Shown here one piece after another: positions 1-54,522 of a DNA stretch of 54,522 bases. The notes beneath the pieces are model-generated. The model was given only the letters and a program-made list of their open reading frames with translations. It searched no databases and had not been told where the DNA came from. This DNA comes from Sphingobacteriales bacterium (GTDB lineage: Bacteria; Bacteroidota; Bacteroidia; Chitinophagales; Chitinophagaceae): contig JAPLEF010000170.1 of the NCBI GenBank assembly GCA_026391525.1, positions 1-54,522 on the forward strand. The letters run 5' to 3'. Position 1 is the first letter of the stretch. The number at the start of each line of letters is the position of its first letter. A program made the position numbers and the translations under genes.

Positions 1-88
1 CCATAATTTACGTTATATGCATTAACAATTTGTAAACACTTAAAAACTGCTTACTAATCATTAATGATAATCTAAAACCCAACCGATT

Positions 89-967
89 ATGAGTATGCGT
101 CAGCTGAAAATAACGAAATCTATTACCAACCGTGAAAGCCAGAGTTTAGAAAAGTATTTGCAGGAAATCGGGAAAGTTGAACTGATCAGCCCCGAAGAAG
201 AAGTTAAACTCGCTGTTTTAATTAAAAAAGGCGACCAAAGTGCGTTGGACAAACTTACCAAAGCCAACCTTCGTTTTGTGGTTTCTGTTGCTAAGCAGTA
301 TCAGAACCAGGGTTTAACATTACCCGATCTCATCAATGAAGGAAATTTAGGCTTGATTAAAGCGGCTCAGCGTTTTGATGAAACCCGTGGATTCAAGTTC
401 ATCTCTTATGCCGTATGGTGGATTCGTCAAAGTATTTTACAGGCACTGGCAGAGCAATCAAGAATTGTGAGGTTGCCCTTAAATAAAGTTGGCCTTACCG
501 CCCGGATCAGCAAAGCATATTCTAAACTGGAACAGGAGTACGAACGTGAACCTACTGCTGATGAGCTTGCCTATTTACTCAATATTGATACGGATGAAGT
601 GGCAGCCACTTTAGGTGTTGCTGCCCGGCATGTAAGTATGGACCAACCGCTTTTTGAAGGAGAGGAAGGAACCCTGATTGATGTTTTAGAGAATAAGAAT
701 GCACCCGGTACGGATAACAAACTGGCTGTTACAGATTCCCTGAAAACGGAAATCGATAGGTCGTTAAGCACCTTAACCGGCAGGCAGAAAGAAGTGATTC
801 TTTATTTTTTCGGGATCGGAATCGATCATCCATTGAGTCTTGAAGATATCGGAGAACGTTTCAATCTTACCCGCGAAAGGGTTCGCCAGATTAAGGATAA
901 GGCGATTACGAAATTACGCACCACTTCATCAGGTTGCAACCATCTTCGGGGTTTTTTGGGAGCCTGA
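89..967 (+). CDS. rpoD: RNA polymerase sigma-70 factor, RpoD/SigA type
   Basis: A 292-residue sigma factor of the short Bacteroidota RpoD form. Region 1.2 (KYLQEIG) comes first. Region 2 follows, with the core-binding and -10-recognition block around [31 protein letters not shown] and the [15 protein letters not shown] motif. Region 3 starts at about residue 130, and region 4.2 has the recognition helix [13 protein letters not shown] near the C-terminus. There is no long region 1.1, as is normal in this phylum. Orthologs usually begin [10 protein letters not shown], which corresponds to the ATG at 95, so 89 or 95 is possible. The extreme C-terminus ([15 protein letters not shown]) departs from the familiar basic RSK-type tail, so it could be a second RpoD-like paralog rather than the primary factor. 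It is followed by a strong terminator and faces a convergent gene. Confidence 0.93.
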
Positions 968-995
968 CAAACTTTAAACATTTTTGAAATCAATA

Positions 996-1023
996 AAAAA
1001 GCCCTGATATTTCAGGGCTTTTT
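996..1023 (+). terminator. Intrinsic terminator after the sigma factor gene
   Basis: A perfect 12-bp stem (AAAAAGCCCTGA / TCAGGGCTTTTT) with a 4-nt loop, flanked by A and T runs. It lies 29 bp after the stop codon. Its symmetry means it could also stop transcription arriving from the convergent gene at 1198-2352. Confidence 0.88.
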
Positions 1024-1072
1024 CATCTCGTCTATTCAACTAACGTATAGGTTTAGCCGAAAACATAAAATC

Positions 1073-1193
1073 ATACCAATGTGATTTATATAATATGCCA
1101 ATATTTTATAAATCTTAAATGCCGATGGTATCAAACAAATAGTACAATGAGGCGATAGCTGATATTGGACTATATTGTTTGTCCAATCGGTAT
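1073..1193 (+). repeat. Two-module palindromic interspersed repeat, copy A
   Basis: Module 1 (1073-1118) starts ATACCAAT and holds an AT-rich hairpin at 1083-1114 (GATTTATATAATAT, loop GCCA, ATATTTTATAAATC; 13 of 14 pairs). Module 2 (1119-1193, 75 nt) runs from ATGCCGATGG to CCAATCGGTAT and has an imperfect inverted repeat of about 24 nt at its ends. Module 2 recurs almost exactly at 42531-42605, 42608-42682 and, inverted and shortened, at 54360-54425. Module 1 recurs at 42485-42530. This copy sits between two convergent genes and ends a few bases from the stop of the 1198-2352 gene. No open reading frame of its own and no clear target-site duplication were seen. Confidence 0.9.
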
Positions 1194-1197
1194 CAGT

Positions 1198-2352
1198 TTA
1201 CATTTTAACTATTGGGATATTTTGTATGAATTCACTGCATTCCAGCTTTAGGTAATAAGTGCCCTTGGCTAAATGCGAAAATGGAATTGAAAGATTATTG
1301 GTTCCTGGCCTGCCTTCCCGTTCGAAACGGTGAACCAGCCTGCCTTTTGCATCAGTAATGGTATAATGCACCCTACCTTTTTCTTTTAAATGGAAATTGA
1401 TGTTTACCTCATTTACAACCGGGTTAGGATAAATGCTGATGCTTTGAACATCGATGCTTTTTCGGATATTTTCAATGGAAGAAAACCTGCAGCTTCCATC
1501 CTGATCAACTTGCCTTATCCGGTAATAAACAACTGGTGCATCAACTGCTTTGAAATCAAAATCGGTAAACAGATATAACGATTCGGGTTGGCCATTGTGT
1601 TCTGCTTGCCTGATGCCAATGCTTACAAAATCAATGCCATTTATGCTGCGCTCTACATCATAATATTGAGTGAGGTTGGTTTCTCCTGCCACTTTCCATG
1701 ACAACTTTGCGTTTTCAAAGTATTGATCAGCGCTGAAAGAAAGGAATTTTACAGGAAGAGCGATGCCGTTTAAGGCAGCATAAGAATAACCCGCATATCC
1801 AAGGCCCGAATTGCTGTAAACCTGGCCATAAAACTGGGCTGATTGGTTTACTACATCAGTTCCGGAGAGTGCCAGGTAAAAATTATAATTTCCCGGAGCC
1901 TGCCCGCCAACACCGCCATTGGGCAATTGGGCTACCCTTACCTGAAAAGGCGCTATGAACCCACCGGTGAATTTCACTTCCAACATATCTACTTCAACAC
2001 CTGATGCAAAATTGAGTAAGGGAACTGCTGCAGATCCGATACCATCAAATAACCAAACATAATAAGTATCGTCTGATAATGTTTCAACAGATTCGAATAT
2101 TGAATAATTCATTCCGGAAATGAAATTCTGAACAATACTTATTGCCGGACGCACGCCAACCGATGTGGATACTATGAAACAGATTTGCGCAGATGAAAAC
2201 CTGCCATCAATGGGCAATCCCGGACGAACCGTTGCTTTTACAGCATTGGCCAAGGTACCAGGCTTGATGGTCATTTGAAAATTCTGGCCACAAATAAATA
2301 ATGGCAGTATTATTGCTAAGATCAAAGTTATTTTTCTGCACAGTGTATACAT
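1198..2352 (-). CDS. Secreted surface protein with T9SS type A C-terminal sorting domain
   Basis: A 384-residue exported protein. The N-terminus (KITLILAIILPLFICGQ) is a typical signal peptide. Residues about 25-190 form an uncharacterised beta-rich domain. Residues about 195-300 look like the fibronectin-like module common before T9SS tails, with FLSFSADQYFENAKLSWKV and YYRIRQVDQDG. The last 80 or so residues are a T9SS type A sorting domain: YPNPVVNEVNI near its start, ITDAKGRLV in the middle, LAKGTYYLKL and a short basic end. Such tails direct passage through the SprA pore and attachment to the cell surface. The gene starts 10 bp after the stop of 2363-4126, so the two are probably one operon. 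The function of the N-terminal domain is unknown; a cohesin-like role is only a hypothesis (see findings). Confidence 0.8.
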   Translation of the reverse strand: MYTLCRKITLILAIILPLFICGQNFQMTIKPGTLANAVKATVRPGLPIDGRFSSAQICFIVSTSVGVRPAISIVQNFISGMNYSIFESVETLSDDTYYVWLFDGIGSAAVPLLNFASGVEVDMLEVKFTGGFIAPFQVRVAQLPNGGVGGQAPGNYNFYLALSGTDVVNQSAQFYGQVYSNSGLGYAGYSYAALNGIALPVKFLSFSADQYFENAKLSWKVAGETNLTQYYDVERSINGIDFVSIGIRQAEHNGQPESLYLFTDFDFKAVDAPVVYYRIRQVDQDGSCRFSSIENIRKSIDVQSISIYPNPVVNEVNINFHLKEKGRVHYTITDAKGRLVHRFEREGRPGTNNLSIPFSHLAKGTYYLKLECSEFIQNIPIVKM

Positions 2353-2362
2353 GATTTATTTT

Positions 2363-4126
2363 TTAATTTCCTGGCAAATATTCATTCCTGATTGTTCCCT
2401 GATTGGCTTCCAATGGTGATGCCAATAAGAAGTCCCTGTCATTGCCTGGTCCGTTGTATCGTACAATTCGATCCATATTAAAATCTCCGCGGCTATACAA
2501 ATCCGTTAGTACAGCTCCTGTTGCTCCCTGTAATACTTCCGCAAGTAGAAAATCCCTGTCGTTTGCTGGTCCATTATATCTTACCTGATGGTCGGCATTC
2601 GTATTTCCCGCCCATAAGAGATTGATACCATTGGTTACTTTACAAGCTGCAGCAGGACCAAAAACCTGGCTTTCGTCAATGCCGGTAAAATCTGTGATGG
2701 CTGTTTGCGACGAAAGCGAATAGTTTTGAGGGTAAGTTGCTGGATTTGTTGACATGGCAAGGTGATTGCGATGCCTTATAGCTAAAGTATAATTGTTGCC
2801 GGATATGGCTCCTTTGAAATAAACAGGACTGAAACCGTCAATATCAGTGATCAAGCCGTCTCTTCTCAACAATGCCGATCTTGTTTGCAGTACCTGCGAC
2901 CCTGGTATTCCTCCTGCATCAGTTCGCAGTTCTAAAAACACCCAATCAACCATATTCCTTGCAGCATCAGCCTGATCGTAAAGCACTGAAGAGGCAACTG
3001 TTTCGATATCTGCATTATTGATATGCGTGAACTGTTGCTGGTAAATACTGCTACGATAGGGGTCTTCAAGCGGAAGAAGGTTAGCAACTGGCATGGTTCC
3101 AGGTTGGTAAGTTCCCGGATTTCGGAGACGGTCTGCCATCCTGCCATCGCTATTTTGATAAGCTCCCTGAAGAAAAGCTTTAACTCTTACCAGAATGAAT
3201 TTATTCATCGCATACAGGTCGCCGTTACCTTGTATATTTGATCCTGCTGTGTGGGTAGCGGTATTGATATTGGATCCTTCATCCTGCCAATTGCTCCCAT
3301 TGAAAAAAAGACCTGCCAACTGGTTTTCTTGTCCGATGATATTACCCGGGCCGCCATATTTCCCTACCGCTGAAAGCGTACCTGTAATGCCGCTTTGGGT
3401 AAACGACCAGTATTGGCTGATATAATCCGTACTGCGTGGATGTTTCGAAGGATGTATATTTTGCCTGCACCGTACTGTAACAAATGCATTATTAAAACTT
3501 CCTGTACTGCTTATGCTCACAGGAAATTGCCCACCCGCATAACCAACAGGTATCTCGTAATTGGTTAGGGCTGTGCTTATATTTTTCCTCACTTTTCCAT
3601 TATTTCCCGTAACGATAAATTTATCATCCGTATAACCTATAATTGCGGTTTCTGCTGAAAGCTTCAATTCGAAATCGCCGGTGAGTACTTTTCCATTAGC
3701 GAAAAGTAAGTTGCCCATGATACCGGCATCACTCAAAAGTTGAACGCCATTACTGTTGTTGATTTCAATATCCGGTAAATTATTTCCATTGATATGGAGC
3801 AGTTGGGTATCGTTGCCTGAAAATATGATCTTACCATTTCCCTGGATGGATGTAGCGCCTTCCAAATTGCCATGTATGGCTATCACTACGTTGTGTAAGG
3901 AGATTTGAGCCTGGTTAATATTAATCTGTGCCATTAAAGAATCAGGCATATAGGCCGATTGGAGAAAAAGGATAAGAAACAAAAGCGCATGCCTTTTAAA
4001 GCTGGCTTCTTGCTTGTAAAGTTTCTGAATTTGAAAACGATATCCTGAAATCACTTTAAGGTTTTTATTTCTATACCAATAAAAGTAGCCATTTTTTTTT
4101 ATTTCGCACGAATTCTGAATCATCAT
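2363..4126 (-). CDS. Secreted surface protein with two C-terminal dockerin-like repeats
   Basis: A 587-residue exported protein. A hydrophobic signal segment at about residues 45-67 (ALLFLILFLQ, then a cleavage-like MAQ) follows an unusually long N-terminal region of about 42 residues. No in-frame ATG lies closer to the signal, so the ATG pair at 4126/4123 is kept. Residues about 70-310 are rich in beta structure and G/N. Residues about 315-480 contain a module often seen in Bacteroidota surface proteins (VKAFLQGAYQ near its start, VDWVFLELR, then LAIRHRNHL). The end carries two repeats 40 residues apart, each a DxNxD-like loop followed by VRYNGPxNDRDFLL: NTNADHQ in the first, GDFNMDR in the second. 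These resemble the calcium loops of type I dockerins with a short insertion. No T9SS sorting tail is present, unlike the next gene. Confidence 0.72.
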   Translation of the reverse strand: MMIQNSCEIKKNGYFYWYRNKNLKVISGYRFQIQKLYKQEASFKRHALLFLILFLQSAYMPDSLMAQININQAQISLHNVVIAIHGNLEGATSIQGNGKIIFSGNDTQLLHINGNNLPDIEINNSNGVQLLSDAGIMGNLLFANGKVLTGDFELKLSAETAIIGYTDDKFIVTGNNGKVRKNISTALTNYEIPVGYAGGQFPVSISSTGSFNNAFVTVRCRQNIHPSKHPRSTDYISQYWSFTQSGITGTLSAVGKYGGPGNIIGQENQLAGLFFNGSNWQDEGSNINTATHTAGSNIQGNGDLYAMNKFILVRVKAFLQGAYQNSDGRMADRLRNPGTYQPGTMPVANLLPLEDPYRSSIYQQQFTHINNADIETVASSVLYDQADAARNMVDWVFLELRTDAGGIPGSQVLQTRSALLRRDGLITDIDGFSPVYFKGAISGNNYTLAIRHRNHLAMSTNPATYPQNYSLSSQTAITDFTGIDESQVFGPAAACKVTNGINLLWAGNTNADHQVRYNGPANDRDFLLAEVLQGATGAVLTDLYSRGDFNMDRIVRYNGPGNDRDFLLASPLEANQGTIRNEYLPGN

Positions 4127-4229
4127 GAAGTAGGGGAAAGCAGTTTGAATTAAGGCTTCTCATGTGAAAAGAATTGATTTTTTATGCTCTTTTTCCCCGA
4201 AATTTGCCCATCTAATTAAGCGTGAAATC

Positions 4230-5438
4230 ATGGCCATAGAAATTAAAGTTCCCACGGTAGGCGAAAGCATCAATGAAGTGACCCTTGTTAAATGGTTGAA
4301 GGCGGACGGCGAATGGGTAGAAAGGGATGAAGTAATCGCAGAACTGGAAAGTGAGAAAGCTACTTTTGAAATCAATGCCGAAAAATCAGGTGTTGTTAAG
4401 CACATTGCGAAAGAAGGTGATACATTGGCAATTGGAGATGTTGTGTGCAGTATTGATGCAGATGCGGTAAAGCCTGCTTCTGCTGAAGTAATCGTGGAAA
4501 CTACTTTAAAAGTAGCACCTGTTCATAAATCGGAACCTGTAGTTGCCGCTACAGATATAAAAGCCACGCCGGTTGCTGCTGCAATCATGGCTGATAAAAA
4601 AATTGATCAGAAACAAGTGGTGCCTTCAGGATCCAATGGAAAAATTTTCAAGCAAGATGTACTGGAAGCTTTAAGCCATCCGGGAAGGAAACCCGGGATT
4701 CCCTTATTTAACCGGAATGACCGTGCCGAAAAAATGAGTAACCTGCGCAAGACGGTAAGCAGGCGTTTGGTGGAAGCAAAGAATACTACCGCAATGCTTA
4801 CTACATTTAATGAGGTAGATATGACTGCCATCATGGATATCCGAAAAAAGTATAAGGATAAGTTCAAAGAACAGCATGCTGTTAACCTCGGCTTTATGAG
4901 TTTCTTCACCAAAGCCTGCTGTTATGCATTGCAACAGTTTCCTTCTGTAAATGCTTATATCGACGGCGAACAAATCATCTTTCATGATTATTGCGACATA
5001 TCCATTGCCGTTAGTGCACCGAAAGGCCTTGTTGTTCCGGTAATCCGGAATGCGGAAAGCCTAAGTATGGCAGGCATTGAAGCAGCAGTGGTAGATTTGG
5101 CCACAAAGGCGAAGAACAATAAACTTACCATTGAAGAAATGTCTGGCGGAACTTTTACCATAACCAATGGGGGCATATTCGGATCGATGATGAGTACGCC
5201 GATCATCAATATCCCGCAAAGCGCCATTTTGGGGATGCATAATATTGTTGAAAGGCCAATGGCTGTTAACGGACAAATCGCCATTCGTTCCATGATGTAT
5301 GTCGCCCTCAGTTACGATCATCGTATTATTGATGGCAGGGAGTCAGTTGGTTTCCTTGTACTGGTTAAGCAATTACTCGAGAATCCTTCTTTATTGCTTT
5401 TTGGAAAAGATCCGGTTGATGCGTTACTTGAATTATGA
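4230..5438 (+). CDS. sucB: Dihydrolipoamide succinyltransferase, E2 of 2-oxoglutarate dehydrogenase
   Basis: A 402-residue acyltransferase that moves the succinyl group from the E1-bound intermediate to CoA in the citric acid cycle. The lipoyl domain is residues 1-80, with the lipoylated Lys43 in ESEKATFE. An Ala-rich linker follows, then a peripheral subunit-binding segment at about 128-150 ([17 protein letters not shown]). The catalytic domain from about 170 to the end carries the HRIIDG motif (HxxxDG). The frame is open back to 4164, but family proteins start at MAIEIKVP or similar, so the ATG at 4230 was chosen. The usual E1 partner (sucA) is not next to it here; the upstream neighbour is divergent. 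A weak -7-like box (GAAATTTG) is at 4199-4206. Confidence 0.93.
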
Positions 5439-5457
5439 TTCACCTGAAATACTTAAC

Positions 5458-5483
5458 ATCCCGCGTTTGGCGGGATTTTTTTT
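5458..5483 (+). terminator. Intrinsic terminator abutting the next start codon
   Basis: A perfect 7-bp GC-rich stem ATCCCGC / GCGGGAT with a 5-nt loop, followed by eight T residues. The last T is directly before the ATG at 5484, so the element ends sucB and fills the whole 5' region of the next gene. Confidence 0.87.
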
Positions 5484-6635
5484 ATGAACAGATATCAATC
5501 CTACCTGGCCACCACATTTCAGTTGATAAAAAGTTATCCTGCCGGAACGCCATTGTCTTTTCACCTGAAATCTTTTTTTTCGAAAAATAAAAAATATGGC
5601 TCGCGCGACAGAAAGGTTATCAGTTCGTGCTGTTATGCTTACTTCCGCTCTTATCATTTAACCAAGGGTTGGCCAGCAGAAGAACGGGTGCTGGCGGGAA
5701 TTTTTCTGCAGGAACAGCAATCTAATCCTTTGTTGCAATCGATACGCCCCGAATGGGATGCCATGGCAGCCCATTCACTTGCTGAAAAGCTCCGCTTTCT
5801 CCATAAAAAACCAGACGATCTTTTTCCTTTTGTTTCTTTAGTTGGAGGAATAAAAGATAAACACTCTTTTTGTCTTTCCGTAGTTCAACAACCCGATCTG
5901 TTCATACGTATAAGGCCAGGCAAAACAAGTGTAGTTGAAAAAAAATTAACTGCATCGGAAATCCCTTACACTAAAATTTCTCCAGATGCCATACGGTTGG
6001 CCAATGCTGCTCCGGTAGACCGATGCCTTCAACTGAATGCTGAAGCAGTGATACAGGACCTTAGTTCGCAACAGGTGTTGCAATGCCTGCCAGCGTTAAA
6101 ACCCCATGCTGCAGTATGGGATTGCTGTGCAGCAAGTGGCGGCAAATCGATACTGCTTGTCGACAGTATCAATCATCCTATAAAACTAACTGTTTCGGAT
6201 ATACGAGAATCGATATTATTGCAATTGAGAAAGAGATTAAAAGAATCGGGTATCCATATTCAGCGAATCTTCAAGGCCGACCTTACCAAACCTTGCCCCC
6301 TTCCTGCAGATACGGTATTCGATCTTTTGATTTGTGATGCTCCCTGCACCGGAAGCGGTACATGGGCAAGAACTCCGGAACAAGCTGCTGGTTTTAAAGA
6401 ATCGATAATCAACGATTTTACCGCACTACAGAAAAAGATTGTTGAAAACAGTTTGCCCTACCTGGTGAAAGATGGTTTGCTTTGTTATATCACCTGTTCT
6501 GTTTTCATTGATGAGAATGAAGGTAATGTAGCATGGTTTCAAAAAACACATTCGCTTGCGCTCCTCCATCAGGAATATATTGAAGGCAGCTCACATAAGG
6601 CTGACACCATGTTTGTAGCGCTATTGAAAAAATGA
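5484..6635 (+). CDS. RsmB-type rRNA (cytosine-C5) methyltransferase (NOL1/NOP2/Sun family)
   Basis: A 383-residue S-adenosylmethionine-dependent RNA methyltransferase, expected to act on cytosine in 16S rRNA. The N-terminal ~140 residues are helical and contain KYGSRDRK, a conserved motif of Bacteroidota members. The Rossmann core from about residue 205 has the SAM-binding WDCCAASGGKS. The DAPCTGSGT motif (motif IV, with its Cys) comes near residue 287, and the second active-site Cys is in YITCSVF with the ENEGNV that follows. This two-cysteine arrangement is diagnostic of m5C RNA methyltransferases. The start is supported by orthologs beginning with a similar short KYxSYL segment, although no room exists for a leader because a terminator ends right at the ATG. 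Its stop codon directly touches the stop of the convergent peptidase gene. Confidence 0.87.
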   Translation: MNRYQSYLATTFQLIKSYPAGTPLSFHLKSFFSKNKKYGSRDRKVISSCCYAYFRSYHLTKGWPAEERVLAGIFLQEQQSNPLLQSIRPEWDAMAAHSLAEKLRFLHKKPDDLFPFVSLVGGIKDKHSFCLSVVQQPDLFIRIRPGKTSVVEKKLTASEIPYTKISPDAIRLANAAPVDRCLQLNAEAVIQDLSSQQVLQCLPALKPHAAVWDCCAASGGKSILLVDSINHPIKLTVSDIRESILLQLRKRLKESGIHIQRIFKADLTKPCPLPADTVFDLLICDAPCTGSGTWARTPEQAAGFKESIINDFTALQKKIVENSLPYLVKDGLLCYITCSVFIDENEGNVAWFQKTHSLALLHQEYIEGSSHKADTMFVALLKK

Positions 6636-8591
6636 TTAAGGGCGAATTAGTTTTTTCGTAACTGCTTTTTGATCATCCAGATAAACCGTTATAAAGTAAG
6701 TGCCTGCCTGCATCTGCTGCATGGATACCCGGATATTTTGTACTCCACCGGGCTGCTGATATTGATTAGCATACACTTTCTGCCCGGCAGCATTGAATAC
6801 CACTATACCTACTTTTGCAGCTGAGGTTCTGCTTACCCGCACATTCAGAAAATCGGTAACCGGGTTTGGCGTAATCAAAATTGCATTTTCAAGAACGGGG
6901 TTGATATTGCAGGGGTTTGTATAATTAACAGTGAGAGGATCCAAATAATAACTGGTGTCGTTACTGATCCTAACCTTGTATCGGTATTGAACCGAAGGGT
7001 AATCGAATCCTGCAAGGTCGTCGCTATACTCAATGGTTTGCATCGAAAAAGCGGTTGCAAAATTCAATGCTGTTACAAAACCAAAATCGGTTTCACCCGG
7101 AAATTTGCGTTCTACATCAACATGCATGCTACTGTCGGCCTTCAGTTGAATTTGTAGATTGGCTTTACATTGGGAAAAGTTGGCATTGGTTTGAGATAAT
7201 AACCTTTGAAGCTGAACAAAAGCATGCTTTGCATCAGGTATGCCATAACCAATGCGGTCATCAGGATTATTGGCTAAATTCCCTGATTGCTGGAGCGCGT
7301 TCATAATGGCCATGTTGTTGAATTCTGGAAATGCCTGCCATAAACAAGTGGTGATTCCTGCCATATTCGGACAGGCGAATGAAGTTCCGTTAGAATAGGC
7401 CGGCATGCCATCAAAAGTATTCGCTACTATAGCATTGCGGCCTACCGCAGCAACAGAGGGTTTGATTTGCCCGTCGCTACTTGGCCCATAACTGCTGAAT
7501 CCGGCAACATTGCCCAAGCTATCTACTGCACCTACCGCAAAAACACTATCTGCATCGGATGGAGTAATGAGGTAACGCCAACTACCATTGCCTTCATTTC
7601 CTGCCGCAAAAACCATAAGCATACCTTTTTTTGCTGCCCAATCTGACGCTTTTGCTGAAATGGTAGTGTTGCCATCCATATCATTATAGCTATAATTGAA
7701 TTGTGGATTGTCGAAAAGATAATAACCCAACGAAGTAGAACAAACATCAACACCTAAACTATCAGCACGTTCGGCACCTGAGGCAAAATTATGTTCTTCT
7801 ATAGGGTACTCACTCGATACGTCTTCGGTACGATACAGGTAAAAAGAAGATTTGGGCGCTGTTCCTATAAAAGTTCCGGGCATATCTGCGGCAATAGTAC
7901 TTAAACAATTCATGCCATGGCTGTTGTCTTCAGCAACACTGGTTTCATTGGCAACAAAATCCCAGGTACCCAGCAAACGATTGTTCAATAACATACTGTC
8001 GAATGTTGGAAGTGCGTCATATCGGTAAAATCCGGCATCTAAAACAGCAATTTGCATGCCTTCTCCCCTGAATCCGTGGTTGTGAAGAAATTGCCCATTA
8101 TGTATTTTAACCTGTGCATAGGAAGCGCCATAATTAAAATAATTCTGTAAGGATTGAGTTTCGGTATGATTGCGCAACACTGGCGATAAAGAAACTTCCA
8201 TCGTTTTATTTACCGGCTGAAGCGATGTTCTGGAAGCAGCCGGGTTTGCGCTGATTACAAAGGGAAAACTGTTGATTTTAGCCAATGCTGCAGGATCACT
8301 GGTTTCAATAGAAACCTGATTCAGCCATTTAGAAATATTCAGGATAGTAACATTGCCAGCTAATCGAATACTATCCAGGTAACGTGGTGTTACGGGTAAA
8401 TCTGTACTATCGATTGGAATCTGATACCGGTTTCTGCGATCAATAGCTCTTTGGGTAAGAAATGCGCCGGGGTTAGAAATGCTGAAAGGGGTGCCCGCTT
8501 TATCACTGAATCGAACAATATACCGGGTAAACTGGGCTTGCCCATCTTTTGCAAAACAAAAAATCATCAGCAATACCAATATTTTTTTCAT
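6636..8591 (-). CDS. Subtilisin-like serine peptidase (S8) with T9SS type A sorting domain
   Basis: A secreted protease of about 651 residues. The frame is open to 8639, but the signal peptide MKKILVLLMIFCFAKDGQAQ begins at the ATG at 8591. A propeptide-like region follows (TRYIVRFSDKAG). The catalytic triad of peptidase family S8 is visible: Asp in IAVLDAGF, His in NSHGMNCLS, and Ser in NGTSFACPNMAG, with AAGNEG forming the oxyanion-hole region. The last ~80 residues are a T9SS sorting tail (ITPNPVTDFLNV, then FNAAGQKVY, then AGTYFITV and a short basic end), so the enzyme should cross the outer membrane through SprA and be held on the surface. Gene 3' ends meet rsmB with no gap and no terminator. 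Its substrate cannot be told from sequence. Confidence 0.9.
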   Translation of the reverse strand: MKKILVLLMIFCFAKDGQAQFTRYIVRFSDKAGTPFSISNPGAFLTQRAIDRRNRYQIPIDSTDLPVTPRYLDSIRLAGNVTILNISKWLNQVSIETSDPAALAKINSFPFVISANPAASRTSLQPVNKTMEVSLSPVLRNHTETQSLQNYFNYGASYAQVKIHNGQFLHNHGFRGEGMQIAVLDAGFYRYDALPTFDSMLLNNRLLGTWDFVANETSVAEDNSHGMNCLSTIAADMPGTFIGTAPKSSFYLYRTEDVSSEYPIEEHNFASGAERADSLGVDVCSTSLGYYLFDNPQFNYSYNDMDGNTTISAKASDWAAKKGMLMVFAAGNEGNGSWRYLITPSDADSVFAVGAVDSLGNVAGFSSYGPSSDGQIKPSVAAVGRNAIVANTFDGMPAYSNGTSFACPNMAGITTCLWQAFPEFNNMAIMNALQQSGNLANNPDDRIGYGIPDAKHAFVQLQRLLSQTNANFSQCKANLQIQLKADSSMHVDVERKFPGETDFGFVTALNFATAFSMQTIEYSDDLAGFDYPSVQYRYKVRISNDTSYYLDPLTVNYTNPCNINPVLENAILITPNPVTDFLNVRVSRTSAAKVGIVVFNAAGQKVYANQYQQPGGVQNIRVSMQQMQAGTYFITVYLDDQKAVTKKLIRP

Positions 8592-8698
8592 GTCGTACAT
8601 TTTGTAACTTAAAAATACATCATCCTTATAAGCTTTCATCCCTTATGTTGAGCAGTTTACTCTCATGAAAACCTTAATCTTTTAAACACTGATTTTTC

Positions 8699-8726
8699 AA
8701 AAACCGTCTTATTTATAACGTTTTTT
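8699..8726 (-). terminator. Possible terminator after fabH
   Basis: An imperfect hairpin (AAAAACCGT / ACGTTTTTT, one mismatch, 10-nt loop), A/T-flanked, just downstream of the fabH stop on the minus strand. AT-rich and weak. Confidence 0.35.
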
Positions 8727-8730
8727 CTGG

Positions 8731-9729
8731 CTAATTAGTTTCATATGCCCATTTTACCCAGGTTGCTCCCCAGGTAAAACCACCTCCAAAGGCTGCAAGG
8801 ATGATATTATCTCCTTTATGTAATTGGTTTTCCCATTCCCATAAACAGAGCGGTATGGTTGCTGCAGTGGTATTACCAAATTTGTTGATATTGATCATTA
8901 CTTTTTCTTTGGGTAGATTCATCCGGTTTGCTGTTGCATCTATGATCCGCAAATTTGCCTGGTGTGGAACCAACCAGGCGATATCATCAGCAGTGAGGTT
9001 GTTCCTTTCCATCAGTTCATAGCTCACGTCAGCCATCCCTTTTACGGCAAACTTAAATACTGCCTGGCCTTCCTGATAAATATAATGTTCCTTTGCAAGT
9101 ACCGATTCAACGGTGGCTGGTTTAACGGATCCGCCAGCTTTCATATGAAGATACTGCCTTCCGCTTCCGTCACTGCGTAAAATACTATCTTTTACTCCCT
9201 CTTCGCCTGATGCAGGTTCCAGCAATACCGCTCCGGCACCATCACCGAATATGATGCAGGTTGCCCTATCGCTATAATCTACAATGCTGCTCATTTTATC
9301 AACGCCAACTACTACAACTTTTTGATAACGGCCGCTTTCCACCAAACTGGTACCTACTGTAAGTGCATAAAGAAATCCTGAACAAGCTGCTCCAACATCA
9401 AAGCTGAAGGCATTTTTCAATCCACCTTTATCACAAATGATATTTGCTGTTGCCGGAAAAACCATATCAGGTGTTACTGTAGCACAAATCAGGCAATCCA
9501 CTTCTTCCGCACCTATGCCACGCTTTTTTAACATTTCGTTGACAGCTTCAACCCCCATATCACTACTCCCAAGTCCTTCACCTTTTAAAATTCTCCTTTC
9601 TTCAACTCCTGTTCTGCTCCTGATCCACTCATCGTTAGTATCCACCATGGTTTCAAGGATTTGGTTGGTAAGTTTATAAGGAGGCACATAGCCCCCAACG
9701 GCTGTAATCGCTGCATAACATTTGTCCAT
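8731..9729 (-). CDS. fabH: 3-oxoacyl-ACP synthase III (FabH)
   Basis: A 332-residue condensing enzyme that starts fatty-acid synthesis by joining acyl-CoA with malonyl-ACP in the cytosol. The Cys-His-Asn triad is complete: Cys116 in GAACSGF, His in VPHQANLRI, and Asn in NKFGNTTAA. The N-terminal substrate signature [10 protein letters not shown] and the terminal GGGFTWGA glycine loop are also present. The frame is open to 9786, but the extra 19 residues are hydrophobic and atypical, and the ATG at 9729 gives the usual family length. It is divergent from ruvA across a 118-bp gap. Several fabH copies are common in Bacteroidota, and branched or straight primer preference cannot be read from the sequence. 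Confidence 0.94.
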
Positions 9730-9818
9730 AATTACAATTAATTTGAGATATAAAGGGATAAAATTAATGTAAAATTGACACACCATCTTTTATGAGAGGA
9801 GGCTTACAAAATTATCCT

Positions 9819-9826
9819 TATTTTCG
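9819..9826 (+). promoter_or_regulatory. Bacteroidota -7 promoter box of ruvA-sprA
   Basis: TATTTTCG followed by C, a one-base variant of the phylum consensus TAnnTTTG, placed 21 nt before the ruvA ATG at 9848. It implies a short leader. No clear TTTG -33 element at the standard distance. Confidence 0.5.
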
Positions 9827-9847
9827 CTACCGACTGAAGTGGAATCT

Positions 9848-10432
9848 ATGTATGCTTATTTGAAGGGTAAATTTACGCACAAAACACCAGCTCAGGTTTA
9901 CCTCGATGTAAACGGGATTGGATTTGAAGTTAATATCAGCCTCCATACCTACACAGCCATTCTTCCGTTAACTGAAGGGGTTTTATTCACCCATTTACAG
10001 ATTAAAGAAGACGGACATGTGCTTTTTGGGTTTTCAGATAAGGAAGAGAAAGAAATTTTCATTCAGTTGATCGGGGTTTCCGGAATCGGTGCAGCAACAG
10101 CGAGAATGATGTTGTCTTCCATGAAGCCGGAGGAAGTTACCAAAGCTATCCTGAATGGAGACGTGCGGTTGCTGGAATCGGTTAAAGGAATCGGTAAAAA
10201 AACCGCTGAACGGGTAGTGCTGGAACTTAAAGATAAATTAGGCAAAAACCCTGCAGGAGCTGGTTTTTTACCCCATTCGGGCAATAGCTTGCAGCAGGAT
10301 GCGTTAACTGCATTGACAGCCTTGGGAATAAACAGGAATCAGGCCGAACAAGCGATACATAAAATCATCCGGAATGAGCCGGGTGTTTCACTTTTAGAAG
10401 AATTGATAAAAAAAGCGTTAAAAGCCATTTGA
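9848..10432 (+). CDS. ruvA: Holliday junction branch migration protein RuvA
   Basis: A 194-residue DNA-junction-binding subunit that recruits RuvB for branch migration during recombination repair. An N-terminal OB-fold (MYAYLKGKF, DVNGIGFEV) is followed by the double helix-hairpin-helix region (LIGVSGIGAATA, LESVKGIGKKTAERVVLELKD). The C-terminal domain III ends at LGINRNQAEQAI with the RuvB-contacting helix. The frame is open from a GTG at 9839, but the ATG at 9848 matches the family start M-x-AYLKG. A -7 box lies 21 nt upstream. sprA starts 31 bp downstream with no terminator between, and ruvA-sprA linkage is, as I recall, known in gliding Bacteroidota such as Flavobacterium johnsoniae. Confidence 0.95.
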   Translation: MYAYLKGKFTHKTPAQVYLDVNGIGFEVNISLHTYTAILPLTEGVLFTHLQIKEDGHVLFGFSDKEEKEIFIQLIGVSGIGAATARMMLSSMKPEEVTKAILNGDVRLLESVKGIGKKTAERVVLELKDKLGKNPAGAGFLPHSGNSLQQDALTALTALGINRNQAEQAIHKIIRNEPGVSLLEELIKKALKAI

Positions 10433-10463
10433 GAAAACTCTACCTTATTAACTGATTCACTGA

Positions 10464-13400
10464 ATGTCGCTTATTAGAAAATCGATGCTAACACTATCGG
10501 GTTTTTGTGTTTGCACCGCATTATTTTTTTTCATCAATGTGCTTCCTTCTAAAGCTGGTTCTTTTATAGCCGGTAGCATTTTTTTGCAGGACACCAGTGG
10601 CACTTCAAATGATACTTCCACACTTCCTTTCCCGATTGAAGATAGGCGAGGGGATAATTTATCTGCCGGATACAGTACTTATAATAATTTCAAACCTTAT
10701 AATCAGCGCGACTCAGTTGTTTACGACCCCGAAACCAGGCGCTATGTGGTTTATGAAAAAATAGGAGACCGCTATTACCGCAGTCCGGTGAGTTATACTT
10801 TTAATGAGTATTGGGCCATCCGCAACCGACAATCGGAAGTGGAGTATTTTCAAAGCCGAGCCAATACAACCAGTTTGCTCAACCGGGGTAAATTCATCAA
10901 ACCTCAATTATCGTTAACCGATAACCTCTTCAACAGGCTATTTGGAAATGGGAAAATAGATATCACCCCACAGGGTAATGTTGATATCATCGCAGGCTAT
11001 CAGGGGCAACGCATCGATAACCCTACCTTACCGGAAAGAGCCAGAAAAAACGGCGGTCTCGATTTTCAGATGAATGCACAATTGAATGTGGATGCGAGCA
11101 TCGGCGATAAACTCAAATTCCCGATTAATTACAATACCCTCGCCAATTTTGATCTCGAAAACCAATTGAAACTCGATTATACCGGTAAGGATGATGAAAT
11201 CCTGAAAAGATTTGAAGCCGGTAATGTAACCTTCCCAGCCCGTGGTACACTGATTCCGGGTGCACAGCAATTATTCGGATTGAAAACCCAGTTGCAGTTT
11301 GGAAAATTATTTGTTACCACCGTACTCGCCAATCAGAAATCTCAAAGGCAAAGTGTAAACCTTCAGGGTGGAACTGCTGCTACTCCATTTGAAATCAAAG
11401 CTGATGAGTATGAAGAGAACCGCCACTTTTTAGTTGCCCAATACTTCAAAGACAAGTACAATAAGGTAATGTCTAATCTTCCTGCTATCACTGCACCGGT
11501 GCAGATTTTGAGAATGGAAGTTTGGGTAACCAACCGAAACGGTACAACTACAGAAACCCGTGATATTGTTGGGTTAGCAGATCTAGGTGAGTTAAATCCT
11601 TACCTCGGGCCACCGGTAATCAATGTGCTCACTTCTCAGGAAGTGCCTTCCAATGTTACTAACGACCTGCTTACTAAAATTCTTGCTCAACCCAATGCCC
11701 GCAAATCGGCTTTTGTTTACAATAATTTGCTGAACCTGGGGTTAAGTCCGATTCAGGATTTCGAAAAAACTTTTGCACGAAAACTTGATTCAACACAGTA
11801 TACCTATAACAAACAGCTTGGCATGTTATCGCTAAGCCAACCCCTGCAAACCGATGAAGTGGTTGGGGTTGCTTATCAATATACATACAATGGCCGCATC
11901 TATCAGGTGGGAGAATTTTCGCAGGATATAACCCCTGATACTTCCAATGCCTCACAAAATGTGCTGTTCCTCAAATTGCTGAAAGCCACATCACAACGTC
12001 CTGCTTTGCCCATCTGGAACCTGATGATGAAGAATGTGTACAGTGTGGGTTATGGCAATCTTACCCCAACTGATTTCAAACTTGATGTGCTGTATCAGGA
12101 ACCAGGCTTAGGCGCCAAGCGTTATTTCCCTTTCGGGGATAAAAACCTCGGTTCGCCCATCATTTCCCTGATTAACCTCGATCGGCTGAATGGCCAGCTC
12201 GATCCCCAACCTGATGGGGTGTTTGACTACGTAGAAAATTTCACCGTAATCTCGCAGTACAGCAGGGTCATTTTTCCGGTGCTCCAACCTTTTGGAAGAG
12301 ACCTTGCTGTTCAGATGTATAATTCCCCACCTGCAACTGTTAAGGACACACTCTTCTATGCACTTTATGATTCCATCAAAGCAGTTGCCCAGCAATTTCC
12401 CAATTTAAACCGGTTCGTGTTGAAAGGAACTGCCAAAACATCGGGATCTTCTGATATCAGCATAGGTTACAACATCCCCAAAGGTTCGGTAACGGTTACG
12501 GCTGGGGGAAGAACATTACAGGAAGGCATTGATTATGATATCAATTACGATCTCGGTACCATCAAAATGACCAATCAGGCCATTCTCAATGCCGGATTAC
12601 CCGTTCAGGTGAATTTTGAAAACAATGCCACATTTGGCTTGCAGCAGCGGAACTATCTGGGCCTTCGTTTAGATTACCTTGCCAAGAATACTATAAAGGA
12701 GCAATTGTCGTTAGGTGGAACTATTGTCAGGCTTGGCGAAAGGCCATTTTTTACAAAAGTGAATTATATGGAAGAGCCAATCCGAAACACTATGTATGGG
12801 CTCGATGTCAATTACCGAAAAGACCTGCCACGACTCACCAGGTTACTAGACAAGCTTCCCTTTTATACCACAACGGTACCTTCAGGTTTGAATGCCTATG
12901 CCGAAGGCGCTTTGCTGAAACCCGGGCATGCCCCTCAAATTGGAAGGGGAAATGCAGGGTTGGTTTATATCGATGATTTTGAAGGGAGTAAATCAGGTAT
13001 TGATTTGCGGTTCCCGATTATCAGCTGGACACTCGCTTCAACACCAAAAGGAGCCACGGATGTGAATGGCAATATCCTCTTTCCTGAAGCCGCCTCTTCT
13101 ACGCTGGATTACGGAAAAAAAAGAGCGAAGATTGCCTGGTACCAGATTGAACAGACCTTACAACAGGTGGATGCCCAGAATAATCCGATCAGCAACCGCG
13201 ATGAACTCAGCGATCCACGGGTTCGGCAGGTATATCAGAAAGAAATATTTCCGCAAAGAACAACCGGGTTCGGCGAAAGCCAGCTGATTACTTTTGATAT
13301 GGCTTATTATCCGGAAGAAAGGGGGCCGTATAACTATGAAGATGACCCAACCAGGATAACGGCTACGGGTAAACTGGTAAACCCTGCTGATAAATTCGGT

Positions 13401-16400
13401 GGACTAATGCGCAATATCGACCAACCGGATTTTGAAACTGCCAATATTGAATTCATTGAGTTCTGGATGCAGGATCCTTACATACTTCCGCAATACGCCA
13501 ATACTCAGGGAGGCAAACTCTATTTCAATCTTGGCAATATTTCGGAAGATATCCTCAAAGATGGCAGAAGGTTTTATGAAAATGGATTAAGTACACCAAA
13601 TGCGCCCGCACCTGTAGATAACACCATTTGGGGCAGGGTTCCGCTAAATCCTATTCAGGTTACCAATGCATTCAGCAATATTCCTGAAGACAGGTTGTAT
13701 CAGGATGTGGGGCTCGATGGACTCAGTGATACCGGTGAAGTGAATTTCCGCTCTGCTTATCTTGCTCAGGTTGCCAATAACTTTGGAACCAATTCGGTTT
13801 ATTATCAGAAAGCATCCCGCGATCCTTCTGCAGATAATTATAAGAATTATCGTGATGCCAGTTTTAATGGCAATGACGGTATTCTTTCTCGTTACAAGAA
13901 TTTCAACGGTCCTGATGGTAATTCACCCATTTCCGATGGCGGTGAATTTTCTTCCGCTGCAACATTATACCCGGATGCCGAAGATTTGAATCGCGACAAT
14001 ACATTAAATGAAACGGAAGAATATTTTCAATACATCGTAGACATCAAGCATAAGGATGCTCCTGAAATGCTGATTGGCAATAATTTTATAGTAGATAAAA
14101 AAGAAGTGGCGGTTAACCTTGTAAACGGCTCCGTTCGGAACGAAACCTGGTACCAGTTCAGAATTCCTATCGGAAATTACGAGCGTAAAATCGGAAATAT
14201 CCCGGATTTCAAATCGATACGTTTTATGCGGATGTTCCTTACCGGATTTGAAGATAGCGTAGTGACCCGTTTTGGATTGTTGCAACTCACCCGAAACATC
14301 TGGAGGAAATTTCAATATAAGCTCGACTCCACCGGAATCTATTCACCAACTTCTTCCACACCTTTCAATGTTGAAGCGGTAAATATTGAAGAAAACGACC
14401 AGCGTACACCACTTCCATATCGCACACCAAGGGAAATCCAACGCGTACAAACCCTTAGTAATAATGGGGTGAACCTTTTGCAGAATGAACAGGCGATGAG
14501 CCTAACCTTCTGTAATCTCAGGAAGAGCGATGCGAAAGCGGTGTTTCAAACTTTTGCCAATCGAGATATGAGGCAGTTCGGAAAACTCTCCATGTATATT
14601 CATGCCGAGCAATCTCAGAATCCTGCCAATACGATAAAAGATTACGACCTTACTGCAGTGGTGCGTATGGGTACCGATTTTGTAAGCAATTATTATGAAG
14701 TGAGGATACCATTGCGTTTAACCGACCTTAGCCCGGGAATCAATCCGGATTCTGATGCCTATAACGACTCACTTTGGAATCCCTTTAATTCATTGGATCT
14801 CGATTTACAGCAACTTACAAGAATCAAACAGGCAAGGAATTTATCTTCAACACCGCTGAACCAGATTTTCAGGATGATGCAGGGTAACGGTCAGGTGTAC
14901 TCGGTAATTGGAAATCCAAACCTTGGAGAAATCAGGGGCATTTTACTTGGTGTGGAAAATACCAATTCATTGAGTGCCTGCGGACAAATCTGGGTGAATG
15001 AATTAAGGCTTTCATCCATCAATGAAAAGGGAGGATTTGGTGCATTGGCCAGGGTTGATCTAAACCTGGCCGACCTCGGAACCATTTCCGTATCTGCGAA
15101 TGCCCATTCGCGTGGGTTTGGAACACTCGAACAGCGCGTAGTGGAAAGATTTAGAGATGATTTTTTACAATTCGATGTGGCGGCGAACCTCGATCTTGGT
15201 AAACTTATCCCTAAAAACGTGGGCATGTCTATTCCTGTTTTTGCAGGCTATTCACAAACTACCAGCACTCCGGAATACGATCCTTACGACCTCGATATCA
15301 AATTAAAAGACAAACTCAAAGTAGTTCCCAAAGAACAAAAAGATTCGATACGCAACAATGCCATCGATTTCACTTCAGTAAAAACGTTGAATTTCACCAA
15401 TGTTAGAAAGAATAAAACCAATGGGAAAGCTCCAAGGATTTATGATATTGAAAATGTGGATGTAAGTTATTCGTATATCAAAACGGAAAGCCACAATCCA
15501 CTCATTGAAAATAATGAAGTTACCCGACACCGTGGCGCCATAGGTTACAACTATTCACCCGAACCCAAATACATCGAACCCTTTAAGAAGTATTTCAGTA
15601 AAACCAAAACAAAATGGTTCGACCTGATTAAAGATTTCAATGTAAATTTCCTTCCTTCACAACTGAGCTTCCGAGCAGATATCAGCCGGCAATTCGGAGC
15701 CATCAGGCCCAGAAGTGTAGGGGAAGATAAATACAAAGTGCCCGAAACCTATGATAAGTTCTTTGTGATGCAAAGGGATTATATCCTGCGTTGGAACCTC
15801 ACCCGATCTATAAATCTTGATTTTGCCGCAACCAACAATTCAAGAATTGATGAACCGGCAGGAAGAATCGACAACAAACAAAAGAAAGATACCGTTTGGC
15901 GCAATTTCTGGAAGGGTGGAAGAAACACTATCTACAATCAGGCCATCAACCTAACTTATGCGCTTCCTACTGCTAAGTTGCCTTTATTGGATTGGACAAC
16001 CATGAACCTTCGTTATCAGGCAGGTTACCGCTGGATTGGGGCATCAAGGCTGGCTGTAGAGCTGGGTAATTTCCTTGAAAATGGCCAGCAGAAAGAAGCA
16101 ACGATTCAATTGGATTTTAACCGCCTCTATCAAAAATCAAAATATTTACGCCAGTTAGATCAACCCTCAAAGCCGGAAGATAAAGAACGCTGGAAGAACC
16201 GAATCACTAAAGTAAAGGATACGGTTATCAATAAAGCCGGACAAAAGGTTTTACAAACCAGGCGTATCGTAGACAAGAATGCTGTTCCCTATCTGGGTAC
16301 TGCCGCAAGGGTTTTTGGCAAACTGCTTACCAGTGTGAAACAAGTGAATTTTTCTATTGCAGAAATCAGCAATACGCGACTGCCGGGATACATGGATAGT

Positions 16401-17756
16401 ACTCAATTCCTTGGACAAAATTTCAGGAGTATGGCACCGGGTTTTGATTTTATACTGGGGAAACAACCTGATACCAACTGGCTTAATAACAAAGCTGCGG
16501 AGGGATTGATAACCCGGGACAGTAATTTCAATTTGCTCTTTCAGCAAAATTTCGATCAGCGGGTAACCTTAGCTGCACAATTGGAACCTGTTCGCGACCT
16601 CAACATCACGGTGAATCTCTCCAAAACATTCACTAAGAATTTCAGTGAAACTTTCCGTTTTATTGATACAACATTGGGTGGACAAAATCCAAAATTCCAG
16701 CACTTGAATCCATTAGCAACCGGTGGTTTTGATGTTTCCTACATCGCTTTCAAAACCTTATTCAGCAAGTTTGATCCGAACAGGGTTTCTCAAACATTCA
16801 AGAATTTTGAAAATAACCGCATCATCTTATCCGAGCGCCTGGGCAAAGCAAATCCCTACAGTAATGGGCAGCCGGTAAGTGCTGATGGTTATTATTATGG
16901 TTATGGAAAATATGCGGTAGATGTGCTTATCCCGGCTTTCATTGCAGCCTATACCGATAAAGACCCTTCAAGTGTTGGGCTGATAGATCAGAATAACGCC
17001 AATATCAAATCGAATCCTTTCCGGTCGATTAAGGCCAGGCCCAACTGGAAAGTTGATTACAACGGGTTATCGAAAGTGAAGCCCCTGGATAAGATTTTCA
17101 ACAGTTTCAACATCTCACATGGTTATACCGGTAATTTAAGTATGAATGGATACACCTCTGCATTGTTATACCAGGATGTTTCGAGATTCGGTTACCCATC
17201 TTTTTATGATACCGCTTCAAAAAACTTCGTGCCTTTCTTCCTCGTGCCGAATGTTACGATACAGGAACAATTTGCACCGCTTATCGGATTTGATATGTTG
17301 TTCACCAACCAGTTTCAGGCCAAATTCGAATACGCCAAATCAAGGCAGTTGAGTTTCAGCCTGTACGATTTCCAATTAAGTGAAGTGAGAAGCACAGAGT
17401 TTGTAATTGGCCTTGGCTACCGCAAGCGGGGTTTGAAACTGCTTGGTGGTTTGAAGCTGCCCAAGTGGCTTAACAAAAGCGGAGGTAAAACACTGGACAA
17501 TGAAATCAATTTCCGCGTTGATTATCGGATACGCGATAACGTTACTGCTAACAGCCGGTTAGATCAGGATAACAATTTTGCAACCGGCGGAAGCAAGGAA
17601 ACCACCTTAAGCCCCACCATTGATTATTTCCTTAATAACCGCATCAACATCAAGCTTTACTTCGACCAGCGTAAAGTAAAGCCCTATATCTCTTCAAGCG
17701 CCCCAACAACCAATACAAGGGCTGGTATTCAAATCAGGATATCGTTGGCACCCTAA
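10464..17756 (+). CDS. sprA: T9SS outer-membrane translocon protein SprA (SOV family)
   Basis: A giant 2430-residue protein, the size and composition of SprA/Sov, which forms the very large outer-membrane beta-barrel through which type IX secretion cargo leaves the cell. A signal-like hydrophobic stretch spans about residues 10-30. The early block typical of the family (YNQRDSVVYDPETRRYVVYEKIG, here split for brevity as YDPETRRYVVYE, then SPVSYTFNEYWAIRN) follows. The amphipathic beta pattern runs throughout. The GLVYIDDFEGSKSGIDLR plug-proximal segment is near residue 835, NYSPEPKYIEPF near 1695, and an aromatic C-terminal strand region ends at IRISLAP. No frameshift or internal stop is seen. 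Co-transcribed with ruvA. It is the likely exit route for the T9SS-tailed proteins at 1198, 6636 and 19253. Confidence 0.95.
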   Translation: MSLIRKSMLTLSGFCVCTALFFFINVLPSKAGSFIAGSIFLQDTSGTSNDTSTLPFPIEDRRGDNLSAGYSTYNNFKPYNQRDSVVYDPETRRYVVYEKIGDRYYRSPVSYTFNEYWAIRNRQSEVEYFQSRANTTSLLNRGKFIKPQLSLTDNLFNRLFGNGKIDITPQGNVDIIAGYQGQRIDNPTLPERARKNGGLDFQMNAQLNVDASIGDKLKFPINYNTLANFDLENQLKLDYTGKDDEILKRFEAGNVTFPARGTLIPGAQQLFGLKTQLQFGKLFVTTVLANQKSQRQSVNLQGGTAATPFEIKADEYEENRHFLVAQYFKDKYNKVMSNLPAITAPVQILRMEVWVTNRNGTTTETRDIVGLADLGELNPYLGPPVINVLTSQEVPSNVTNDLLTKILAQPNARKSAFVYNNLLNLGLSPIQDFEKTFARKLDSTQYTYNKQLGMLSLSQPLQTDEVVGVAYQYTYNGRIYQVGEFSQDITPDTSNASQNVLFLKLLKATSQRPALPIWNLMMKNVYSVGYGNLTPTDFKLDVLYQEPGLGAKRYFPFGDKNLGSPIISLINLDRLNGQLDPQPDGVFDYVENFTVISQYSRVIFPVLQPFGRDLAVQMYNSPPATVKDTLFYALYDSIKAVAQQFPNLNRFVLKGTAKTSGSSDISIGYNIPKGSVTVTAGGRTLQEGIDYDINYDLGTIKMTNQAILNAGLPVQVNFENNATFGLQQRNYLGLRLDYLAKNTIKEQLSLGGTIVRLGERPFFTKVNYMEEPIRNTMYGLDVNYRKDLPRLTRLLDKLPFYTTTVPSGLNAYAEGALLKPGHAPQIGRGNAGLVYIDDFEGSKSGIDLRFPIISWTLASTPKGATDVNGNILFPEAASSTLDYGKKRAKIAWYQIEQTLQQVDAQNNPISNRDELSDPRVRQVYQKEIFPQRTTGFGESQLITFDMAYYPEERGPYNYEDDPTRITATGKLVNPADKFGGLMRNIDQPDFETANIEFIEFWMQDPYILPQYANTQGGKLYFNLGNISEDILKDGRRFYENGLSTPNAPAPVDNTIWGRVPLNPIQVTNAFSNIPEDRLYQDVGLDGLSDTGEVNFRSAYLAQVANNFGTNSVYYQKASRDPSADNYKNYRDASFNGNDGILSRYKNFNGPDGNSPISDGGEFSSAATLYPDAEDLNRDNTLNETEEYFQYIVDIKHKDAPEMLIGNNFIVDKKEVAVNLVNGSVRNETWYQFRIPIGNYERKIGNIPDFKSIRFMRMFLTGFEDSVVTRFGLLQLTRNIWRKFQYKLDSTGIYSPTSSTPFNVEAVNIEENDQRTPLPYRTPREIQRVQTLSNNGVNLLQNEQAMSLTFCNLRKSDAKAVFQTFANRDMRQFGKLSMYIHAEQSQNPANTIKDYDLTAVVRMGTDFVSNYYEVRIPLRLTDLSPGINPDSDAYNDSLWNPFNSLDLDLQQLTRIKQARNLSSTPLNQIFRMMQGNGQVYSVIGNPNLGEIRGILLGVENTNSLSACGQIWVNELRLSSINEKGGFGALARVDLNLADLGTISVSANAHSRGFGTLEQRVVERFRDDFLQFDVAANLDLGKLIPKNVGMSIPVFAGYSQTTSTPEYDPYDLDIKLKDKLKVVPKEQKDSIRNNAIDFTSVKTLNFTNVRKNKTNGKAPRIYDIENVDVSYSYIKTESHNPLIENNEVTRHRGAIGYNYSPEPKYIEPFKKYFSKTKTKWFDLIKDFNVNFLPSQLSFRADISRQFGAIRPRSVGEDKYKVPETYDKFFVMQRDYILRWNLTRSINLDFAATNNSRIDEPAGRIDNKQKKDTVWRNFWKGGRNTIYNQAINLTYALPTAKLPLLDWTTMNLRYQAGYRWIGASRLAVELGNFLENGQQKEATIQLDFNRLYQKSKYLRQLDQPSKPEDKERWKNRITKVKDTVINKAGQKVLQTRRIVDKNAVPYLGTAARVFGKLLTSVKQVNFSIAEISNTRLPGYMDSTQFLGQNFRSMAPGFDFILGKQPDTNWLNNKAAEGLITRDSNFNLLFQQNFDQRVTLAAQLEPVRDLNITVNLSKTFTKNFSETFRFIDTTLGGQNPKFQHLNPLATGGFDVSYIAFKTLFSKFDPNRVSQTFKNFENNRIILSERLGKANPYSNGQPVSADGYYYGYGKYAVDVLIPAFIAAYTDKDPSSVGLIDQNNANIKSNPFRSIKARPNWKVDYNGLSKVKPLDKIFNSFNISHGYTGNLSMNGYTSALLYQDVSRFGYPSFYDTASKNFVPFFLVPNVTIQEQFAPLIGFDMLFTNQFQAKFEYAKSRQLSFSLYDFQLSEVRSTEFVIGLGYRKRGLKLLGGLKLPKWLNKSGGKTLDNEINFRVDYRIRDNVTANSRLDQDNNFATGGSKETTLSPTIDYFLNNRINIKLYFDQRKVKPYISSSAPTTNTRAGIQIRISLAP

Positions 17757-17786
17757 TGTTACTGGCATGAAAATTTTCGTATAAAA

Positions 17787-17816
17787 AAGCATCCACAACG
17801 GGTGCTTAAATTTTTT
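17787..17816 (+). terminator. Intrinsic terminator after sprA
   Basis: Stem AAGCATCC / GGGTGCTT (8 bp with one T-G pair), loop ACAAC, then AAA and six T residues, 31 bp after the sprA stop. Confidence 0.82.
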
Positions 17817-17827
17817 CTGTTTACGGG

Positions 17828-18307
17828 TTATCTTACTTTTTTCATCATGATGAAAAAACCGCACAGTCCCTTTTTCTTTTTCTTATTAACCTGAAGCGGT
17901 TTAATCATATGGTATTCGCTGAATGCAGGTTTATAGGTATAGCTGATGATATTGCCATCAACATCACCCCACATTTTTTTCTGGTAGATAACCTGGCGTT
18001 CATCCCAGTCGTACATCCGCACTTCATATAGCCGTGAGCTGATATCGCCAATAAAAATAAACTGATACCAGTTTTGTTCTGTTAGCGGAACAATTACCGG
18101 CATCTCATATTCGCTCTCCATAGTGATGGAAACTTCCTTTACAAGCTCAAAACCCTTCGATTGAAGAAGGGTTTTCATGCTATCGGCTTGTTTTTGAATC
18201 AACAAATCATTGCAGCTTTGTAACCTAATCACTTCCTGACTTTTAGCACTCCAGGAGATACCCGTCACGAACAGGCAAAAGGCAGCGGCTAAGAATGGAT
18301 TTTTCAT
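17828..18307 (-). CDS. Small exported protein of unknown function
   Basis: About 159 residues. The ATG at 18307 places a signal peptide at the very N-terminus (MKNPFLAAAFCLFVTGISW, cleavage near AKSQ); the frame also opens four codons earlier. The mature part starts with a short helical segment containing CNDLLIQKQADSMKTLL, followed by alternating beta strands (YQFIFIGD, YEVRMYDWDE), and ends in a strongly basic run (KKKKKG and MMKKVR). I do not recognise a family. It is convergent to sprA and separated from it only by the sprA terminator. A single free Cys early in the mature region and the basic tail are the only notable residues. A periplasmic location is inferred from the signal peptide. 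Confidence 0.65.
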   Translation of the reverse strand: MKNPFLAAAFCLFVTGISWSAKSQEVIRLQSCNDLLIQKQADSMKTLLQSKGFELVKEVSITMESEYEMPVIVPLTEQNWYQFIFIGDISSRLYEVRMYDWDERQVIYQKKMWGDVDGNIISYTYKPAFSEYHMIKPLQVNKKKKKGLCGFFIMMKKVR

Positions 18308-18404
18308 CTTTGAAGGCAAATCGCAAACAGCTTACGATCCGTTGAGGAAAGACGGCGAAAAGTGCATTTTTATTGTATGCCCCAGATTCTTTATTTAAGG
18401 AATA

Positions 18405-19163
18405 TTACTTTTTATCGAAATAGGAAGTACTGGCCTGTTGCTTCGGCATGATTACTAACTCGTTGATGCACACATGATCTGGTAAGCCTGCCACATAAAA
18501 AATGGCATCGGCTACATCAGCTGCATGTAGAGGTTGAAATCCAATATATGCCGCACTTGCTTTTTTTACATCTCCTTTGAAGCGGACCACAGAAAATTCA
18601 GTTTCTACAGCTCCCGGATGAATGACAGTAACCTTTATCCCTTTTTTCAAGAGATCTATTCGCATAGCCTTGGTAATGGCATCAACGGCAAATTTACTGG
18701 CGCAATAAACGTTTCCGTCGGCATATACTTCTTTTCCTGCAATTGAACCTATATTGATGATTTGAGGAGAATTACTTTTTTCCATCAAAGGCAAAACGGC
18801 TCTCGACACATAAAGCAATCCGTTTACATTCGTATGAAGCATGGTATCCCAATCATCTACTGAAGCCTGATCGAAGGGTTCTCGCCCCAAAGCTAATCCG
18901 GCATTGTTGAGCAAAATGTCTACCTGCTTCCATTCGTCATTCATTGATTCAATAGCTTCATTCACCTGCTTCCTGTTTTGTACATCAAAAACAAGTTGTA
19001 GAACGTCGCTTTGATAAAGAGTTTTCAGTCGGCTACTCAGATTGGAGAGCCTGTCCGCTCTTCTACCGGTAAGGATTAAACGAAAACCTGCTGCAGCAAA
19101 TTTGATAGCTGATGCCTCTCCGATTCCGGAAGTAGCACCCGTAATAAAAATCGTTTTTTTCAT
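18405..19163 (-). CDS. SDR-family NADP-dependent oxidoreductase (YdfG-like)
   Basis: A 252-residue classical short-chain dehydrogenase. The nucleotide-binding TGATSGIG is at residues 8-15, with an Arg-rich TGRRADR after beta-2 that favours NADP(H). NNAG comes near residue 88, and the catalytic Ser in NIGSIAG is followed by the YCASK Tyr-Lys pair. PGAVETEFSVVRFKGD downstream and the overall length match the YdfG/3-hydroxy acid dehydrogenase subgroup, whose members oxidise serine or 3-hydroxy acids, but the substrate is not certain. The frame opens at 19205, yet the ATG at 19163 puts the Rossmann strand right after the start as usual. Monocistronic, or loosely linked to the downstream-facing neighbours. 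Confidence 0.88.
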   Translation of the reverse strand: MKKTIFITGATSGIGEASAIKFAAAGFRLILTGRRADRLSNLSSRLKTLYQSDVLQLVFDVQNRKQVNEAIESMNDEWKQVDILLNNAGLALGREPFDQASVDDWDTMLHTNVNGLLYVSRAVLPLMEKSNSPQIINIGSIAGKEVYADGNVYCASKFAVDAITKAMRIDLLKKGIKVTVIHPGAVETEFSVVRFKGDVKKASAAYIGFQPLHAADVADAIFYVAGLPDHVCINELVIMPKQQASTSYFDKK

Positions 19164-19252
19164 AAGATTAATTAATACCCTTTGGTTGATTTTTGCATTG
19201 CTCAAGAAAGATGGTCAAGCTTGACAGTAGTTGTATGCGGGAAAAACATGCT

Positions 19253-21892
19253 TTAACGGATGAGAATTACTGTTCCTTTCTTCTCTAATTTCCTATTGGC
19301 ATAATCCTTTCCGGTGGCGTACCAAACATAAGATCCGGCTTCCTGCGGGATTCCTTTGTATTTACCGTTCCAGCCCTCACCAATTTGTGTGGTACTAAAA
19401 ACTTGTTGTCCCCATCGGTTATAAACCTGAAACAGCTCAACCGCCTTTAAGCCCAGTGCAAGGGGTTTGATCACTTCATTGAGGCCATCTCCGTTAGGGC
19501 TGAATGCAGAAGGAACAAAGAAACCGGGTAAAACAGTATAGAATTTAACGAGGATTGAATCTGTATCGAAACAACCAATAGCATTACTTACTCTTATAAT
19601 GTATTCAATATCTGAAAGTGGCCTGGAAACCGGATTATAGATGTTGGGGTTACTCAGCCACTGGGTAACCGGTGTCCATTCGTAGATGCTTCCACCGGTT
19701 GCATTCAGTTGAAGAGGTTGGCCTGCAACAATAGCCGTATCTCTCGGCCCTGCATCAGCGATGATTTGATCAACTGTTAGTTGAACCACATCGGTAACCG
19801 GTTTCGGACAACCCAGTGTATCCCTTACCGTTACTGTATAATTGGTTATTCCTGCAGGGGAGTTGATTACAGTTGGGCTGGCTATATTGCTGTTATTGAG
19901 ATAAGTTACAGGTGCCCATGAATAAAAGCTTCCACCGGTTGCCTGTAAAAATGCAGGTGTGCCAAAGCATATCGTGGTATCCCTGCCTGCCCTGGCCACA
20001 GGATAAGGGATGGTTTTTATGGTAATAGAATCCCTGTCGAAACAGGTGCCGATATTTCCCCGAACATAATATGTAGTAAAGAGGGCGGTAGGGGTGGCAA
20101 TCGGACTTTTAACTGTTGGGTTATCAAGTGTGCCTGCCGGAGTCCATACATAGCGAAGTGCATTACTGATGATGGGCAAAGCTATGCCGTCTGTCCGGCA
20201 GATAGTGGTATCGTTCCCAATTTGTAAACTAACGGTATCCACTACACTAACTCTCACCGAATCACTGTTCCGGCAACCGAAATTATCCGCATAGCTTACA
20301 AAATAAGTTGTAGACACATCAGGGCTTACAATAGGGGTGAAACTATTTACATTATTGATATTATAGTTGGGCGACCAGATCACCGAACCACCATTATTAG
20401 AGGCTGCACTCAGTTGAAGGTTATCTGCCGAACACATCAGCGTATCATTAGTAACGGTGAGCAGTGGTTTATCAACAATAGTAACGGCTCTTGTTATGGT
20501 ATCGATACATCCTTTGCTGCTGCTCACAATAAGCGTGGCTGTATAAGTACCCGTCTGGGAATAAGTAAAGTTCGGATTCCTGATAATACTGGTATCGCTG
20601 GTTAAATTGTTAACTCCGAAATCCCATCGCCATTTATTGATGATACCATATGTTGCAGTAGTTTGATCGTTAAACTGAACAGGGATACCCTTACACATGG
20701 GCGAATTGTTAATAAATTCAGGAAAGTAGCCCGGGTAAACTTTGATTCTGGTAGTGGTTGAATCTGAACAGGGAGTGCCACGGTTCACCACAAATTTTAC
20801 AGTGAAAATTCCGGTATCAGAAAAGTTATGGATTGGGCTTTCTTCGGTGCGGATATTGTTTGCTCCGGAAGCAGGGTCGCCAAAATCCCAATAGTAGGTT
20901 TGGTTTAGAGGTGAATTGCTGTTGTTGCTGAACTGGAATGAAAATCCATCACAGGTAACGTATTCAGGGTCTAGATCAGCGCTGGCAAAGTCGCAGGCAG
21001 CAATAGTCATGATGAAGTCTTTCCGGTGTACGGCAATAAAGTTACCATTACGGAAAGAGCTTACACAAACCGAAACCACATATTTGCCCACAACCGGTGC
21101 GATACCACTAATGATACCCGTTTGAGGGTTGATATCAGCAAGCGGGCCTAATGGTTTTAAGGCAGTATTGCCGTTTACATAATCAACCGAATTATAAGGT
21201 GGGGGGTCGGGGGGGCGATTACCAGCATTAATAGCACCTCCGCCGTTATAAGCATTGCACAAACTGTATACCAGTTGGTCGCCATCAGGGTCGGTAGCAG
21301 AAAAGTCGAGCACAAATTCATTGTTCTGGCATACTACTGAAATGATTTTGGAAAAGCGTGGGCTGTTATCAATCAGGCTGGGGTTTAAAGTTCTTATACC
21401 CGGGATATTCGTAACATAAGTGGCACCCTCACCACTAACATTGTTATTGATGTTTTGGGTACTGTTGACCCTGCAACAGGTTTGGTAAACTGCCGTATAT
21501 CCATCCAGATTGTTGGGAAGGTCTATTTCAAAAATATAATACCCTGCTGTATATCTTAAATCGGGTGGGTTGGTGATGCACTGGGGAAGTTCTCCTATGG
21601 GTAGATTTTCTATCCTGTTGCGGTTTACCAGAATAGCTCCGCCACTAGCTGGTGAACCTCCTATAAGCTGGTTATTGTCGTTATTGAATACTCCAATAAA
21701 AACATTCTGAGGCATCACAGCACAGGGGTCTATACAATTTTCATCCCTGAAAAGGATAAGGGTTATGCGATATCGTTTTGAATTGGTTGAAGATGAAATG
21801 TGATCGTAAATAATTTCGCCACCGGTGATATGCTTTGCTTGAGCATCTGCAAAACAAGCGAGTAAGAATAAAATGAGTAGCGTTTTTTTCAT
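19253..21892 (-). CDS. Large PKD-repeat surface protein with T9SS type B (gliding motility) C-terminal domain
   Basis: An 879-residue secreted protein. A signal peptide (MKKTLLILFLLACFADAQA) is followed by KHITGGEIIYDH, an opening shared by many large Bacteroidota adhesins. Two PKD domains lie near residues 320-385 (YYWDFGDPASG) and 390-470 (WRWDFGVNN). About four short Ig-like repeats follow, each with a [V/Y]-W-[S/T]-P core and a DSVxVxV-type end. The final ~85 residues contain VPSAFSPNGDGLNEVIKP, VYNRWGQQVF and EAGSYVWYATG, the hallmark of the type B sorting domain (CHU C-terminal, TIGR04131). It should leave through SprA and may be an adhesin or filament; SprB-type motility function is not shown by sequence alone. 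Many Cys residues early in the protein suggest disulfides. Confidence 0.88.
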   Translation of the reverse strand: MKKTLLILFLLACFADAQAKHITGGEIIYDHISSSTNSKRYRITLILFRDENCIDPCAVMPQNVFIGVFNNDNNQLIGGSPASGGAILVNRNRIENLPIGELPQCITNPPDLRYTAGYYIFEIDLPNNLDGYTAVYQTCCRVNSTQNINNNVSGEGATYVTNIPGIRTLNPSLIDNSPRFSKIISVVCQNNEFVLDFSATDPDGDQLVYSLCNAYNGGGAINAGNRPPDPPPYNSVDYVNGNTALKPLGPLADINPQTGIISGIAPVVGKYVVSVCVSSFRNGNFIAVHRKDFIMTIAACDFASADLDPEYVTCDGFSFQFSNNSNSPLNQTYYWDFGDPASGANNIRTEESPIHNFSDTGIFTVKFVVNRGTPCSDSTTTRIKVYPGYFPEFINNSPMCKGIPVQFNDQTTATYGIINKWRWDFGVNNLTSDTSIIRNPNFTYSQTGTYTATLIVSSSKGCIDTITRAVTIVDKPLLTVTNDTLMCSADNLQLSAASNNGGSVIWSPNYNINNVNSFTPIVSPDVSTTYFVSYADNFGCRNSDSVRVSVVDTVSLQIGNDTTICRTDGIALPIISNALRYVWTPAGTLDNPTVKSPIATPTALFTTYYVRGNIGTCFDRDSITIKTIPYPVARAGRDTTICFGTPAFLQATGGSFYSWAPVTYLNNSNIASPTVINSPAGITNYTVTVRDTLGCPKPVTDVVQLTVDQIIADAGPRDTAIVAGQPLQLNATGGSIYEWTPVTQWLSNPNIYNPVSRPLSDIEYIIRVSNAIGCFDTDSILVKFYTVLPGFFVPSAFSPNGDGLNEVIKPLALGLKAVELFQVYNRWGQQVFSTTQIGEGWNGKYKGIPQEAGSYVWYATGKDYANRKLEKKGTVILIR

Positions 21893-21945
21893 GCGTTATA
21901 ACCATCTGTTTTCAACTGGAAAGTTAAATCAAAATCATCAGGCTT

Positions 21946-22752
21946 TTAGGGTACATCCATGAAGAAATGCAAATAATTCGCTAAAATATCAATAGCTTTT
22001 TTGGGTTCTTCCATCATTCCCATATGTGCTGTATACCGGAGCACATGAAAATGGGTTTCTGCTGCAAGGGATGATTCTTTCAAGCTCTGTTCAAAAGGAA
22101 TAGCCTGATCGTTGGTCCCCGCTATCAGTAATACCGGAATGGCACTGTTTACAAGAACCTTTGTAAGGTCTTTTCGTTGCATCATCGCCGTGTAATACTG
22201 AATTAAAGTTTCACCTGAAAAGGAAGAGGCCTGATCTAAAAGTTGTTTCAATGCCTGTAGGTTTGAATGCTCAGGTGCAAATAAACCCGGAATACTGGTT
22301 TGCAGGAACTTCAATGGACCATTTTCTTGTATGAAAGCAATCGCTTTCTTCCTGCTTTCTTTTTTTTCTTCAGCGTCGGCCAATGCAGTGGAATGAAACA
22401 AACCAATACCCGTTAATCTTTGAGGATAGGCATCTGCATAGGCTAAAGTGATGTATCCGCCCATACTATGACCGATCATACAAAAATCTTTCAACTGTTC
22501 ATCCTCAACAATCTGATGGATGGCCTCTGCATAATCTGCAATACTGATATTTTTGCTTTCCCAGGCTTCACTCATTCCGGAACCGGGTAGATCGGGTACG
22601 ATGCACCGGTAATTTTTTTCAAGTGAATTAACCATTTCATCCCAAATCCTTCCATCTTCACCGAAACCATGAATCAATACAACAGCCCTGCCTTCGCCAT
22701 TAATACGATAAAAGATGGAATTGGCATTTATATTCAACATTTTTTCCTGCAT
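21946..22752 (-). CDS. Alpha/beta-hydrolase fold protein
   Basis: A 268-residue cytosolic-type hydrolase without a signal peptide. VVLIHGFGEDGRIWDE holds the oxyanion HG motif, and PDLPGSGMS follows. The nucleophile elbow is GHSMGG with Ser near residue 96. The acid is probably Asp in LLIAGTNDQAIP, and the His is in YTAHMGMMEEP, so the triad is complete. The sequence resembles carboxylesterase or haloperoxidase-like members, but the substrate cannot be assigned. The downstream end is 20 bp from the DUF4105 gene start side, and together with guaB these may be read as one minus-strand unit. An internal ATG at 22740 is an alternative start. Confidence 0.85.
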   Translation of the reverse strand: MQEKMLNINANSIFYRINGEGRAVVLIHGFGEDGRIWDEMVNSLEKNYRCIVPDLPGSGMSEAWESKNISIADYAEAIHQIVEDEQLKDFCMIGHSMGGYITLAYADAYPQRLTGIGLFHSTALADAEEKKESRKKAIAFIQENGPLKFLQTSIPGLFAPEHSNLQALKQLLDQASSFSGETLIQYYTAMMQRKDLTKVLVNSAIPVLLIAGTNDQAIPFEQSLKESSLAAETHFHVLRYTAHMGMMEEPKKAIDILANYLHFFMDVP

Positions 22753-22772
22753 AACCCCTTATTAAAGTCCTT

Positions 22773-23924
22773 TTACTTCATACTTCTTATTCTTGCCCGA
22801 TAGGCCAAAGTAAGTACAAATGGAATGAGGGCATTGTTCATTTTTTCTGGAAGAAAAAACCATGCCAATAGCAGTAGGCACATCAATAAGGAATAAAAAT
22901 GCAGGTATTGTTTCACCCATTTTTTTTTGCTGTTGAGCATGAAGGCGATAAGCATATGAAACGGCCATGCCCAGAGTAAATTAAAATTTACTTTGGTCAT
23001 GCTATGATCTGTAGATGTCCACATCAACACCAATATCAATCCTAATAATCCGGCAAGAAAGAAAAGAAATCCGTCGAAATATTCTTGTAAGTTTTTTAAA
23101 AAGGGAATTTTCGAAAAACTCCATAAAAAAGAAAGTGCCAGCAATGCAATGAAAAAAACAAGTGGTGTAAATAAACGGGTTGAAGATGCTTTTTCAGGTA
23201 AGTTGTAAAGAGATTTCGATGAGCTTACTAGCTGGGTATTGGTGCAACTATCTAATGCCTTCATCAGATTATCCGGTAAAAACTGTTGTTGCGAAGAAGT
23301 CATGAGTTGATCGGTGGGTTTACCCAAAAGGATATCAATGCCCAACATGCTCCAGTTTTGTTTTCCTGCCTTCAGATAAAAATGAATGGCATCCCTGAAA
23401 CTTGTTTTTAAGGGCATTACTGCAGGAAGTACCGGCTGTGGATTTTTATGTTTAAGAATCAGGTCGCGAAGGCGGGTAGTGCAGTTGTCGAGAAAAAAAT
23501 CGTAAGCATAATATTTATTTTCCTCTTTCAGGTTTTCATTAAGGGCATGCTGGATATGGTAGGATTCTTCATTACTGAGCATTAAAACTTGTTCAGTAAT
23601 TCCTCTTCCTTCGGCTTTGTAGCTATAAATAAAATCGCTGGTATTTTCAATACTGATATAATATTTCAGTTTGCCTCGAATGAATTTTAAATAGAATCCT
23701 TCATCATTGAAGTTAAATGTACCATAATTGTAAACGATATCGCTTACGCTGTTGCTATCGATAATCCTTAATGCACTGTGCCCGAAAATGGAATACAATT
23801 CTTCTCCGGGTGTACAGGTTAAAAGTGAAATGCGAAGCCGGGTGTTTTCCTGTGCCTGTAGTTTTTCTGCACCCGGGAATAGCAGGAAAAGCAGTATGAG
23901 TAAAACTGATATCCGAAATTTCAT
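22773..23924 (-). CDS. DUF4105 membrane protein (Lnb-like N-terminal domain)
   Basis: A 383-residue protein. A signal peptide ([18 protein letters not shown]) precedes a periplasmic DUF4105 domain. Its conserved parts are visible: TCTPGEELYSIFGHSALRI with the His, YGTFNF, and YDFFLDNCTTRLRD with its Cys. These His and Cys positions suggest a papain-like catalytic pair, which is inference. The C-terminal ~130 residues hold about four or five membrane segments (LFTPLVFFIALLALSFLW, FLFFLAGLLGLILVLMW, LLMCLLLLAWFFL). The ATG overlaps the guaB stop by one base (TGATG), so translation is probably coupled. Function is not established. Confidence 0.85.
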   Translation of the reverse strand: MKFRISVLLILLFLLFPGAEKLQAQENTRLRISLLTCTPGEELYSIFGHSALRIIDSNSVSDIVYNYGTFNFNDEGFYLKFIRGKLKYYISIENTSDFIYSYKAEGRGITEQVLMLSNEESYHIQHALNENLKEENKYYAYDFFLDNCTTRLRDLILKHKNPQPVLPAVMPLKTSFRDAIHFYLKAGKQNWSMLGIDILLGKPTDQLMTSSQQQFLPDNLMKALDSCTNTQLVSSSKSLYNLPEKASSTRLFTPLVFFIALLALSFLWSFSKIPFLKNLQEYFDGFLFFLAGLLGLILVLMWTSTDHSMTKVNFNLLWAWPFHMLIAFMLNSKKKWVKQYLHFYSLLMCLLLLAWFFLPEKMNNALIPFVLTLAYRARIRSMK

Positions 23925-25417
23925 CAGCGGCTGTAATTTGGAGCTTCTTTCGTTATAGCAATATCATGTGCATGGCTTTCACGGATGCCTGCATGTGTTA
24001 TTTTTACAAACTTTGCCTGCTGTAACTCTTTGATACTGGAAGATCCACAGTAACCCATACCCGCTCTTAATCCACCTGTGTATTGGTGTACTACTTCTTT
24101 CAGATGGCCTTTAAAAGCTACCCGGCCTTCAATTCCTTCCGGAACAAACTTTTTGATGTCGTCTTCCACATCCTGAAAGTAACGGTCGCTACTACCCTGA
24201 GCCATTGCCCCAAGCGAACCCATGCCGCGATACTGTTTAAATTTTCTTCCTTCATAAATGATTGTTTCACCCGGACTCTCTTCCGTGCCGGCAAAAACAT
24301 TGCCCATCATTACACAGGTTGCACCCGCAGCCAGGGCTTTTACCATATCGCCGGTGTATCTTATCCCACCATCGCTGATGATGCCTACATCTTTATTTTT
24401 TAATGCATGAGCTGCTTCCATTACTGCAGTTATTTGTGGCACTCCTGTACCGGCAACAATGCGTGTTGTACAAATAGAACCCGGGCCGATACCCACCTTA
24501 ACTGCATCAGCTCCTGCATCAGCAAGCGCCTTTGCTCCGGCAGCAGTTGCGATGTTTCCGGCAATTACCGGAAGTTTTGGAAAAGATTTTTTGATATTTC
24601 GGAGGGCATCAATCACCCCTTTGGTATGCCCGTGAGCACTGTCTAAACAAACGATATCTACGCCTGCTTGCTGTAGTGCATCCACACGGTTTAAGATATC
24701 AGCCGTGATTCCTACCCCTGCGCCAACCAATAACCTTCCGAATGAATCTTTAACCGCATGCGGGTTGCTCTTTAACTTTAGGATATCCCCAAACGTTACT
24801 AATCCGATTAGCTTTCCCGATTTATTCACAACCGGTAATTTTTCAATCTTGTTTTTTTTGAAGATGAGTTCCGCCTTTTTCAAATCAGTACCTTCCGGAG
24901 CTGTGATAAGGTTTTCTGTGGTCATCACTGTGCTTACTTTGTTGCGCATGCTGGTTTCAAAGCGCAAATCACGATTGGTAAGTATGCCTACAAGTTTGTG
25001 TTGTTCATCAACGATAGGTATGCCACCGATCTTGTTCTCTCTCATTAGCCTGATAGCTTCGCCGATGCTCGCATCCGGACGAAGAGTGACCGGGTCGAGG
25101 ATCAAACCGTTTTCACTTCTTTTCACTTTCCGAACCTGGTCTGCCTGTTCCTGAATACCCATATTCTTGTGTAGGATGCCCAAACCTCCTTCACGGGCAA
25201 GAGCTATGGCCAGTTGCGCCTCTGTTACGGTATCCATTGCTGCGCTCAGCATGGGAATATTGAGCAAGATGTTTTTTGTAAGCTTGGTACTGATATTTAC
25301 TTCACGGGGCAAAATCTGCGAATATGCAGGAACTAGCAGCACATCATCGAATGTTAAACCATCGGGGATGATTTTCTGACTGTTTTTTTTGGGAGAATTG
25401 GAATTATTGGTTGCCAT
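23924..25417 (-). CDS. guaB: IMP dehydrogenase (GuaB)
   Basis: A 497-residue enzyme converting IMP to XMP with NAD, the committed step of GMP synthesis. TFDDVLLVP opens the barrel, and two CBS domains are inserted at about residues 95-215. The cysteine loop [13 protein letters not shown] contains the catalytic Cys, and the flap region [10 protein letters not shown] and [13 protein letters not shown] complete the site. Numbers of residues match bacterial GuaB. The frame opens at 25450 ([11 protein letters not shown]...), but the ATG at 25417 is preferred because the start fits family length. The stop overlaps the next gene start. A CAAAGCTA sequence (TAGCTTTG on the minus strand) lies only 3 nt before the ATG, so a near-leaderless transcript is possible but unproven. 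Confidence 0.95.
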
Positions 25418-25510
25418 AGGCAAAGCTAAGCCGAAATTTTCAAAAGGCAAATCGACCCAAAAGCTTTTACGCTTTTTTAATCCTTTTTTTACGGTTATCT
25501 GCTACCTGAT

Positions 25511-26614
25511 TCACAAGAGTTCGTATTGTTTTCCGGGTTTTGCTGCTATGATGCCTTCCATTTCGAGCAACAATAAGGCTGACGCCATGCTGCTGCTGCT
25601 AAGCCCGGCATAAAGTTGGATGTCATCAATTGTTATGATGGTTTTGGTTTTAAATAAATCGAGTATCTGCTGGGCTTCTTTAGTAACGGGAACAAAGAGG
25701 CTGCGTTGCTTTACTTTTTCCATTTTTCTTGTGTCATCCCACTGCATGGCTTGCAGCAGATCAGCAGCATTGCTGATGAGTACCGCTTTATTTTGTTTGA
25801 TCAGATTGATGCAGCCCTGGCTTTTTGGGTCAGTCACTCTTCCGGGAAAGGCAAACACATCTTTATGATATCCATTCCCCAGTTCGGCAGTGATAAGAGA
25901 ACCTCCTTTTATCCCCGATTCAATCACCACTAATGCATCACAAATACCGGCAGTGATGCGGTTTCTGCGGGGAAAATTCTGTTTATCGGGATCCTGCCCG
26001 CTTATAAAATCGGTGAGCAATCCACCCTGTTCAAGCATTTGGCGCGCAAGTGATTTGTGTTGAGCAGGGTAAATACGGTCTAATCCATGAGCCAGTACAG
26101 CAACTGTGGGTAAGCCGAAACGTAGGGAAGCTTTGTGTGCAATGGCATCAATTCCAAATGCAAGCCCGCTTACGATCAGTATGCTGTGATCTTTCAGATC
26201 TTCAACCAGTTGCTCGCAGCATTGTTTACCATACTCACTGTTGTTGCGGGTTCCCACGATGGAAATGATTTTTTCGGCAGATAAAGATGTATTTCCACGG
26301 TAGTAAAGCATAGCCGGACTATCATAACAATTCAGTAACCTTTGCGGATAGTCTGGGCTATTAAAAAATAAGGGCTTTATCTGATATTTTTCGATGAAGG
26401 CAATCTCTGCTTCACTTTTTTTGAAATCGGAGAAAGATTTAATGGCAGCAGCCCTGACAGTTCCGATACCTTCAATTTTTTCGAGCTGCCGTTTGGAAGT
26501 TCTAAAAACAGCAGAAGCAGTTTGTAAAGTTTGCACGAGTATTTTGGCATGCACATCGCCAATTTGTGGAACACGCGTAAGGGCAATCTGGTATAGGAGA
26601 TCATCTGCAAACAT
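25511..26614 (-). CDS. dprA: DNA-processing protein DprA
   Basis: A 367-residue protein that binds incoming single-stranded DNA and loads RecA during natural transformation. The N-terminal helical SAM-like region includes an HhH-type LEKIEGIGTVRA. The Rossmann core has VGTRNNSEYG, SGLAFGIDAIAHKASL, GLDRIYPAQHKSLAR, FPRRNRITAG and GGSLITAELG, all diagnostic of DprA. The C-terminal winged-helix domain (IDDIQLYAGLSSSSMASALLLLEMEG) is present, so the protein is full length. The gene stands alone, with guaB downstream after 93 bp. It pairs thematically with the HhH-barrel genes at 30358-33218. Confidence 0.94.
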   Translation of the reverse strand: MFADDLLYQIALTRVPQIGDVHAKILVQTLQTASAVFRTSKRQLEKIEGIGTVRAAAIKSFSDFKKSEAEIAFIEKYQIKPLFFNSPDYPQRLLNCYDSPAMLYYRGNTSLSAEKIISIVGTRNNSEYGKQCCEQLVEDLKDHSILIVSGLAFGIDAIAHKASLRFGLPTVAVLAHGLDRIYPAQHKSLARQMLEQGGLLTDFISGQDPDKQNFPRRNRITAGICDALVVIESGIKGGSLITAELGNGYHKDVFAFPGRVTDPKSQGCINLIKQNKAVLISNAADLLQAMQWDDTRKMEKVKQRSLFVPVTKEAQQILDLFKTKTIITIDDIQLYAGLSSSSMASALLLLEMEGIIAAKPGKQYELL

Positions 26615-26638
26615 TCAGCCGCTAAAATACCGCTCCTG

Positions 26639-28573
26639 TTAAAAGGAAGTGACGTTTATTTCTGTTCTTCTGTTGAGGCTTTTCCCTTGGTTGGTATCAT
26701 TACTGGCAATTGGCTTCATATCAGCAAATCCTTTTGCGCTTAACCTATCGGTAACAATTCCATGGTTTAAAAAGTAAGCCATAACCGCTTTTGCCCTGTT
26801 GGTGCTGAGCAGCATATTGGCTTCTTTTTTGCCTACGTTATCGGTGTGTCCGCTCACTTGTATCTTAAGCTGGGGGTTTTCTTGTAGTAAGGCCACAATC
26901 TTGTCCAGTTCGGGAAATGAGTTTTCATTTAGCGAATAAGCGTTGTTGGCAAAGAAGATGTTCTGTAAAATCACTGCTGCGCCAATGCTGAAGGGTTCTA
27001 AAGGGATATCCGCTATGAATACCGAATCGTTTGAACTTCCGTCGAAGTTGTAGTGAGCCGAATACAGCAGGTAACCCTTCCGGTTAACATGAAAGGCATA
27101 AGATTTACCTTCCGGTAGGGTGATGAGATAATTTCCGTCTTCATCGGTCTTCAGACGGGAAACTAAAATGCGTGTATTGATATCCGTTAGTTCAACGGTG
27201 GAAGGGAGCCCTGCCTTGTTCAGTTTGTCGTAAACCCTTCCCCTGACCCATTTTGTTTTGGTGGCCTTCACATCAGCGGGAAGTTGAAAACTATAGATAT
27301 CCAGTCCGCCCAAACTGCTTCCCCTGTCGCTATCGTAAAATGCTGTAGTACCATCGGCAGCCACCACCATCGACCCTTCATCATCGATGGTATTGATCGG
27401 GTATCCCAGGTTTAAGGGGTCACCCCAGCTATTTCCCCCTTTTTTCTTACTTAAAAAAATATCCGCTTTGCCATATCCTAAATGCCCGTTGCTGTTGAAA
27501 TAGAGCGTCTGGTTATCGGCATGTATAAACGGACAGGTTTCATTGCCATCGGTATTGATGATCGGACCAAGGTTCACCGGTTTGCCCCACTTGTTGTTTT
27601 TTTCTCGATGGGTTACCCAGATGTCTTTTGCCCCATACCCACCCTCACGGTTACTCGAAAAATACAAATCTCTTTTGTCGGGTGATAGCGAAGGGGTAGA
27701 TTCCCAGGCATCTGAATTCACGGTGAAGCCCAGGTTTTCGGGCTCCGTCCAGCCACCGCTTTTAGTACGGTAAGCAATATAAAGGTCACAGCTACCTGCA
27801 CCTTCCGGATAATTACATCCGGTGAAGATCAGCCAATCTCCGTCCTGTGAAATGTTTTGAGCTCCTTCATTGAGATTGGTATTGATTTTTCCGGTTACCG
27901 GTGTGGCTTTTTCCCATTGGTTGTTCACGAGGTGGCTTTCATAGAAATCCTCATCGCCATCAATTCTCCTGTTGAAGATCATCGTTTTTCCGTCGATGGT
28001 CATCGAAGGAAAATATTCCAGCATGGGCGTGTTGATCCCCGGCCCCATATTCATCGGTAAAAACTGATAGCCTGAATTGGGGTGCTGCCTTTTATAATCC
28101 AACGCAAATTCATAAGTGCTTTTTCGGTAAGCACCCGCTTTTTTGCTTTGCTCATTAAGCTTTGGATTTTTTAAAAACTGATCTATAGCCTCAAGCGCTT
28201 TATCAAATGAACCGGTTCCTGCCAATGAGATGGAATAGGGAAGCAGATAGGTGGAAGAAAATTCAGGGTCTAATGAATAAGCCTTGGAAAAATCATCTAC
28301 ACTTGAGGTGTAATTCCGCATATCTGCATGAATACCCGCCCTGGATAGATACACTTCCACATATTTCGGATCTATCAGCAAAGCTTCTTCGAGATGCTTC
28401 AACGATTCTTCATAGCGCGATTGTACTGCCGCATCATATGCCTGCTCGTAAATCAGTCTTGCTTTTTTATCAACCTTTTCCGGTTCGTACCATTGACAAT
28501 CCGCTTTAAGTGTGGCAATGCAAAAAAGAACAACTAGGATGCTATTGAGGGCAAAAAGGCTAAATCGGTTCAT
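26639..28573 (-). CDS. TPR / beta-propeller / OmpA-C protein, PorE-like
   Basis: A 644-residue periplasmic or outer-membrane protein. After the signal peptide, TPR repeats span about residues 30-150 (YEESLKHLEEALLIDPKY). A WD40/PD40 propeller covers about 190-420 with repeated blades such as TPSLSPDKRDLYFSSNREGGYG and CPFIHADNQTLYFNSNG. A carboxypeptidase-regulatory-like domain is at about 435-510 (VRGRVYDKLNKAGLPSTVEL). A peptidoglycan-binding OmpA domain ends the protein (SGHTDNVG, with the NRRTEI Arg). This exact order is that of Porphyromonas PorE, a T9SS component that links the core to peptidoglycan, but Bacteroidota carry several paralogs with this layout. No lipobox was found. A near-consensus box (TACCTTTA, minus strand) lies 5 nt before the ATG. 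Confidence 0.83.
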   Translation of the reverse strand: MNRFSLFALNSILVVLFCIATLKADCQWYEPEKVDKKARLIYEQAYDAAVQSRYEESLKHLEEALLIDPKYVEVYLSRAGIHADMRNYTSSVDDFSKAYSLDPEFSSTYLLPYSISLAGTGSFDKALEAIDQFLKNPKLNEQSKKAGAYRKSTYEFALDYKRQHPNSGYQFLPMNMGPGINTPMLEYFPSMTIDGKTMIFNRRIDGDEDFYESHLVNNQWEKATPVTGKINTNLNEGAQNISQDGDWLIFTGCNYPEGAGSCDLYIAYRTKSGGWTEPENLGFTVNSDAWESTPSLSPDKRDLYFSSNREGGYGAKDIWVTHREKNNKWGKPVNLGPIINTDGNETCPFIHADNQTLYFNSNGHLGYGKADIFLSKKKGGNSWGDPLNLGYPINTIDDEGSMVVAADGTTAFYDSDRGSSLGGLDIYSFQLPADVKATKTKWVRGRVYDKLNKAGLPSTVELTDINTRILVSRLKTDEDGNYLITLPEGKSYAFHVNRKGYLLYSAHYNFDGSSNDSVFIADIPLEPFSIGAAVILQNIFFANNAYSLNENSFPELDKIVALLQENPQLKIQVSGHTDNVGKKEANMLLSTNRAKAVMAYFLNHGIVTDRLSAKGFADMKPIASNDTNQGKSLNRRTEINVTSF

Positions 28574-28640
28574 TGTGATAAAGGTAAGACGAATAAAAAG
28601 GCTATCCGCTGCAGTAAATATTCGCTGTTGTTAAAATGCA

Positions 28641-29294
28641 TCAGGGAACATTGATGTATTTGTGCAGTTGTAATGACAATTCCCATTGTGGATGGGCTTT
28701 GATATAACTGATGATTTGTGGAGTCATGATGGCAGATTTGTCCCACTCCGGCTGCAAATAAAGTTTGCAATCAGGCCTCACCAGGGCAGCATGGCTTTCC
28801 GCCCAATCAAAATCGGACGGATGGAAAATAACCACTTTTAATTCGTCTGCCTGCATCATGATTTCCGGTAATGGTGCTTTGAATTTTTTTGGAGAAAGAC
28901 AAACCCAATCCCATGAACCGCTCATCGGGTGTGCCCCTGAGGTTTCAATATGTGTGGCGATTCCTTCATTTTTCAGGGCAAGGGTTAATCTATCCAGGTT
29001 GTGCATCAAAGGCTCTCCGCCGGTAACCACCACCATATTATGATTGTTGGGTGGAAAGGCTAGTTTGGCCAAATCAACCATTTCATCAATAGAAACTTTG
29101 GGGTGTACTTCAGCATCCCAGCTTTCTTTTACATCGCACCAAACACAGCCAACATCACAACCTCCAAGTCGTATAAAATACGCTGCACGTCCCTGATGAT
29201 AACCTTCTCCCTGCAGGGTATAGAAATGTTCCATCAATGGCAATGAAATGATTGCAGGTTTAGCAGCTGGGTTTGTGGTAATTACATTTTTCAT
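28641..29294 (-). CDS. queE: 7-carboxy-7-deazaguanine synthase (QueE)
   Basis: A 217-residue radical SAM enzyme that makes the CDG intermediate of queuosine and other 7-deazapurines. The 4Fe-4S cluster motif CxxxCxxC is seen in GGCDVGCVWCDVKESWD near residue 45. Upstream is YTLQGEGYHQGRAAYFIRLGG, the usual QueE opening, and VVVTGGEPLMHNL is the SAM-binding GGEP. The ORF opens at a TTG at 29303, but the ATG at 29294 is preferred. It begins 5 bp after the folD stop, so folD-queE form a tight operon. No other queuosine gene is present in the window. Confidence 0.91.
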   Translation of the reverse strand: MKNVITTNPAAKPAIISLPLMEHFYTLQGEGYHQGRAAYFIRLGGCDVGCVWCDVKESWDAEVHPKVSIDEMVDLAKLAFPPNNHNMVVVTGGEPLMHNLDRLTLALKNEGIATHIETSGAHPMSGSWDWVCLSPKKFKAPLPEIMMQADELKVVIFHPSDFDWAESHAALVRPDCKLYLQPEWDKSAIMTPQIISYIKAHPQWELSLQLHKYINVP

Positions 29295-29299
29295 CAGTA

Positions 29300-30190
29300 T
29301 CAATTCGTATCGCCCTGAGTTCTCAAAAGATAAGCATTAAAAGTATTCTTCAAAAGTGCTGCAATGGTCATCAATCCAACACCGCCCGGAACTGGCGTGA
29401 TATAACTGCATTTGGGAGCAACCCGGATGAAATCAACATCACCCTTTAGGGCAAAACCCGATTTCTTTGAATCATCCGCAACACGTGTGATGCCTACATC
29501 AATCACAACGGCATTTTCTTTTACCATGTCTGCAGTAAGAAATCCCGGTTTACCTAATGCAGCTACGATGATATCTGCGCCTGAACAAATTTCTTTGAGG
29601 TTAGTGGTTCGGCTGTGGCATAATGTAACCGTACAGTTGGCATAAGTTCCCTGTTGGCTCAACAGGATGCTGATGGGCCGGCCCACAATATTGCTTCTTC
29701 CTATTACAACCGCATGTTTACCAATTGTGGGTATGCCATAATATTCAAGCATCAGCATGATGCCGTAAGGGGTAGCAGGGATGAAAGTAGGCATTCCCTG
29801 CACCATTTTTCCGGTGCTTACCGGATGGAAACCGTCTACATCTTTTGCAGGATCAATCGAATTGATTACTTGCTGTTCACTAACGTGCACGGGTAATGGC
29901 AATTGTACCAGGATGCCATCAATGTCATCGCGTTTGTTCAATTGCCCGATGGTATCGAGTACTTCCTTTTCAGAAACCTCCACAGGAAGCCTGATGAGGC
30001 TGCTGAGAAACCCGGTTTCTTCACAGTTCTTAATCTTACTGGCTACATAGGTTTCACTGGCACCATCATGTCCAATCAAAATAGCTGCCAGATGAGGTGC
30101 CCGCAATTGCAAACTCCTCAATCTCGCTGTTTCCAACTTTAAGGCATCTTTAACCGACTTTGATACTTTTTTGCCATCTAGTAATTCCAT
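29300..30190 (-). CDS. folD: Methylenetetrahydrofolate dehydrogenase/cyclohydrolase (FolD)
   Basis: A 296-residue bifunctional enzyme interconverting methylene-, methenyl- and formyl-tetrahydrofolate in one-carbon metabolism. The active-site Lys52 is in YVASKIKNC (YxxxK), the Gln in VQLPLP, and the Asp in KDVDGFHP. The Rossmann motif GRSNIVGRP binds NADP. VTPVPGGVGLMTIA is near the end (seen as ITPVPGGVG). Full length. The minus-strand sequence TAATTTTG is 4 nt before the ATG. Its stop is 5 bp from the queE start. Confidence 0.95.
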   Translation of the reverse strand: MELLDGKKVSKSVKDALKLETARLRSLQLRAPHLAAILIGHDGASETYVASKIKNCEETGFLSSLIRLPVEVSEKEVLDTIGQLNKRDDIDGILVQLPLPVHVSEQQVINSIDPAKDVDGFHPVSTGKMVQGMPTFIPATPYGIMLMLEYYGIPTIGKHAVVIGRSNIVGRPISILLSQQGTYANCTVTLCHSRTTNLKEICSGADIIVAALGKPGFLTADMVKENAVVIDVGITRVADDSKKSGFALKGDVDFIRVAPKCSYITPVPGGVGLMTIAALLKNTFNAYLLRTQGDTN

Positions 30191-30357
30191 GCTGCAAAAT
30201 TAATCATTAAAGGTTGAAAATGGTTTGATAACTACAATCGTCAATATCGTTTATGTGTTTTCACCCCTGATTTCAAGGAATTTACTTCAGGTAATAAGTT
30301 GTTTTTCCAATTTTTCAACTCTTTTCCCTTTCTAATTTTCCAAATAATTTGATTGAA

Positions 30358-31179
30358 ATGAAACAACTGTACTTCCTATTATTACAGCTTTTTTTTTGTA
30401 CCCGAATATTTTCCCAACCATCATCAGCTACATCTGGTATTACTTATCAACCGCTCACTGCCTATAGCGATTTTCAGGTGGATGTGAATTCTTTTACCGC
30501 CAATCAGGCGGTATTGGCAAAAAAAATAAGGCCGGGTATTTCAGTTACTGGGGAGCGAAGGTTCATGCTGGATGAAAACAGCGTTTACACAGCAACGGGA
30601 GTATTATCTACCCCATTGGGCGGCTTTGGTTTCCAACTGTGTCATGCAGGGGGAAGCTTGTACCGGCAAGATGCATTGGGGCTTGCATACGCACATGAAT
30701 TGGGCAGATTGGCACTGGGGTTGCAATTCAATTATTCGATACAGGGCTTCAAAGGTTACGAGTCGGTCAATTCATGGAATGTTGAGTTCGCCATGTTGTG
30801 GCAGATCGAAAAGCACCTGCATACGGGAATACAAATTCATAATCCTGCTGAATTATTAAAGCGGGGAGAGAAATCTGAAGGAACTTCTTCTTTTTTTCAA
30901 TGGGGAATTGGTTATGACCTGAGCGAGCAGTTTTATGTTGGTGCTGCTTTGATCAAATCGCCTTATCGTTCTGTTCATCTGCTTACCAACTTCCAATACC
31001 AGTTTGGTAAAAAGTTCATAGCAAAGGCAGGCTTGCAAAGTGAAACCGGAAGCCTGTTTGCCGGAGCGGGATTATTATGGGGAAATCTGCGTTTAGACCT
31101 TACCGTTAACCAGCATCCTCAATTGGGTATCAGTCCGGGAATGAATTTGATGTACTGGTTCAAAAGCCTGAAACCATGA
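30358..31179 (+). CDS. Predicted outer-membrane beta-barrel protein, partner of the HhH gene
   Basis: A 273-residue exported protein. The signal peptide (MKQLYFLLLQLFFCTRIFSQ) begins at the ATG at 30358; the frame also opens from a TTG at 30349. The mature chain shows alternating hydrophobic/polar strands with aromatic ends over nearly its whole length (LGLQFNYSIQGF, HLLTNFQYQFG, AGAGLLWGNLRLDL, PGMNLMYWF). This gives a small barrel of perhaps 10-12 strands, estimated by eye. It is not a PorP/SprF sequence, as the usual N-terminal signature is missing. Its stop overlaps the next ATG (ATGA), which implies translational coupling to the HhH-barrel gene. I do not recognise a named family. Confidence 0.7.
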   Translation: MKQLYFLLLQLFFCTRIFSQPSSATSGITYQPLTAYSDFQVDVNSFTANQAVLAKKIRPGISVTGERRFMLDENSVYTATGVLSTPLGGFGFQLCHAGGSLYRQDALGLAYAHELGRLALGLQFNYSIQGFKGYESVNSWNVEFAMLWQIEKHLHTGIQIHNPAELLKRGEKSEGTSSFFQWGIGYDLSEQFYVGAALIKSPYRSVHLLTNFQYQFGKKFIAKAGLQSETGSLFAGAGLLWGNLRLDLTVNQHPQLGISPGMNLMYWFKSLKP

Positions 31180-33218
31180 GAATTTTATTTTTTTTATTCC
31201 TTGCCATTCCGATATTGTCAACAGCGCAGGTAAATGTTCCTGACGAGGCTTTGATGCAACAACAATTAGAGCAAAATACGGCTGCTAATGATGATCAGGC
31301 CACCGAAGATGATGCCGCGCTGCGGGCATTGGCGCAATATCAACGCCAACCTATTGATCTCAATAAAGCTGATGTTCAGGAGTTGGAAGGGCTGGGAATG
31401 TTTACAGCCCTTCAGATTTCAGCGCTTAAAGATTACATCAAAATTTTTGGCCCAATTGAAAATATTTATGAATTACAGGCTATACCCTTGTGGTATCCTG
31501 AACTGATTAGGTCTGTACTGCCTTATGTTAGCATCGGAAGTACCACAAACTCAACTACTGCTCTGTTGAATAGGTTGAAAAAGGGACGCTACCAGTTTCT
31601 GCTTCGTATTTCACAAATAGCCGAACCATCAAAAGGATTCCAATCTCAACAAAATGTAAATGATTATTTTGCCGGCAGTGCTCAACACGTTTCCCTCCGT
31701 TTTAATTATCAGTATAAAAATTTGCTGGAGTATGGTATTGTAGCGGATAAGGATGCAGGTGAAAAATGGTTCGGTAAGAAGTCAGGAGCAGGTTTTGATT
31801 TTTACTCGGCGCATCTGTTTATCAGGAAACTTGGTGTCATAAAAACACTAGCAATAGGCGACTTCACTGTTAACATGGGCCAGGGCCTCATCCACTGGCA
31901 AAGTCTGGCTTTTGGTAAGGGTGCCGCTATTAGTGGTATTGTACGGCAATCGGATATTTTCCGCCCTTATCATTCTTTTGCTGAAACCAATTTCCACAGG
32001 GGGTTGGCTATTGGCATCGGAAAAGGTAAATGGGAAGGGGGACTATTCTTTTCTAAAAAAGCTATCGATGCAAATAAAGTAATAGATAGTTTGAATAATG
32101 GTGAAGAGGCGGTAACTGCTTTTCAAACTTCGGGTTTACATCGAACACCCGGGGAGCTGGCTGATAAAGGTTCGATCAAGCAGATGGTTGCAGGTGGATC
32201 AATAAAATACAGACAAACAAATTGGCAAGTGGGTATTCAGGCCATCCGGCAGCAGTTTAATCTTCCTGTTCAAAAAGGAAATGCTCCTTATCAACTTTAT
32301 CAATTTGAAGGAAAGAAATTAAATAGCATGAGTGCAGACTATCGCTATCGCAAGGGCAACCTTCTTTTATTTGGAGAGGTAGCTAATGCGAATAAGAAAT
32401 GGGCAAATTTGCATGGTATATTGCTTAGTGTAGCCTCGAAAGCAGATCTATCCATGATTTACCGCCACTTTAATCCCGCATTTCCATCTTTTCAAAGCAG
32501 GGCTTTTTCCGAAAACAGCAAGGTTAATAACGAAACAGGATTTTATTGCGCTGTCGATTTACGTCCTGAAAGCCATTGGCAAATTTTAGCTTATATCGAT
32601 TTTTTCAGGTTCCCCTGGCTAAAATACAGAGTTAATAGTCCCTCCACCGGACAAGAACAGCAAATCCAACTGGTTTATCGTCCCAATAAAAAAACAGAAT
32701 GGTATATCCGTTATAAACGGGAATTAAAAGCCATCAACGAGAATGATGGGAGTGTAGTTATTACTTATCCGGAAAATGTATTGCGGCGAAACCTTCGCAT
32801 GCACCTGAATTTCCCTATTTCTTCAGACTGGGAACTCCGGTGCAGAGCGGAATGGGTATTGGTTAAACAAAATCTTGAAAAACAAGGTTTTGCATGGTAT
32901 ACTGCCTTGCATTATCATCCGATGATGAAGCCCTATTCTGCCAACTTTAGAATCCTATTTTTCGATACAGATGACTATGATACCCGGATATATGCCTATG
33001 AAAATGATGTACTTTACAGTTATGCCATTCCAGTGATTTATGATAAGGGTTTCCGGTATTATCTAAACCTTCATTATGCTATCAATAAGCATCATGGATG
33101 CTGGTTTCGGTGGGCACAAACCTTTTATCAAAACAAAAGTCGTATTGGCTCTGGCGCAGATGAGATTGAGGACAGTAAAAGATCTTCTTTGCAATTGCAA
33201 TGGATTTGGCAGTTTTAA
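31176..33218 (+). CDS. ComEA-type helix-hairpin-helix protein with predicted outer-membrane barrel
   Basis: A 680-residue protein. A signal peptide (MRILFFLFLAIPILSTAQ) precedes an acidic linker. A helix-hairpin-helix domain of the ComEA type lies at about residues 57-117, with IDLNKADVQELEGLGMFT and YIKIFGPIENIYELQ; such domains bind DNA non-specifically. The remaining ~560 residues show the alternating pattern and aromatic girdle of a large barrel (HVSLRFNYQYKNLLEYGI, WYIRYKRELKAINE) and end in WIWQF, a C-terminal Phe typical of outer-membrane barrels. This places the HhH in the periplasm. It is coupled to the upstream barrel gene by a 4-bp overlap. A DNA-uptake function is suggested by the fold only. 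Confidence 0.75.
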   Translation: MRILFFLFLAIPILSTAQVNVPDEALMQQQLEQNTAANDDQATEDDAALRALAQYQRQPIDLNKADVQELEGLGMFTALQISALKDYIKIFGPIENIYELQAIPLWYPELIRSVLPYVSIGSTTNSTTALLNRLKKGRYQFLLRISQIAEPSKGFQSQQNVNDYFAGSAQHVSLRFNYQYKNLLEYGIVADKDAGEKWFGKKSGAGFDFYSAHLFIRKLGVIKTLAIGDFTVNMGQGLIHWQSLAFGKGAAISGIVRQSDIFRPYHSFAETNFHRGLAIGIGKGKWEGGLFFSKKAIDANKVIDSLNNGEEAVTAFQTSGLHRTPGELADKGSIKQMVAGGSIKYRQTNWQVGIQAIRQQFNLPVQKGNAPYQLYQFEGKKLNSMSADYRYRKGNLLLFGEVANANKKWANLHGILLSVASKADLSMIYRHFNPAFPSFQSRAFSENSKVNNETGFYCAVDLRPESHWQILAYIDFFRFPWLKYRVNSPSTGQEQQIQLVYRPNKKTEWYIRYKRELKAINENDGSVVITYPENVLRRNLRMHLNFPISSDWELRCRAEWVLVKQNLEKQGFAWYTALHYHPMMKPYSANFRILFFDTDDYDTRIYAYENDVLYSYAIPVIYDKGFRYYLNLHYAINKHHGCWFRWAQTFYQNKSRIGSGADEIEDSKRSSLQLQWIWQF

Positions 33219-33307
33219 CAGGCATTGGGTTGTATATACCGGTTTTTTTATGCACAGATGTGAAAATCAGATCATGTGTGAACATTTTTTTTAACTATTT
33301 TTTGATG

Positions 33308-33334
33308 AAATGCAGCTATGTTACTGCATTTTTT
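33308..33334 (+). terminator. Intrinsic terminator between the HhH-barrel and susC genes
   Basis: Perfect 8-bp stem AAATGCAG / CTGCATTT, 8-nt loop, ending in six T residues. Confidence 0.72.
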
Positions 33335-33383
33335 GTCATTTGCAACTGTAAGGGAAACTAATTACTCAAAAGATTAACAATTT

Positions 33384-33413
33384 TTTGACTTAAACAAAAT
33401 ATCCTTATTTTTA
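33384..33413 (+). promoter_or_regulatory. Promoter of the susC-susD cluster
   Basis: TTTG (-33) at 33384-33387, an 18-nt spacer, and TATTTTTA (-7) at 33406-33413, close to the Bacteroidota consensus TTTG-N19-TAnnTTTG. The ATG follows 29 nt later. Confidence 0.55.
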
Positions 33414-33442
33414 CATTTCATTAAACTAATAATAAACCGCAC

Positions 33443-36400
33443 ATGAGAAGATTTTTAACATTATTCGCCGTGTTGATGTTTAGCGGAATGCTGGCATCCG
33501 CACAGAGCCGGGTAATCTCAGGTCAAATCAGGGATATCCCTGGTGAAGCCGTGAAGTTTGCTACGGTAACTGAAACCGGAACAACTAATGCCGTTACCTC
33601 TGATGCAAACGGTAATTTCTCCATCAAGGTTAAAGACCCCAACGCTACCTTATCTGTTAGCGCTGTTGGGTACGATTCACAGGTGATCACGCCAAGCGGC
33701 ACAGTTGCCATCGCTAACCTGGTACGCAACACACAGGAATTAACTACCGTTGTGGTTACTTCTCTGGGGCAGGTTCGTCAAAAAGCTTCTTTAGGTTTTG
33801 CTACTGCTACGGTAAAAAGCAAAGAACTTACACAGGCTAATCCGGTGAATCTCCAGAATGGATTGGTGGGTAAGGTATCTGGTTTGAATGTGATAACATC
33901 TAATAGCGGTGTTGTGGGTACAACCCGTATTACATTAAGGGGTATCCGCTCTTTAACCGGTAACAACCAGGCGATGTTAATATTAGATGGTGTGCCCATT
34001 GCTTTAGGTTATTTAAATTCTATCAATCCCAATGATATCGCTGATGTGAATATTTTGAAATCAGCTTCTGCAACAGCCATTTATGGACCAGATGGGGTGA
34101 ATGGTGCGATTGTAGTTACCACAAAAAGAGGGAACAAACAAAGGCCTACCATCTCTTTCTCACAAGCTACGCAGTTAGAGAAGATTGCTTACCTTCCTAA
34201 ATTTCAAACCCGTTATGGTTCAGGGTATAGTCAGGATGCTAATGGAAATGGAACTTTTACCCCTTATGAGCAACAAAGCTGGGGCGATGAGTTCAATGGT
34301 GAAATCCGTCAGATGGGTCAAACAGGCCCCAACGGCGAAAAATTATTACTGCCATATTCTTATGTACCCAATGGACGCAGGAACTTCTTTGAAACCGGTG
34401 TAACCAGCCAAACAGATGTTTCTTACTCTGCGGGCGATTTTTATTTGTCTGCACAAAACGTACAGATCAATGGTACATTAGGTGGCGATAAAAACAGGCG
34501 CCGTACTATTACTTTACGTTCTGAAAAAGAGTATAACCGTTTCAAGGCAATTTTGAATGTACGCTACACCAACGGTAAATATGAAATTACCCGCAATAAC
34601 CGGAATGTATACTATAACGTGACTGGTGCTCCGGGTCAATATGATTTGTCGAGGTTTAAAAATTGGAGAACAGACTATTTCTCTTCTCCTGATGGATATT
34701 ATACCACTTACCTAAGTAACAGGGACAAAACGCCTTATTTCGCTGTAGACAACAAGCGTCAATATTCAACAACCGACGACATTTTTGGCAATATCGAGTT
34801 GAATTATAAAGCCACCAGTTGGTTGAATTTTGTTTATCGTCTCGGTGTATCTGTAACCAACCAGAATCTTAGGAGTACCACAGAGGCTTTCCAGCGTAGC
34901 GCATTCAGTCAAACCCTGAATGATCCTGCTGCTGAAGACATTACCGCTCAGTTGAACGATGCTCAGGCCTATTCGTCAAGGCTTACTTCTGAATTTTTTG
35001 CCAACTTCAATACCAAATACAAGCAATTTGGAATCAGTGGAACAATCGGTACTTCATTCCGTGAATCTAAAACCAGGAATCTTTCTGTAGGTAGCAATAA
35101 CCTTGGATTTTCTGATTTCCTGAGTATTCAAACCCGTCTGGGTGAAGCAGACGTAACCTCAAACAGTTCTTTATTCCGCTTAAAGCGTTTGTTTGGTAGA
35201 CTTACTTTCGATTGGAGGCAAATGATTTTTATAGAAGGAACAGGAAGTTATGACAGGGACAGCCGTTTGGTTCCTGCCGACAAGCAATTTGAAAATAATG
35301 AAATTTCATTTTTCTACCCTGGAGTAAGTGCTTCATTCCTGATGCATAAATTAATTCCAGGTTTAGACAATAACAAAGTATTAAGCTATTTCAAAATAAG
35401 AGGAGCACTTGCAAAAACAGGTAATGTAAATCTTGCTCCATACCAAAATGAAACGGGCTTTAACTCAGGTACATTCTTCCCTTATGGTTCTACATTGGGA
35501 TATAATCAAGGAACTACTGCTTTACAGCGCCAATACGTACCTGAGTTTGTGAATACTAAAGAAGTGGGTATTGAATTGGGTTTCTTGAAAAATAGGATCA
35601 ATCTTGAAGCAACTTATTATACTCAAGACAATACCAATCAGTTAATCACAGTGGCACTTTCTAATACTACCGGTTTCACTGGTGCATTGTTAAATGCTGC
35701 AGAGTTTACCAATAGTGGTTTTGAATTAGATTTGAAACTGACTCCTTTGATCAGTATCGGAAAAGCAGATATCGATTTCAAAGTGAATTATTCTTACCAA
35801 ACCAGTGAAATCAAAAGATTGATTGGTGATGTTGAGGAGCTCGGAATTGGCAACTATAACTATGCAATTGTTGGCCAGCCCGCCTATGTTTTTAAAGTGC
35901 CTGATTACAAGCGTGACCCTGCAACCGGCAAAGTGATTGTAGATAAATTAACAGGTATGCCTTCTGTTGATCCTAATCTTGCCCAGTTTGGAAGAACTAC
36001 TCCTGATAATATCCTCGGTTTGAACCTTACTGTTAATTGGAAAGGGTTTACTATGGCTGCTGTAGCTGAGTACCGTGGAGGCAATCAGATTGTTGTGGAT
36101 GAGCTTGGATCTTTCCTTGATGATAATGGAATCTCTGAACGCAGCGCTGCCAATGGCCGCCGTGCTTTCGTTTTCCCTAATTCAGTTTATGAGGTATCTC
36201 CGGGAAAATATGCTGATAACGTAGATATCTTTACTCAAAGTTATGGCCGTGAATTCTGGAACACAGGTTTCAATACAGATGCTATCAGTAACTTTATCGC
36301 AGATGGCTCTTTCTGGAAATTAAGAGAAGTATCTCTCAGTTATACAATGCCTGCTAACCTGTTCAAAGGTAATTTTATCAAGGGGGTAAGCATTGGTATT

Positions 36401-36577
36401 ACCGGAAGAAACTTGTTAACCTGGTTGCCTAAATCGAATGTTTGGACGGATCCAGAGTTCTCTGCAAATCCTGCAAACTTAGGTGCTTCAAACACGGGTA
36501 ACTCTCAGGGAAGAAGTACGGGTTATAACCTGCCTCCAACACGTAATTTTGGTGCGAATGTAACCTTCCAGTTTTAA
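33443..36577 (+). CDS. SusC/RagA-family TonB-linked outer-membrane transporter
   Basis: A 1044-residue TonB-dependent transporter. Signal peptide (MRRFLTLFAVLMFSGMLASA), then a carboxypeptidase-regulatory-like domain at about residues 22-100, with FATVTETGTTNAVTSDANG and VSAVGYDSQ. The ELTTVVVTSLGQVRQKASLGFA segment contains the SusC-type TonB box. The plug follows, with LRGIRSLTGNNQAMLILDGVP and ILKSASATAIYGPDGVNGAI. A large barrel runs to the terminal NVTFQF. It works with the SusD lipoprotein to import oligomeric nutrients. No glycosidase, peptidase or regulator gene sits in the cluster, so the substrate is unknown. Confidence 0.95.
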   Translation: MRRFLTLFAVLMFSGMLASAQSRVISGQIRDIPGEAVKFATVTETGTTNAVTSDANGNFSIKVKDPNATLSVSAVGYDSQVITPSGTVAIANLVRNTQELTTVVVTSLGQVRQKASLGFATATVKSKELTQANPVNLQNGLVGKVSGLNVITSNSGVVGTTRITLRGIRSLTGNNQAMLILDGVPIALGYLNSINPNDIADVNILKSASATAIYGPDGVNGAIVVTTKRGNKQRPTISFSQATQLEKIAYLPKFQTRYGSGYSQDANGNGTFTPYEQQSWGDEFNGEIRQMGQTGPNGEKLLLPYSYVPNGRRNFFETGVTSQTDVSYSAGDFYLSAQNVQINGTLGGDKNRRRTITLRSEKEYNRFKAILNVRYTNGKYEITRNNRNVYYNVTGAPGQYDLSRFKNWRTDYFSSPDGYYTTYLSNRDKTPYFAVDNKRQYSTTDDIFGNIELNYKATSWLNFVYRLGVSVTNQNLRSTTEAFQRSAFSQTLNDPAAEDITAQLNDAQAYSSRLTSEFFANFNTKYKQFGISGTIGTSFRESKTRNLSVGSNNLGFSDFLSIQTRLGEADVTSNSSLFRLKRLFGRLTFDWRQMIFIEGTGSYDRDSRLVPADKQFENNEISFFYPGVSASFLMHKLIPGLDNNKVLSYFKIRGALAKTGNVNLAPYQNETGFNSGTFFPYGSTLGYNQGTTALQRQYVPEFVNTKEVGIELGFLKNRINLEATYYTQDNTNQLITVALSNTTGFTGALLNAAEFTNSGFELDLKLTPLISIGKADIDFKVNYSYQTSEIKRLIGDVEELGIGNYNYAIVGQPAYVFKVPDYKRDPATGKVIVDKLTGMPSVDPNLAQFGRTTPDNILGLNLTVNWKGFTMAAVAEYRGGNQIVVDELGSFLDDNGISERSAANGRRAFVFPNSVYEVSPGKYADNVDIFTQSYGREFWNTGFNTDAISNFIADGSFWKLREVSLSYTMPANLFKGNFIKGVSIGITGRNLLTWLPKSNVWTDPEFSANPANLGASNTGNSQGRSTGYNLPPTRNFGANVTFQF

Positions 36578-36597
36578 TCTTTTAAATTCAATTGTAT

Positions 36598-38277
36598 ATG
36601 AAATATAACAACATGAAAATTCTGATTTTGCTGATTGCCACTTTTTTGGTAACAGCAACGGGATGTAAAAAAACAGATTTCGCCATCAATACCAATCCGG
36701 ATGACATCACCGCTTCTACGATTGATTATCGTACAGTATTGCCAAGTGCACAAACAGTATCTGCAACCATCATTGATGGAGGTAGCTTCAAGTTCCTTCA
36801 AAACTGGATGGGTTACTGGGCGAGGTCTGGTAGTTTTCAGGATATTACAGACGAAGAAACTTACACTTTCGACAACGATTTTAATGTAGGGGTTTGGAAT
36901 AATCTTTACAGTAATGCAACCAATTACAATTTCGTTGCCCAAAAAGCTAAAGCTAATGAAGCCGGTGTTTATGAAGCTATTGGTAGGATCATGCGTTCGG
37001 TAAACTTTCAAATGCTGGTTGATGTATACGGTAACATTCCTTATTCAAAGGCTTTCCAGGGTACAGTAAATTCCACTCCAGCTTATGATAAAGCGGAAAA
37101 TATCTACAAAGATTTATTACGCCAGTGCGATACCGCAATTGCTTTGTTGAAAGATCCGATACTTGGCGCAGCAGACAATAATCGCAATCTTAGTACTAAT
37201 GACCTCATTTACAAAGGAGATAAAACAAAATGGATCAAGTTTGCCAATACCTTCAAACTGCGTTTACTGGTTCATGCTTATCGTGTTACCAGTTTTGATA
37301 TTGCCGGTGAAATAGCCATTATCAATGCTGAAGGAACCGGGTTCATTTCATCTGCTTCAGAAGAAGCTATTTTAAACCCTGGCTATGTTGATACCAAACC
37401 AACCCCATTCTATCGTTCATATGTTAAAACGGAGGCTGGTATTACTGCTAATCTGGGTAACCTGACAAGGGCTAACGCTTATTCTATAGGCCCTTTCCCG
37501 GGTGTTGGTACAGGGTACTATCAATGGAACAATGATCCAAGAAGAACAAGTTTTTATGTGCCTGCAGCAACAGGTAATGTGCTAAGAGGCATTCCTTATG
37601 GAGAATTGTCTGTAGCAGGTGGACCAAATGAAGGTTCCAAAACTTCAACAGTGGGTGGCCCCGGATATATCCCAGATGGAAGTTCATCACGTGCATGGAT
37701 CTTTACTGCAGCAGAAAGTTTATTCTTACAAGCAGAAGCTAGAGAAAGGAATATTATTACCGGCGGTGCAAGTGCAAAGGATCTTTTAAAGCAAGCTATA
37801 ACAAGTTCATTTGTATTTCTTAAAGCCGCATATCCTCCTATTCGTAATGTTGCAAATACAGCTGATTCAATTACGTTCACTCCAGAATTTTCTGCTGATA
37901 GTTTAATTAGAGCTAATGCTACTTATCCGGATGTTGATTATGATGGTGTTCCACAAGGACCTGGTTTACCTGCTGGTGGTATCTATACCATTTTATCTCA
38001 AAAATGGTTTGCAATGAATGGGATAAATGTACTAGAGACATGGACAGATTTCCGTAGAACAGACGTAGTTTATGGTGAAGGTGGTGGATTTGCACCTGGT
38101 CCTCCGATTTCATTTAATCCTGGTAATTCTAGAACCGAAATTCCTAATCGTTTGTTCTATCCACAAAACGAGTATAACTATAACGCAACTAATGTGGCTG
38201 CTGAAGGAACGATCAAAGTATTCCCTTCTGAAAATATCACACCTGGTTCAGGCAGAATTTTCTGGGATGTTAATTAA
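36598..38277 (+). CDS. SusD/RagB-like nutrient-binding lipoprotein (SusD-like_2 type)
   Basis: A protein of about 559 residues. The N-terminal LILLIATFLVTATGCKK ends in a Cys that fits a lipoprotein signal, so it should be anchored on the outer membrane and cover the SusC barrel. TPR-like helices dominate, with SNATNYNFVAQKAKANE, MLVDVYGNIPYSKAFQG and KWIKFANTFKLRLLVHAYR, all usual in the SusD-like_2 subgroup. The C-terminus contains the PNRLFYPQNEYNYN segment common to these proteins. The frame opens from a TTG at 36592; the ATG at 36598 is preferred (36613 is also possible). It is 20 bp after susC. Confidence 0.92.
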   Translation: MKYNNMKILILLIATFLVTATGCKKTDFAINTNPDDITASTIDYRTVLPSAQTVSATIIDGGSFKFLQNWMGYWARSGSFQDITDEETYTFDNDFNVGVWNNLYSNATNYNFVAQKAKANEAGVYEAIGRIMRSVNFQMLVDVYGNIPYSKAFQGTVNSTPAYDKAENIYKDLLRQCDTAIALLKDPILGAADNNRNLSTNDLIYKGDKTKWIKFANTFKLRLLVHAYRVTSFDIAGEIAIINAEGTGFISSASEEAILNPGYVDTKPTPFYRSYVKTEAGITANLGNLTRANAYSIGPFPGVGTGYYQWNNDPRRTSFYVPAATGNVLRGIPYGELSVAGGPNEGSKTSTVGGPGYIPDGSSSRAWIFTAAESLFLQAEARERNIITGGASAKDLLKQAITSSFVFLKAAYPPIRNVANTADSITFTPEFSADSLIRANATYPDVDYDGVPQGPGLPAGGIYTILSQKWFAMNGINVLETWTDFRRTDVVYGEGGGFAPGPPISFNPGNSRTEIPNRLFYPQNEYNYNATNVAAEGTIKVFPSENITPGSGRIFWDVN

Positions 38278-38298
38278 TAAATTTAAAAACTAATACAA

Positions 38299-39198
38299 AT
38301 GAAAAAAATACTCACATCATCTCTGTTTATTGTTGCCATGGCAGCTTTTACAGGTTGCTTGAAAGATAAGGGTTTTGAAGATCAGAATTATGGCTTACAG
38401 GTGCAAAACACCAAGGCTGTAACTTTCCCCCAGTCTAAAAATAGTCCTATATCTTTCGCAGTAAATGCACAAACAACGCCTCAGGTGCTCCGTGCTCCCG
38501 TGGTTACATTAGAATCAGATGCTGCAGAAGCCTCTGATGTAATTGTAAAGGTAGAATCTAATCCAGCTTTGGTTGCGGCTTTCCCTGATTTAACCCTGCT
38601 GCCTTCAACTGAGTACAGTTTGAACAATACTCTTACTATTGCTGCAGGCAAAAGGTTAGATACGATGTCTATTACTATATCCAATAGTTCAACACTCGAT
38701 CCGAATTTGACTTATGCGATCGGTTTAACGATTATTAGCGCTAATAATAGTTATATTGTTGCTTCTAATTCCCGCGATATTGTAGTAAAATTCTCTGTAA
38801 AGAATGCTTATGATGGGGTTTATTCTATCACAGGTACTGCATTACGTGTTGTTGGAGGTGCTATTGATCCAGCCTTATCCGGTGCATTTGGTCCTTATCA
38901 GAGAGAATTTGTAACCTCAGGTGCAAATTCTGTACAGCACACAGGTCAGGTAAACTGGGCAAATGGTTCTAATTCAGCTTTACCTGCTGGTTTCGAGCCC
39001 AACATCACTATCGATCCAACTACTTTGCTAGTCACTTCATTGACCAGTTCAAACGGTGGCATCAGCAACGTTACTGGCACTGGTTATGCACAGTATTATG
39101 ATCCTGCTACCCGCACCATTTATTATGAAATGACCTGGGGTGCAGGTCCTGCTGCGAGGTTGATGACTTTCCAAAGCAAGTGGTTGCGTCCACGTTAA
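38299..39198 (+). CDS. DUF1735-type surface lipoprotein of the SusCD cluster
   Basis: A 299-residue lipoprotein with signal and lipobox MAAFTGCLKD. Residues about 40-170 look like a DUF1735 (BT_3987-like) beta-sandwich domain, with AVTFPQSKN, a VxLESDA strand and LTYAIGLTIISAN. A second domain from about 170 (VKNAYDGVYSITGTALRV) to the end is beta-rich, with TIYYEMTWGAG. Such proteins are usual third members of SusCD clusters and are thought to bind substrate outside the cell. It lies 21 bp after susD and is followed by a strong terminator, so the cluster is a three-gene operon. Confidence 0.75.
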   Translation: MKKILTSSLFIVAMAAFTGCLKDKGFEDQNYGLQVQNTKAVTFPQSKNSPISFAVNAQTTPQVLRAPVVTLESDAAEASDVIVKVESNPALVAAFPDLTLLPSTEYSLNNTLTIAAGKRLDTMSITISNSSTLDPNLTYAIGLTIISANNSYIVASNSRDIVVKFSVKNAYDGVYSITGTALRVVGGAIDPALSGAFGPYQREFVTSGANSVQHTGQVNWANGSNSALPAGFEPNITIDPTTLLVTSLTSSNGGISNVTGTGYAQYYDPATRTIYYEMTWGAGPAARLMTFQSKWLRPR

Positions 39199-39222
39199 TC
39201 AAACTATTGAATAAATTCATAG

Positions 39223-39251
39223 AGGTTGCCATTTGTTGGCAACCTTTTTTT
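39223..39251 (+). terminator. Intrinsic terminator after the SusCD operon
   Basis: Stem AGGTTGCC / GGCAACCT (8 bp, perfect), 7-nt loop, seven T residues. Confidence 0.88.
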
Positions 39252-39282
39252 ATTTCAGCAATTTACGAAAGCATCCATTGGT

Positions 39283-39290
39283 TAACTTTG
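39283..39290 (+). promoter_or_regulatory. -7 box of the DUF3467 gene
   Basis: TAACTTTG followed by C, an exact match to TAnnTTTG, 16 nt before the ATG at 39307. No good TTTG at the -33 distance. Confidence 0.6.
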
Positions 39291-39306
39291 CTATTCAATC
39301 AATTTT

Positions 39307-39624
39307 ATGTCTGATCAAAATAATTTACCTCCGAATCAATTGAATATTGAAATTTCTGAAGAAGTAGCAGAAGGCACTTATGCTAACCTGGCCATCATCA
39401 CGCATAGCCATGCAGAGTTTGTGGTTGATTTTGTAAACGTGATGCCGGGAACACCTAAAAGTAAAGTGAAAAACAGGATCATTCTTACTCCTTTTCATGC
39501 CAAGCGTTTCATGAAAGCGATGATTGATAATGTAAAGAAGTTTGAAGCCGTAAATGGCAGCATCCAGGATCTTGAAGTAACTGAAATGCCTTTTACTTTC
39601 GGTGGACCAACCGGGCAGGCTTGA
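39307..39624 (+). CDS. DUF3467 protein
   Basis: A 105-residue cytosolic protein of the DUF3467 family, widespread in Bacteroidota. The recognisable parts are LNIEISEEVAEGTYANLAII near residue 12, the HSHAEFVVDFVNVMPG segment, and KNRIILTPFHAKRFMKAM. The function of the family is not known. It has its own -7 box, and its 3' end faces the convergent radC across a 7-bp tandem repeat. Confidence 0.88.
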   Translation: MSDQNNLPPNQLNIEISEEVAEGTYANLAIITHSHAEFVVDFVNVMPGTPKSKVKNRIILTPFHAKRFMKAMIDNVKKFEAVNGSIQDLEVTEMPFTFGGPTGQA

Positions 39625-39709
39625 TGCTTTTTGGTGTAGGGTTTTTAGTTTATAGTTTGTGCATACCGATTTATCAAACTTTATTTCATTTTTTGAAAAC
39701 AACATTCTA

Positions 39710-39786
39710 ATTATCAATTATCAATTATCAATTATCAATTGTCAATTATCAATTATCAATTATCAATTGTCATTTATCATTTATCA
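39710..39786. repeat. Tandem heptanucleotide repeat, 11 units
   Basis: Eleven contiguous 7-bp units with consensus ATTATCA: seven are ATTATCA, two are ATTGTCA and two are TTTATCA. The period is kept exactly over 77 bp with no indel. It fills the gap between the 3' ends of DUF3467 and radC and stops 9 bp before the radC stop codon. Confidence 0.93.
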
Positions 39787-39795
39787 ACTGCTCAA

Positions 39796-40497
39796 TCACA
39801 TCATCCCCTCATCTGCAAAACTAAAATACCCTTCCTCAGTTACGATGATATGATCCAGCACTTTGATATCCATAAAAGCTGCCGCCATTTTTATCTTGAT
39901 CGTAAGATCTTCATCCGCCTTACTGGGTTTGGGATTACCGGAAGGATGATTATGGCTCAATACTATACTGGTGGCTTCACTCTCCAAAGCTTTTTTCAAA
40001 ATTACTCTGGGATCGGCTACGGTACCGGTGAGTCCGCCCTTACTCACAATTTCAAAGTAATTGATCTTATTGGCCCTGTTGAGGTACACTACAGCAAAAA
40101 CTTCCAAGCGGTAATCCTTTATTTGTGTTCGTACAAATTCCGCCAGGTCGGCACTGCTTCGTATGGCTGTTTTCTGGAATACTACATCTGCCTGCCTTCT
40201 TCTACCCAGTTCAAATGCGGCAATCAGGCTGGCAGCTTTTGTTAAACCGATTCCTTTTATTTTTTTCAAATCTGCGAAAGAGCATTTGCTCAGTTCATTG
40301 AGGTTATTATGGCCACTTTGGAGCAATTGCTGAGCCAATTGAATGGCAGAATGGTTGCGGTTTCCGGCACGGAGTAAAATGGCAATTACTTCTGCTGTAC
40401 TCAGAGCAGTTGCACCGTGTTGTTGTAATTTTTCCATCGGTCGGTCGGCAGGTGCCCAGGTTTTTATGGATGTGGAAGGCTTTTGAACATTTTCCAT
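39796..40497 (-). CDS. radC: RadC-family JAB/MPN domain protein
   Basis: A 233-residue protein of the UPF0758/RadC family. The N-terminal part (DRPMEKLQQHGATALSTAEVIAILLRAG) and an HhH-type LKKIKGIGLTKAA precede the metal-binding JAMM motif SHNHPSGNPKPSKAD (HxHx7Sx2D). Despite its name, a direct role in repair is not settled for the family, and some members are linked to transformation or to mobile elements. Here the protein looks complete and chromosomal. It is divergent from prs. Confidence 0.93.
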   Translation of the reverse strand: MENVQKPSTSIKTWAPADRPMEKLQQHGATALSTAEVIAILLRAGNRNHSAIQLAQQLLQSGHNNLNELSKCSFADLKKIKGIGLTKAASLIAAFELGRRRQADVVFQKTAIRSSADLAEFVRTQIKDYRLEVFAVVYLNRANKINYFEIVSKGGLTGTVADPRVILKKALESEATSIVLSHNHPSGNPKPSKADEDLTIKIKMAAAFMDIKVLDHIIVTEEGYFSFADEGMM

Positions 40498-40528
40498 GAA
40501 TAGAGAGTTAATTCATGTAAACTAACTG

Positions 40529-40536
40529 TATTTTCG
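40529..40536 (+). promoter_or_regulatory. Possible -7 box upstream of prs
   Basis: TATTTTCG, a one-base variant of TAnnTTTG, 121 nt before the prs ATG at 40657. If used, prs would have a long leader, which is unlike the short leaders of the other genes here. Confidence 0.3.
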
Positions 40537-40656
40537 TAAAACTAAAATCAGCCTTCACTGAAGAATGTTTAGTATTCAAAGTACAATATTCAGTCAGGAT
40601 TGATGAATTTATACCGAATAAACCCACTAACCTATCAAGCCGTAAAACCAATACAT

Positions 40657-41619
40657 ATGGAATCAAATGCAAAAATATTTTCGGGTAGGGCTTCCCGTTA
40701 TTTAGCCGAAAAAATCGCCAGGAAATTTGGAGAGCCATTAGGAAAAATTAAAATACAGCAATTCAGCGATGGTGAAATCGGTGTGGAATTTGAAGAAAGT
40801 ATCCGGGGCAAATTCGTATTCCTTATCCAAAGTACTTTTGCACCTACCGAAAACATCATGGAACTGCTCCTGATGATTGATGCAGCAAAAAGAGCTTCTG
40901 CTTATAAAGTGATTGCGGTGATACCCTATTACGGATATGCCCGGCAAGATCGAAAAGATAAGCCCCGTGTAGCCATCGGGTCAAAACTGGTGGCCAATAT
41001 GCTAACAGCTGCGGGTGCCGACCGTGTGGTGACTATGGATTTACATGCACCACAGATCCAAGGTTATTTTGATATTCCGGTAGACCATCTGGAATCTTCT
41101 GCCATCTTCATACCTTATATAGAAAGCCTTCAATTGCATAACCTCACTTTTGCGGCTCCTGATGTAGGCAGTGCCAATAGGATAAGAGAAGTGGCCTCTT
41201 TTTTCGAATGTGATATGGTGATTTGCGACAAGCACCGCAAACGTGCCAATGAAATTGCCAGTATGGTAGTTATCGGTGATGTTAAGGACCGCGACATCAT
41301 ACTCATTGATGATATTTGCGATACCGGAGGTACGCTGGCAAAAAGTGCCGGGCTGATGATGGAAAAAGGCGCCAGAAGCGTTCGGGCATTCTGTACCCAT
41401 CCTGTACTAAGTGGAAACGCTTATGCAAATATCGAAAATAGTGATTTAGATGAACTGGTAGTTTGCGATACCATACCCCTGAAACAGGAAAGCAGAAAAA
41501 TCAAAGTATTGTCTACCGACGAGTTATTCGCTGTAGCCCTTAGAAATGCTTATGAAAATAAAAGTATTCATAGCTTGTTCATCAGGGGAAGAATGAAGGG
41601 TGTAGTTAAAACGGTATAA
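40657..41619 (+). CDS. prs: Ribose-phosphate pyrophosphokinase (PRPP synthase)
   Basis: A 320-residue enzyme forming PRPP from ribose-5-phosphate and ATP for nucleotide, His and Trp synthesis. The flexible-loop and ATP regions (IQQFSDGEIGVEFEES, YYGYARQDRK) are present. The metal- and ribose-phosphate-binding DLHAPQIQGYFDIP is followed by VICDKHRK. The PRPP loop is DDICDTGGTLAKSA. The frame is open from 40600, but family length and the conserved AKIFSGRASRYLAEKIA point to the ATG at 40657. Confidence 0.95.
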   Translation: MESNAKIFSGRASRYLAEKIARKFGEPLGKIKIQQFSDGEIGVEFEESIRGKFVFLIQSTFAPTENIMELLLMIDAAKRASAYKVIAVIPYYGYARQDRKDKPRVAIGSKLVANMLTAAGADRVVTMDLHAPQIQGYFDIPVDHLESSAIFIPYIESLQLHNLTFAAPDVGSANRIREVASFFECDMVICDKHRKRANEIASMVVIGDVKDRDIILIDDICDTGGTLAKSAGLMMEKGARSVRAFCTHPVLSGNAYANIENSDLDELVVCDTIPLKQESRKIKVLSTDELFAVALRNAYENKSIHSLFIRGRMKGVVKTV

Positions 41620-41650
41620 ATAGTTTCTGATACTTTATTCTTATATCCTT

Positions 41651-41687
41651 AGCTGTTCTTGCATAAATAGCGATGAACAGCTTTTTT
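41651..41687 (+). terminator. Intrinsic terminator after prs
   Basis: Perfect 8-bp stem AGCTGTTC / GAACAGCT with a 16-nt loop and six T residues, 31 bp after the prs stop. Confidence 0.82.
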
Positions 41688-41743
41688 ATGTGGTTTGCCT
41701 AAAGAAAACCTTTGAATTCAGGGCATATTTGAGCCATTTTACC

Positions 41744-41751
41744 TACCTTTG
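41744..41751 (+). promoter_or_regulatory. -7 box of rplY
   Basis: TACCTTTG followed by C, an exact TAnnTTTG match, 21 nt before the ATG at 41773. The longer reading frame starts at a TTG inside this box, so that start is ruled out. Confidence 0.65.
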
Positions 41752-41772
41752 CGCCTCATTAAAAATTTTAAA

Positions 41773-42402
41773 ATGAAAACAATTACAATCGAAGGTGTTC
41801 TGAGGACCGAAAGCGGAAAAAAAGCCACCCGCCAACTTCGCTCTCAGCAGCTTGTGCCAGGTGTAATTTACGGTGGTAATACCGAAGTGAATTTTAGTGC
41901 TCCTGCAACAGCTTTTAAATCAATTGTGTACACTGCTGAGTTCATGCTTACAGAAGTAACGGTGGAAGGTAAAACCTACCGTTGTATCATGAAAGACATC
42001 CAGTTCAATAAGGTAACGGATGAATTGATTCATGTTGATTTTCTGGAATTGGTTGATGATAAGAAAGTGATTGCTAACTTACCGCTGAAATATGTTGGGG
42101 TTCCGGTTGGGGTAAAAGCCGGTGGAAAACTGGTTACGAAAATGAAGTCACTGAAAATCAAAACCCTTCCGAAATACCTGAAAGAGTTCATTGAAGTAGA
42201 TTTAAGTAATCTCGAGCTGAATGAGAATATCCGTGTAGAAAATGTGATTGCAGATCATATGGAAGTGATGAATTCACCAAGAATTCCTATTGCAACCGTA
42301 ACCATGACTCGTCAGCTGAAACAGGAAGAAGCTGCAGCGCCTAAAGCTGCTGCTCCTAAAGCTGCTGCACCAAAGGCTGCTGCTCCTGCTGCCAAAAAGT
42401 AA
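41773..42402 (+). CDS. rplY: 50S ribosomal protein L25 (Ctc/TL5 form)
   Basis: A 209-residue 5S rRNA-binding protein of the two-domain type. The N-terminal L25 domain is residues about 1-90 (GKKATRQLRSQQLVPGVIYGG, CIMKDIQFNKVTDELIHVDF), and the C-terminal TL5 beta domain runs to about 185 (VIADHMEVMNSPRIPIATV). It ends in an Ala/Pro/Lys tail made of three AAAPKA-type units and PAAKK. Start: a TTG-started frame reaches to 41749 but lies in the promoter box, so the ATG at 41773 is used. A terminator follows. pth, a common partner of L25, is not adjacent. Confidence 0.94.
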   Translation: MKTITIEGVLRTESGKKATRQLRSQQLVPGVIYGGNTEVNFSAPATAFKSIVYTAEFMLTEVTVEGKTYRCIMKDIQFNKVTDELIHVDFLELVDDKKVIANLPLKYVGVPVGVKAGGKLVTKMKSLKIKTLPKYLKEFIEVDLSNLELNENIRVENVIADHMEVMNSPRIPIATVTMTRQLKQEEAAAPKAAAPKAAAPKAAAPAAKK

Positions 42403-42423
42403 TGATTTTTCACAAGTATAACG

Positions 42424-42450
42424 GCCCTTCTTTTTTAGAGGGGCTTTTTT
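42424..42450 (+). terminator. Intrinsic terminator after rplY
   Basis: Stem GCCCTTC / GAGGGGC (7 bp with one T-G pair), 7-nt loop, six T residues. Confidence 0.78.
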
Positions 42451-42484
42451 GTATAAAAGTGATTGAATTCACTATGTTGAAGTA

Positions 42485-42605
42485 ATACCAATGTGATTTA
42501 TATAATATGCCAATATTTTATAAATCTTATATGCCGATGGTATCAAACAAATAGTACAATAAGGCGATAGCCGGTATTGGACTATATTGTTTGTCCAATC
42601 GGTAT
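42485..42605 (+). repeat. Two-module palindromic interspersed repeat, copy B
   Basis: Same layout as copy A: module 1 (42485-42530, hairpin 42495-42526) and module 2 (42531-42605). Module 1 differs from copy A only in its last base. Module 2 differs from copy A at three positions over 75 nt. It is followed after 2 nt by copy C. Confidence 0.92.
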
Positions 42606-42607
42606 AC

Positions 42608-42682
42608 ATGCCGATGGTATCAAACAAATAGTACAATGAGGCGATAGCCGATATTGGATTATATTGTTTGTCCAATCGGTAT
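42608..42682 (+). repeat. Palindromic interspersed repeat, module 2 only, copy C
   Basis: A second 75-nt module 2 in direct repeat to the one in copy B, without module 1. Three bases after it, ATTGGTAT (42685-42692) is the exact inverse of the ATACCAAT that opens copy B at 42485-42492, so B+C form one 208-bp unit with 8-bp terminal inverted repeats. Confidence 0.9.
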
Positions 42683-42695
42683 AAATTGGTATCAT

Positions 42696-42724
42696 TTTGC
42701 TTTTGAGTGAAACCATTACCTTTG
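42696..42724 (+). promoter_or_regulatory. Promoter of yidC
   Basis: TTTG at 42696-42699, a 17-nt spacer, and TACCTTTG plus C at 42717-42725, matching the Bacteroidota -33/-7 consensus. The ATG follows at 42744. The -33 element starts 3 nt after the repeat unit ends, so the repeat may influence this promoter. Confidence 0.65.
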
Positions 42725-42743
42725 CACTCCTAAATCATATTAA

Positions 42744-44594
42744 ATGGGAATGGATAGAAATACGTTGATTGGTTTTTTGCTGATTGGAGCCTTACTGATT
42801 GGTATGTTCATGCTCAACAGTAAAAGCCGGCTTGCGTTTGAAGCCGAGCAACAACGGATTGCAGATTCTATTAAGAAATCGAAACCTGTTGTGGATACTA
42901 CAGAAAAAACGGTAACTGTATCTTCCGCTAACCCTGTAAACTTACCGATGAGCAGCCCGACCCAGGTATCCAATATTCCGGTAATAAGCGTATTAGAAAA
43001 TGATGTATTAAAAATCAGTTTCAGCAATAAAGGGGCACAGCCGGTGAAGGTTGAAATGAAAAAATTCGATCGTTTCAATGGCCGGAAGGTAGTGATTCAG
43101 GAAGGAGATTTTAATAAATTTTCATATGCCATCAACGCAGCTGATAATCGCACTGTGGAAACCAGTCAGCTTTTCTTTCAAAGTTTTCCGGTTGAAAAGA
43201 TAGCAGGAGATGTTAGTCAAATTAGGTTTGAAACAGCTGATTCTACCGGCAAGAAGATCACCCATCTCTACAGTTTACGTCCAGGCCAGTATATGCTTGA
43301 TTTCAGCATCCTGCTTGAGGGTGCAGACCGGCTCTTTTCCAGAAACAACATCAGTTTCCTTTGGCAAACAGAAGCACCGCCGGTAGAAAACGACTATAAA
43401 TACGAACTTACCCAAAGCCATATATGTTTTGTGGAAAATAATGGATTCGATTTTGAGTACATTGGCAGCGGGGATAATAAAACATTCAGTAAGCCGGTAG
43501 ACTGGGTAACCCTAAAGCAACAATTTTTTGCAAAATCTTTATTGGCGAAGAACAAATTCTCTTCTGCTACGGTTTCATGGGCAATTCCTAAAGACAGTAC
43601 CGAACAGTTTCTTGCCAGAACTACTACAGTGGCTCAATATTCCTTACCGGGTGGCAGTCAGGCGAACATCCCATTACAATACTACTTTGGTCCAAGTGAT
43701 TATAATGTGCTGAAACAATACAATAACCAACTGGAAAATATTGTACCTTATGGCAATGGCATTTTTGCATTTGTGAAATACATCAACCGTCATTTTTTAT
43801 TACCGGTTTTTGATTTTCTTCAGAAGCATGTGGCAAGTATGGGTATGGTAATCCTTTTACTAACGCTGCTCATCAGGCTGATCACTTCACCCATATTGTA
43901 TAAGAGTTATCTGAGTGGCGCAAAAATGAAAGTGCTCAAGCCTGAGGTAGATGCCTTAAAAGCCAAATTCACCGATCCCAAAACCAAGCAATTAGATCAG
44001 CAGGCTTTCGGTATGGAGCAGATGAAGCTATGGAAATCTGCCGGGGTAAGTCCGCTCGGCGGTTGCTTACCCGCACTCCTGCAGATTCCGATCTTCATGT
44101 CGCTCTACTATTTCTTTCAGTCTAATATCGATCTCCGGGGTAAGAACTTTCTTTGGGCAAAAGATCTTGCACAATACGATTCCATTTATCAGTTGCCGTT
44201 TCATATTCCTTTTTATGGCGATCATGTAAGCTTGTTTACACTAACGGCAGTGCTTACCAGCTTATTGATTTCGATTTACAGCATGTCGAATATGCAGGAT
44301 AACAGCAATCCCCTGATGAAATACATGCCCTATATCTTCCCTTTCATTTTGCTTGGGGTGTTCAACAATCTTCCTGCCGCACTTACCTGGTACTATACCG
44401 TCTCGAATACCATCACACTGATATTGCAGGTGATCATCCAGAAGTATATCATCAATCACGACAAGATCATGGAGCGCATCAATGAAAACCGGAAGAAGCC
44501 GGTAAAAAAATCGAAAATGGCGGAACGGATAGAAGCCATGCAGGAAAGCCAGCGCAAAATCAAGGAACTTAAGGCTAAAAACGGCAAATCATAA
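42744..44594 (+). CDS. yidC: Membrane protein insertase YidC
   Basis: A 616-residue inner-membrane insertase that helps membrane proteins enter the lipid bilayer with or without SecYEG. The first membrane segment (LIGFLLIGALLIGMFML) is followed by a large periplasmic beta-domain (residues about 90-340). The conserved five-helix region runs from about residue 365, with MGMVILLLTLLIRLITSPI (carrying the conserved Arg), ALLQIPIFMSLYYFF and WYYTVSNTITLILQV. The tail is Lys-rich, as is usual for Bacteroidota YidC, and may touch the ribosome. A start at 42750 is also possible because Met codons lie two codons apart. Confidence 0.95.
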   Translation: MGMDRNTLIGFLLIGALLIGMFMLNSKSRLAFEAEQQRIADSIKKSKPVVDTTEKTVTVSSANPVNLPMSSPTQVSNIPVISVLENDVLKISFSNKGAQPVKVEMKKFDRFNGRKVVIQEGDFNKFSYAINAADNRTVETSQLFFQSFPVEKIAGDVSQIRFETADSTGKKITHLYSLRPGQYMLDFSILLEGADRLFSRNNISFLWQTEAPPVENDYKYELTQSHICFVENNGFDFEYIGSGDNKTFSKPVDWVTLKQQFFAKSLLAKNKFSSATVSWAIPKDSTEQFLARTTTVAQYSLPGGSQANIPLQYYFGPSDYNVLKQYNNQLENIVPYGNGIFAFVKYINRHFLLPVFDFLQKHVASMGMVILLLTLLIRLITSPILYKSYLSGAKMKVLKPEVDALKAKFTDPKTKQLDQQAFGMEQMKLWKSAGVSPLGGCLPALLQIPIFMSLYYFFQSNIDLRGKNFLWAKDLAQYDSIYQLPFHIPFYGDHVSLFTLTAVLTSLLISIYSMSNMQDNSNPLMKYMPYIFPFILLGVFNNLPAALTWYYTVSNTITLILQVIIQKYIINHDKIMERINENRKKPVKKSKMAERIEAMQESQRKIKELKAKNGKS

Positions 44595-44619
44595 ATTTGT
44601 CCAACATCTTTTACGATTG

Positions 44620-44649
44620 AAATGTACTTTTAACAGTACATTTTTTTTT
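44620..44649 (+). terminator. Intrinsic terminator after yidC
   Basis: Perfect 8-bp stem AAATGTAC / GTACATTT, 8-nt loop, and a run of nine T residues. Confidence 0.82.
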
Positions 44650-44664
44650 AGTGCATCCTATAAG

Positions 44665-44694
44665 TTGTAATGAACAACCATTAAATTATCTTTA
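44665..44694 (+). promoter_or_regulatory. Possible promoter of the 44711 gene
   Basis: TTG at 44665-44667, a 19-nt spacer, and TATCTTTA at 44687-44694, one base off the -7 consensus. The ATG follows 17 nt later. Confidence 0.45.
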
Positions 44695-44710
44695 TGGTAT
44701 AATTTTTCTG

Positions 44711-45376
44711 ATGAAAAAATACATATTTACTCTTCTAATCTTAGCCGGTTTCTTATCTGATAAGGCCATCGCACAAAAGCAAGTAAATGAGGCGACTTTG
44801 ATATATGATATTTTAGCCACTACCTCTGATGGGAAATCTGAAGTTTCTTCACTCAAAGGGGCAACCTTGCAGATATGGGTAAAAGGAGATCAAAGCCGCA
44901 GTGAAATGAAAAGTACCTTGGGTATCGAAACAAGTATCCATGATATTGCAGGTGGAAAGGCGGTAGTGTTGAAGGAATATAGTGCCCAAAAATTAATGAT
45001 TACTTATACATCTTCAAATTGGCAATCCTCTTCACAAACTTTCTCTCAATCCGAATTCAAACCGGTGAATGGAAGCCGTAGTATCAATAATTATGTTTGT
45101 AAAGAAGTTGTTGCACAAGGAAGCCAGGGAACAGGTGAAATAAGAGTTTGGTATCATCCCGAAATTCAGTTGAATAATAACGCCTATTTCCATGCATTTC
45201 CGGGTATTTCAGGCTTACCCATACAGTACGTACTTTTGAAAAGCAACCTCCGGGTTACCTATACCTTAAGAAGTATCAGCTATGAACCCATTCCGGCATC
45301 AAAATTTGAATGGCCAAAATCGGGCTACCGGATCATGACCTACGAAGAGAACCTGCAGTTGAATAAGGGAAAATAA
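44711..45376 (+). CDS. Exported DUF4412-like protein
   Basis: A 221-residue protein. The signal peptide MKKYIFTLLILAGFLSDKAIAQ starts at the ATG at 44711; the longer frame from 44651 lies partly in the promoter. The mature part is beta-rich and opens EATLIYDILATTSDGKSEV. It continues with IWVKGDQSRSEMKS, a single Cys in NNYVCKEVV, then GEIRVWYHPEIQLNN and FPGISGLPIQYVLLKSNLR, with FEWPKSGYRIMTYEE near the end. This pattern resembles DUF4412 (LolA-fold-like periplasmic proteins), which I give as probable, not certain. It is convergent to a small exported protein across a shared terminator. Confidence 0.65.
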   Translation: MKKYIFTLLILAGFLSDKAIAQKQVNEATLIYDILATTSDGKSEVSSLKGATLQIWVKGDQSRSEMKSTLGIETSIHDIAGGKAVVLKEYSAQKLMITYTSSNWQSSSQTFSQSEFKPVNGSRSINNYVCKEVVAQGSQGTGEIRVWYHPEIQLNNNAYFHAFPGISGLPIQYVLLKSNLRVTYTLRSISYEPIPASKFEWPKSGYRIMTYEENLQLNKGK

Positions 45377-45377
45377 A

Positions 45378-45400
45378 AAACCGCAATAAAATTGCGGTTT
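45378..45400. terminator. Bidirectional terminator between convergent genes
   Basis: Perfect 10-bp stem AAACCGCAAT / ATTGCGGTTT with loop AAA. The minus-strand gene at 45399 ends inside the stem, so both convergent genes use it. Confidence 0.82.
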
Positions 45401-45752
45401 AGTTTTTTGATTTGATGATGAGTTTCATCCCGGTATATCCTTGCCTGATTTCAGGAACGACAATTTTTTGTTTATTGGTAACTACGTAAACCGTATTTCC
45501 TTTCTGATAAGTGATAATATTTGGATTCATCATTACACCTGAAGTACGGGTTGGAGTGGTGGATAGGAAACCCTTGTATTTTAAACCTGTTTTCAGGTTT
45601 AGGCATAAAGAATTTTTGAATGTACTGGCAGTGTTGATATTTAAACTGATTTTGTTCTTTACCTTCTCACGCTTACCACGATCGGCAAATGAGGTAAGCA
45701 TATTCCCGAAGAGAATAGCAAACAACAACATCGATTTGGTGAATTGGCGCAT
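45399..45752 (-). CDS. Small exported protein of unknown function
   Basis: A 117-residue protein. The ATG at 45752 puts a signal peptide (MRQFTKSMLLFAILFGNMLTSFA) at the N-terminus; the frame is open 19 codons further, but that part lies across a -7 box. The mature chain is basic and rich in Asn, Thr and Lys (KREKVKNKISLNINTAS), with NPNIITYQKGNTVYVVTNKQK and a single Cys in NSLCLNLK. I do not recognise a family. A periplasmic location is inferred. Confidence 0.6.
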   Translation of the reverse strand: MRQFTKSMLLFAILFGNMLTSFADRGKREKVKNKISLNINTASTFKNSLCLNLKTGLKYKGFLSTTPTRTSGVMMNPNIITYQKGNTVYVVTNKQKIVVPEIRQGYTGMKLIIKSKN

Positions 45753-45772
45753 TTTTAACTTAATTTCTAATA

Positions 45773-45780
45773 CAAATATA
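45773..45780 (-). promoter_or_regulatory. -7 box of the 45399-45752 gene
   Basis: On the minus strand TATATTTG, an exact TAnnTTTG match, 20 nt before the ATG at 45752. No -33 TTTG at the right distance. Confidence 0.5.
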
Positions 45781-45904
45781 TTAAACATTTTCTGATAATA
45801 AAATACCATTCATCAATAAATTGTAAAAGATTTCTTAACGTATTTGTGGATAAAAAGTTTGAAAGTTTCACCAATATTGCCTAAATTACAATAACCTATA
45901 CCAT

Positions 45905-47329
45905 ATGAGTAAAAATCCATACAGGCAGGACAGGGAAGTTTTAAAAGAACTACTCCAGCAATTTAGCAACCTGAAATCCGGAAAAAGTTATTCTTTTATA
46001 GAAGAAGATGGTTTTGAAAGGATTATCGACTACTACGATGAGAAAGAACAGTTTGCTCTGGCCCTTGAAGCAACTGAAATGGCCATTGAGCAATACAGCT
46101 ATTCTGCAACCTTACTTATTAAAAAAGCGGATATACTGATTTCGCTGCGCAGGTACCGCGAAGCACTATATGTGCTGGAACAGGCGGAATTATTCGACAG
46201 TACCGACAGTTCCCTTTATATCATCAAGACAGATGCCTACCTGGCTCTCGACATGCAGGAGCATGCAGCCACCTTATTGGAGTCGGTTATTGATTTATTT
46301 GAAGGCGAAGATCGTTTAGACCTGCTTTTTGAACTGGCAGATGTATATGATGATTACGAAAATTTTGAAAAAGTTTTCGACTGCCTGAGGTTGATTCTTC
46401 AGCAGGATCCTTCAAATGAAGAAGCATTGTACAAAATTTGTTTCTGGACAGATTTCACCGGAAGAAATGAAGAGAGCATCAAACTTCACCAGGAAATCAT
46501 AGAAGAAGATCCTTTCAATGAGCTGGCATGGTTTAATCTGGGTGCAGCTTATCAGGGCATCAAACTCTATGAAAAATCAATAGATGCCTATCAGTATGCG
46601 GTTGCTATTGATGAGAAATTCGATTATGCTTACCGCAATATGGGTGATGCTTATATCAAATTGCGCAAATTCAGGGAAGCGATTGAAGTGCTGGAAAAAG
46701 TGATTGAATTATCTAGGCCGGAATCGATCATCTATGAAGCCATAGGGCATTGTTATGATAAGCTCGACAACTTTGCACAAGCCAGATTCCACTACAAGAA
46801 AGCAGCGCATCTTACCCCGGAAGACAGCCAGTTGCAGTATAAAATTGCCAGTACCTATATGAATGAAGGTACCTGGCACAATGCCATCAAATCGTTGCAC
46901 ATCGCCTTGAAATCACACATCATGCAGCCCGACTACAATCTTGCACTAGGCAGATGTTATTTCCAGTTAGGCAATATGGAAGAAGCCGTAACCTATCTGG
47001 GAAATGTAGTGAGGGTTCGTCCCAAGAACAGCACGGGATGGATAGAATTACTCAAATGCCTCTATCAGGGAAATTTATTTGAAGAAGGCCTGGAATATGC
47101 AGGATTTGCTTACGAACAAACTGATGCCAAACCCATTTTCATCTATTATAAAAGCGCTTTTCTTTTTGCTGCAGGAAAAATTAAGGAAGCCCTTATTTAT
47201 CTGGAAAATGGCCTGAATGCCAATCCAAGGCTGATCAGGCAGTTTGTAGAAATCAATCCCTCGCTGATGCAAAACCAGCAGGTAGTTGCTTTGCTGGCCA
47301 GATATAAGAAAACAAAATCACGAAAGTGA
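45905..47329 (+). CDS. Tetratricopeptide repeat protein
   Basis: A 474-residue cytosolic protein with about ten TPR units and no signal peptide. Examples: ALALEATEMAIEQYSYSATL, a canonical unit AWFNLGAAYQGIKLYEKSID, and another AYRNMGDAYIKLRKFREAIE. The first ~40 residues are Arg/Lys- and Glu-rich. TPR proteins usually scaffold protein complexes; no partner can be named here. The downstream phosphosulfolactate synthase gene has its own -7 box, so the two need not be co-transcribed. Confidence 0.88.
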   Translation: MSKNPYRQDREVLKELLQQFSNLKSGKSYSFIEEDGFERIIDYYDEKEQFALALEATEMAIEQYSYSATLLIKKADILISLRRYREALYVLEQAELFDSTDSSLYIIKTDAYLALDMQEHAATLLESVIDLFEGEDRLDLLFELADVYDDYENFEKVFDCLRLILQQDPSNEEALYKICFWTDFTGRNEESIKLHQEIIEEDPFNELAWFNLGAAYQGIKLYEKSIDAYQYAVAIDEKFDYAYRNMGDAYIKLRKFREAIEVLEKVIELSRPESIIYEAIGHCYDKLDNFAQARFHYKKAAHLTPEDSQLQYKIASTYMNEGTWHNAIKSLHIALKSHIMQPDYNLALGRCYFQLGNMEEAVTYLGNVVRVRPKNSTGWIELLKCLYQGNLFEEGLEYAGFAYEQTDAKPIFIYYKSAFLFAAGKIKEALIYLENGLNANPRLIRQFVEINPSLMQNQQVVALLARYKKTKSRK

Positions 47330-47367
47330 TATTCGGTAATTGATGACTTCATTACCTGTTGTTTGAA

Positions 47368-47375
47368 TATCTTTG
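47368..47375 (+). promoter_or_regulatory. -7 box of the phosphosulfolactate synthase gene
   Basis: TATCTTTG followed by C, an exact TAnnTTTG match, 21 nt before the ATG at 47397. The longer frame starts at a TTG within it. Confidence 0.6.
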
Positions 47376-47396
47376 CGCGAATCAACAGAAAATCTC

Positions 47397-48161
47397 ATGA
47401 ATTTTAATCTCACTCAAATTCCCGAAAGGGCAGCTAAGCCTCGTAAACACGGTATAACGATGGTAATGGATAAAGGGCTGAGCACACAGGAAGCTGCGAA
47501 CCTTATGAATGTGGGCCAACCCCATATCGATATGGTAAAATTGGGCTTCGGTACTTCTTTTGTTACACCAAATTTGCGCGAGAAGCTGGAAGTTTATCGC
47601 AACCATGATATGCCCGTATATTTTGGCGGCACACTTTTTGAAGCTTTTCTCATACGTAATCAATTCGATGATTATGTAGCTGTTTGTAAAGATTTCGGAG
47701 TAAGTTATATGGAAGTGAGTGATGGTTCAATAACTATCCCTCATGCTGAAAAGTGCGGATACATTGAAAAACTTTGCAAGCATGGAGTGGTGTTGAGCGA
47801 AGTAGGCAGTAAGGATGCCGCACATATCATCCCACCTTATAAATGGATCGAGCTCATGCGTGCAGAACTCAATGCAGGCTCTACCTACGTTATTGCAGAA
47901 GCCCGAGAGGCAGGAAATGTTGGTATTTACCGCGGTACCGGTGAGGTTCGGGAAGGATTGGTTCAGGAAATCCTTACCCAGATCCCTGAAGAAGTTATCC
48001 TTTGGGAAGCGCCTCAGAAAGCACAGCAATTGTATTTTTTAGAATTGATAGGCTGTAATGTGAATTTAGGCAATATAGCTCCGGCGGAAGTGATTGCCCT
48101 CGAAGCCATGCGAATCGGCCTGAGGGGGGATACTTTCAGCCTTTATCTCGATAAACCATAA
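47397..48161 (+). CDS. Phosphosulfolactate synthase (ComA family)
   Basis: A 254-residue TIM-barrel enzyme of the ComA family, which joins sulfite to phosphoenolpyruvate. The conserved parts run in order: MDKGLSTQEAANLMNVG near residue 25, then VKLGFGTSFV, VYFGGTLFE, EVSDGSITIPHAEKCGYI, LSEVGSKD, VIAEAREAG, ILWEAPQK, and GCNVNLGNIAP. In methanogens the product leads to coenzyme M. In Bacteroidota it may feed sulfolactate or cysteate for sulfonolipids (capnine type), which is inference. No comB or comC homolog is adjacent. aroE begins 3 bp after the stop, so these two are very likely co-transcribed. The frame open from 47373 begins in the promoter, so the ATG at 47397 is used. Confidence 0.88.
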   Translation: MNFNLTQIPERAAKPRKHGITMVMDKGLSTQEAANLMNVGQPHIDMVKLGFGTSFVTPNLREKLEVYRNHDMPVYFGGTLFEAFLIRNQFDDYVAVCKDFGVSYMEVSDGSITIPHAEKCGYIEKLCKHGVVLSEVGSKDAAHIIPPYKWIELMRAELNAGSTYVIAEAREAGNVGIYRGTGEVREGLVQEILTQIPEEVILWEAPQKAQQLYFLELIGCNVNLGNIAPAEVIALEAMRIGLRGDTFSLYLDKP

Positions 48162-48164
48162 CAC

Positions 48165-48923
48165 ATGATAATATACGGATTGATCGGTTTCCCCCTTGTT
48201 CAGTCTTTTTCAAAACAATATTTTACCGATAAATTCTGTAGAGAGGCAATTACCGATTGCCTCTTTGAATTATATCCCATTGAATCGATCAGCCAATTTC
48301 CAGGCCTGATTGAAAGCCATCCAAAAATTAAAGGATTAGCTGTAACCATTCCCTACAAGAAAGCAGTGATGCCTTTTCTTACCCGTATTCATGAAACGGC
48401 CCGTTTAACTGGAGCAGTAAATTGCATCACTATCCATGATGATATCCTGATCGGCTATAATACCGATTGTATCGGTTTTGAACAATCGCTATTGCCACTC
48501 CTTCAACCTCATTACACCGGTGCACTTGTGCTGGGAACCGGTGGGGCTGCTGCTGCAGTAATATATGTGCTGGATAAACTGGGGATAAAATACCTGCGCA
48601 TCAGCCGAACTCCTGATGCTGAACAAAATGTGTTAGGATATGATAATATTGATGCTGATCTCCTTTATACGTATCCGTTAGTGGTCAACTGTACGCCATT
48701 GGGCATGGTGCCTGATGAAAATAGTTTTCCTCGCTTGCCTTATGAATACCTCAACAGCCGGAATCTGGTTTACGATCTGGTTTATAAACCTGAAAAGACT
48801 ATCTTACTTCAACGAGCTGAAGCCAACGGGGCAGCAATCAAGAACGGAATGGAAATGCTGTTGATACAGGCGGAAGAGAATTGGCGTATCTGGAGGATGG
48901 ATCAATATAACACTGACTTATAA
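48165..48923 (+). CDS. aroE: Shikimate dehydrogenase (AroE)
   Basis: A 252-residue NADP-dependent enzyme reducing 3-dehydroshikimate on the way to aromatic amino acids. The catalytic Lys65 is in VTIPYKKAV, with Asn86 in GAVNC and Asp101 in YNTDCIGF. The opening GFPLVQSFSKQYF corresponds to the shikimate-binding GxPxxxSxSxxxH, here with Tyr/Phe in the last place. The dinucleotide motif is GTGGAAAA. NCTPLGM and NGMEMLLIQA complete the pattern. It lies 3 bp after the phosphosulfolactate synthase gene and 18 bp before a small lipoprotein gene. Confidence 0.93.
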   Translation: MIIYGLIGFPLVQSFSKQYFTDKFCREAITDCLFELYPIESISQFPGLIESHPKIKGLAVTIPYKKAVMPFLTRIHETARLTGAVNCITIHDDILIGYNTDCIGFEQSLLPLLQPHYTGALVLGTGGAAAAVIYVLDKLGIKYLRISRTPDAEQNVLGYDNIDADLLYTYPLVVNCTPLGMVPDENSFPRLPYEYLNSRNLVYDLVYKPEKTILLQRAEANGAAIKNGMEMLLIQAEENWRIWRMDQYNTDL

Positions 48924-48941
48924 TTATTAAGCATACACGAA

Positions 48942-49475
48942 ATGATACGTTCCATTTTCCTCATATCACTTTACGTTATCACTTCTTTCCTGCTCTCCTG
49001 CAACCCCTCTGAGCCATCATCGCCCAACGATAAGGATAATTTACCCGAGACCGATAAAAAGGTTGATTTTTCCACAATGCCCCCGGGTGAAGTCATTCAT
49101 GCTACATCTGGCAAAAAATGGGTCGTAGATTTTGAAAATAAAACCATACAACTTAACCCTGATTTCGATTCATCTGTTGCAGATCCTGCAAGGATGATTG
49201 CTGCATTAAACGAAGATTACCCGCAAATAAAACTGGTAGCTTACAAGATGAAGCAGGATACCTTATTTACCCGAATCACAGATGCAGGTTACCTCACTGA
49301 ACAGATGGGTAGTACCGGTGCTGCCGCCTATCTTGCAGATGTGATCATCAACTTCACTTCAATTACTGGTGTACGTTATGTACTCATCAGTTTCCGGGAA
49401 GGAAGCCATGCTTCACCTGGAATTTGGAGCAGGGATGATTTTAACGATTTCCGTTTAGTGACTTTAAACAACTAA
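48942..49475 (+). CDS. Small lipoprotein of unknown function
   Basis: A 177-residue protein with lipoprotein signal MIRSIFLISLYVITSFLLSCN; the Cys fits a lipobox. A short Ser/Pro/Asp-rich linker follows. The mature domain has two parts: GKKWVVDFENKTIQLNPDF near residue 57 and the C-terminal GSTGAAAYLADVIINFTSI with VRYVLISFREGSHASPG. The second part reminds me of GerMN-like domains, but I am not sure. It is 18 bp after aroE, so it may belong to that operon. Its stop overlaps that of the convergent thioesterase by a few bases, with no terminator between. Confidence 0.65.
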   Translation: MIRSIFLISLYVITSFLLSCNPSEPSSPNDKDNLPETDKKVDFSTMPPGEVIHATSGKKWVVDFENKTIQLNPDFDSSVADPARMIAALNEDYPQIKLVAYKMKQDTLFTRITDAGYLTEQMGSTGAAAYLADVIINFTSITGVRYVLISFREGSHASPGIWSRDDFNDFRLVTLNN

Positions 49476-49915
49476 TTTTTTTTATCCGGGTGTAAAATTT
49501 TTTTCAATCCAATTGGTAATGCTACGATTGCACGGGAAGTGTAATCAAAACAAACCATACTCGTTTTTGCAATGGCGATAGCCATTTGTTGGCCTTGCCT
49601 TGTGGTAGCAACCCTGTAATACAATTCAAACCCTGATCGGCTGCAATCCCCGGAAAAGATTTCGATATCGAGGATATCAGGATAAAAACATTCTCCCAAA
49701 TAATTTACTATGAGTTCACCCATGATTAGGCTGCTGCCTCCCGCATCTAATTCCGTATAACCAAGTGAAAAAAGCCATTGCACCCGAGCTTCATGTAGTA
49801 TGGTAACGAGGCTATCATTACCCAGGTGTTGGCCATAATTGAGGTCGGTGATCCTGATGGGGATTTTCAGCGCGATCAATTTACGTTCAGGAATTTGTAG
49901 TTTGATTCTCGCCAT
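49472..49915 (-). CDS. Hotdog-fold acyl-CoA thioesterase (YbgC/FadM type)
   Basis: A 147-residue hotdog enzyme. The active-site region is RITDLNYGQHLGNDSLVTIL, with the Asp and His of the 4-hydroxybenzoyl-CoA thioesterase family, followed by HEARVQWLFSLGY. GELIVNYLGECFYPDILDIEI and KTSMVCFDY are later strands. The natural acyl-CoA is unknown. Its first 29 bases overlap the 3' end of rdgB, which lies upstream on the same strand, so translation is probably coupled. Confidence 0.85.
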   Translation of the reverse strand: MARIKLQIPERKLIALKIPIRITDLNYGQHLGNDSLVTILHEARVQWLFSLGYTELDAGGSSLIMGELIVNYLGECFYPDILDIEIFSGDCSRSGFELYYRVATTRQGQQMAIAIAKTSMVCFDYTSRAIVALPIGLKKILHPDKKN

Positions 49916-50495
49916 TTTCGGATGTTAAAAATTGGATCATTTTTGCCAAGGCTTTCTTGCGATGGCTGAAAATATTTTTCTCTTCCATGCTCATCCCCGC
50001 AAAGGAAATTTTGCTTCCCTCCGGAATAAATACCGGATCATATCCAAAGCCACCGGAGCCGAACTTTTCTGTTGCAATCTGTCCTTCACAAATTCCTTCA
50101 AACTGGTATTCAATTCCTCCCAGCATCAAAGAAATCACTGTACGGAACCTTGCTTTCCGATTTTCGATTCCGGTTAATGCCGTTAATAATTTTTCAATAT
50201 TGGCTGCGGTATCAGCTGGTTCACCGGCATAACGGGCACTCTTTACTCCCGGTGCTCCGCCAAGTGCTTCCACTTCTAAGCCGGTATCCTCACTGAAACA
50301 ATCTTTTCCGGTGAGTTGATAAATAACCGTAGATTTTTCACGGGCATTCTCTTCCAAACTGTCAAAAGGCTCCGGAATATCAATCAAAATCCCGGCTTCT
50401 TGCAAACTGATCACCTCAAACCTGTTATTCAACACCGATTTGATTTCCTGAACTTTATTCGAGTTGTTAGTGGCGATAACAAGTGTTGTTTGCAT
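49887..50495 (-). CDS. rdgB: XTP/dITP diphosphatase (RdgB/HAM1)
   Basis: A 202-residue house-cleaning pyrophosphatase that removes non-canonical purine nucleotides (ITP, XTP). The opening VIATNNSNKVQEIKSVL is the SxNxxK-type family start. CFSEDTGLEVEALGGAPGV holds the conserved acidic pair. The substrate-binding GSGGFGYDPVFIPEG and the SHRKKALAKM near the C-terminus are typical. A short polar tail follows and overlaps the thioesterase start. It ends a minus-strand set with the unknown gene at 50499, 3 bp upstream. Confidence 0.94.
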   Translation of the reverse strand: MQTTLVIATNNSNKVQEIKSVLNNRFEVISLQEAGILIDIPEPFDSLEENAREKSTVIYQLTGKDCFSEDTGLEVEALGGAPGVKSARYAGEPADTAANIEKLLTALTGIENRKARFRTVISLMLGGIEYQFEGICEGQIATEKFGSGGFGYDPVFIPEGSKISFAGMSMEEKNIFSHRKKALAKMIQFLTSENGENQTTNS

Positions 50496-50498
50496 AGT

Positions 50499-50999
50499 TT
50501 ACAAATTGAACATCAATTTTAAAGCATTCCAAAATTTTTTCTTTTCCGCTACATTCGATTCAAGTTCAGTTAACTGTGGAGCTGCCAGAAATTGTAGGCC
50601 TGCATATTTTTGAACTTGGTATTGCGGAAATTCAAGTGGCATTTCGAGAATGGGAAGCGGAATGCCGAATATGATGATTTTTTCAGGATTCAAAAATGAT
50701 GCAATATGTTCGAAGCTTTTTACCTCCTGATGATGAATATTCACAACGGCAATATCTGTGAGCGTCAATTTGCAGGCATTCAATACCCCGGTTAAAAATT
50801 GTAGGCTAGCTTCGGGAAGATTACGGTGATTTTCAATAGCTACGAGAACCAGTATTTTTTGCCGGAATTTACCCAGAAACGGAACTGCAGTTTGCTGTAC
50901 AGAATCGGCTTTCTGTTGGCTGTCATCTAACAGTACCAATGAATCTTTATACAATTCGGGGATGATTAACAGAGGTAGTTGAAAATTGTCTAAACTCAT
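50499..50999 (-). CDS. Protein of unknown function upstream of rdgB
   Basis: A 166-residue cytosolic protein without a signal peptide. It has an alternating beta/alpha pattern: LPLLIIPELYKDSLVLLDD, then KILVLVAIENHRN, LTDIAVVNIHHQEV and EKIIIFGIPLP. The C-terminal helix EKKKFWNALKLMFN is basic and aromatic and looks like a protein-binding peptide. I do not recognise the family. The stop codon is 3 bp before rdgB, suggesting the same operon, and the gene is divergent from ilvE over a 50-bp gap. Confidence 0.65.
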   Translation of the reverse strand: MSLDNFQLPLLIIPELYKDSLVLLDDSQQKADSVQQTAVPFLGKFRQKILVLVAIENHRNLPEASLQFLTGVLNACKLTLTDIAVVNIHHQEVKSFEHIASFLNPEKIIIFGIPLPILEMPLEFPQYQVQKYAGLQFLAAPQLTELESNVAEKKKFWNALKLMFNL

Positions 51000-51049
51000 A
51001 TCTGCGGGGTTTGCTCGCTTGTTTTTTTCGTTTCTTTGTGGTAAAATTA

Positions 51050-52120
51050 ATGGATATGATTTTAGCTGCCGATTTTAATATTACTAAGGTTGAACGAAGC
51101 AAACTCAACGATATTGATCTGGAGAATATTCCCTTTGGAAAGTATTTTACCGATCATATGCTGGAGGTGGATTATGAGAATGGAGAGTGGAAAACAGTGG
51201 AAATCAAACCTTATCAGCCTTTGTTGTTGGCTCCTTCTACTGCAGCATTGCATTACGGACAAGCCATTTTTGAAGGGATAAAAGCTTATAAGAATCCTGA
51301 AGGCGAACCCTTCATTTTCAGGCCGCACGATAATTTCATCCGTTTCAATATTTCTGCAGAAAGGATGCAAATGCCCCAATTGCCTGAAGAAATTTTCATG
51401 GAAGGCCTTCGTACCCTCATCGAACTTGATAAAAACTGGATTCCTAACAAGGCAGATCATTCGCTTTATATCCGCCCGTTCATGTTCAGCAGCGACGAAT
51501 TGATCGGAGTTAAGCCAAGTGAGAAGTACAAGTTCATGATCATATTAAGCCCAACCGGCCCTTACTACAGCACCCCGATGCGCATTTACGTGGAAGAACA
51601 ATATGTTCGTGCAGTTCCCGGAGGTGTAGGATATGCAAAAGCAGCCGGTAATTATGGTGCTGCCATGTTTGCAACGGCAGAAGCCAGAAAGAAAGGTTAT
51701 GACCAGGTATTGTGGACAGACGCTTTTGAGCACAAATATGTTCAGGAATGTGGCACCATGAATGTTTTCTTTATCATTGGCGACACCGCAATAACCCCTG
51801 ATTTAGGTGCAGGAACAATCCTCGCAGGGGTTACCCGCGATAGCGTGATTGTGATGCTCAAGGAAATGGGTTTCAAAGTAGAAGAAAAAGCATTAAGTAT
51901 CAACGATGTGATTGATGCCCATAAGGCTGGATTGCTTTATGAGGTTTTCGGAACTGGCACTGCAGCCACCATTTCATTGATTAAGGAACTTAGATATAAG
52001 GATTATGTGATGGAATTTGACGTAGACCGCTGGAAAACAGCCCCGGAAATCAAGGAGCGTTTGAACCAGATCAGGTACGGAACTGCGCCTGATCAGTTTG
52101 GTTGGATGTTTAAAGTATAA
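51050..52120 (+). CDS. ilvE: Branched-chain amino acid aminotransferase (IlvE)
   Basis: A 356-residue fold type IV PLP enzyme that carries out the last step of Ile, Leu and Val synthesis. The PLP Lys197 is in GYAKAAGNYGAA. The Glu and loop are in QECGTMNVFF, and the phosphate site is seen in GTGTAATI. LHYGQAIFEGIKAY and the central YIRPFMFSS are family signatures. The frame opens earlier (51011, a TTG), but the ATG at 51050 (or 51056) fits. A TTTCTTTG sequence at 51031-51038, one base off the -7 consensus, lies 12 nt before it. Confidence 0.95.
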   Translation: MDMILAADFNITKVERSKLNDIDLENIPFGKYFTDHMLEVDYENGEWKTVEIKPYQPLLLAPSTAALHYGQAIFEGIKAYKNPEGEPFIFRPHDNFIRFNISAERMQMPQLPEEIFMEGLRTLIELDKNWIPNKADHSLYIRPFMFSSDELIGVKPSEKYKFMIILSPTGPYYSTPMRIYVEEQYVRAVPGGVGYAKAAGNYGAAMFATAEARKKGYDQVLWTDAFEHKYVQECGTMNVFFIIGDTAITPDLGAGTILAGVTRDSVIVMLKEMGFKVEEKALSINDVIDAHKAGLLYEVFGTGTAATISLIKELRYKDYVMEFDVDRWKTAPEIKERLNQIRYGTAPDQFGWMFKV

Positions 52121-52179
52121 TGGGTTACACATCATTTTACAGCTGGCTTAGCCGGTTGGCAATCTCACTATAATGTCGG

Positions 52180-52202
52180 AACCGCCTTTTATGGGCGGTT
52201 TT
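52180..52202 (+). terminator. Probable terminator after ilvE
   Basis: Stem AACCGCC / GGCGGTT (7 bp) with a 7-nt loop and four T residues (two shared with the stem); a rather short T run. Confidence 0.6.
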
Positions 52203-52267
52203 GTATTAAATGTTGAAAAAAAATGCATTTTTTTGGATTTAATTTTCCGTTTTTAAATCATTATGGC

Positions 52268-52275
52268 TACCTTTG
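52268..52275 (+). promoter_or_regulatory. -7 box of rpsL-rpsG
   Basis: TACCTTTG followed by C, an exact consensus match, 27 nt before the ATG at 52302. An upstream ATG at 52263 in the same frame would lie before the box and cannot be on the transcript. Confidence 0.65.
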
Positions 52276-52301
52276 CCGTCCAAAAAATAAACGGTTCATC
52301 A

Positions 52302-52682
52302 ATGCCTACAATACAGCAATTAGTTAGAAAGGGTAGAGAAATTATCAAATCCAAAAGCAAATCAAGGGCGCTGGATAGTTGTCCTCAACGCCGTGGCGTT
52401 TGTACAAGGGTGTATACTACCACTCCTAAAAAACCCAATTCTGCTTTGCGTAAAGTAGCTAAGGTTCGTCTTACCAATAAAATTGAGGTGATCGCCTACA
52501 TTCCGGGTGAAGGCCATAATTTACAGGAGCACTCCATTGTGCTGATCCGTGGCGGAAGGGTGAAAGATTTACCGGGTGTACGTTATCATATCGTAAGAGG
52601 AAGTTTGGATACGGCCGGTGTAAAAGACCGCAAACAAAGCCGCAGTAAATACGGTACCAAGAAAGAAAAAGCTAAAAAATAA
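52302..52682 (+). CDS. rpsL: 30S ribosomal protein S12
   Basis: A 126-residue decoding-site protein. It begins [12 protein letters not shown], the family start, so the upstream ATG at 52263 is not the real start. The loops facing the decoding centre, [12 protein letters not shown] and [14 protein letters not shown], keep the wild-type Lys residues that confer streptomycin sensitivity when unmutated. The C-terminus is basic. rpsG starts 45 bp downstream. Confidence 0.97.
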
Positions 52683-52727
52683 TTCATTCCTTTTTAGGTG
52701 ATCAGAACCTGAAGAAAAATAACAACA

Positions 52728-53195
52728 ATGCGTAAAACACAACCGAAAAAGATTCCACTGGCGCCAGACCCAAAGTTCAATGATAAACTGGTGACCCGTT
52801 TTGTAAACAACCTCATGTGGGAGGGTAAAAAAAGTGGTGCTTTTAATATTTTTTATAATGCACTGGACAAGGTTGCAAAAATCACCAGTGAAGACGGATA
52901 TGAAGTATGGAAACGTGCCTTATCCAACATCACTCCGGGTGTTGAAGTGCGCAGCCGCCGTATCGGTGGTGCCACTTTCCAGATTCCTTCTGAAGTGCGC
53001 CCCGACCGTAAAATTTCTTTATCTATCAAATGGATGGTACGTTACAGCCGCGAAAGAAACGGACGTAGCATGGCCGATAAATTAGCGAATGAAATTGTTG
53101 CCGCCAGCAAAGGGGAAGGCGCTTCATTTAAGAAGAAAGAAGATACCCACCGTATGGCAGAAGCCAATAAGGCATTCGCGCATTTCAGGGTTTAA
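52728..53195 (+). CDS. rpsG: 30S ribosomal protein S7
   Basis: A 155-residue assembly-initiating protein of the 30S head. The conserved motifs are KLVTRFVNNLMWEGKK, VEVRSRRIGGATFQIPSEVRP and MADKLANEIVAASKGEG. It is followed directly by a terminator, with no fusA after it, so the usual str operon (rpsL-rpsG-fusA) is cut here. Confidence 0.97.
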   Translation: MRKTQPKKIPLAPDPKFNDKLVTRFVNNLMWEGKKSGAFNIFYNALDKVAKITSEDGYEVWKRALSNITPGVEVRSRRIGGATFQIPSEVRPDRKISLSIKWMVRYSRERNGRSMADKLANEIVAASKGEGASFKKKEDTHRMAEANKAFAHFRV

Positions 53196-53220
53196 ATGTA
53201 AAAGCAGGAAAAATTAATAT

Positions 53221-53247
53221 AGCCACTCCATAAAAGTGGCTTTTTTT
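53221..53247 (+). terminator. Intrinsic terminator after rpsG
   Basis: Perfect 7-bp stem AGCCACT / AGTGGCT, 7-nt loop, and seven T residues, 25 bp after the rpsG stop. Confidence 0.87.
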
Positions 53248-53291
53248 ATGTATAATTGTTGGGCTTTAATTAAAAGTATAAATTCATTCAT

Positions 53292-54251
53292 ATGAAATTG
53301 ATTTGCCTGCTTTTTTGTTGTGTGCTGATCGGTACCTCTTGCAGTAAAGACAATCCTGCTCCTAATCCTGTATATGCTGATACCTTATCAGCAGGTTGGA
53401 CGAAAACTGTAATCGATACAGCAGAAAATTTTAGTGATATTTATTTTGCTGATAATGCTATTGGTTATTTATCAAGTCGCCAAAATATCTATCGCTCCTT
53501 GAATGGAGGAATAACCTGGACCAACTTGAATGTTAATGTAAGGAATGTACTAAATATCGCCGTATCCCCCAATGGCAATTTAATTGCAGTAAATGAAACT
53601 GATACCGTTTACAAGATAAACTATGGTACGAACCAATTGACCAAAACTAAAATAAGTGGATCCAGTGGATTTGTTGATGTCTTTTTTCTAAACAATCAGG
53701 AAGGAATGGTTGCAGGTTATTCAAAACTTTATCAAACTATAGACTCAGGGCTGAATTGGCAACAGGTTGCGATTTTTGGAATTGGGCGTTACCCTTCGAT
53801 TCATTTTGTTGATAACAATACAGGTTGGATCGCAAGTCAATCTAGGATCATAAAAACCAACGGCAATATCAATAACTGGCAAATTTGTAATGTGCCTCCT
53901 AATACATTTGGTAATAGCTCGTTTTCTACAGTTTTTGGAGCCAGCAGCACAACAGTCTATATGGCGAATTTTGGTAAGATATACAAATCCGTCAATGGCG
54001 GCACTGATTTCTTACAAGTGGCACAACTGCCGCCGGGAGCAGAGGGGGCTTTTCCAGATCTTCATTTTGTAAATGACAACACTGGTTATATCAATGCAGG
54101 AAATAGAATTTATAAGACCACCGATGGCGGTTTAACCTGGCAAGTGGTTGTAGCCCTTGGCAACGATGGTATAATTGAGATCCACTTTACAGATGCCAAT
54201 CATGGTTGGGCTTGCGGATCGAGGGGCACGATTTTACGTTTCAATAATTAG
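53292..54251 (+). CDS. Ycf48/BNR-repeat lipoprotein, first copy
   Basis: A 319-residue exported protein. The signal MKLICLLFCCVLIGTSCSKD ends in a lipobox-like GTSC. The body is a beta-propeller of Ycf48/sortilin-type (BNR) repeats, with motifs such as NGGITWT, DSGLNWQ and DGGLTWQ and the DNxxGWI/GYI strands between them. The repeats show no enzyme active site; these proteins usually bind ligands or act as scaffolds. A function cannot be given. The first 76 bases from the ATG, plus 3 bases before it, are identical to the start of a second copy at 54447. Confidence 0.83.
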   Translation: MKLICLLFCCVLIGTSCSKDNPAPNPVYADTLSAGWTKTVIDTAENFSDIYFADNAIGYLSSRQNIYRSLNGGITWTNLNVNVRNVLNIAVSPNGNLIAVNETDTVYKINYGTNQLTKTKISGSSGFVDVFFLNNQEGMVAGYSKLYQTIDSGLNWQQVAIFGIGRYPSIHFVDNNTGWIASQSRIIKTNGNINNWQICNVPPNTFGNSSFSTVFGASSTTVYMANFGKIYKSVNGGTDFLQVAQLPPGAEGAFPDLHFVNDNTGYINAGNRIYKTTDGGLTWQVVVALGNDGIIEIHFTDANHGWACGSRGTILRFNN

Positions 54252-54359
54252 ATTTTTTTCTTTCCTTCTTGCGTAAATGCATTTCCCAATTGAGTGGGCT
54301 TTTAAATGGGCTGGTTGCAATTTGCAGCCATGAAAAAGATAGTCAGGCAACTGCCTCTT

Positions 54360-54425
54360 ATACCGATTGGACAAACAATATAGTCCAATATCGGCTATCG
54401 CCTCATTGTACTATTTGTTTGATAC
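54360..54425 (-). repeat. Palindromic interspersed repeat, truncated module 2, copy D
   Basis: 66 of the 75 nt of module 2, inverted relative to copies A-C; the part equal to ATGCCGATG is missing. It differs from copy A at one base and from copy C at one base. It sits 21 bp before the start of the second lipoprotein copy. Confidence 0.9.
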
Positions 54426-54446
54426 ACATAATATAAATTCAAACAT

Positions 54447-54522
54447 ATGAAATTGATTTGCCTGCTTTTTTGTTGTGTGCTGATCGGTACCTCTTGCAGT
54501 AAAGACAATCCTGCTCCTAATC
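54447..54522 (+). CDS. Second copy of the Ycf48/BNR-repeat lipoprotein, partial
   Basis: The reading frame starts with the same MKLICLLFCCVLIGTSCSKD signal and runs off the right edge after 25 codons. All 76 bases match those at 53292-53367, and 3 bases before the ATG are also the same. It is either a true tandem paralog or an assembly edge effect (see findings). Nothing can be said of the rest of the protein. Confidence 0.65.
   Translation, partial: MKLICLLFCCVLIGTSCSKDNPAPN

Follow-up and report, generated by a model that had tools for sequence, protein, structure and literature searches.

The 54,522-nt window analysed here, part of contig C151 (JAPLEF010000170.1) of the Sphingobacteriales bacterium assembly GCA_026391525.1 (2.85 Mb, 188 contigs), carries copies of a two-hairpin element that, on our best reading, expanded recently in the host species to ~100 near-identical copies, mainly intergenic. 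With a probability of roughly 0.75, this element represents a non-autonomous, MITE-type family of DNA transposons moved in trans by a TNA-cutting transposase with a 3-nt stagger. The first-pass annotation of the window, made from the sequence alone, had described an interspersed repeat family built from an AT-rich 32-nt hairpin (module 1) and an imperfect palindrome (module 2). The family is real and far larger than first seen: genome-wide patterns allowing ≤3 mismatches located module 2 at 104 places and module 1 at 75, and reversed control patterns for both modules found 0 places in the same genome. All four copies originally marked in the window are present, with module-2 parts 97–99% complementary or identical where paired. 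The features of the window are as follows, with module A denoting hairpin 1 and module B denoting module 2.

1071..1073, no strand: target duplication TCA, left (sequence read; included in the duplication count)
1074..1192, + strand: A-B copy of the element, 119 nt, in a gap between convergent genes (its ends and the TCA on either side read directly)
1193..1195, no strand: target duplication TCA, right (sequence read; included in the duplication count)
42483..42485, no strand: target duplication TAA, left (sequence read; included in the duplication count)
42486..42681, + strand: element copy, A-B-B form, 196 nt (sequence read; fold computed), made up of hairpin 1, module B (42531–42604), linker TAC (42605–42607) and a second module B (42608–42681)
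42682..42684, no strand: target duplication TAA, right (sequence read; included in the duplication count)
54361..54425, − strand: truncated copy, right part of module B only (end TACCGATTGG...), left end missing (sequence comparison)

Because the target duplications set the limits of each copy, we revised those in the window to 1074–1192 and 42486–42681. Accordingly, the module 2 at 42608–42682, once listed as a copy of its own, is no independent insertion, and 42486–42681 is one element containing module 2 twice.

Element ends and target-site duplication

A comparison of the host genome copies revealed sharp ends, with the element starting at TACCAAT and finishing at ATCGGTA, and terminal inverted repeats TACCAATGTGA versus TACCGATTGGA. 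Complete copies measure 119–238 nt (n = 63). The three bases immediately outside are mostly TNA and match between left and right flank in 49 of 63 copies. In a stricter set of 56 testable copies, which omits seven of the 63 whose right flank enters a further or cut module B, flanks are identical in 45 (shuffled mean 22.1, maximum 35 in 20000) and differ in the other 11. Forty-six copies have TAA or TTA on both sides, and the two sides agree in 43 of them (Fisher p ~1e-9). The choice between TAA and TTA is not predicted by any base of the element (lowest p 0.18 in 264 tests), and identical element copies occur with TAA and with TTA flanks. We read the flanking TNA as a 3-bp target-site duplication left by a staggered cut.

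The same signature is found in members from other genomes, recovered with the covariance model described below. Setting aside nine of the 75 members, whose left end is unclear, leaves 66; TNA-type flanks are identical in 41 of these (shuffled mean 21.3, maximum 35) and not identical in 25, and keeping one row per right flank gives 41/64. The outer bases of these members are TACC at 38/66 left ends and GGTA at 58/66 right ends. In the mechanism we propose, a transposase supplied in trans would recognise the ends TACC(A/G)A...T(C/T)GGTA of an element consisting of hairpin 1 followed by hairpin 2 and would insert it at TNA with a 3-nt stagger, generating the TNA duplication.

Copy number and module order

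We fetched 77 loci around copies, which together with the window gave 90 clusters classed by module order. The A-B form accounts for 54 clusters, with an A-B spacing of 51 in 34, 72 in 15, 59 in 2 and other values in 3; A-B-B accounts for 16, A alone for 6, and B or B-B without A for 14. Nine of these last 14 start ≤76 nt from a contig end, and each of the remaining five is truncated, carries an internal deletion or is preceded by a run of N. The division into a long form and a module-2-only short form in the first-pass annotation thus holds for the existence of two palindromic modules and fails as a description of the family, which is a mix of A-B, A-B-B, A alone and B-only clusters; a module-2-only short form was not seen as a mobile unit, such copies being truncations, contig ends or tandem second copies. 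The repeat also breaks up the assembly: 21 of the 90 clusters are located at or close to the edge of a fetched stretch, in most cases a contig end. Since contigs C5, C19 and C125 also start or stop within a copy, the true copy number probably exceeds the pattern counts.

A 62-nt derivative, consisting of hairpin 1 and half of the CCCGAA hairpin and ending in CGGTA, is found at L080:2983-3050 and L095:3055-3125 with equal TNA flanks at both; it may be mobile without hairpin 2, or it may reflect two separate deletions. In the window, ATTGGTATC (42685–42693) comes directly after the right-hand TAA of the A-B-B copy; it is the inverse of the element's left end and is either the remnant of an earlier copy or a chance match.

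Organization of the two hairpins

The full plan of the element consists of hairpin 1 and hairpin 2. It is intact at Ferruginibacter locus L137, whose left part is a perfect ~50-nt palindrome TACCAATGTGATTTAT...ATAAATCACATTGGTA, followed by the module-2 palindrome. By sequence comparison with L137, module 1 of the host genome is a decayed form of this ~50-nt palindrome that lacks its 3′ foot; the 32-nt module 1 is a remnant and not a separate unit. The foot of hairpin 1 is degraded in the host genome: it is lost in the spacing-51 form, partly kept in the rare spacing-59 form, and replaced by a CCCGAATGCTTTCGGG hairpin in the spacing-72 form. At L160:1501-1643, from a different genus (G362), a CCCGAAACCTTTCGGG hairpin that resembles this 72-form insert lies between hairpins 1 and 2.

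Of 27 B-B joints, 26 have TAA as the linker irrespective of the outer duplication, and this constancy suggests that the double-B (A-B-B) form moves as one unit. In outside members, an automatic cut placed TAA at the hairpin 1–hairpin 2 joint in 35 of 75 and TTA in 6 of 75, for a total of 41/75. Each hairpin can be described as a palindromic unit TRCC...GGTA, with TAA or TTA between units in several sub-families. We infer that one unit once landed beside the other, and that the pair, along with the A-B-B triple in the host genome, would then have moved together. The presence of TAA or TTA at such a joint hints at a way in which composite MITEs could form.

A conserved plan in divergent genomes

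At the DNA level, similarity to the host's element was found in 0 of 38 relatives, and the proposal that the copies are young therefore stands for the host genome. It does not extend to the two-hairpin plan itself, which is old and spread over genera. A pattern search of congeners returned 16 places outside the host genome, against 9 for the reversed control. Among the 14 of these that were read (all except those in G057 and G065), three are elements of a sister type, two in G044 and one in G016, and 11 are not elements. A pattern scan of public genomes gave seven loci in other Bacteroidota. Three of them are the congener elements; of the rest, two come from a Flavobacteriales MAG and one each from Ferruginibacter and a Bacteroidetes MAG. 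A covariance model built from nine sequences identified members in 19 of 394 genomes (the host included) and 12 of 101 genera within the host family; the rows listed have nine scored candidates per genome, making within-genome counts lower bounds. The 75 outside matches are strongly divergent in their interior and keep the two-hairpin plan with TACC/GGTA-like ends. Plasmid, phage and viral collections gave no match to the element queries, and searches of open-licence PubMed Central papers turned up no description of the family. With exact ends, a target rule and a covariance model, the formerly anonymous repeat is now a defined superfamily of mobile elements.

The hairpins fold more stably than shuffles. 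The long copy has a fold z of −5.95, with 0/200 shuffles equally stable, and among every second member palindrome scores lie above shuffles in 32/38 for hairpin 1 and 36/38 for hairpin 2. We tested pairing on 18 hairpin-2 sequences of equal length (62 nt), leaving out 3 of 21 (L148, L155 and L281) whose register looked different. In this set, 91.6% of cells pair, and pairing falls to 27–42% when the partner is slid by 1–3 columns. Twenty-six cells are changed on both sides, versus 10.6 in shuffles (0/500); at pairs 16–47 and 17–46, some sequences have C-G and the rest of the 18 have U-A, with no unpaired case. Three of the five measures were reached by none of the shuffles. The remaining two stay within the shuffled range, as pairs with both sides changed were reached by 97/500 and further pair types by 308/500. 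Relatedness inflates the three that exceed shuffles, and independent events are few. Hairpin 1 of one genus looks similar by eye. Template-switch correction of imperfect palindromes can also yield paired changes, and the paired changes fit selection on the fold and template-switch correction alike.

Hairpin stability and paired substitutions in the stem raise the question of whether the element is a structured RNA or regulatory hairpin kept by selection and spreading only secondarily, all the more as the same insertion, with its hairpins, is found in two or three related genomes and the + strand gives the better hairpin-2 fold in 70 of 74 members. The strand difference, however, comes mostly from a single fixed G-T pair close to the hairpin foot: hairpin-2 mismatches number 124 G-T and 56 A-C in 75 members and come near balance without approximately one fixed G-T per element. 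Rfam gave 0 matches at gathering score in the window, L137 and L135, and the host genome copies sit at many different genes. We consider such a selected RNA quite improbable. The paired stem substitutions nevertheless count against a simple MITE, as a transposase that merely recognises ends would not require them.

Search for the mobilising enzyme

The TNA target points to an IS1031-type transposase, since the target choice of the element resembles that of the IS1031 group of the IS5 family. PIF/Harbinger target choice is likewise TNA-type. We searched for four protein families (DDE_Tnp_1, DDE_Tnp_4, DUF4096 and Y1) and read ~0.77 of the 2.85 Mb of the host genome. PF13359 (DDE_Tnp_4, PIF/Harbinger-like), sought in the host genome only, gave 0 matches there. 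PF01609 is present in 17 of 23 element genomes and absent from 6, where G362 and G463 are by all signs the same genome; no TNA-TACC..GGTA-TNA pair was found at 30 PF01609 loci out of 38 listed places. A strict end-pair scan, requiring TACC(A/G)A(A/T), covered 42 loci (L170–L211) and the host loci L037–L113. The latter yielded 21 end pairs, many of which are neighbouring copies and most of which have unequal flanks, and their inner ORFs were checked in part. A further 0.32 Mb of host contigs contained one end pair (L308), within ordinary genes. Among 22 short contigs, the longest ORFs were scanned in 10; these encode no transposase domain, and three have no Pfam match.

At L037 and L075, sequence other than module B comes after module A, and both copies were considered as possible ends of an autonomous element. 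L037 leads into ordinary genes, and L075 into a short, decayed transposase-like stretch (L075:3165-3384, contig C84; named by eye). Overall, no partner transposase with matching ends was found among the families and contigs covered, and a multi-copy IS could be missing from the fragmented assembly. With ~100 near-identical copies and no partner transposase recognised in the genome, the missing enzyme becomes a concrete target.

The conservation over genera of two hairpins with paired substitutions, together with the TNA duplication and the lack of a known partner in the families sought, leaves a small chance, ranging from slim to somewhat better, that the element belongs to a distinct, hairpin-dependent class with a 3-bp TNA duplication and an enzyme outside DDE_Tnp_1, DDE_Tnp_4, DUF4096 and Y1. 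Such a class would be intermediate between HUH single-strand and DDE cut-and-paste transposition. Against it, only four families were sought, the assembly is fragmented, template switching can also produce the paired changes, and doubly changed pairs are among the measures that shuffles attained.

High-copy imperfect palindromes also recall REP sequences moved by a RAYT (TnpA_REP, an HUH tyrosine transposase), whose hairpins are recognised as single strands, and the element might belong with the atypical palindromes that have been reported next to subclass 2.6 genes in Bacteroidetes. At C163, 4 nt separate the end of a module B from the start codon of the RAYT gene that follows (L106:1-615, at a contig end), and 16 of 19 element genomes contain RAYT relatives (E ≤ 1e-10), versus 243 of 394 overall (p 0.051). 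Yet 0 of 29 RAYT relatives (49–59% identity) have the element in the returned flanks, the only other matches having E 1.8 and 4.8, so a RAYT partner, suggestive at C163 only, is not upheld. By our estimate, chance may have placed one of the ~100 copies next to one of the four RAYT genes. Target duplication is not expected of REP or IS200/IS605 movement, and the 3-bp duplication observed here likewise counts against an IS200/IS605-type MITE. Different palindromes surround the other host RAYT examined, on C6: the gene at L174:1426-1971 (within L174:1300-2200) is flanked by CCGGATTGTATCCGG and ACACCGGTG..CACCGGCG, likely an atypical REP family. Letters similar to these palindromes are found on the right side of the L066 copy. 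The GT[AG]G foot of REP hairpins was not seen in the copies examined, whose ends are TACC/GGTA; subclass 2.6 repeats are also without GT[AG]G (PMC6006769). We therefore find RAYT-driven movement unlikely, and of the original "MITE- or REP-like" label, the target-site duplications support the first half, while the 3-bp duplication and the 29 unflanked RAYT relatives speak against the second.

Comparison with known elements

The MITE-type family to which we assign the element has an unusual twin-hairpin plan that is widely conserved. A close analogue in plan, to which no sequence relation would be expected, is BOX of Streptococcus pneumoniae (boxA-boxB(n)-boxC), which is short, modular and intergenic, with terminal inverted repeats, target duplications and a variable number of central modules (PMC3049150). 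Variable module number is shared, A-B-B occurring beside A-B, whereas the host's element consists of two self-contained hairpins. BOX is nearly confined to pneumococcus and close species (PMC3049150), in contrast to the twin-hairpin relatives found over many genera. MITECca01 of a Cardinium endosymbiont (Bacteroidota) provides a case of a MITE burst, with 169 copies of ~240 bp, mostly intergenic, and its parental IS982 is present in the same genome (PMC9769881); no parent was found for the twin-hairpin element, and length and ends differ. The IS1031 group is characterised by a TNA target and a 3-bp repeat (PMC12016507), as is the element. The ends differ (TACC.. versus GAACCTG.. in one IS1031-group member; PMC12016507), and PF13340, the IS1031-type transposase, is absent from the host genome and present in only 2 of 23 element genomes. 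With REPs and REPINs mobilised by RAYT (TnpA_REP subclass 2.6), the element shares high-copy, intergenic imperfect palindromes and one copy adjoining a RAYT gene, and is set apart by its target duplication and by the RAYT relatives that lack it.

Insertion context

Among 45 copies with enough flank, 39 are intergenic, compared with 312 of 1800 points placed at random in these loci. The gaps are tandem in 17, convergent in 14 and divergent in 8. The other six copies overlap ORFs of 306–726 nt, some of which may not be genes; the initial claim that all copies are intergenic thus survives as a preference. Window copies lie between a sigma-factor gene and a secretion sorting domain gene, between the genes for ribosomal protein L25 and YidC, and 3′ of a YCF48/BNR-type gene. 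The start of this YCF48/BNR-type gene is duplicated with 98% identity (53277–53367 and 54432–54522), and the flank with the truncated copy of 54361–54425 recurs on contig C77 (L071). Elsewhere in the window, a 14-nt tandem array AATTATCAATTATC/AATTGTC occupies positions 39695–39801, at or before an ORF start.
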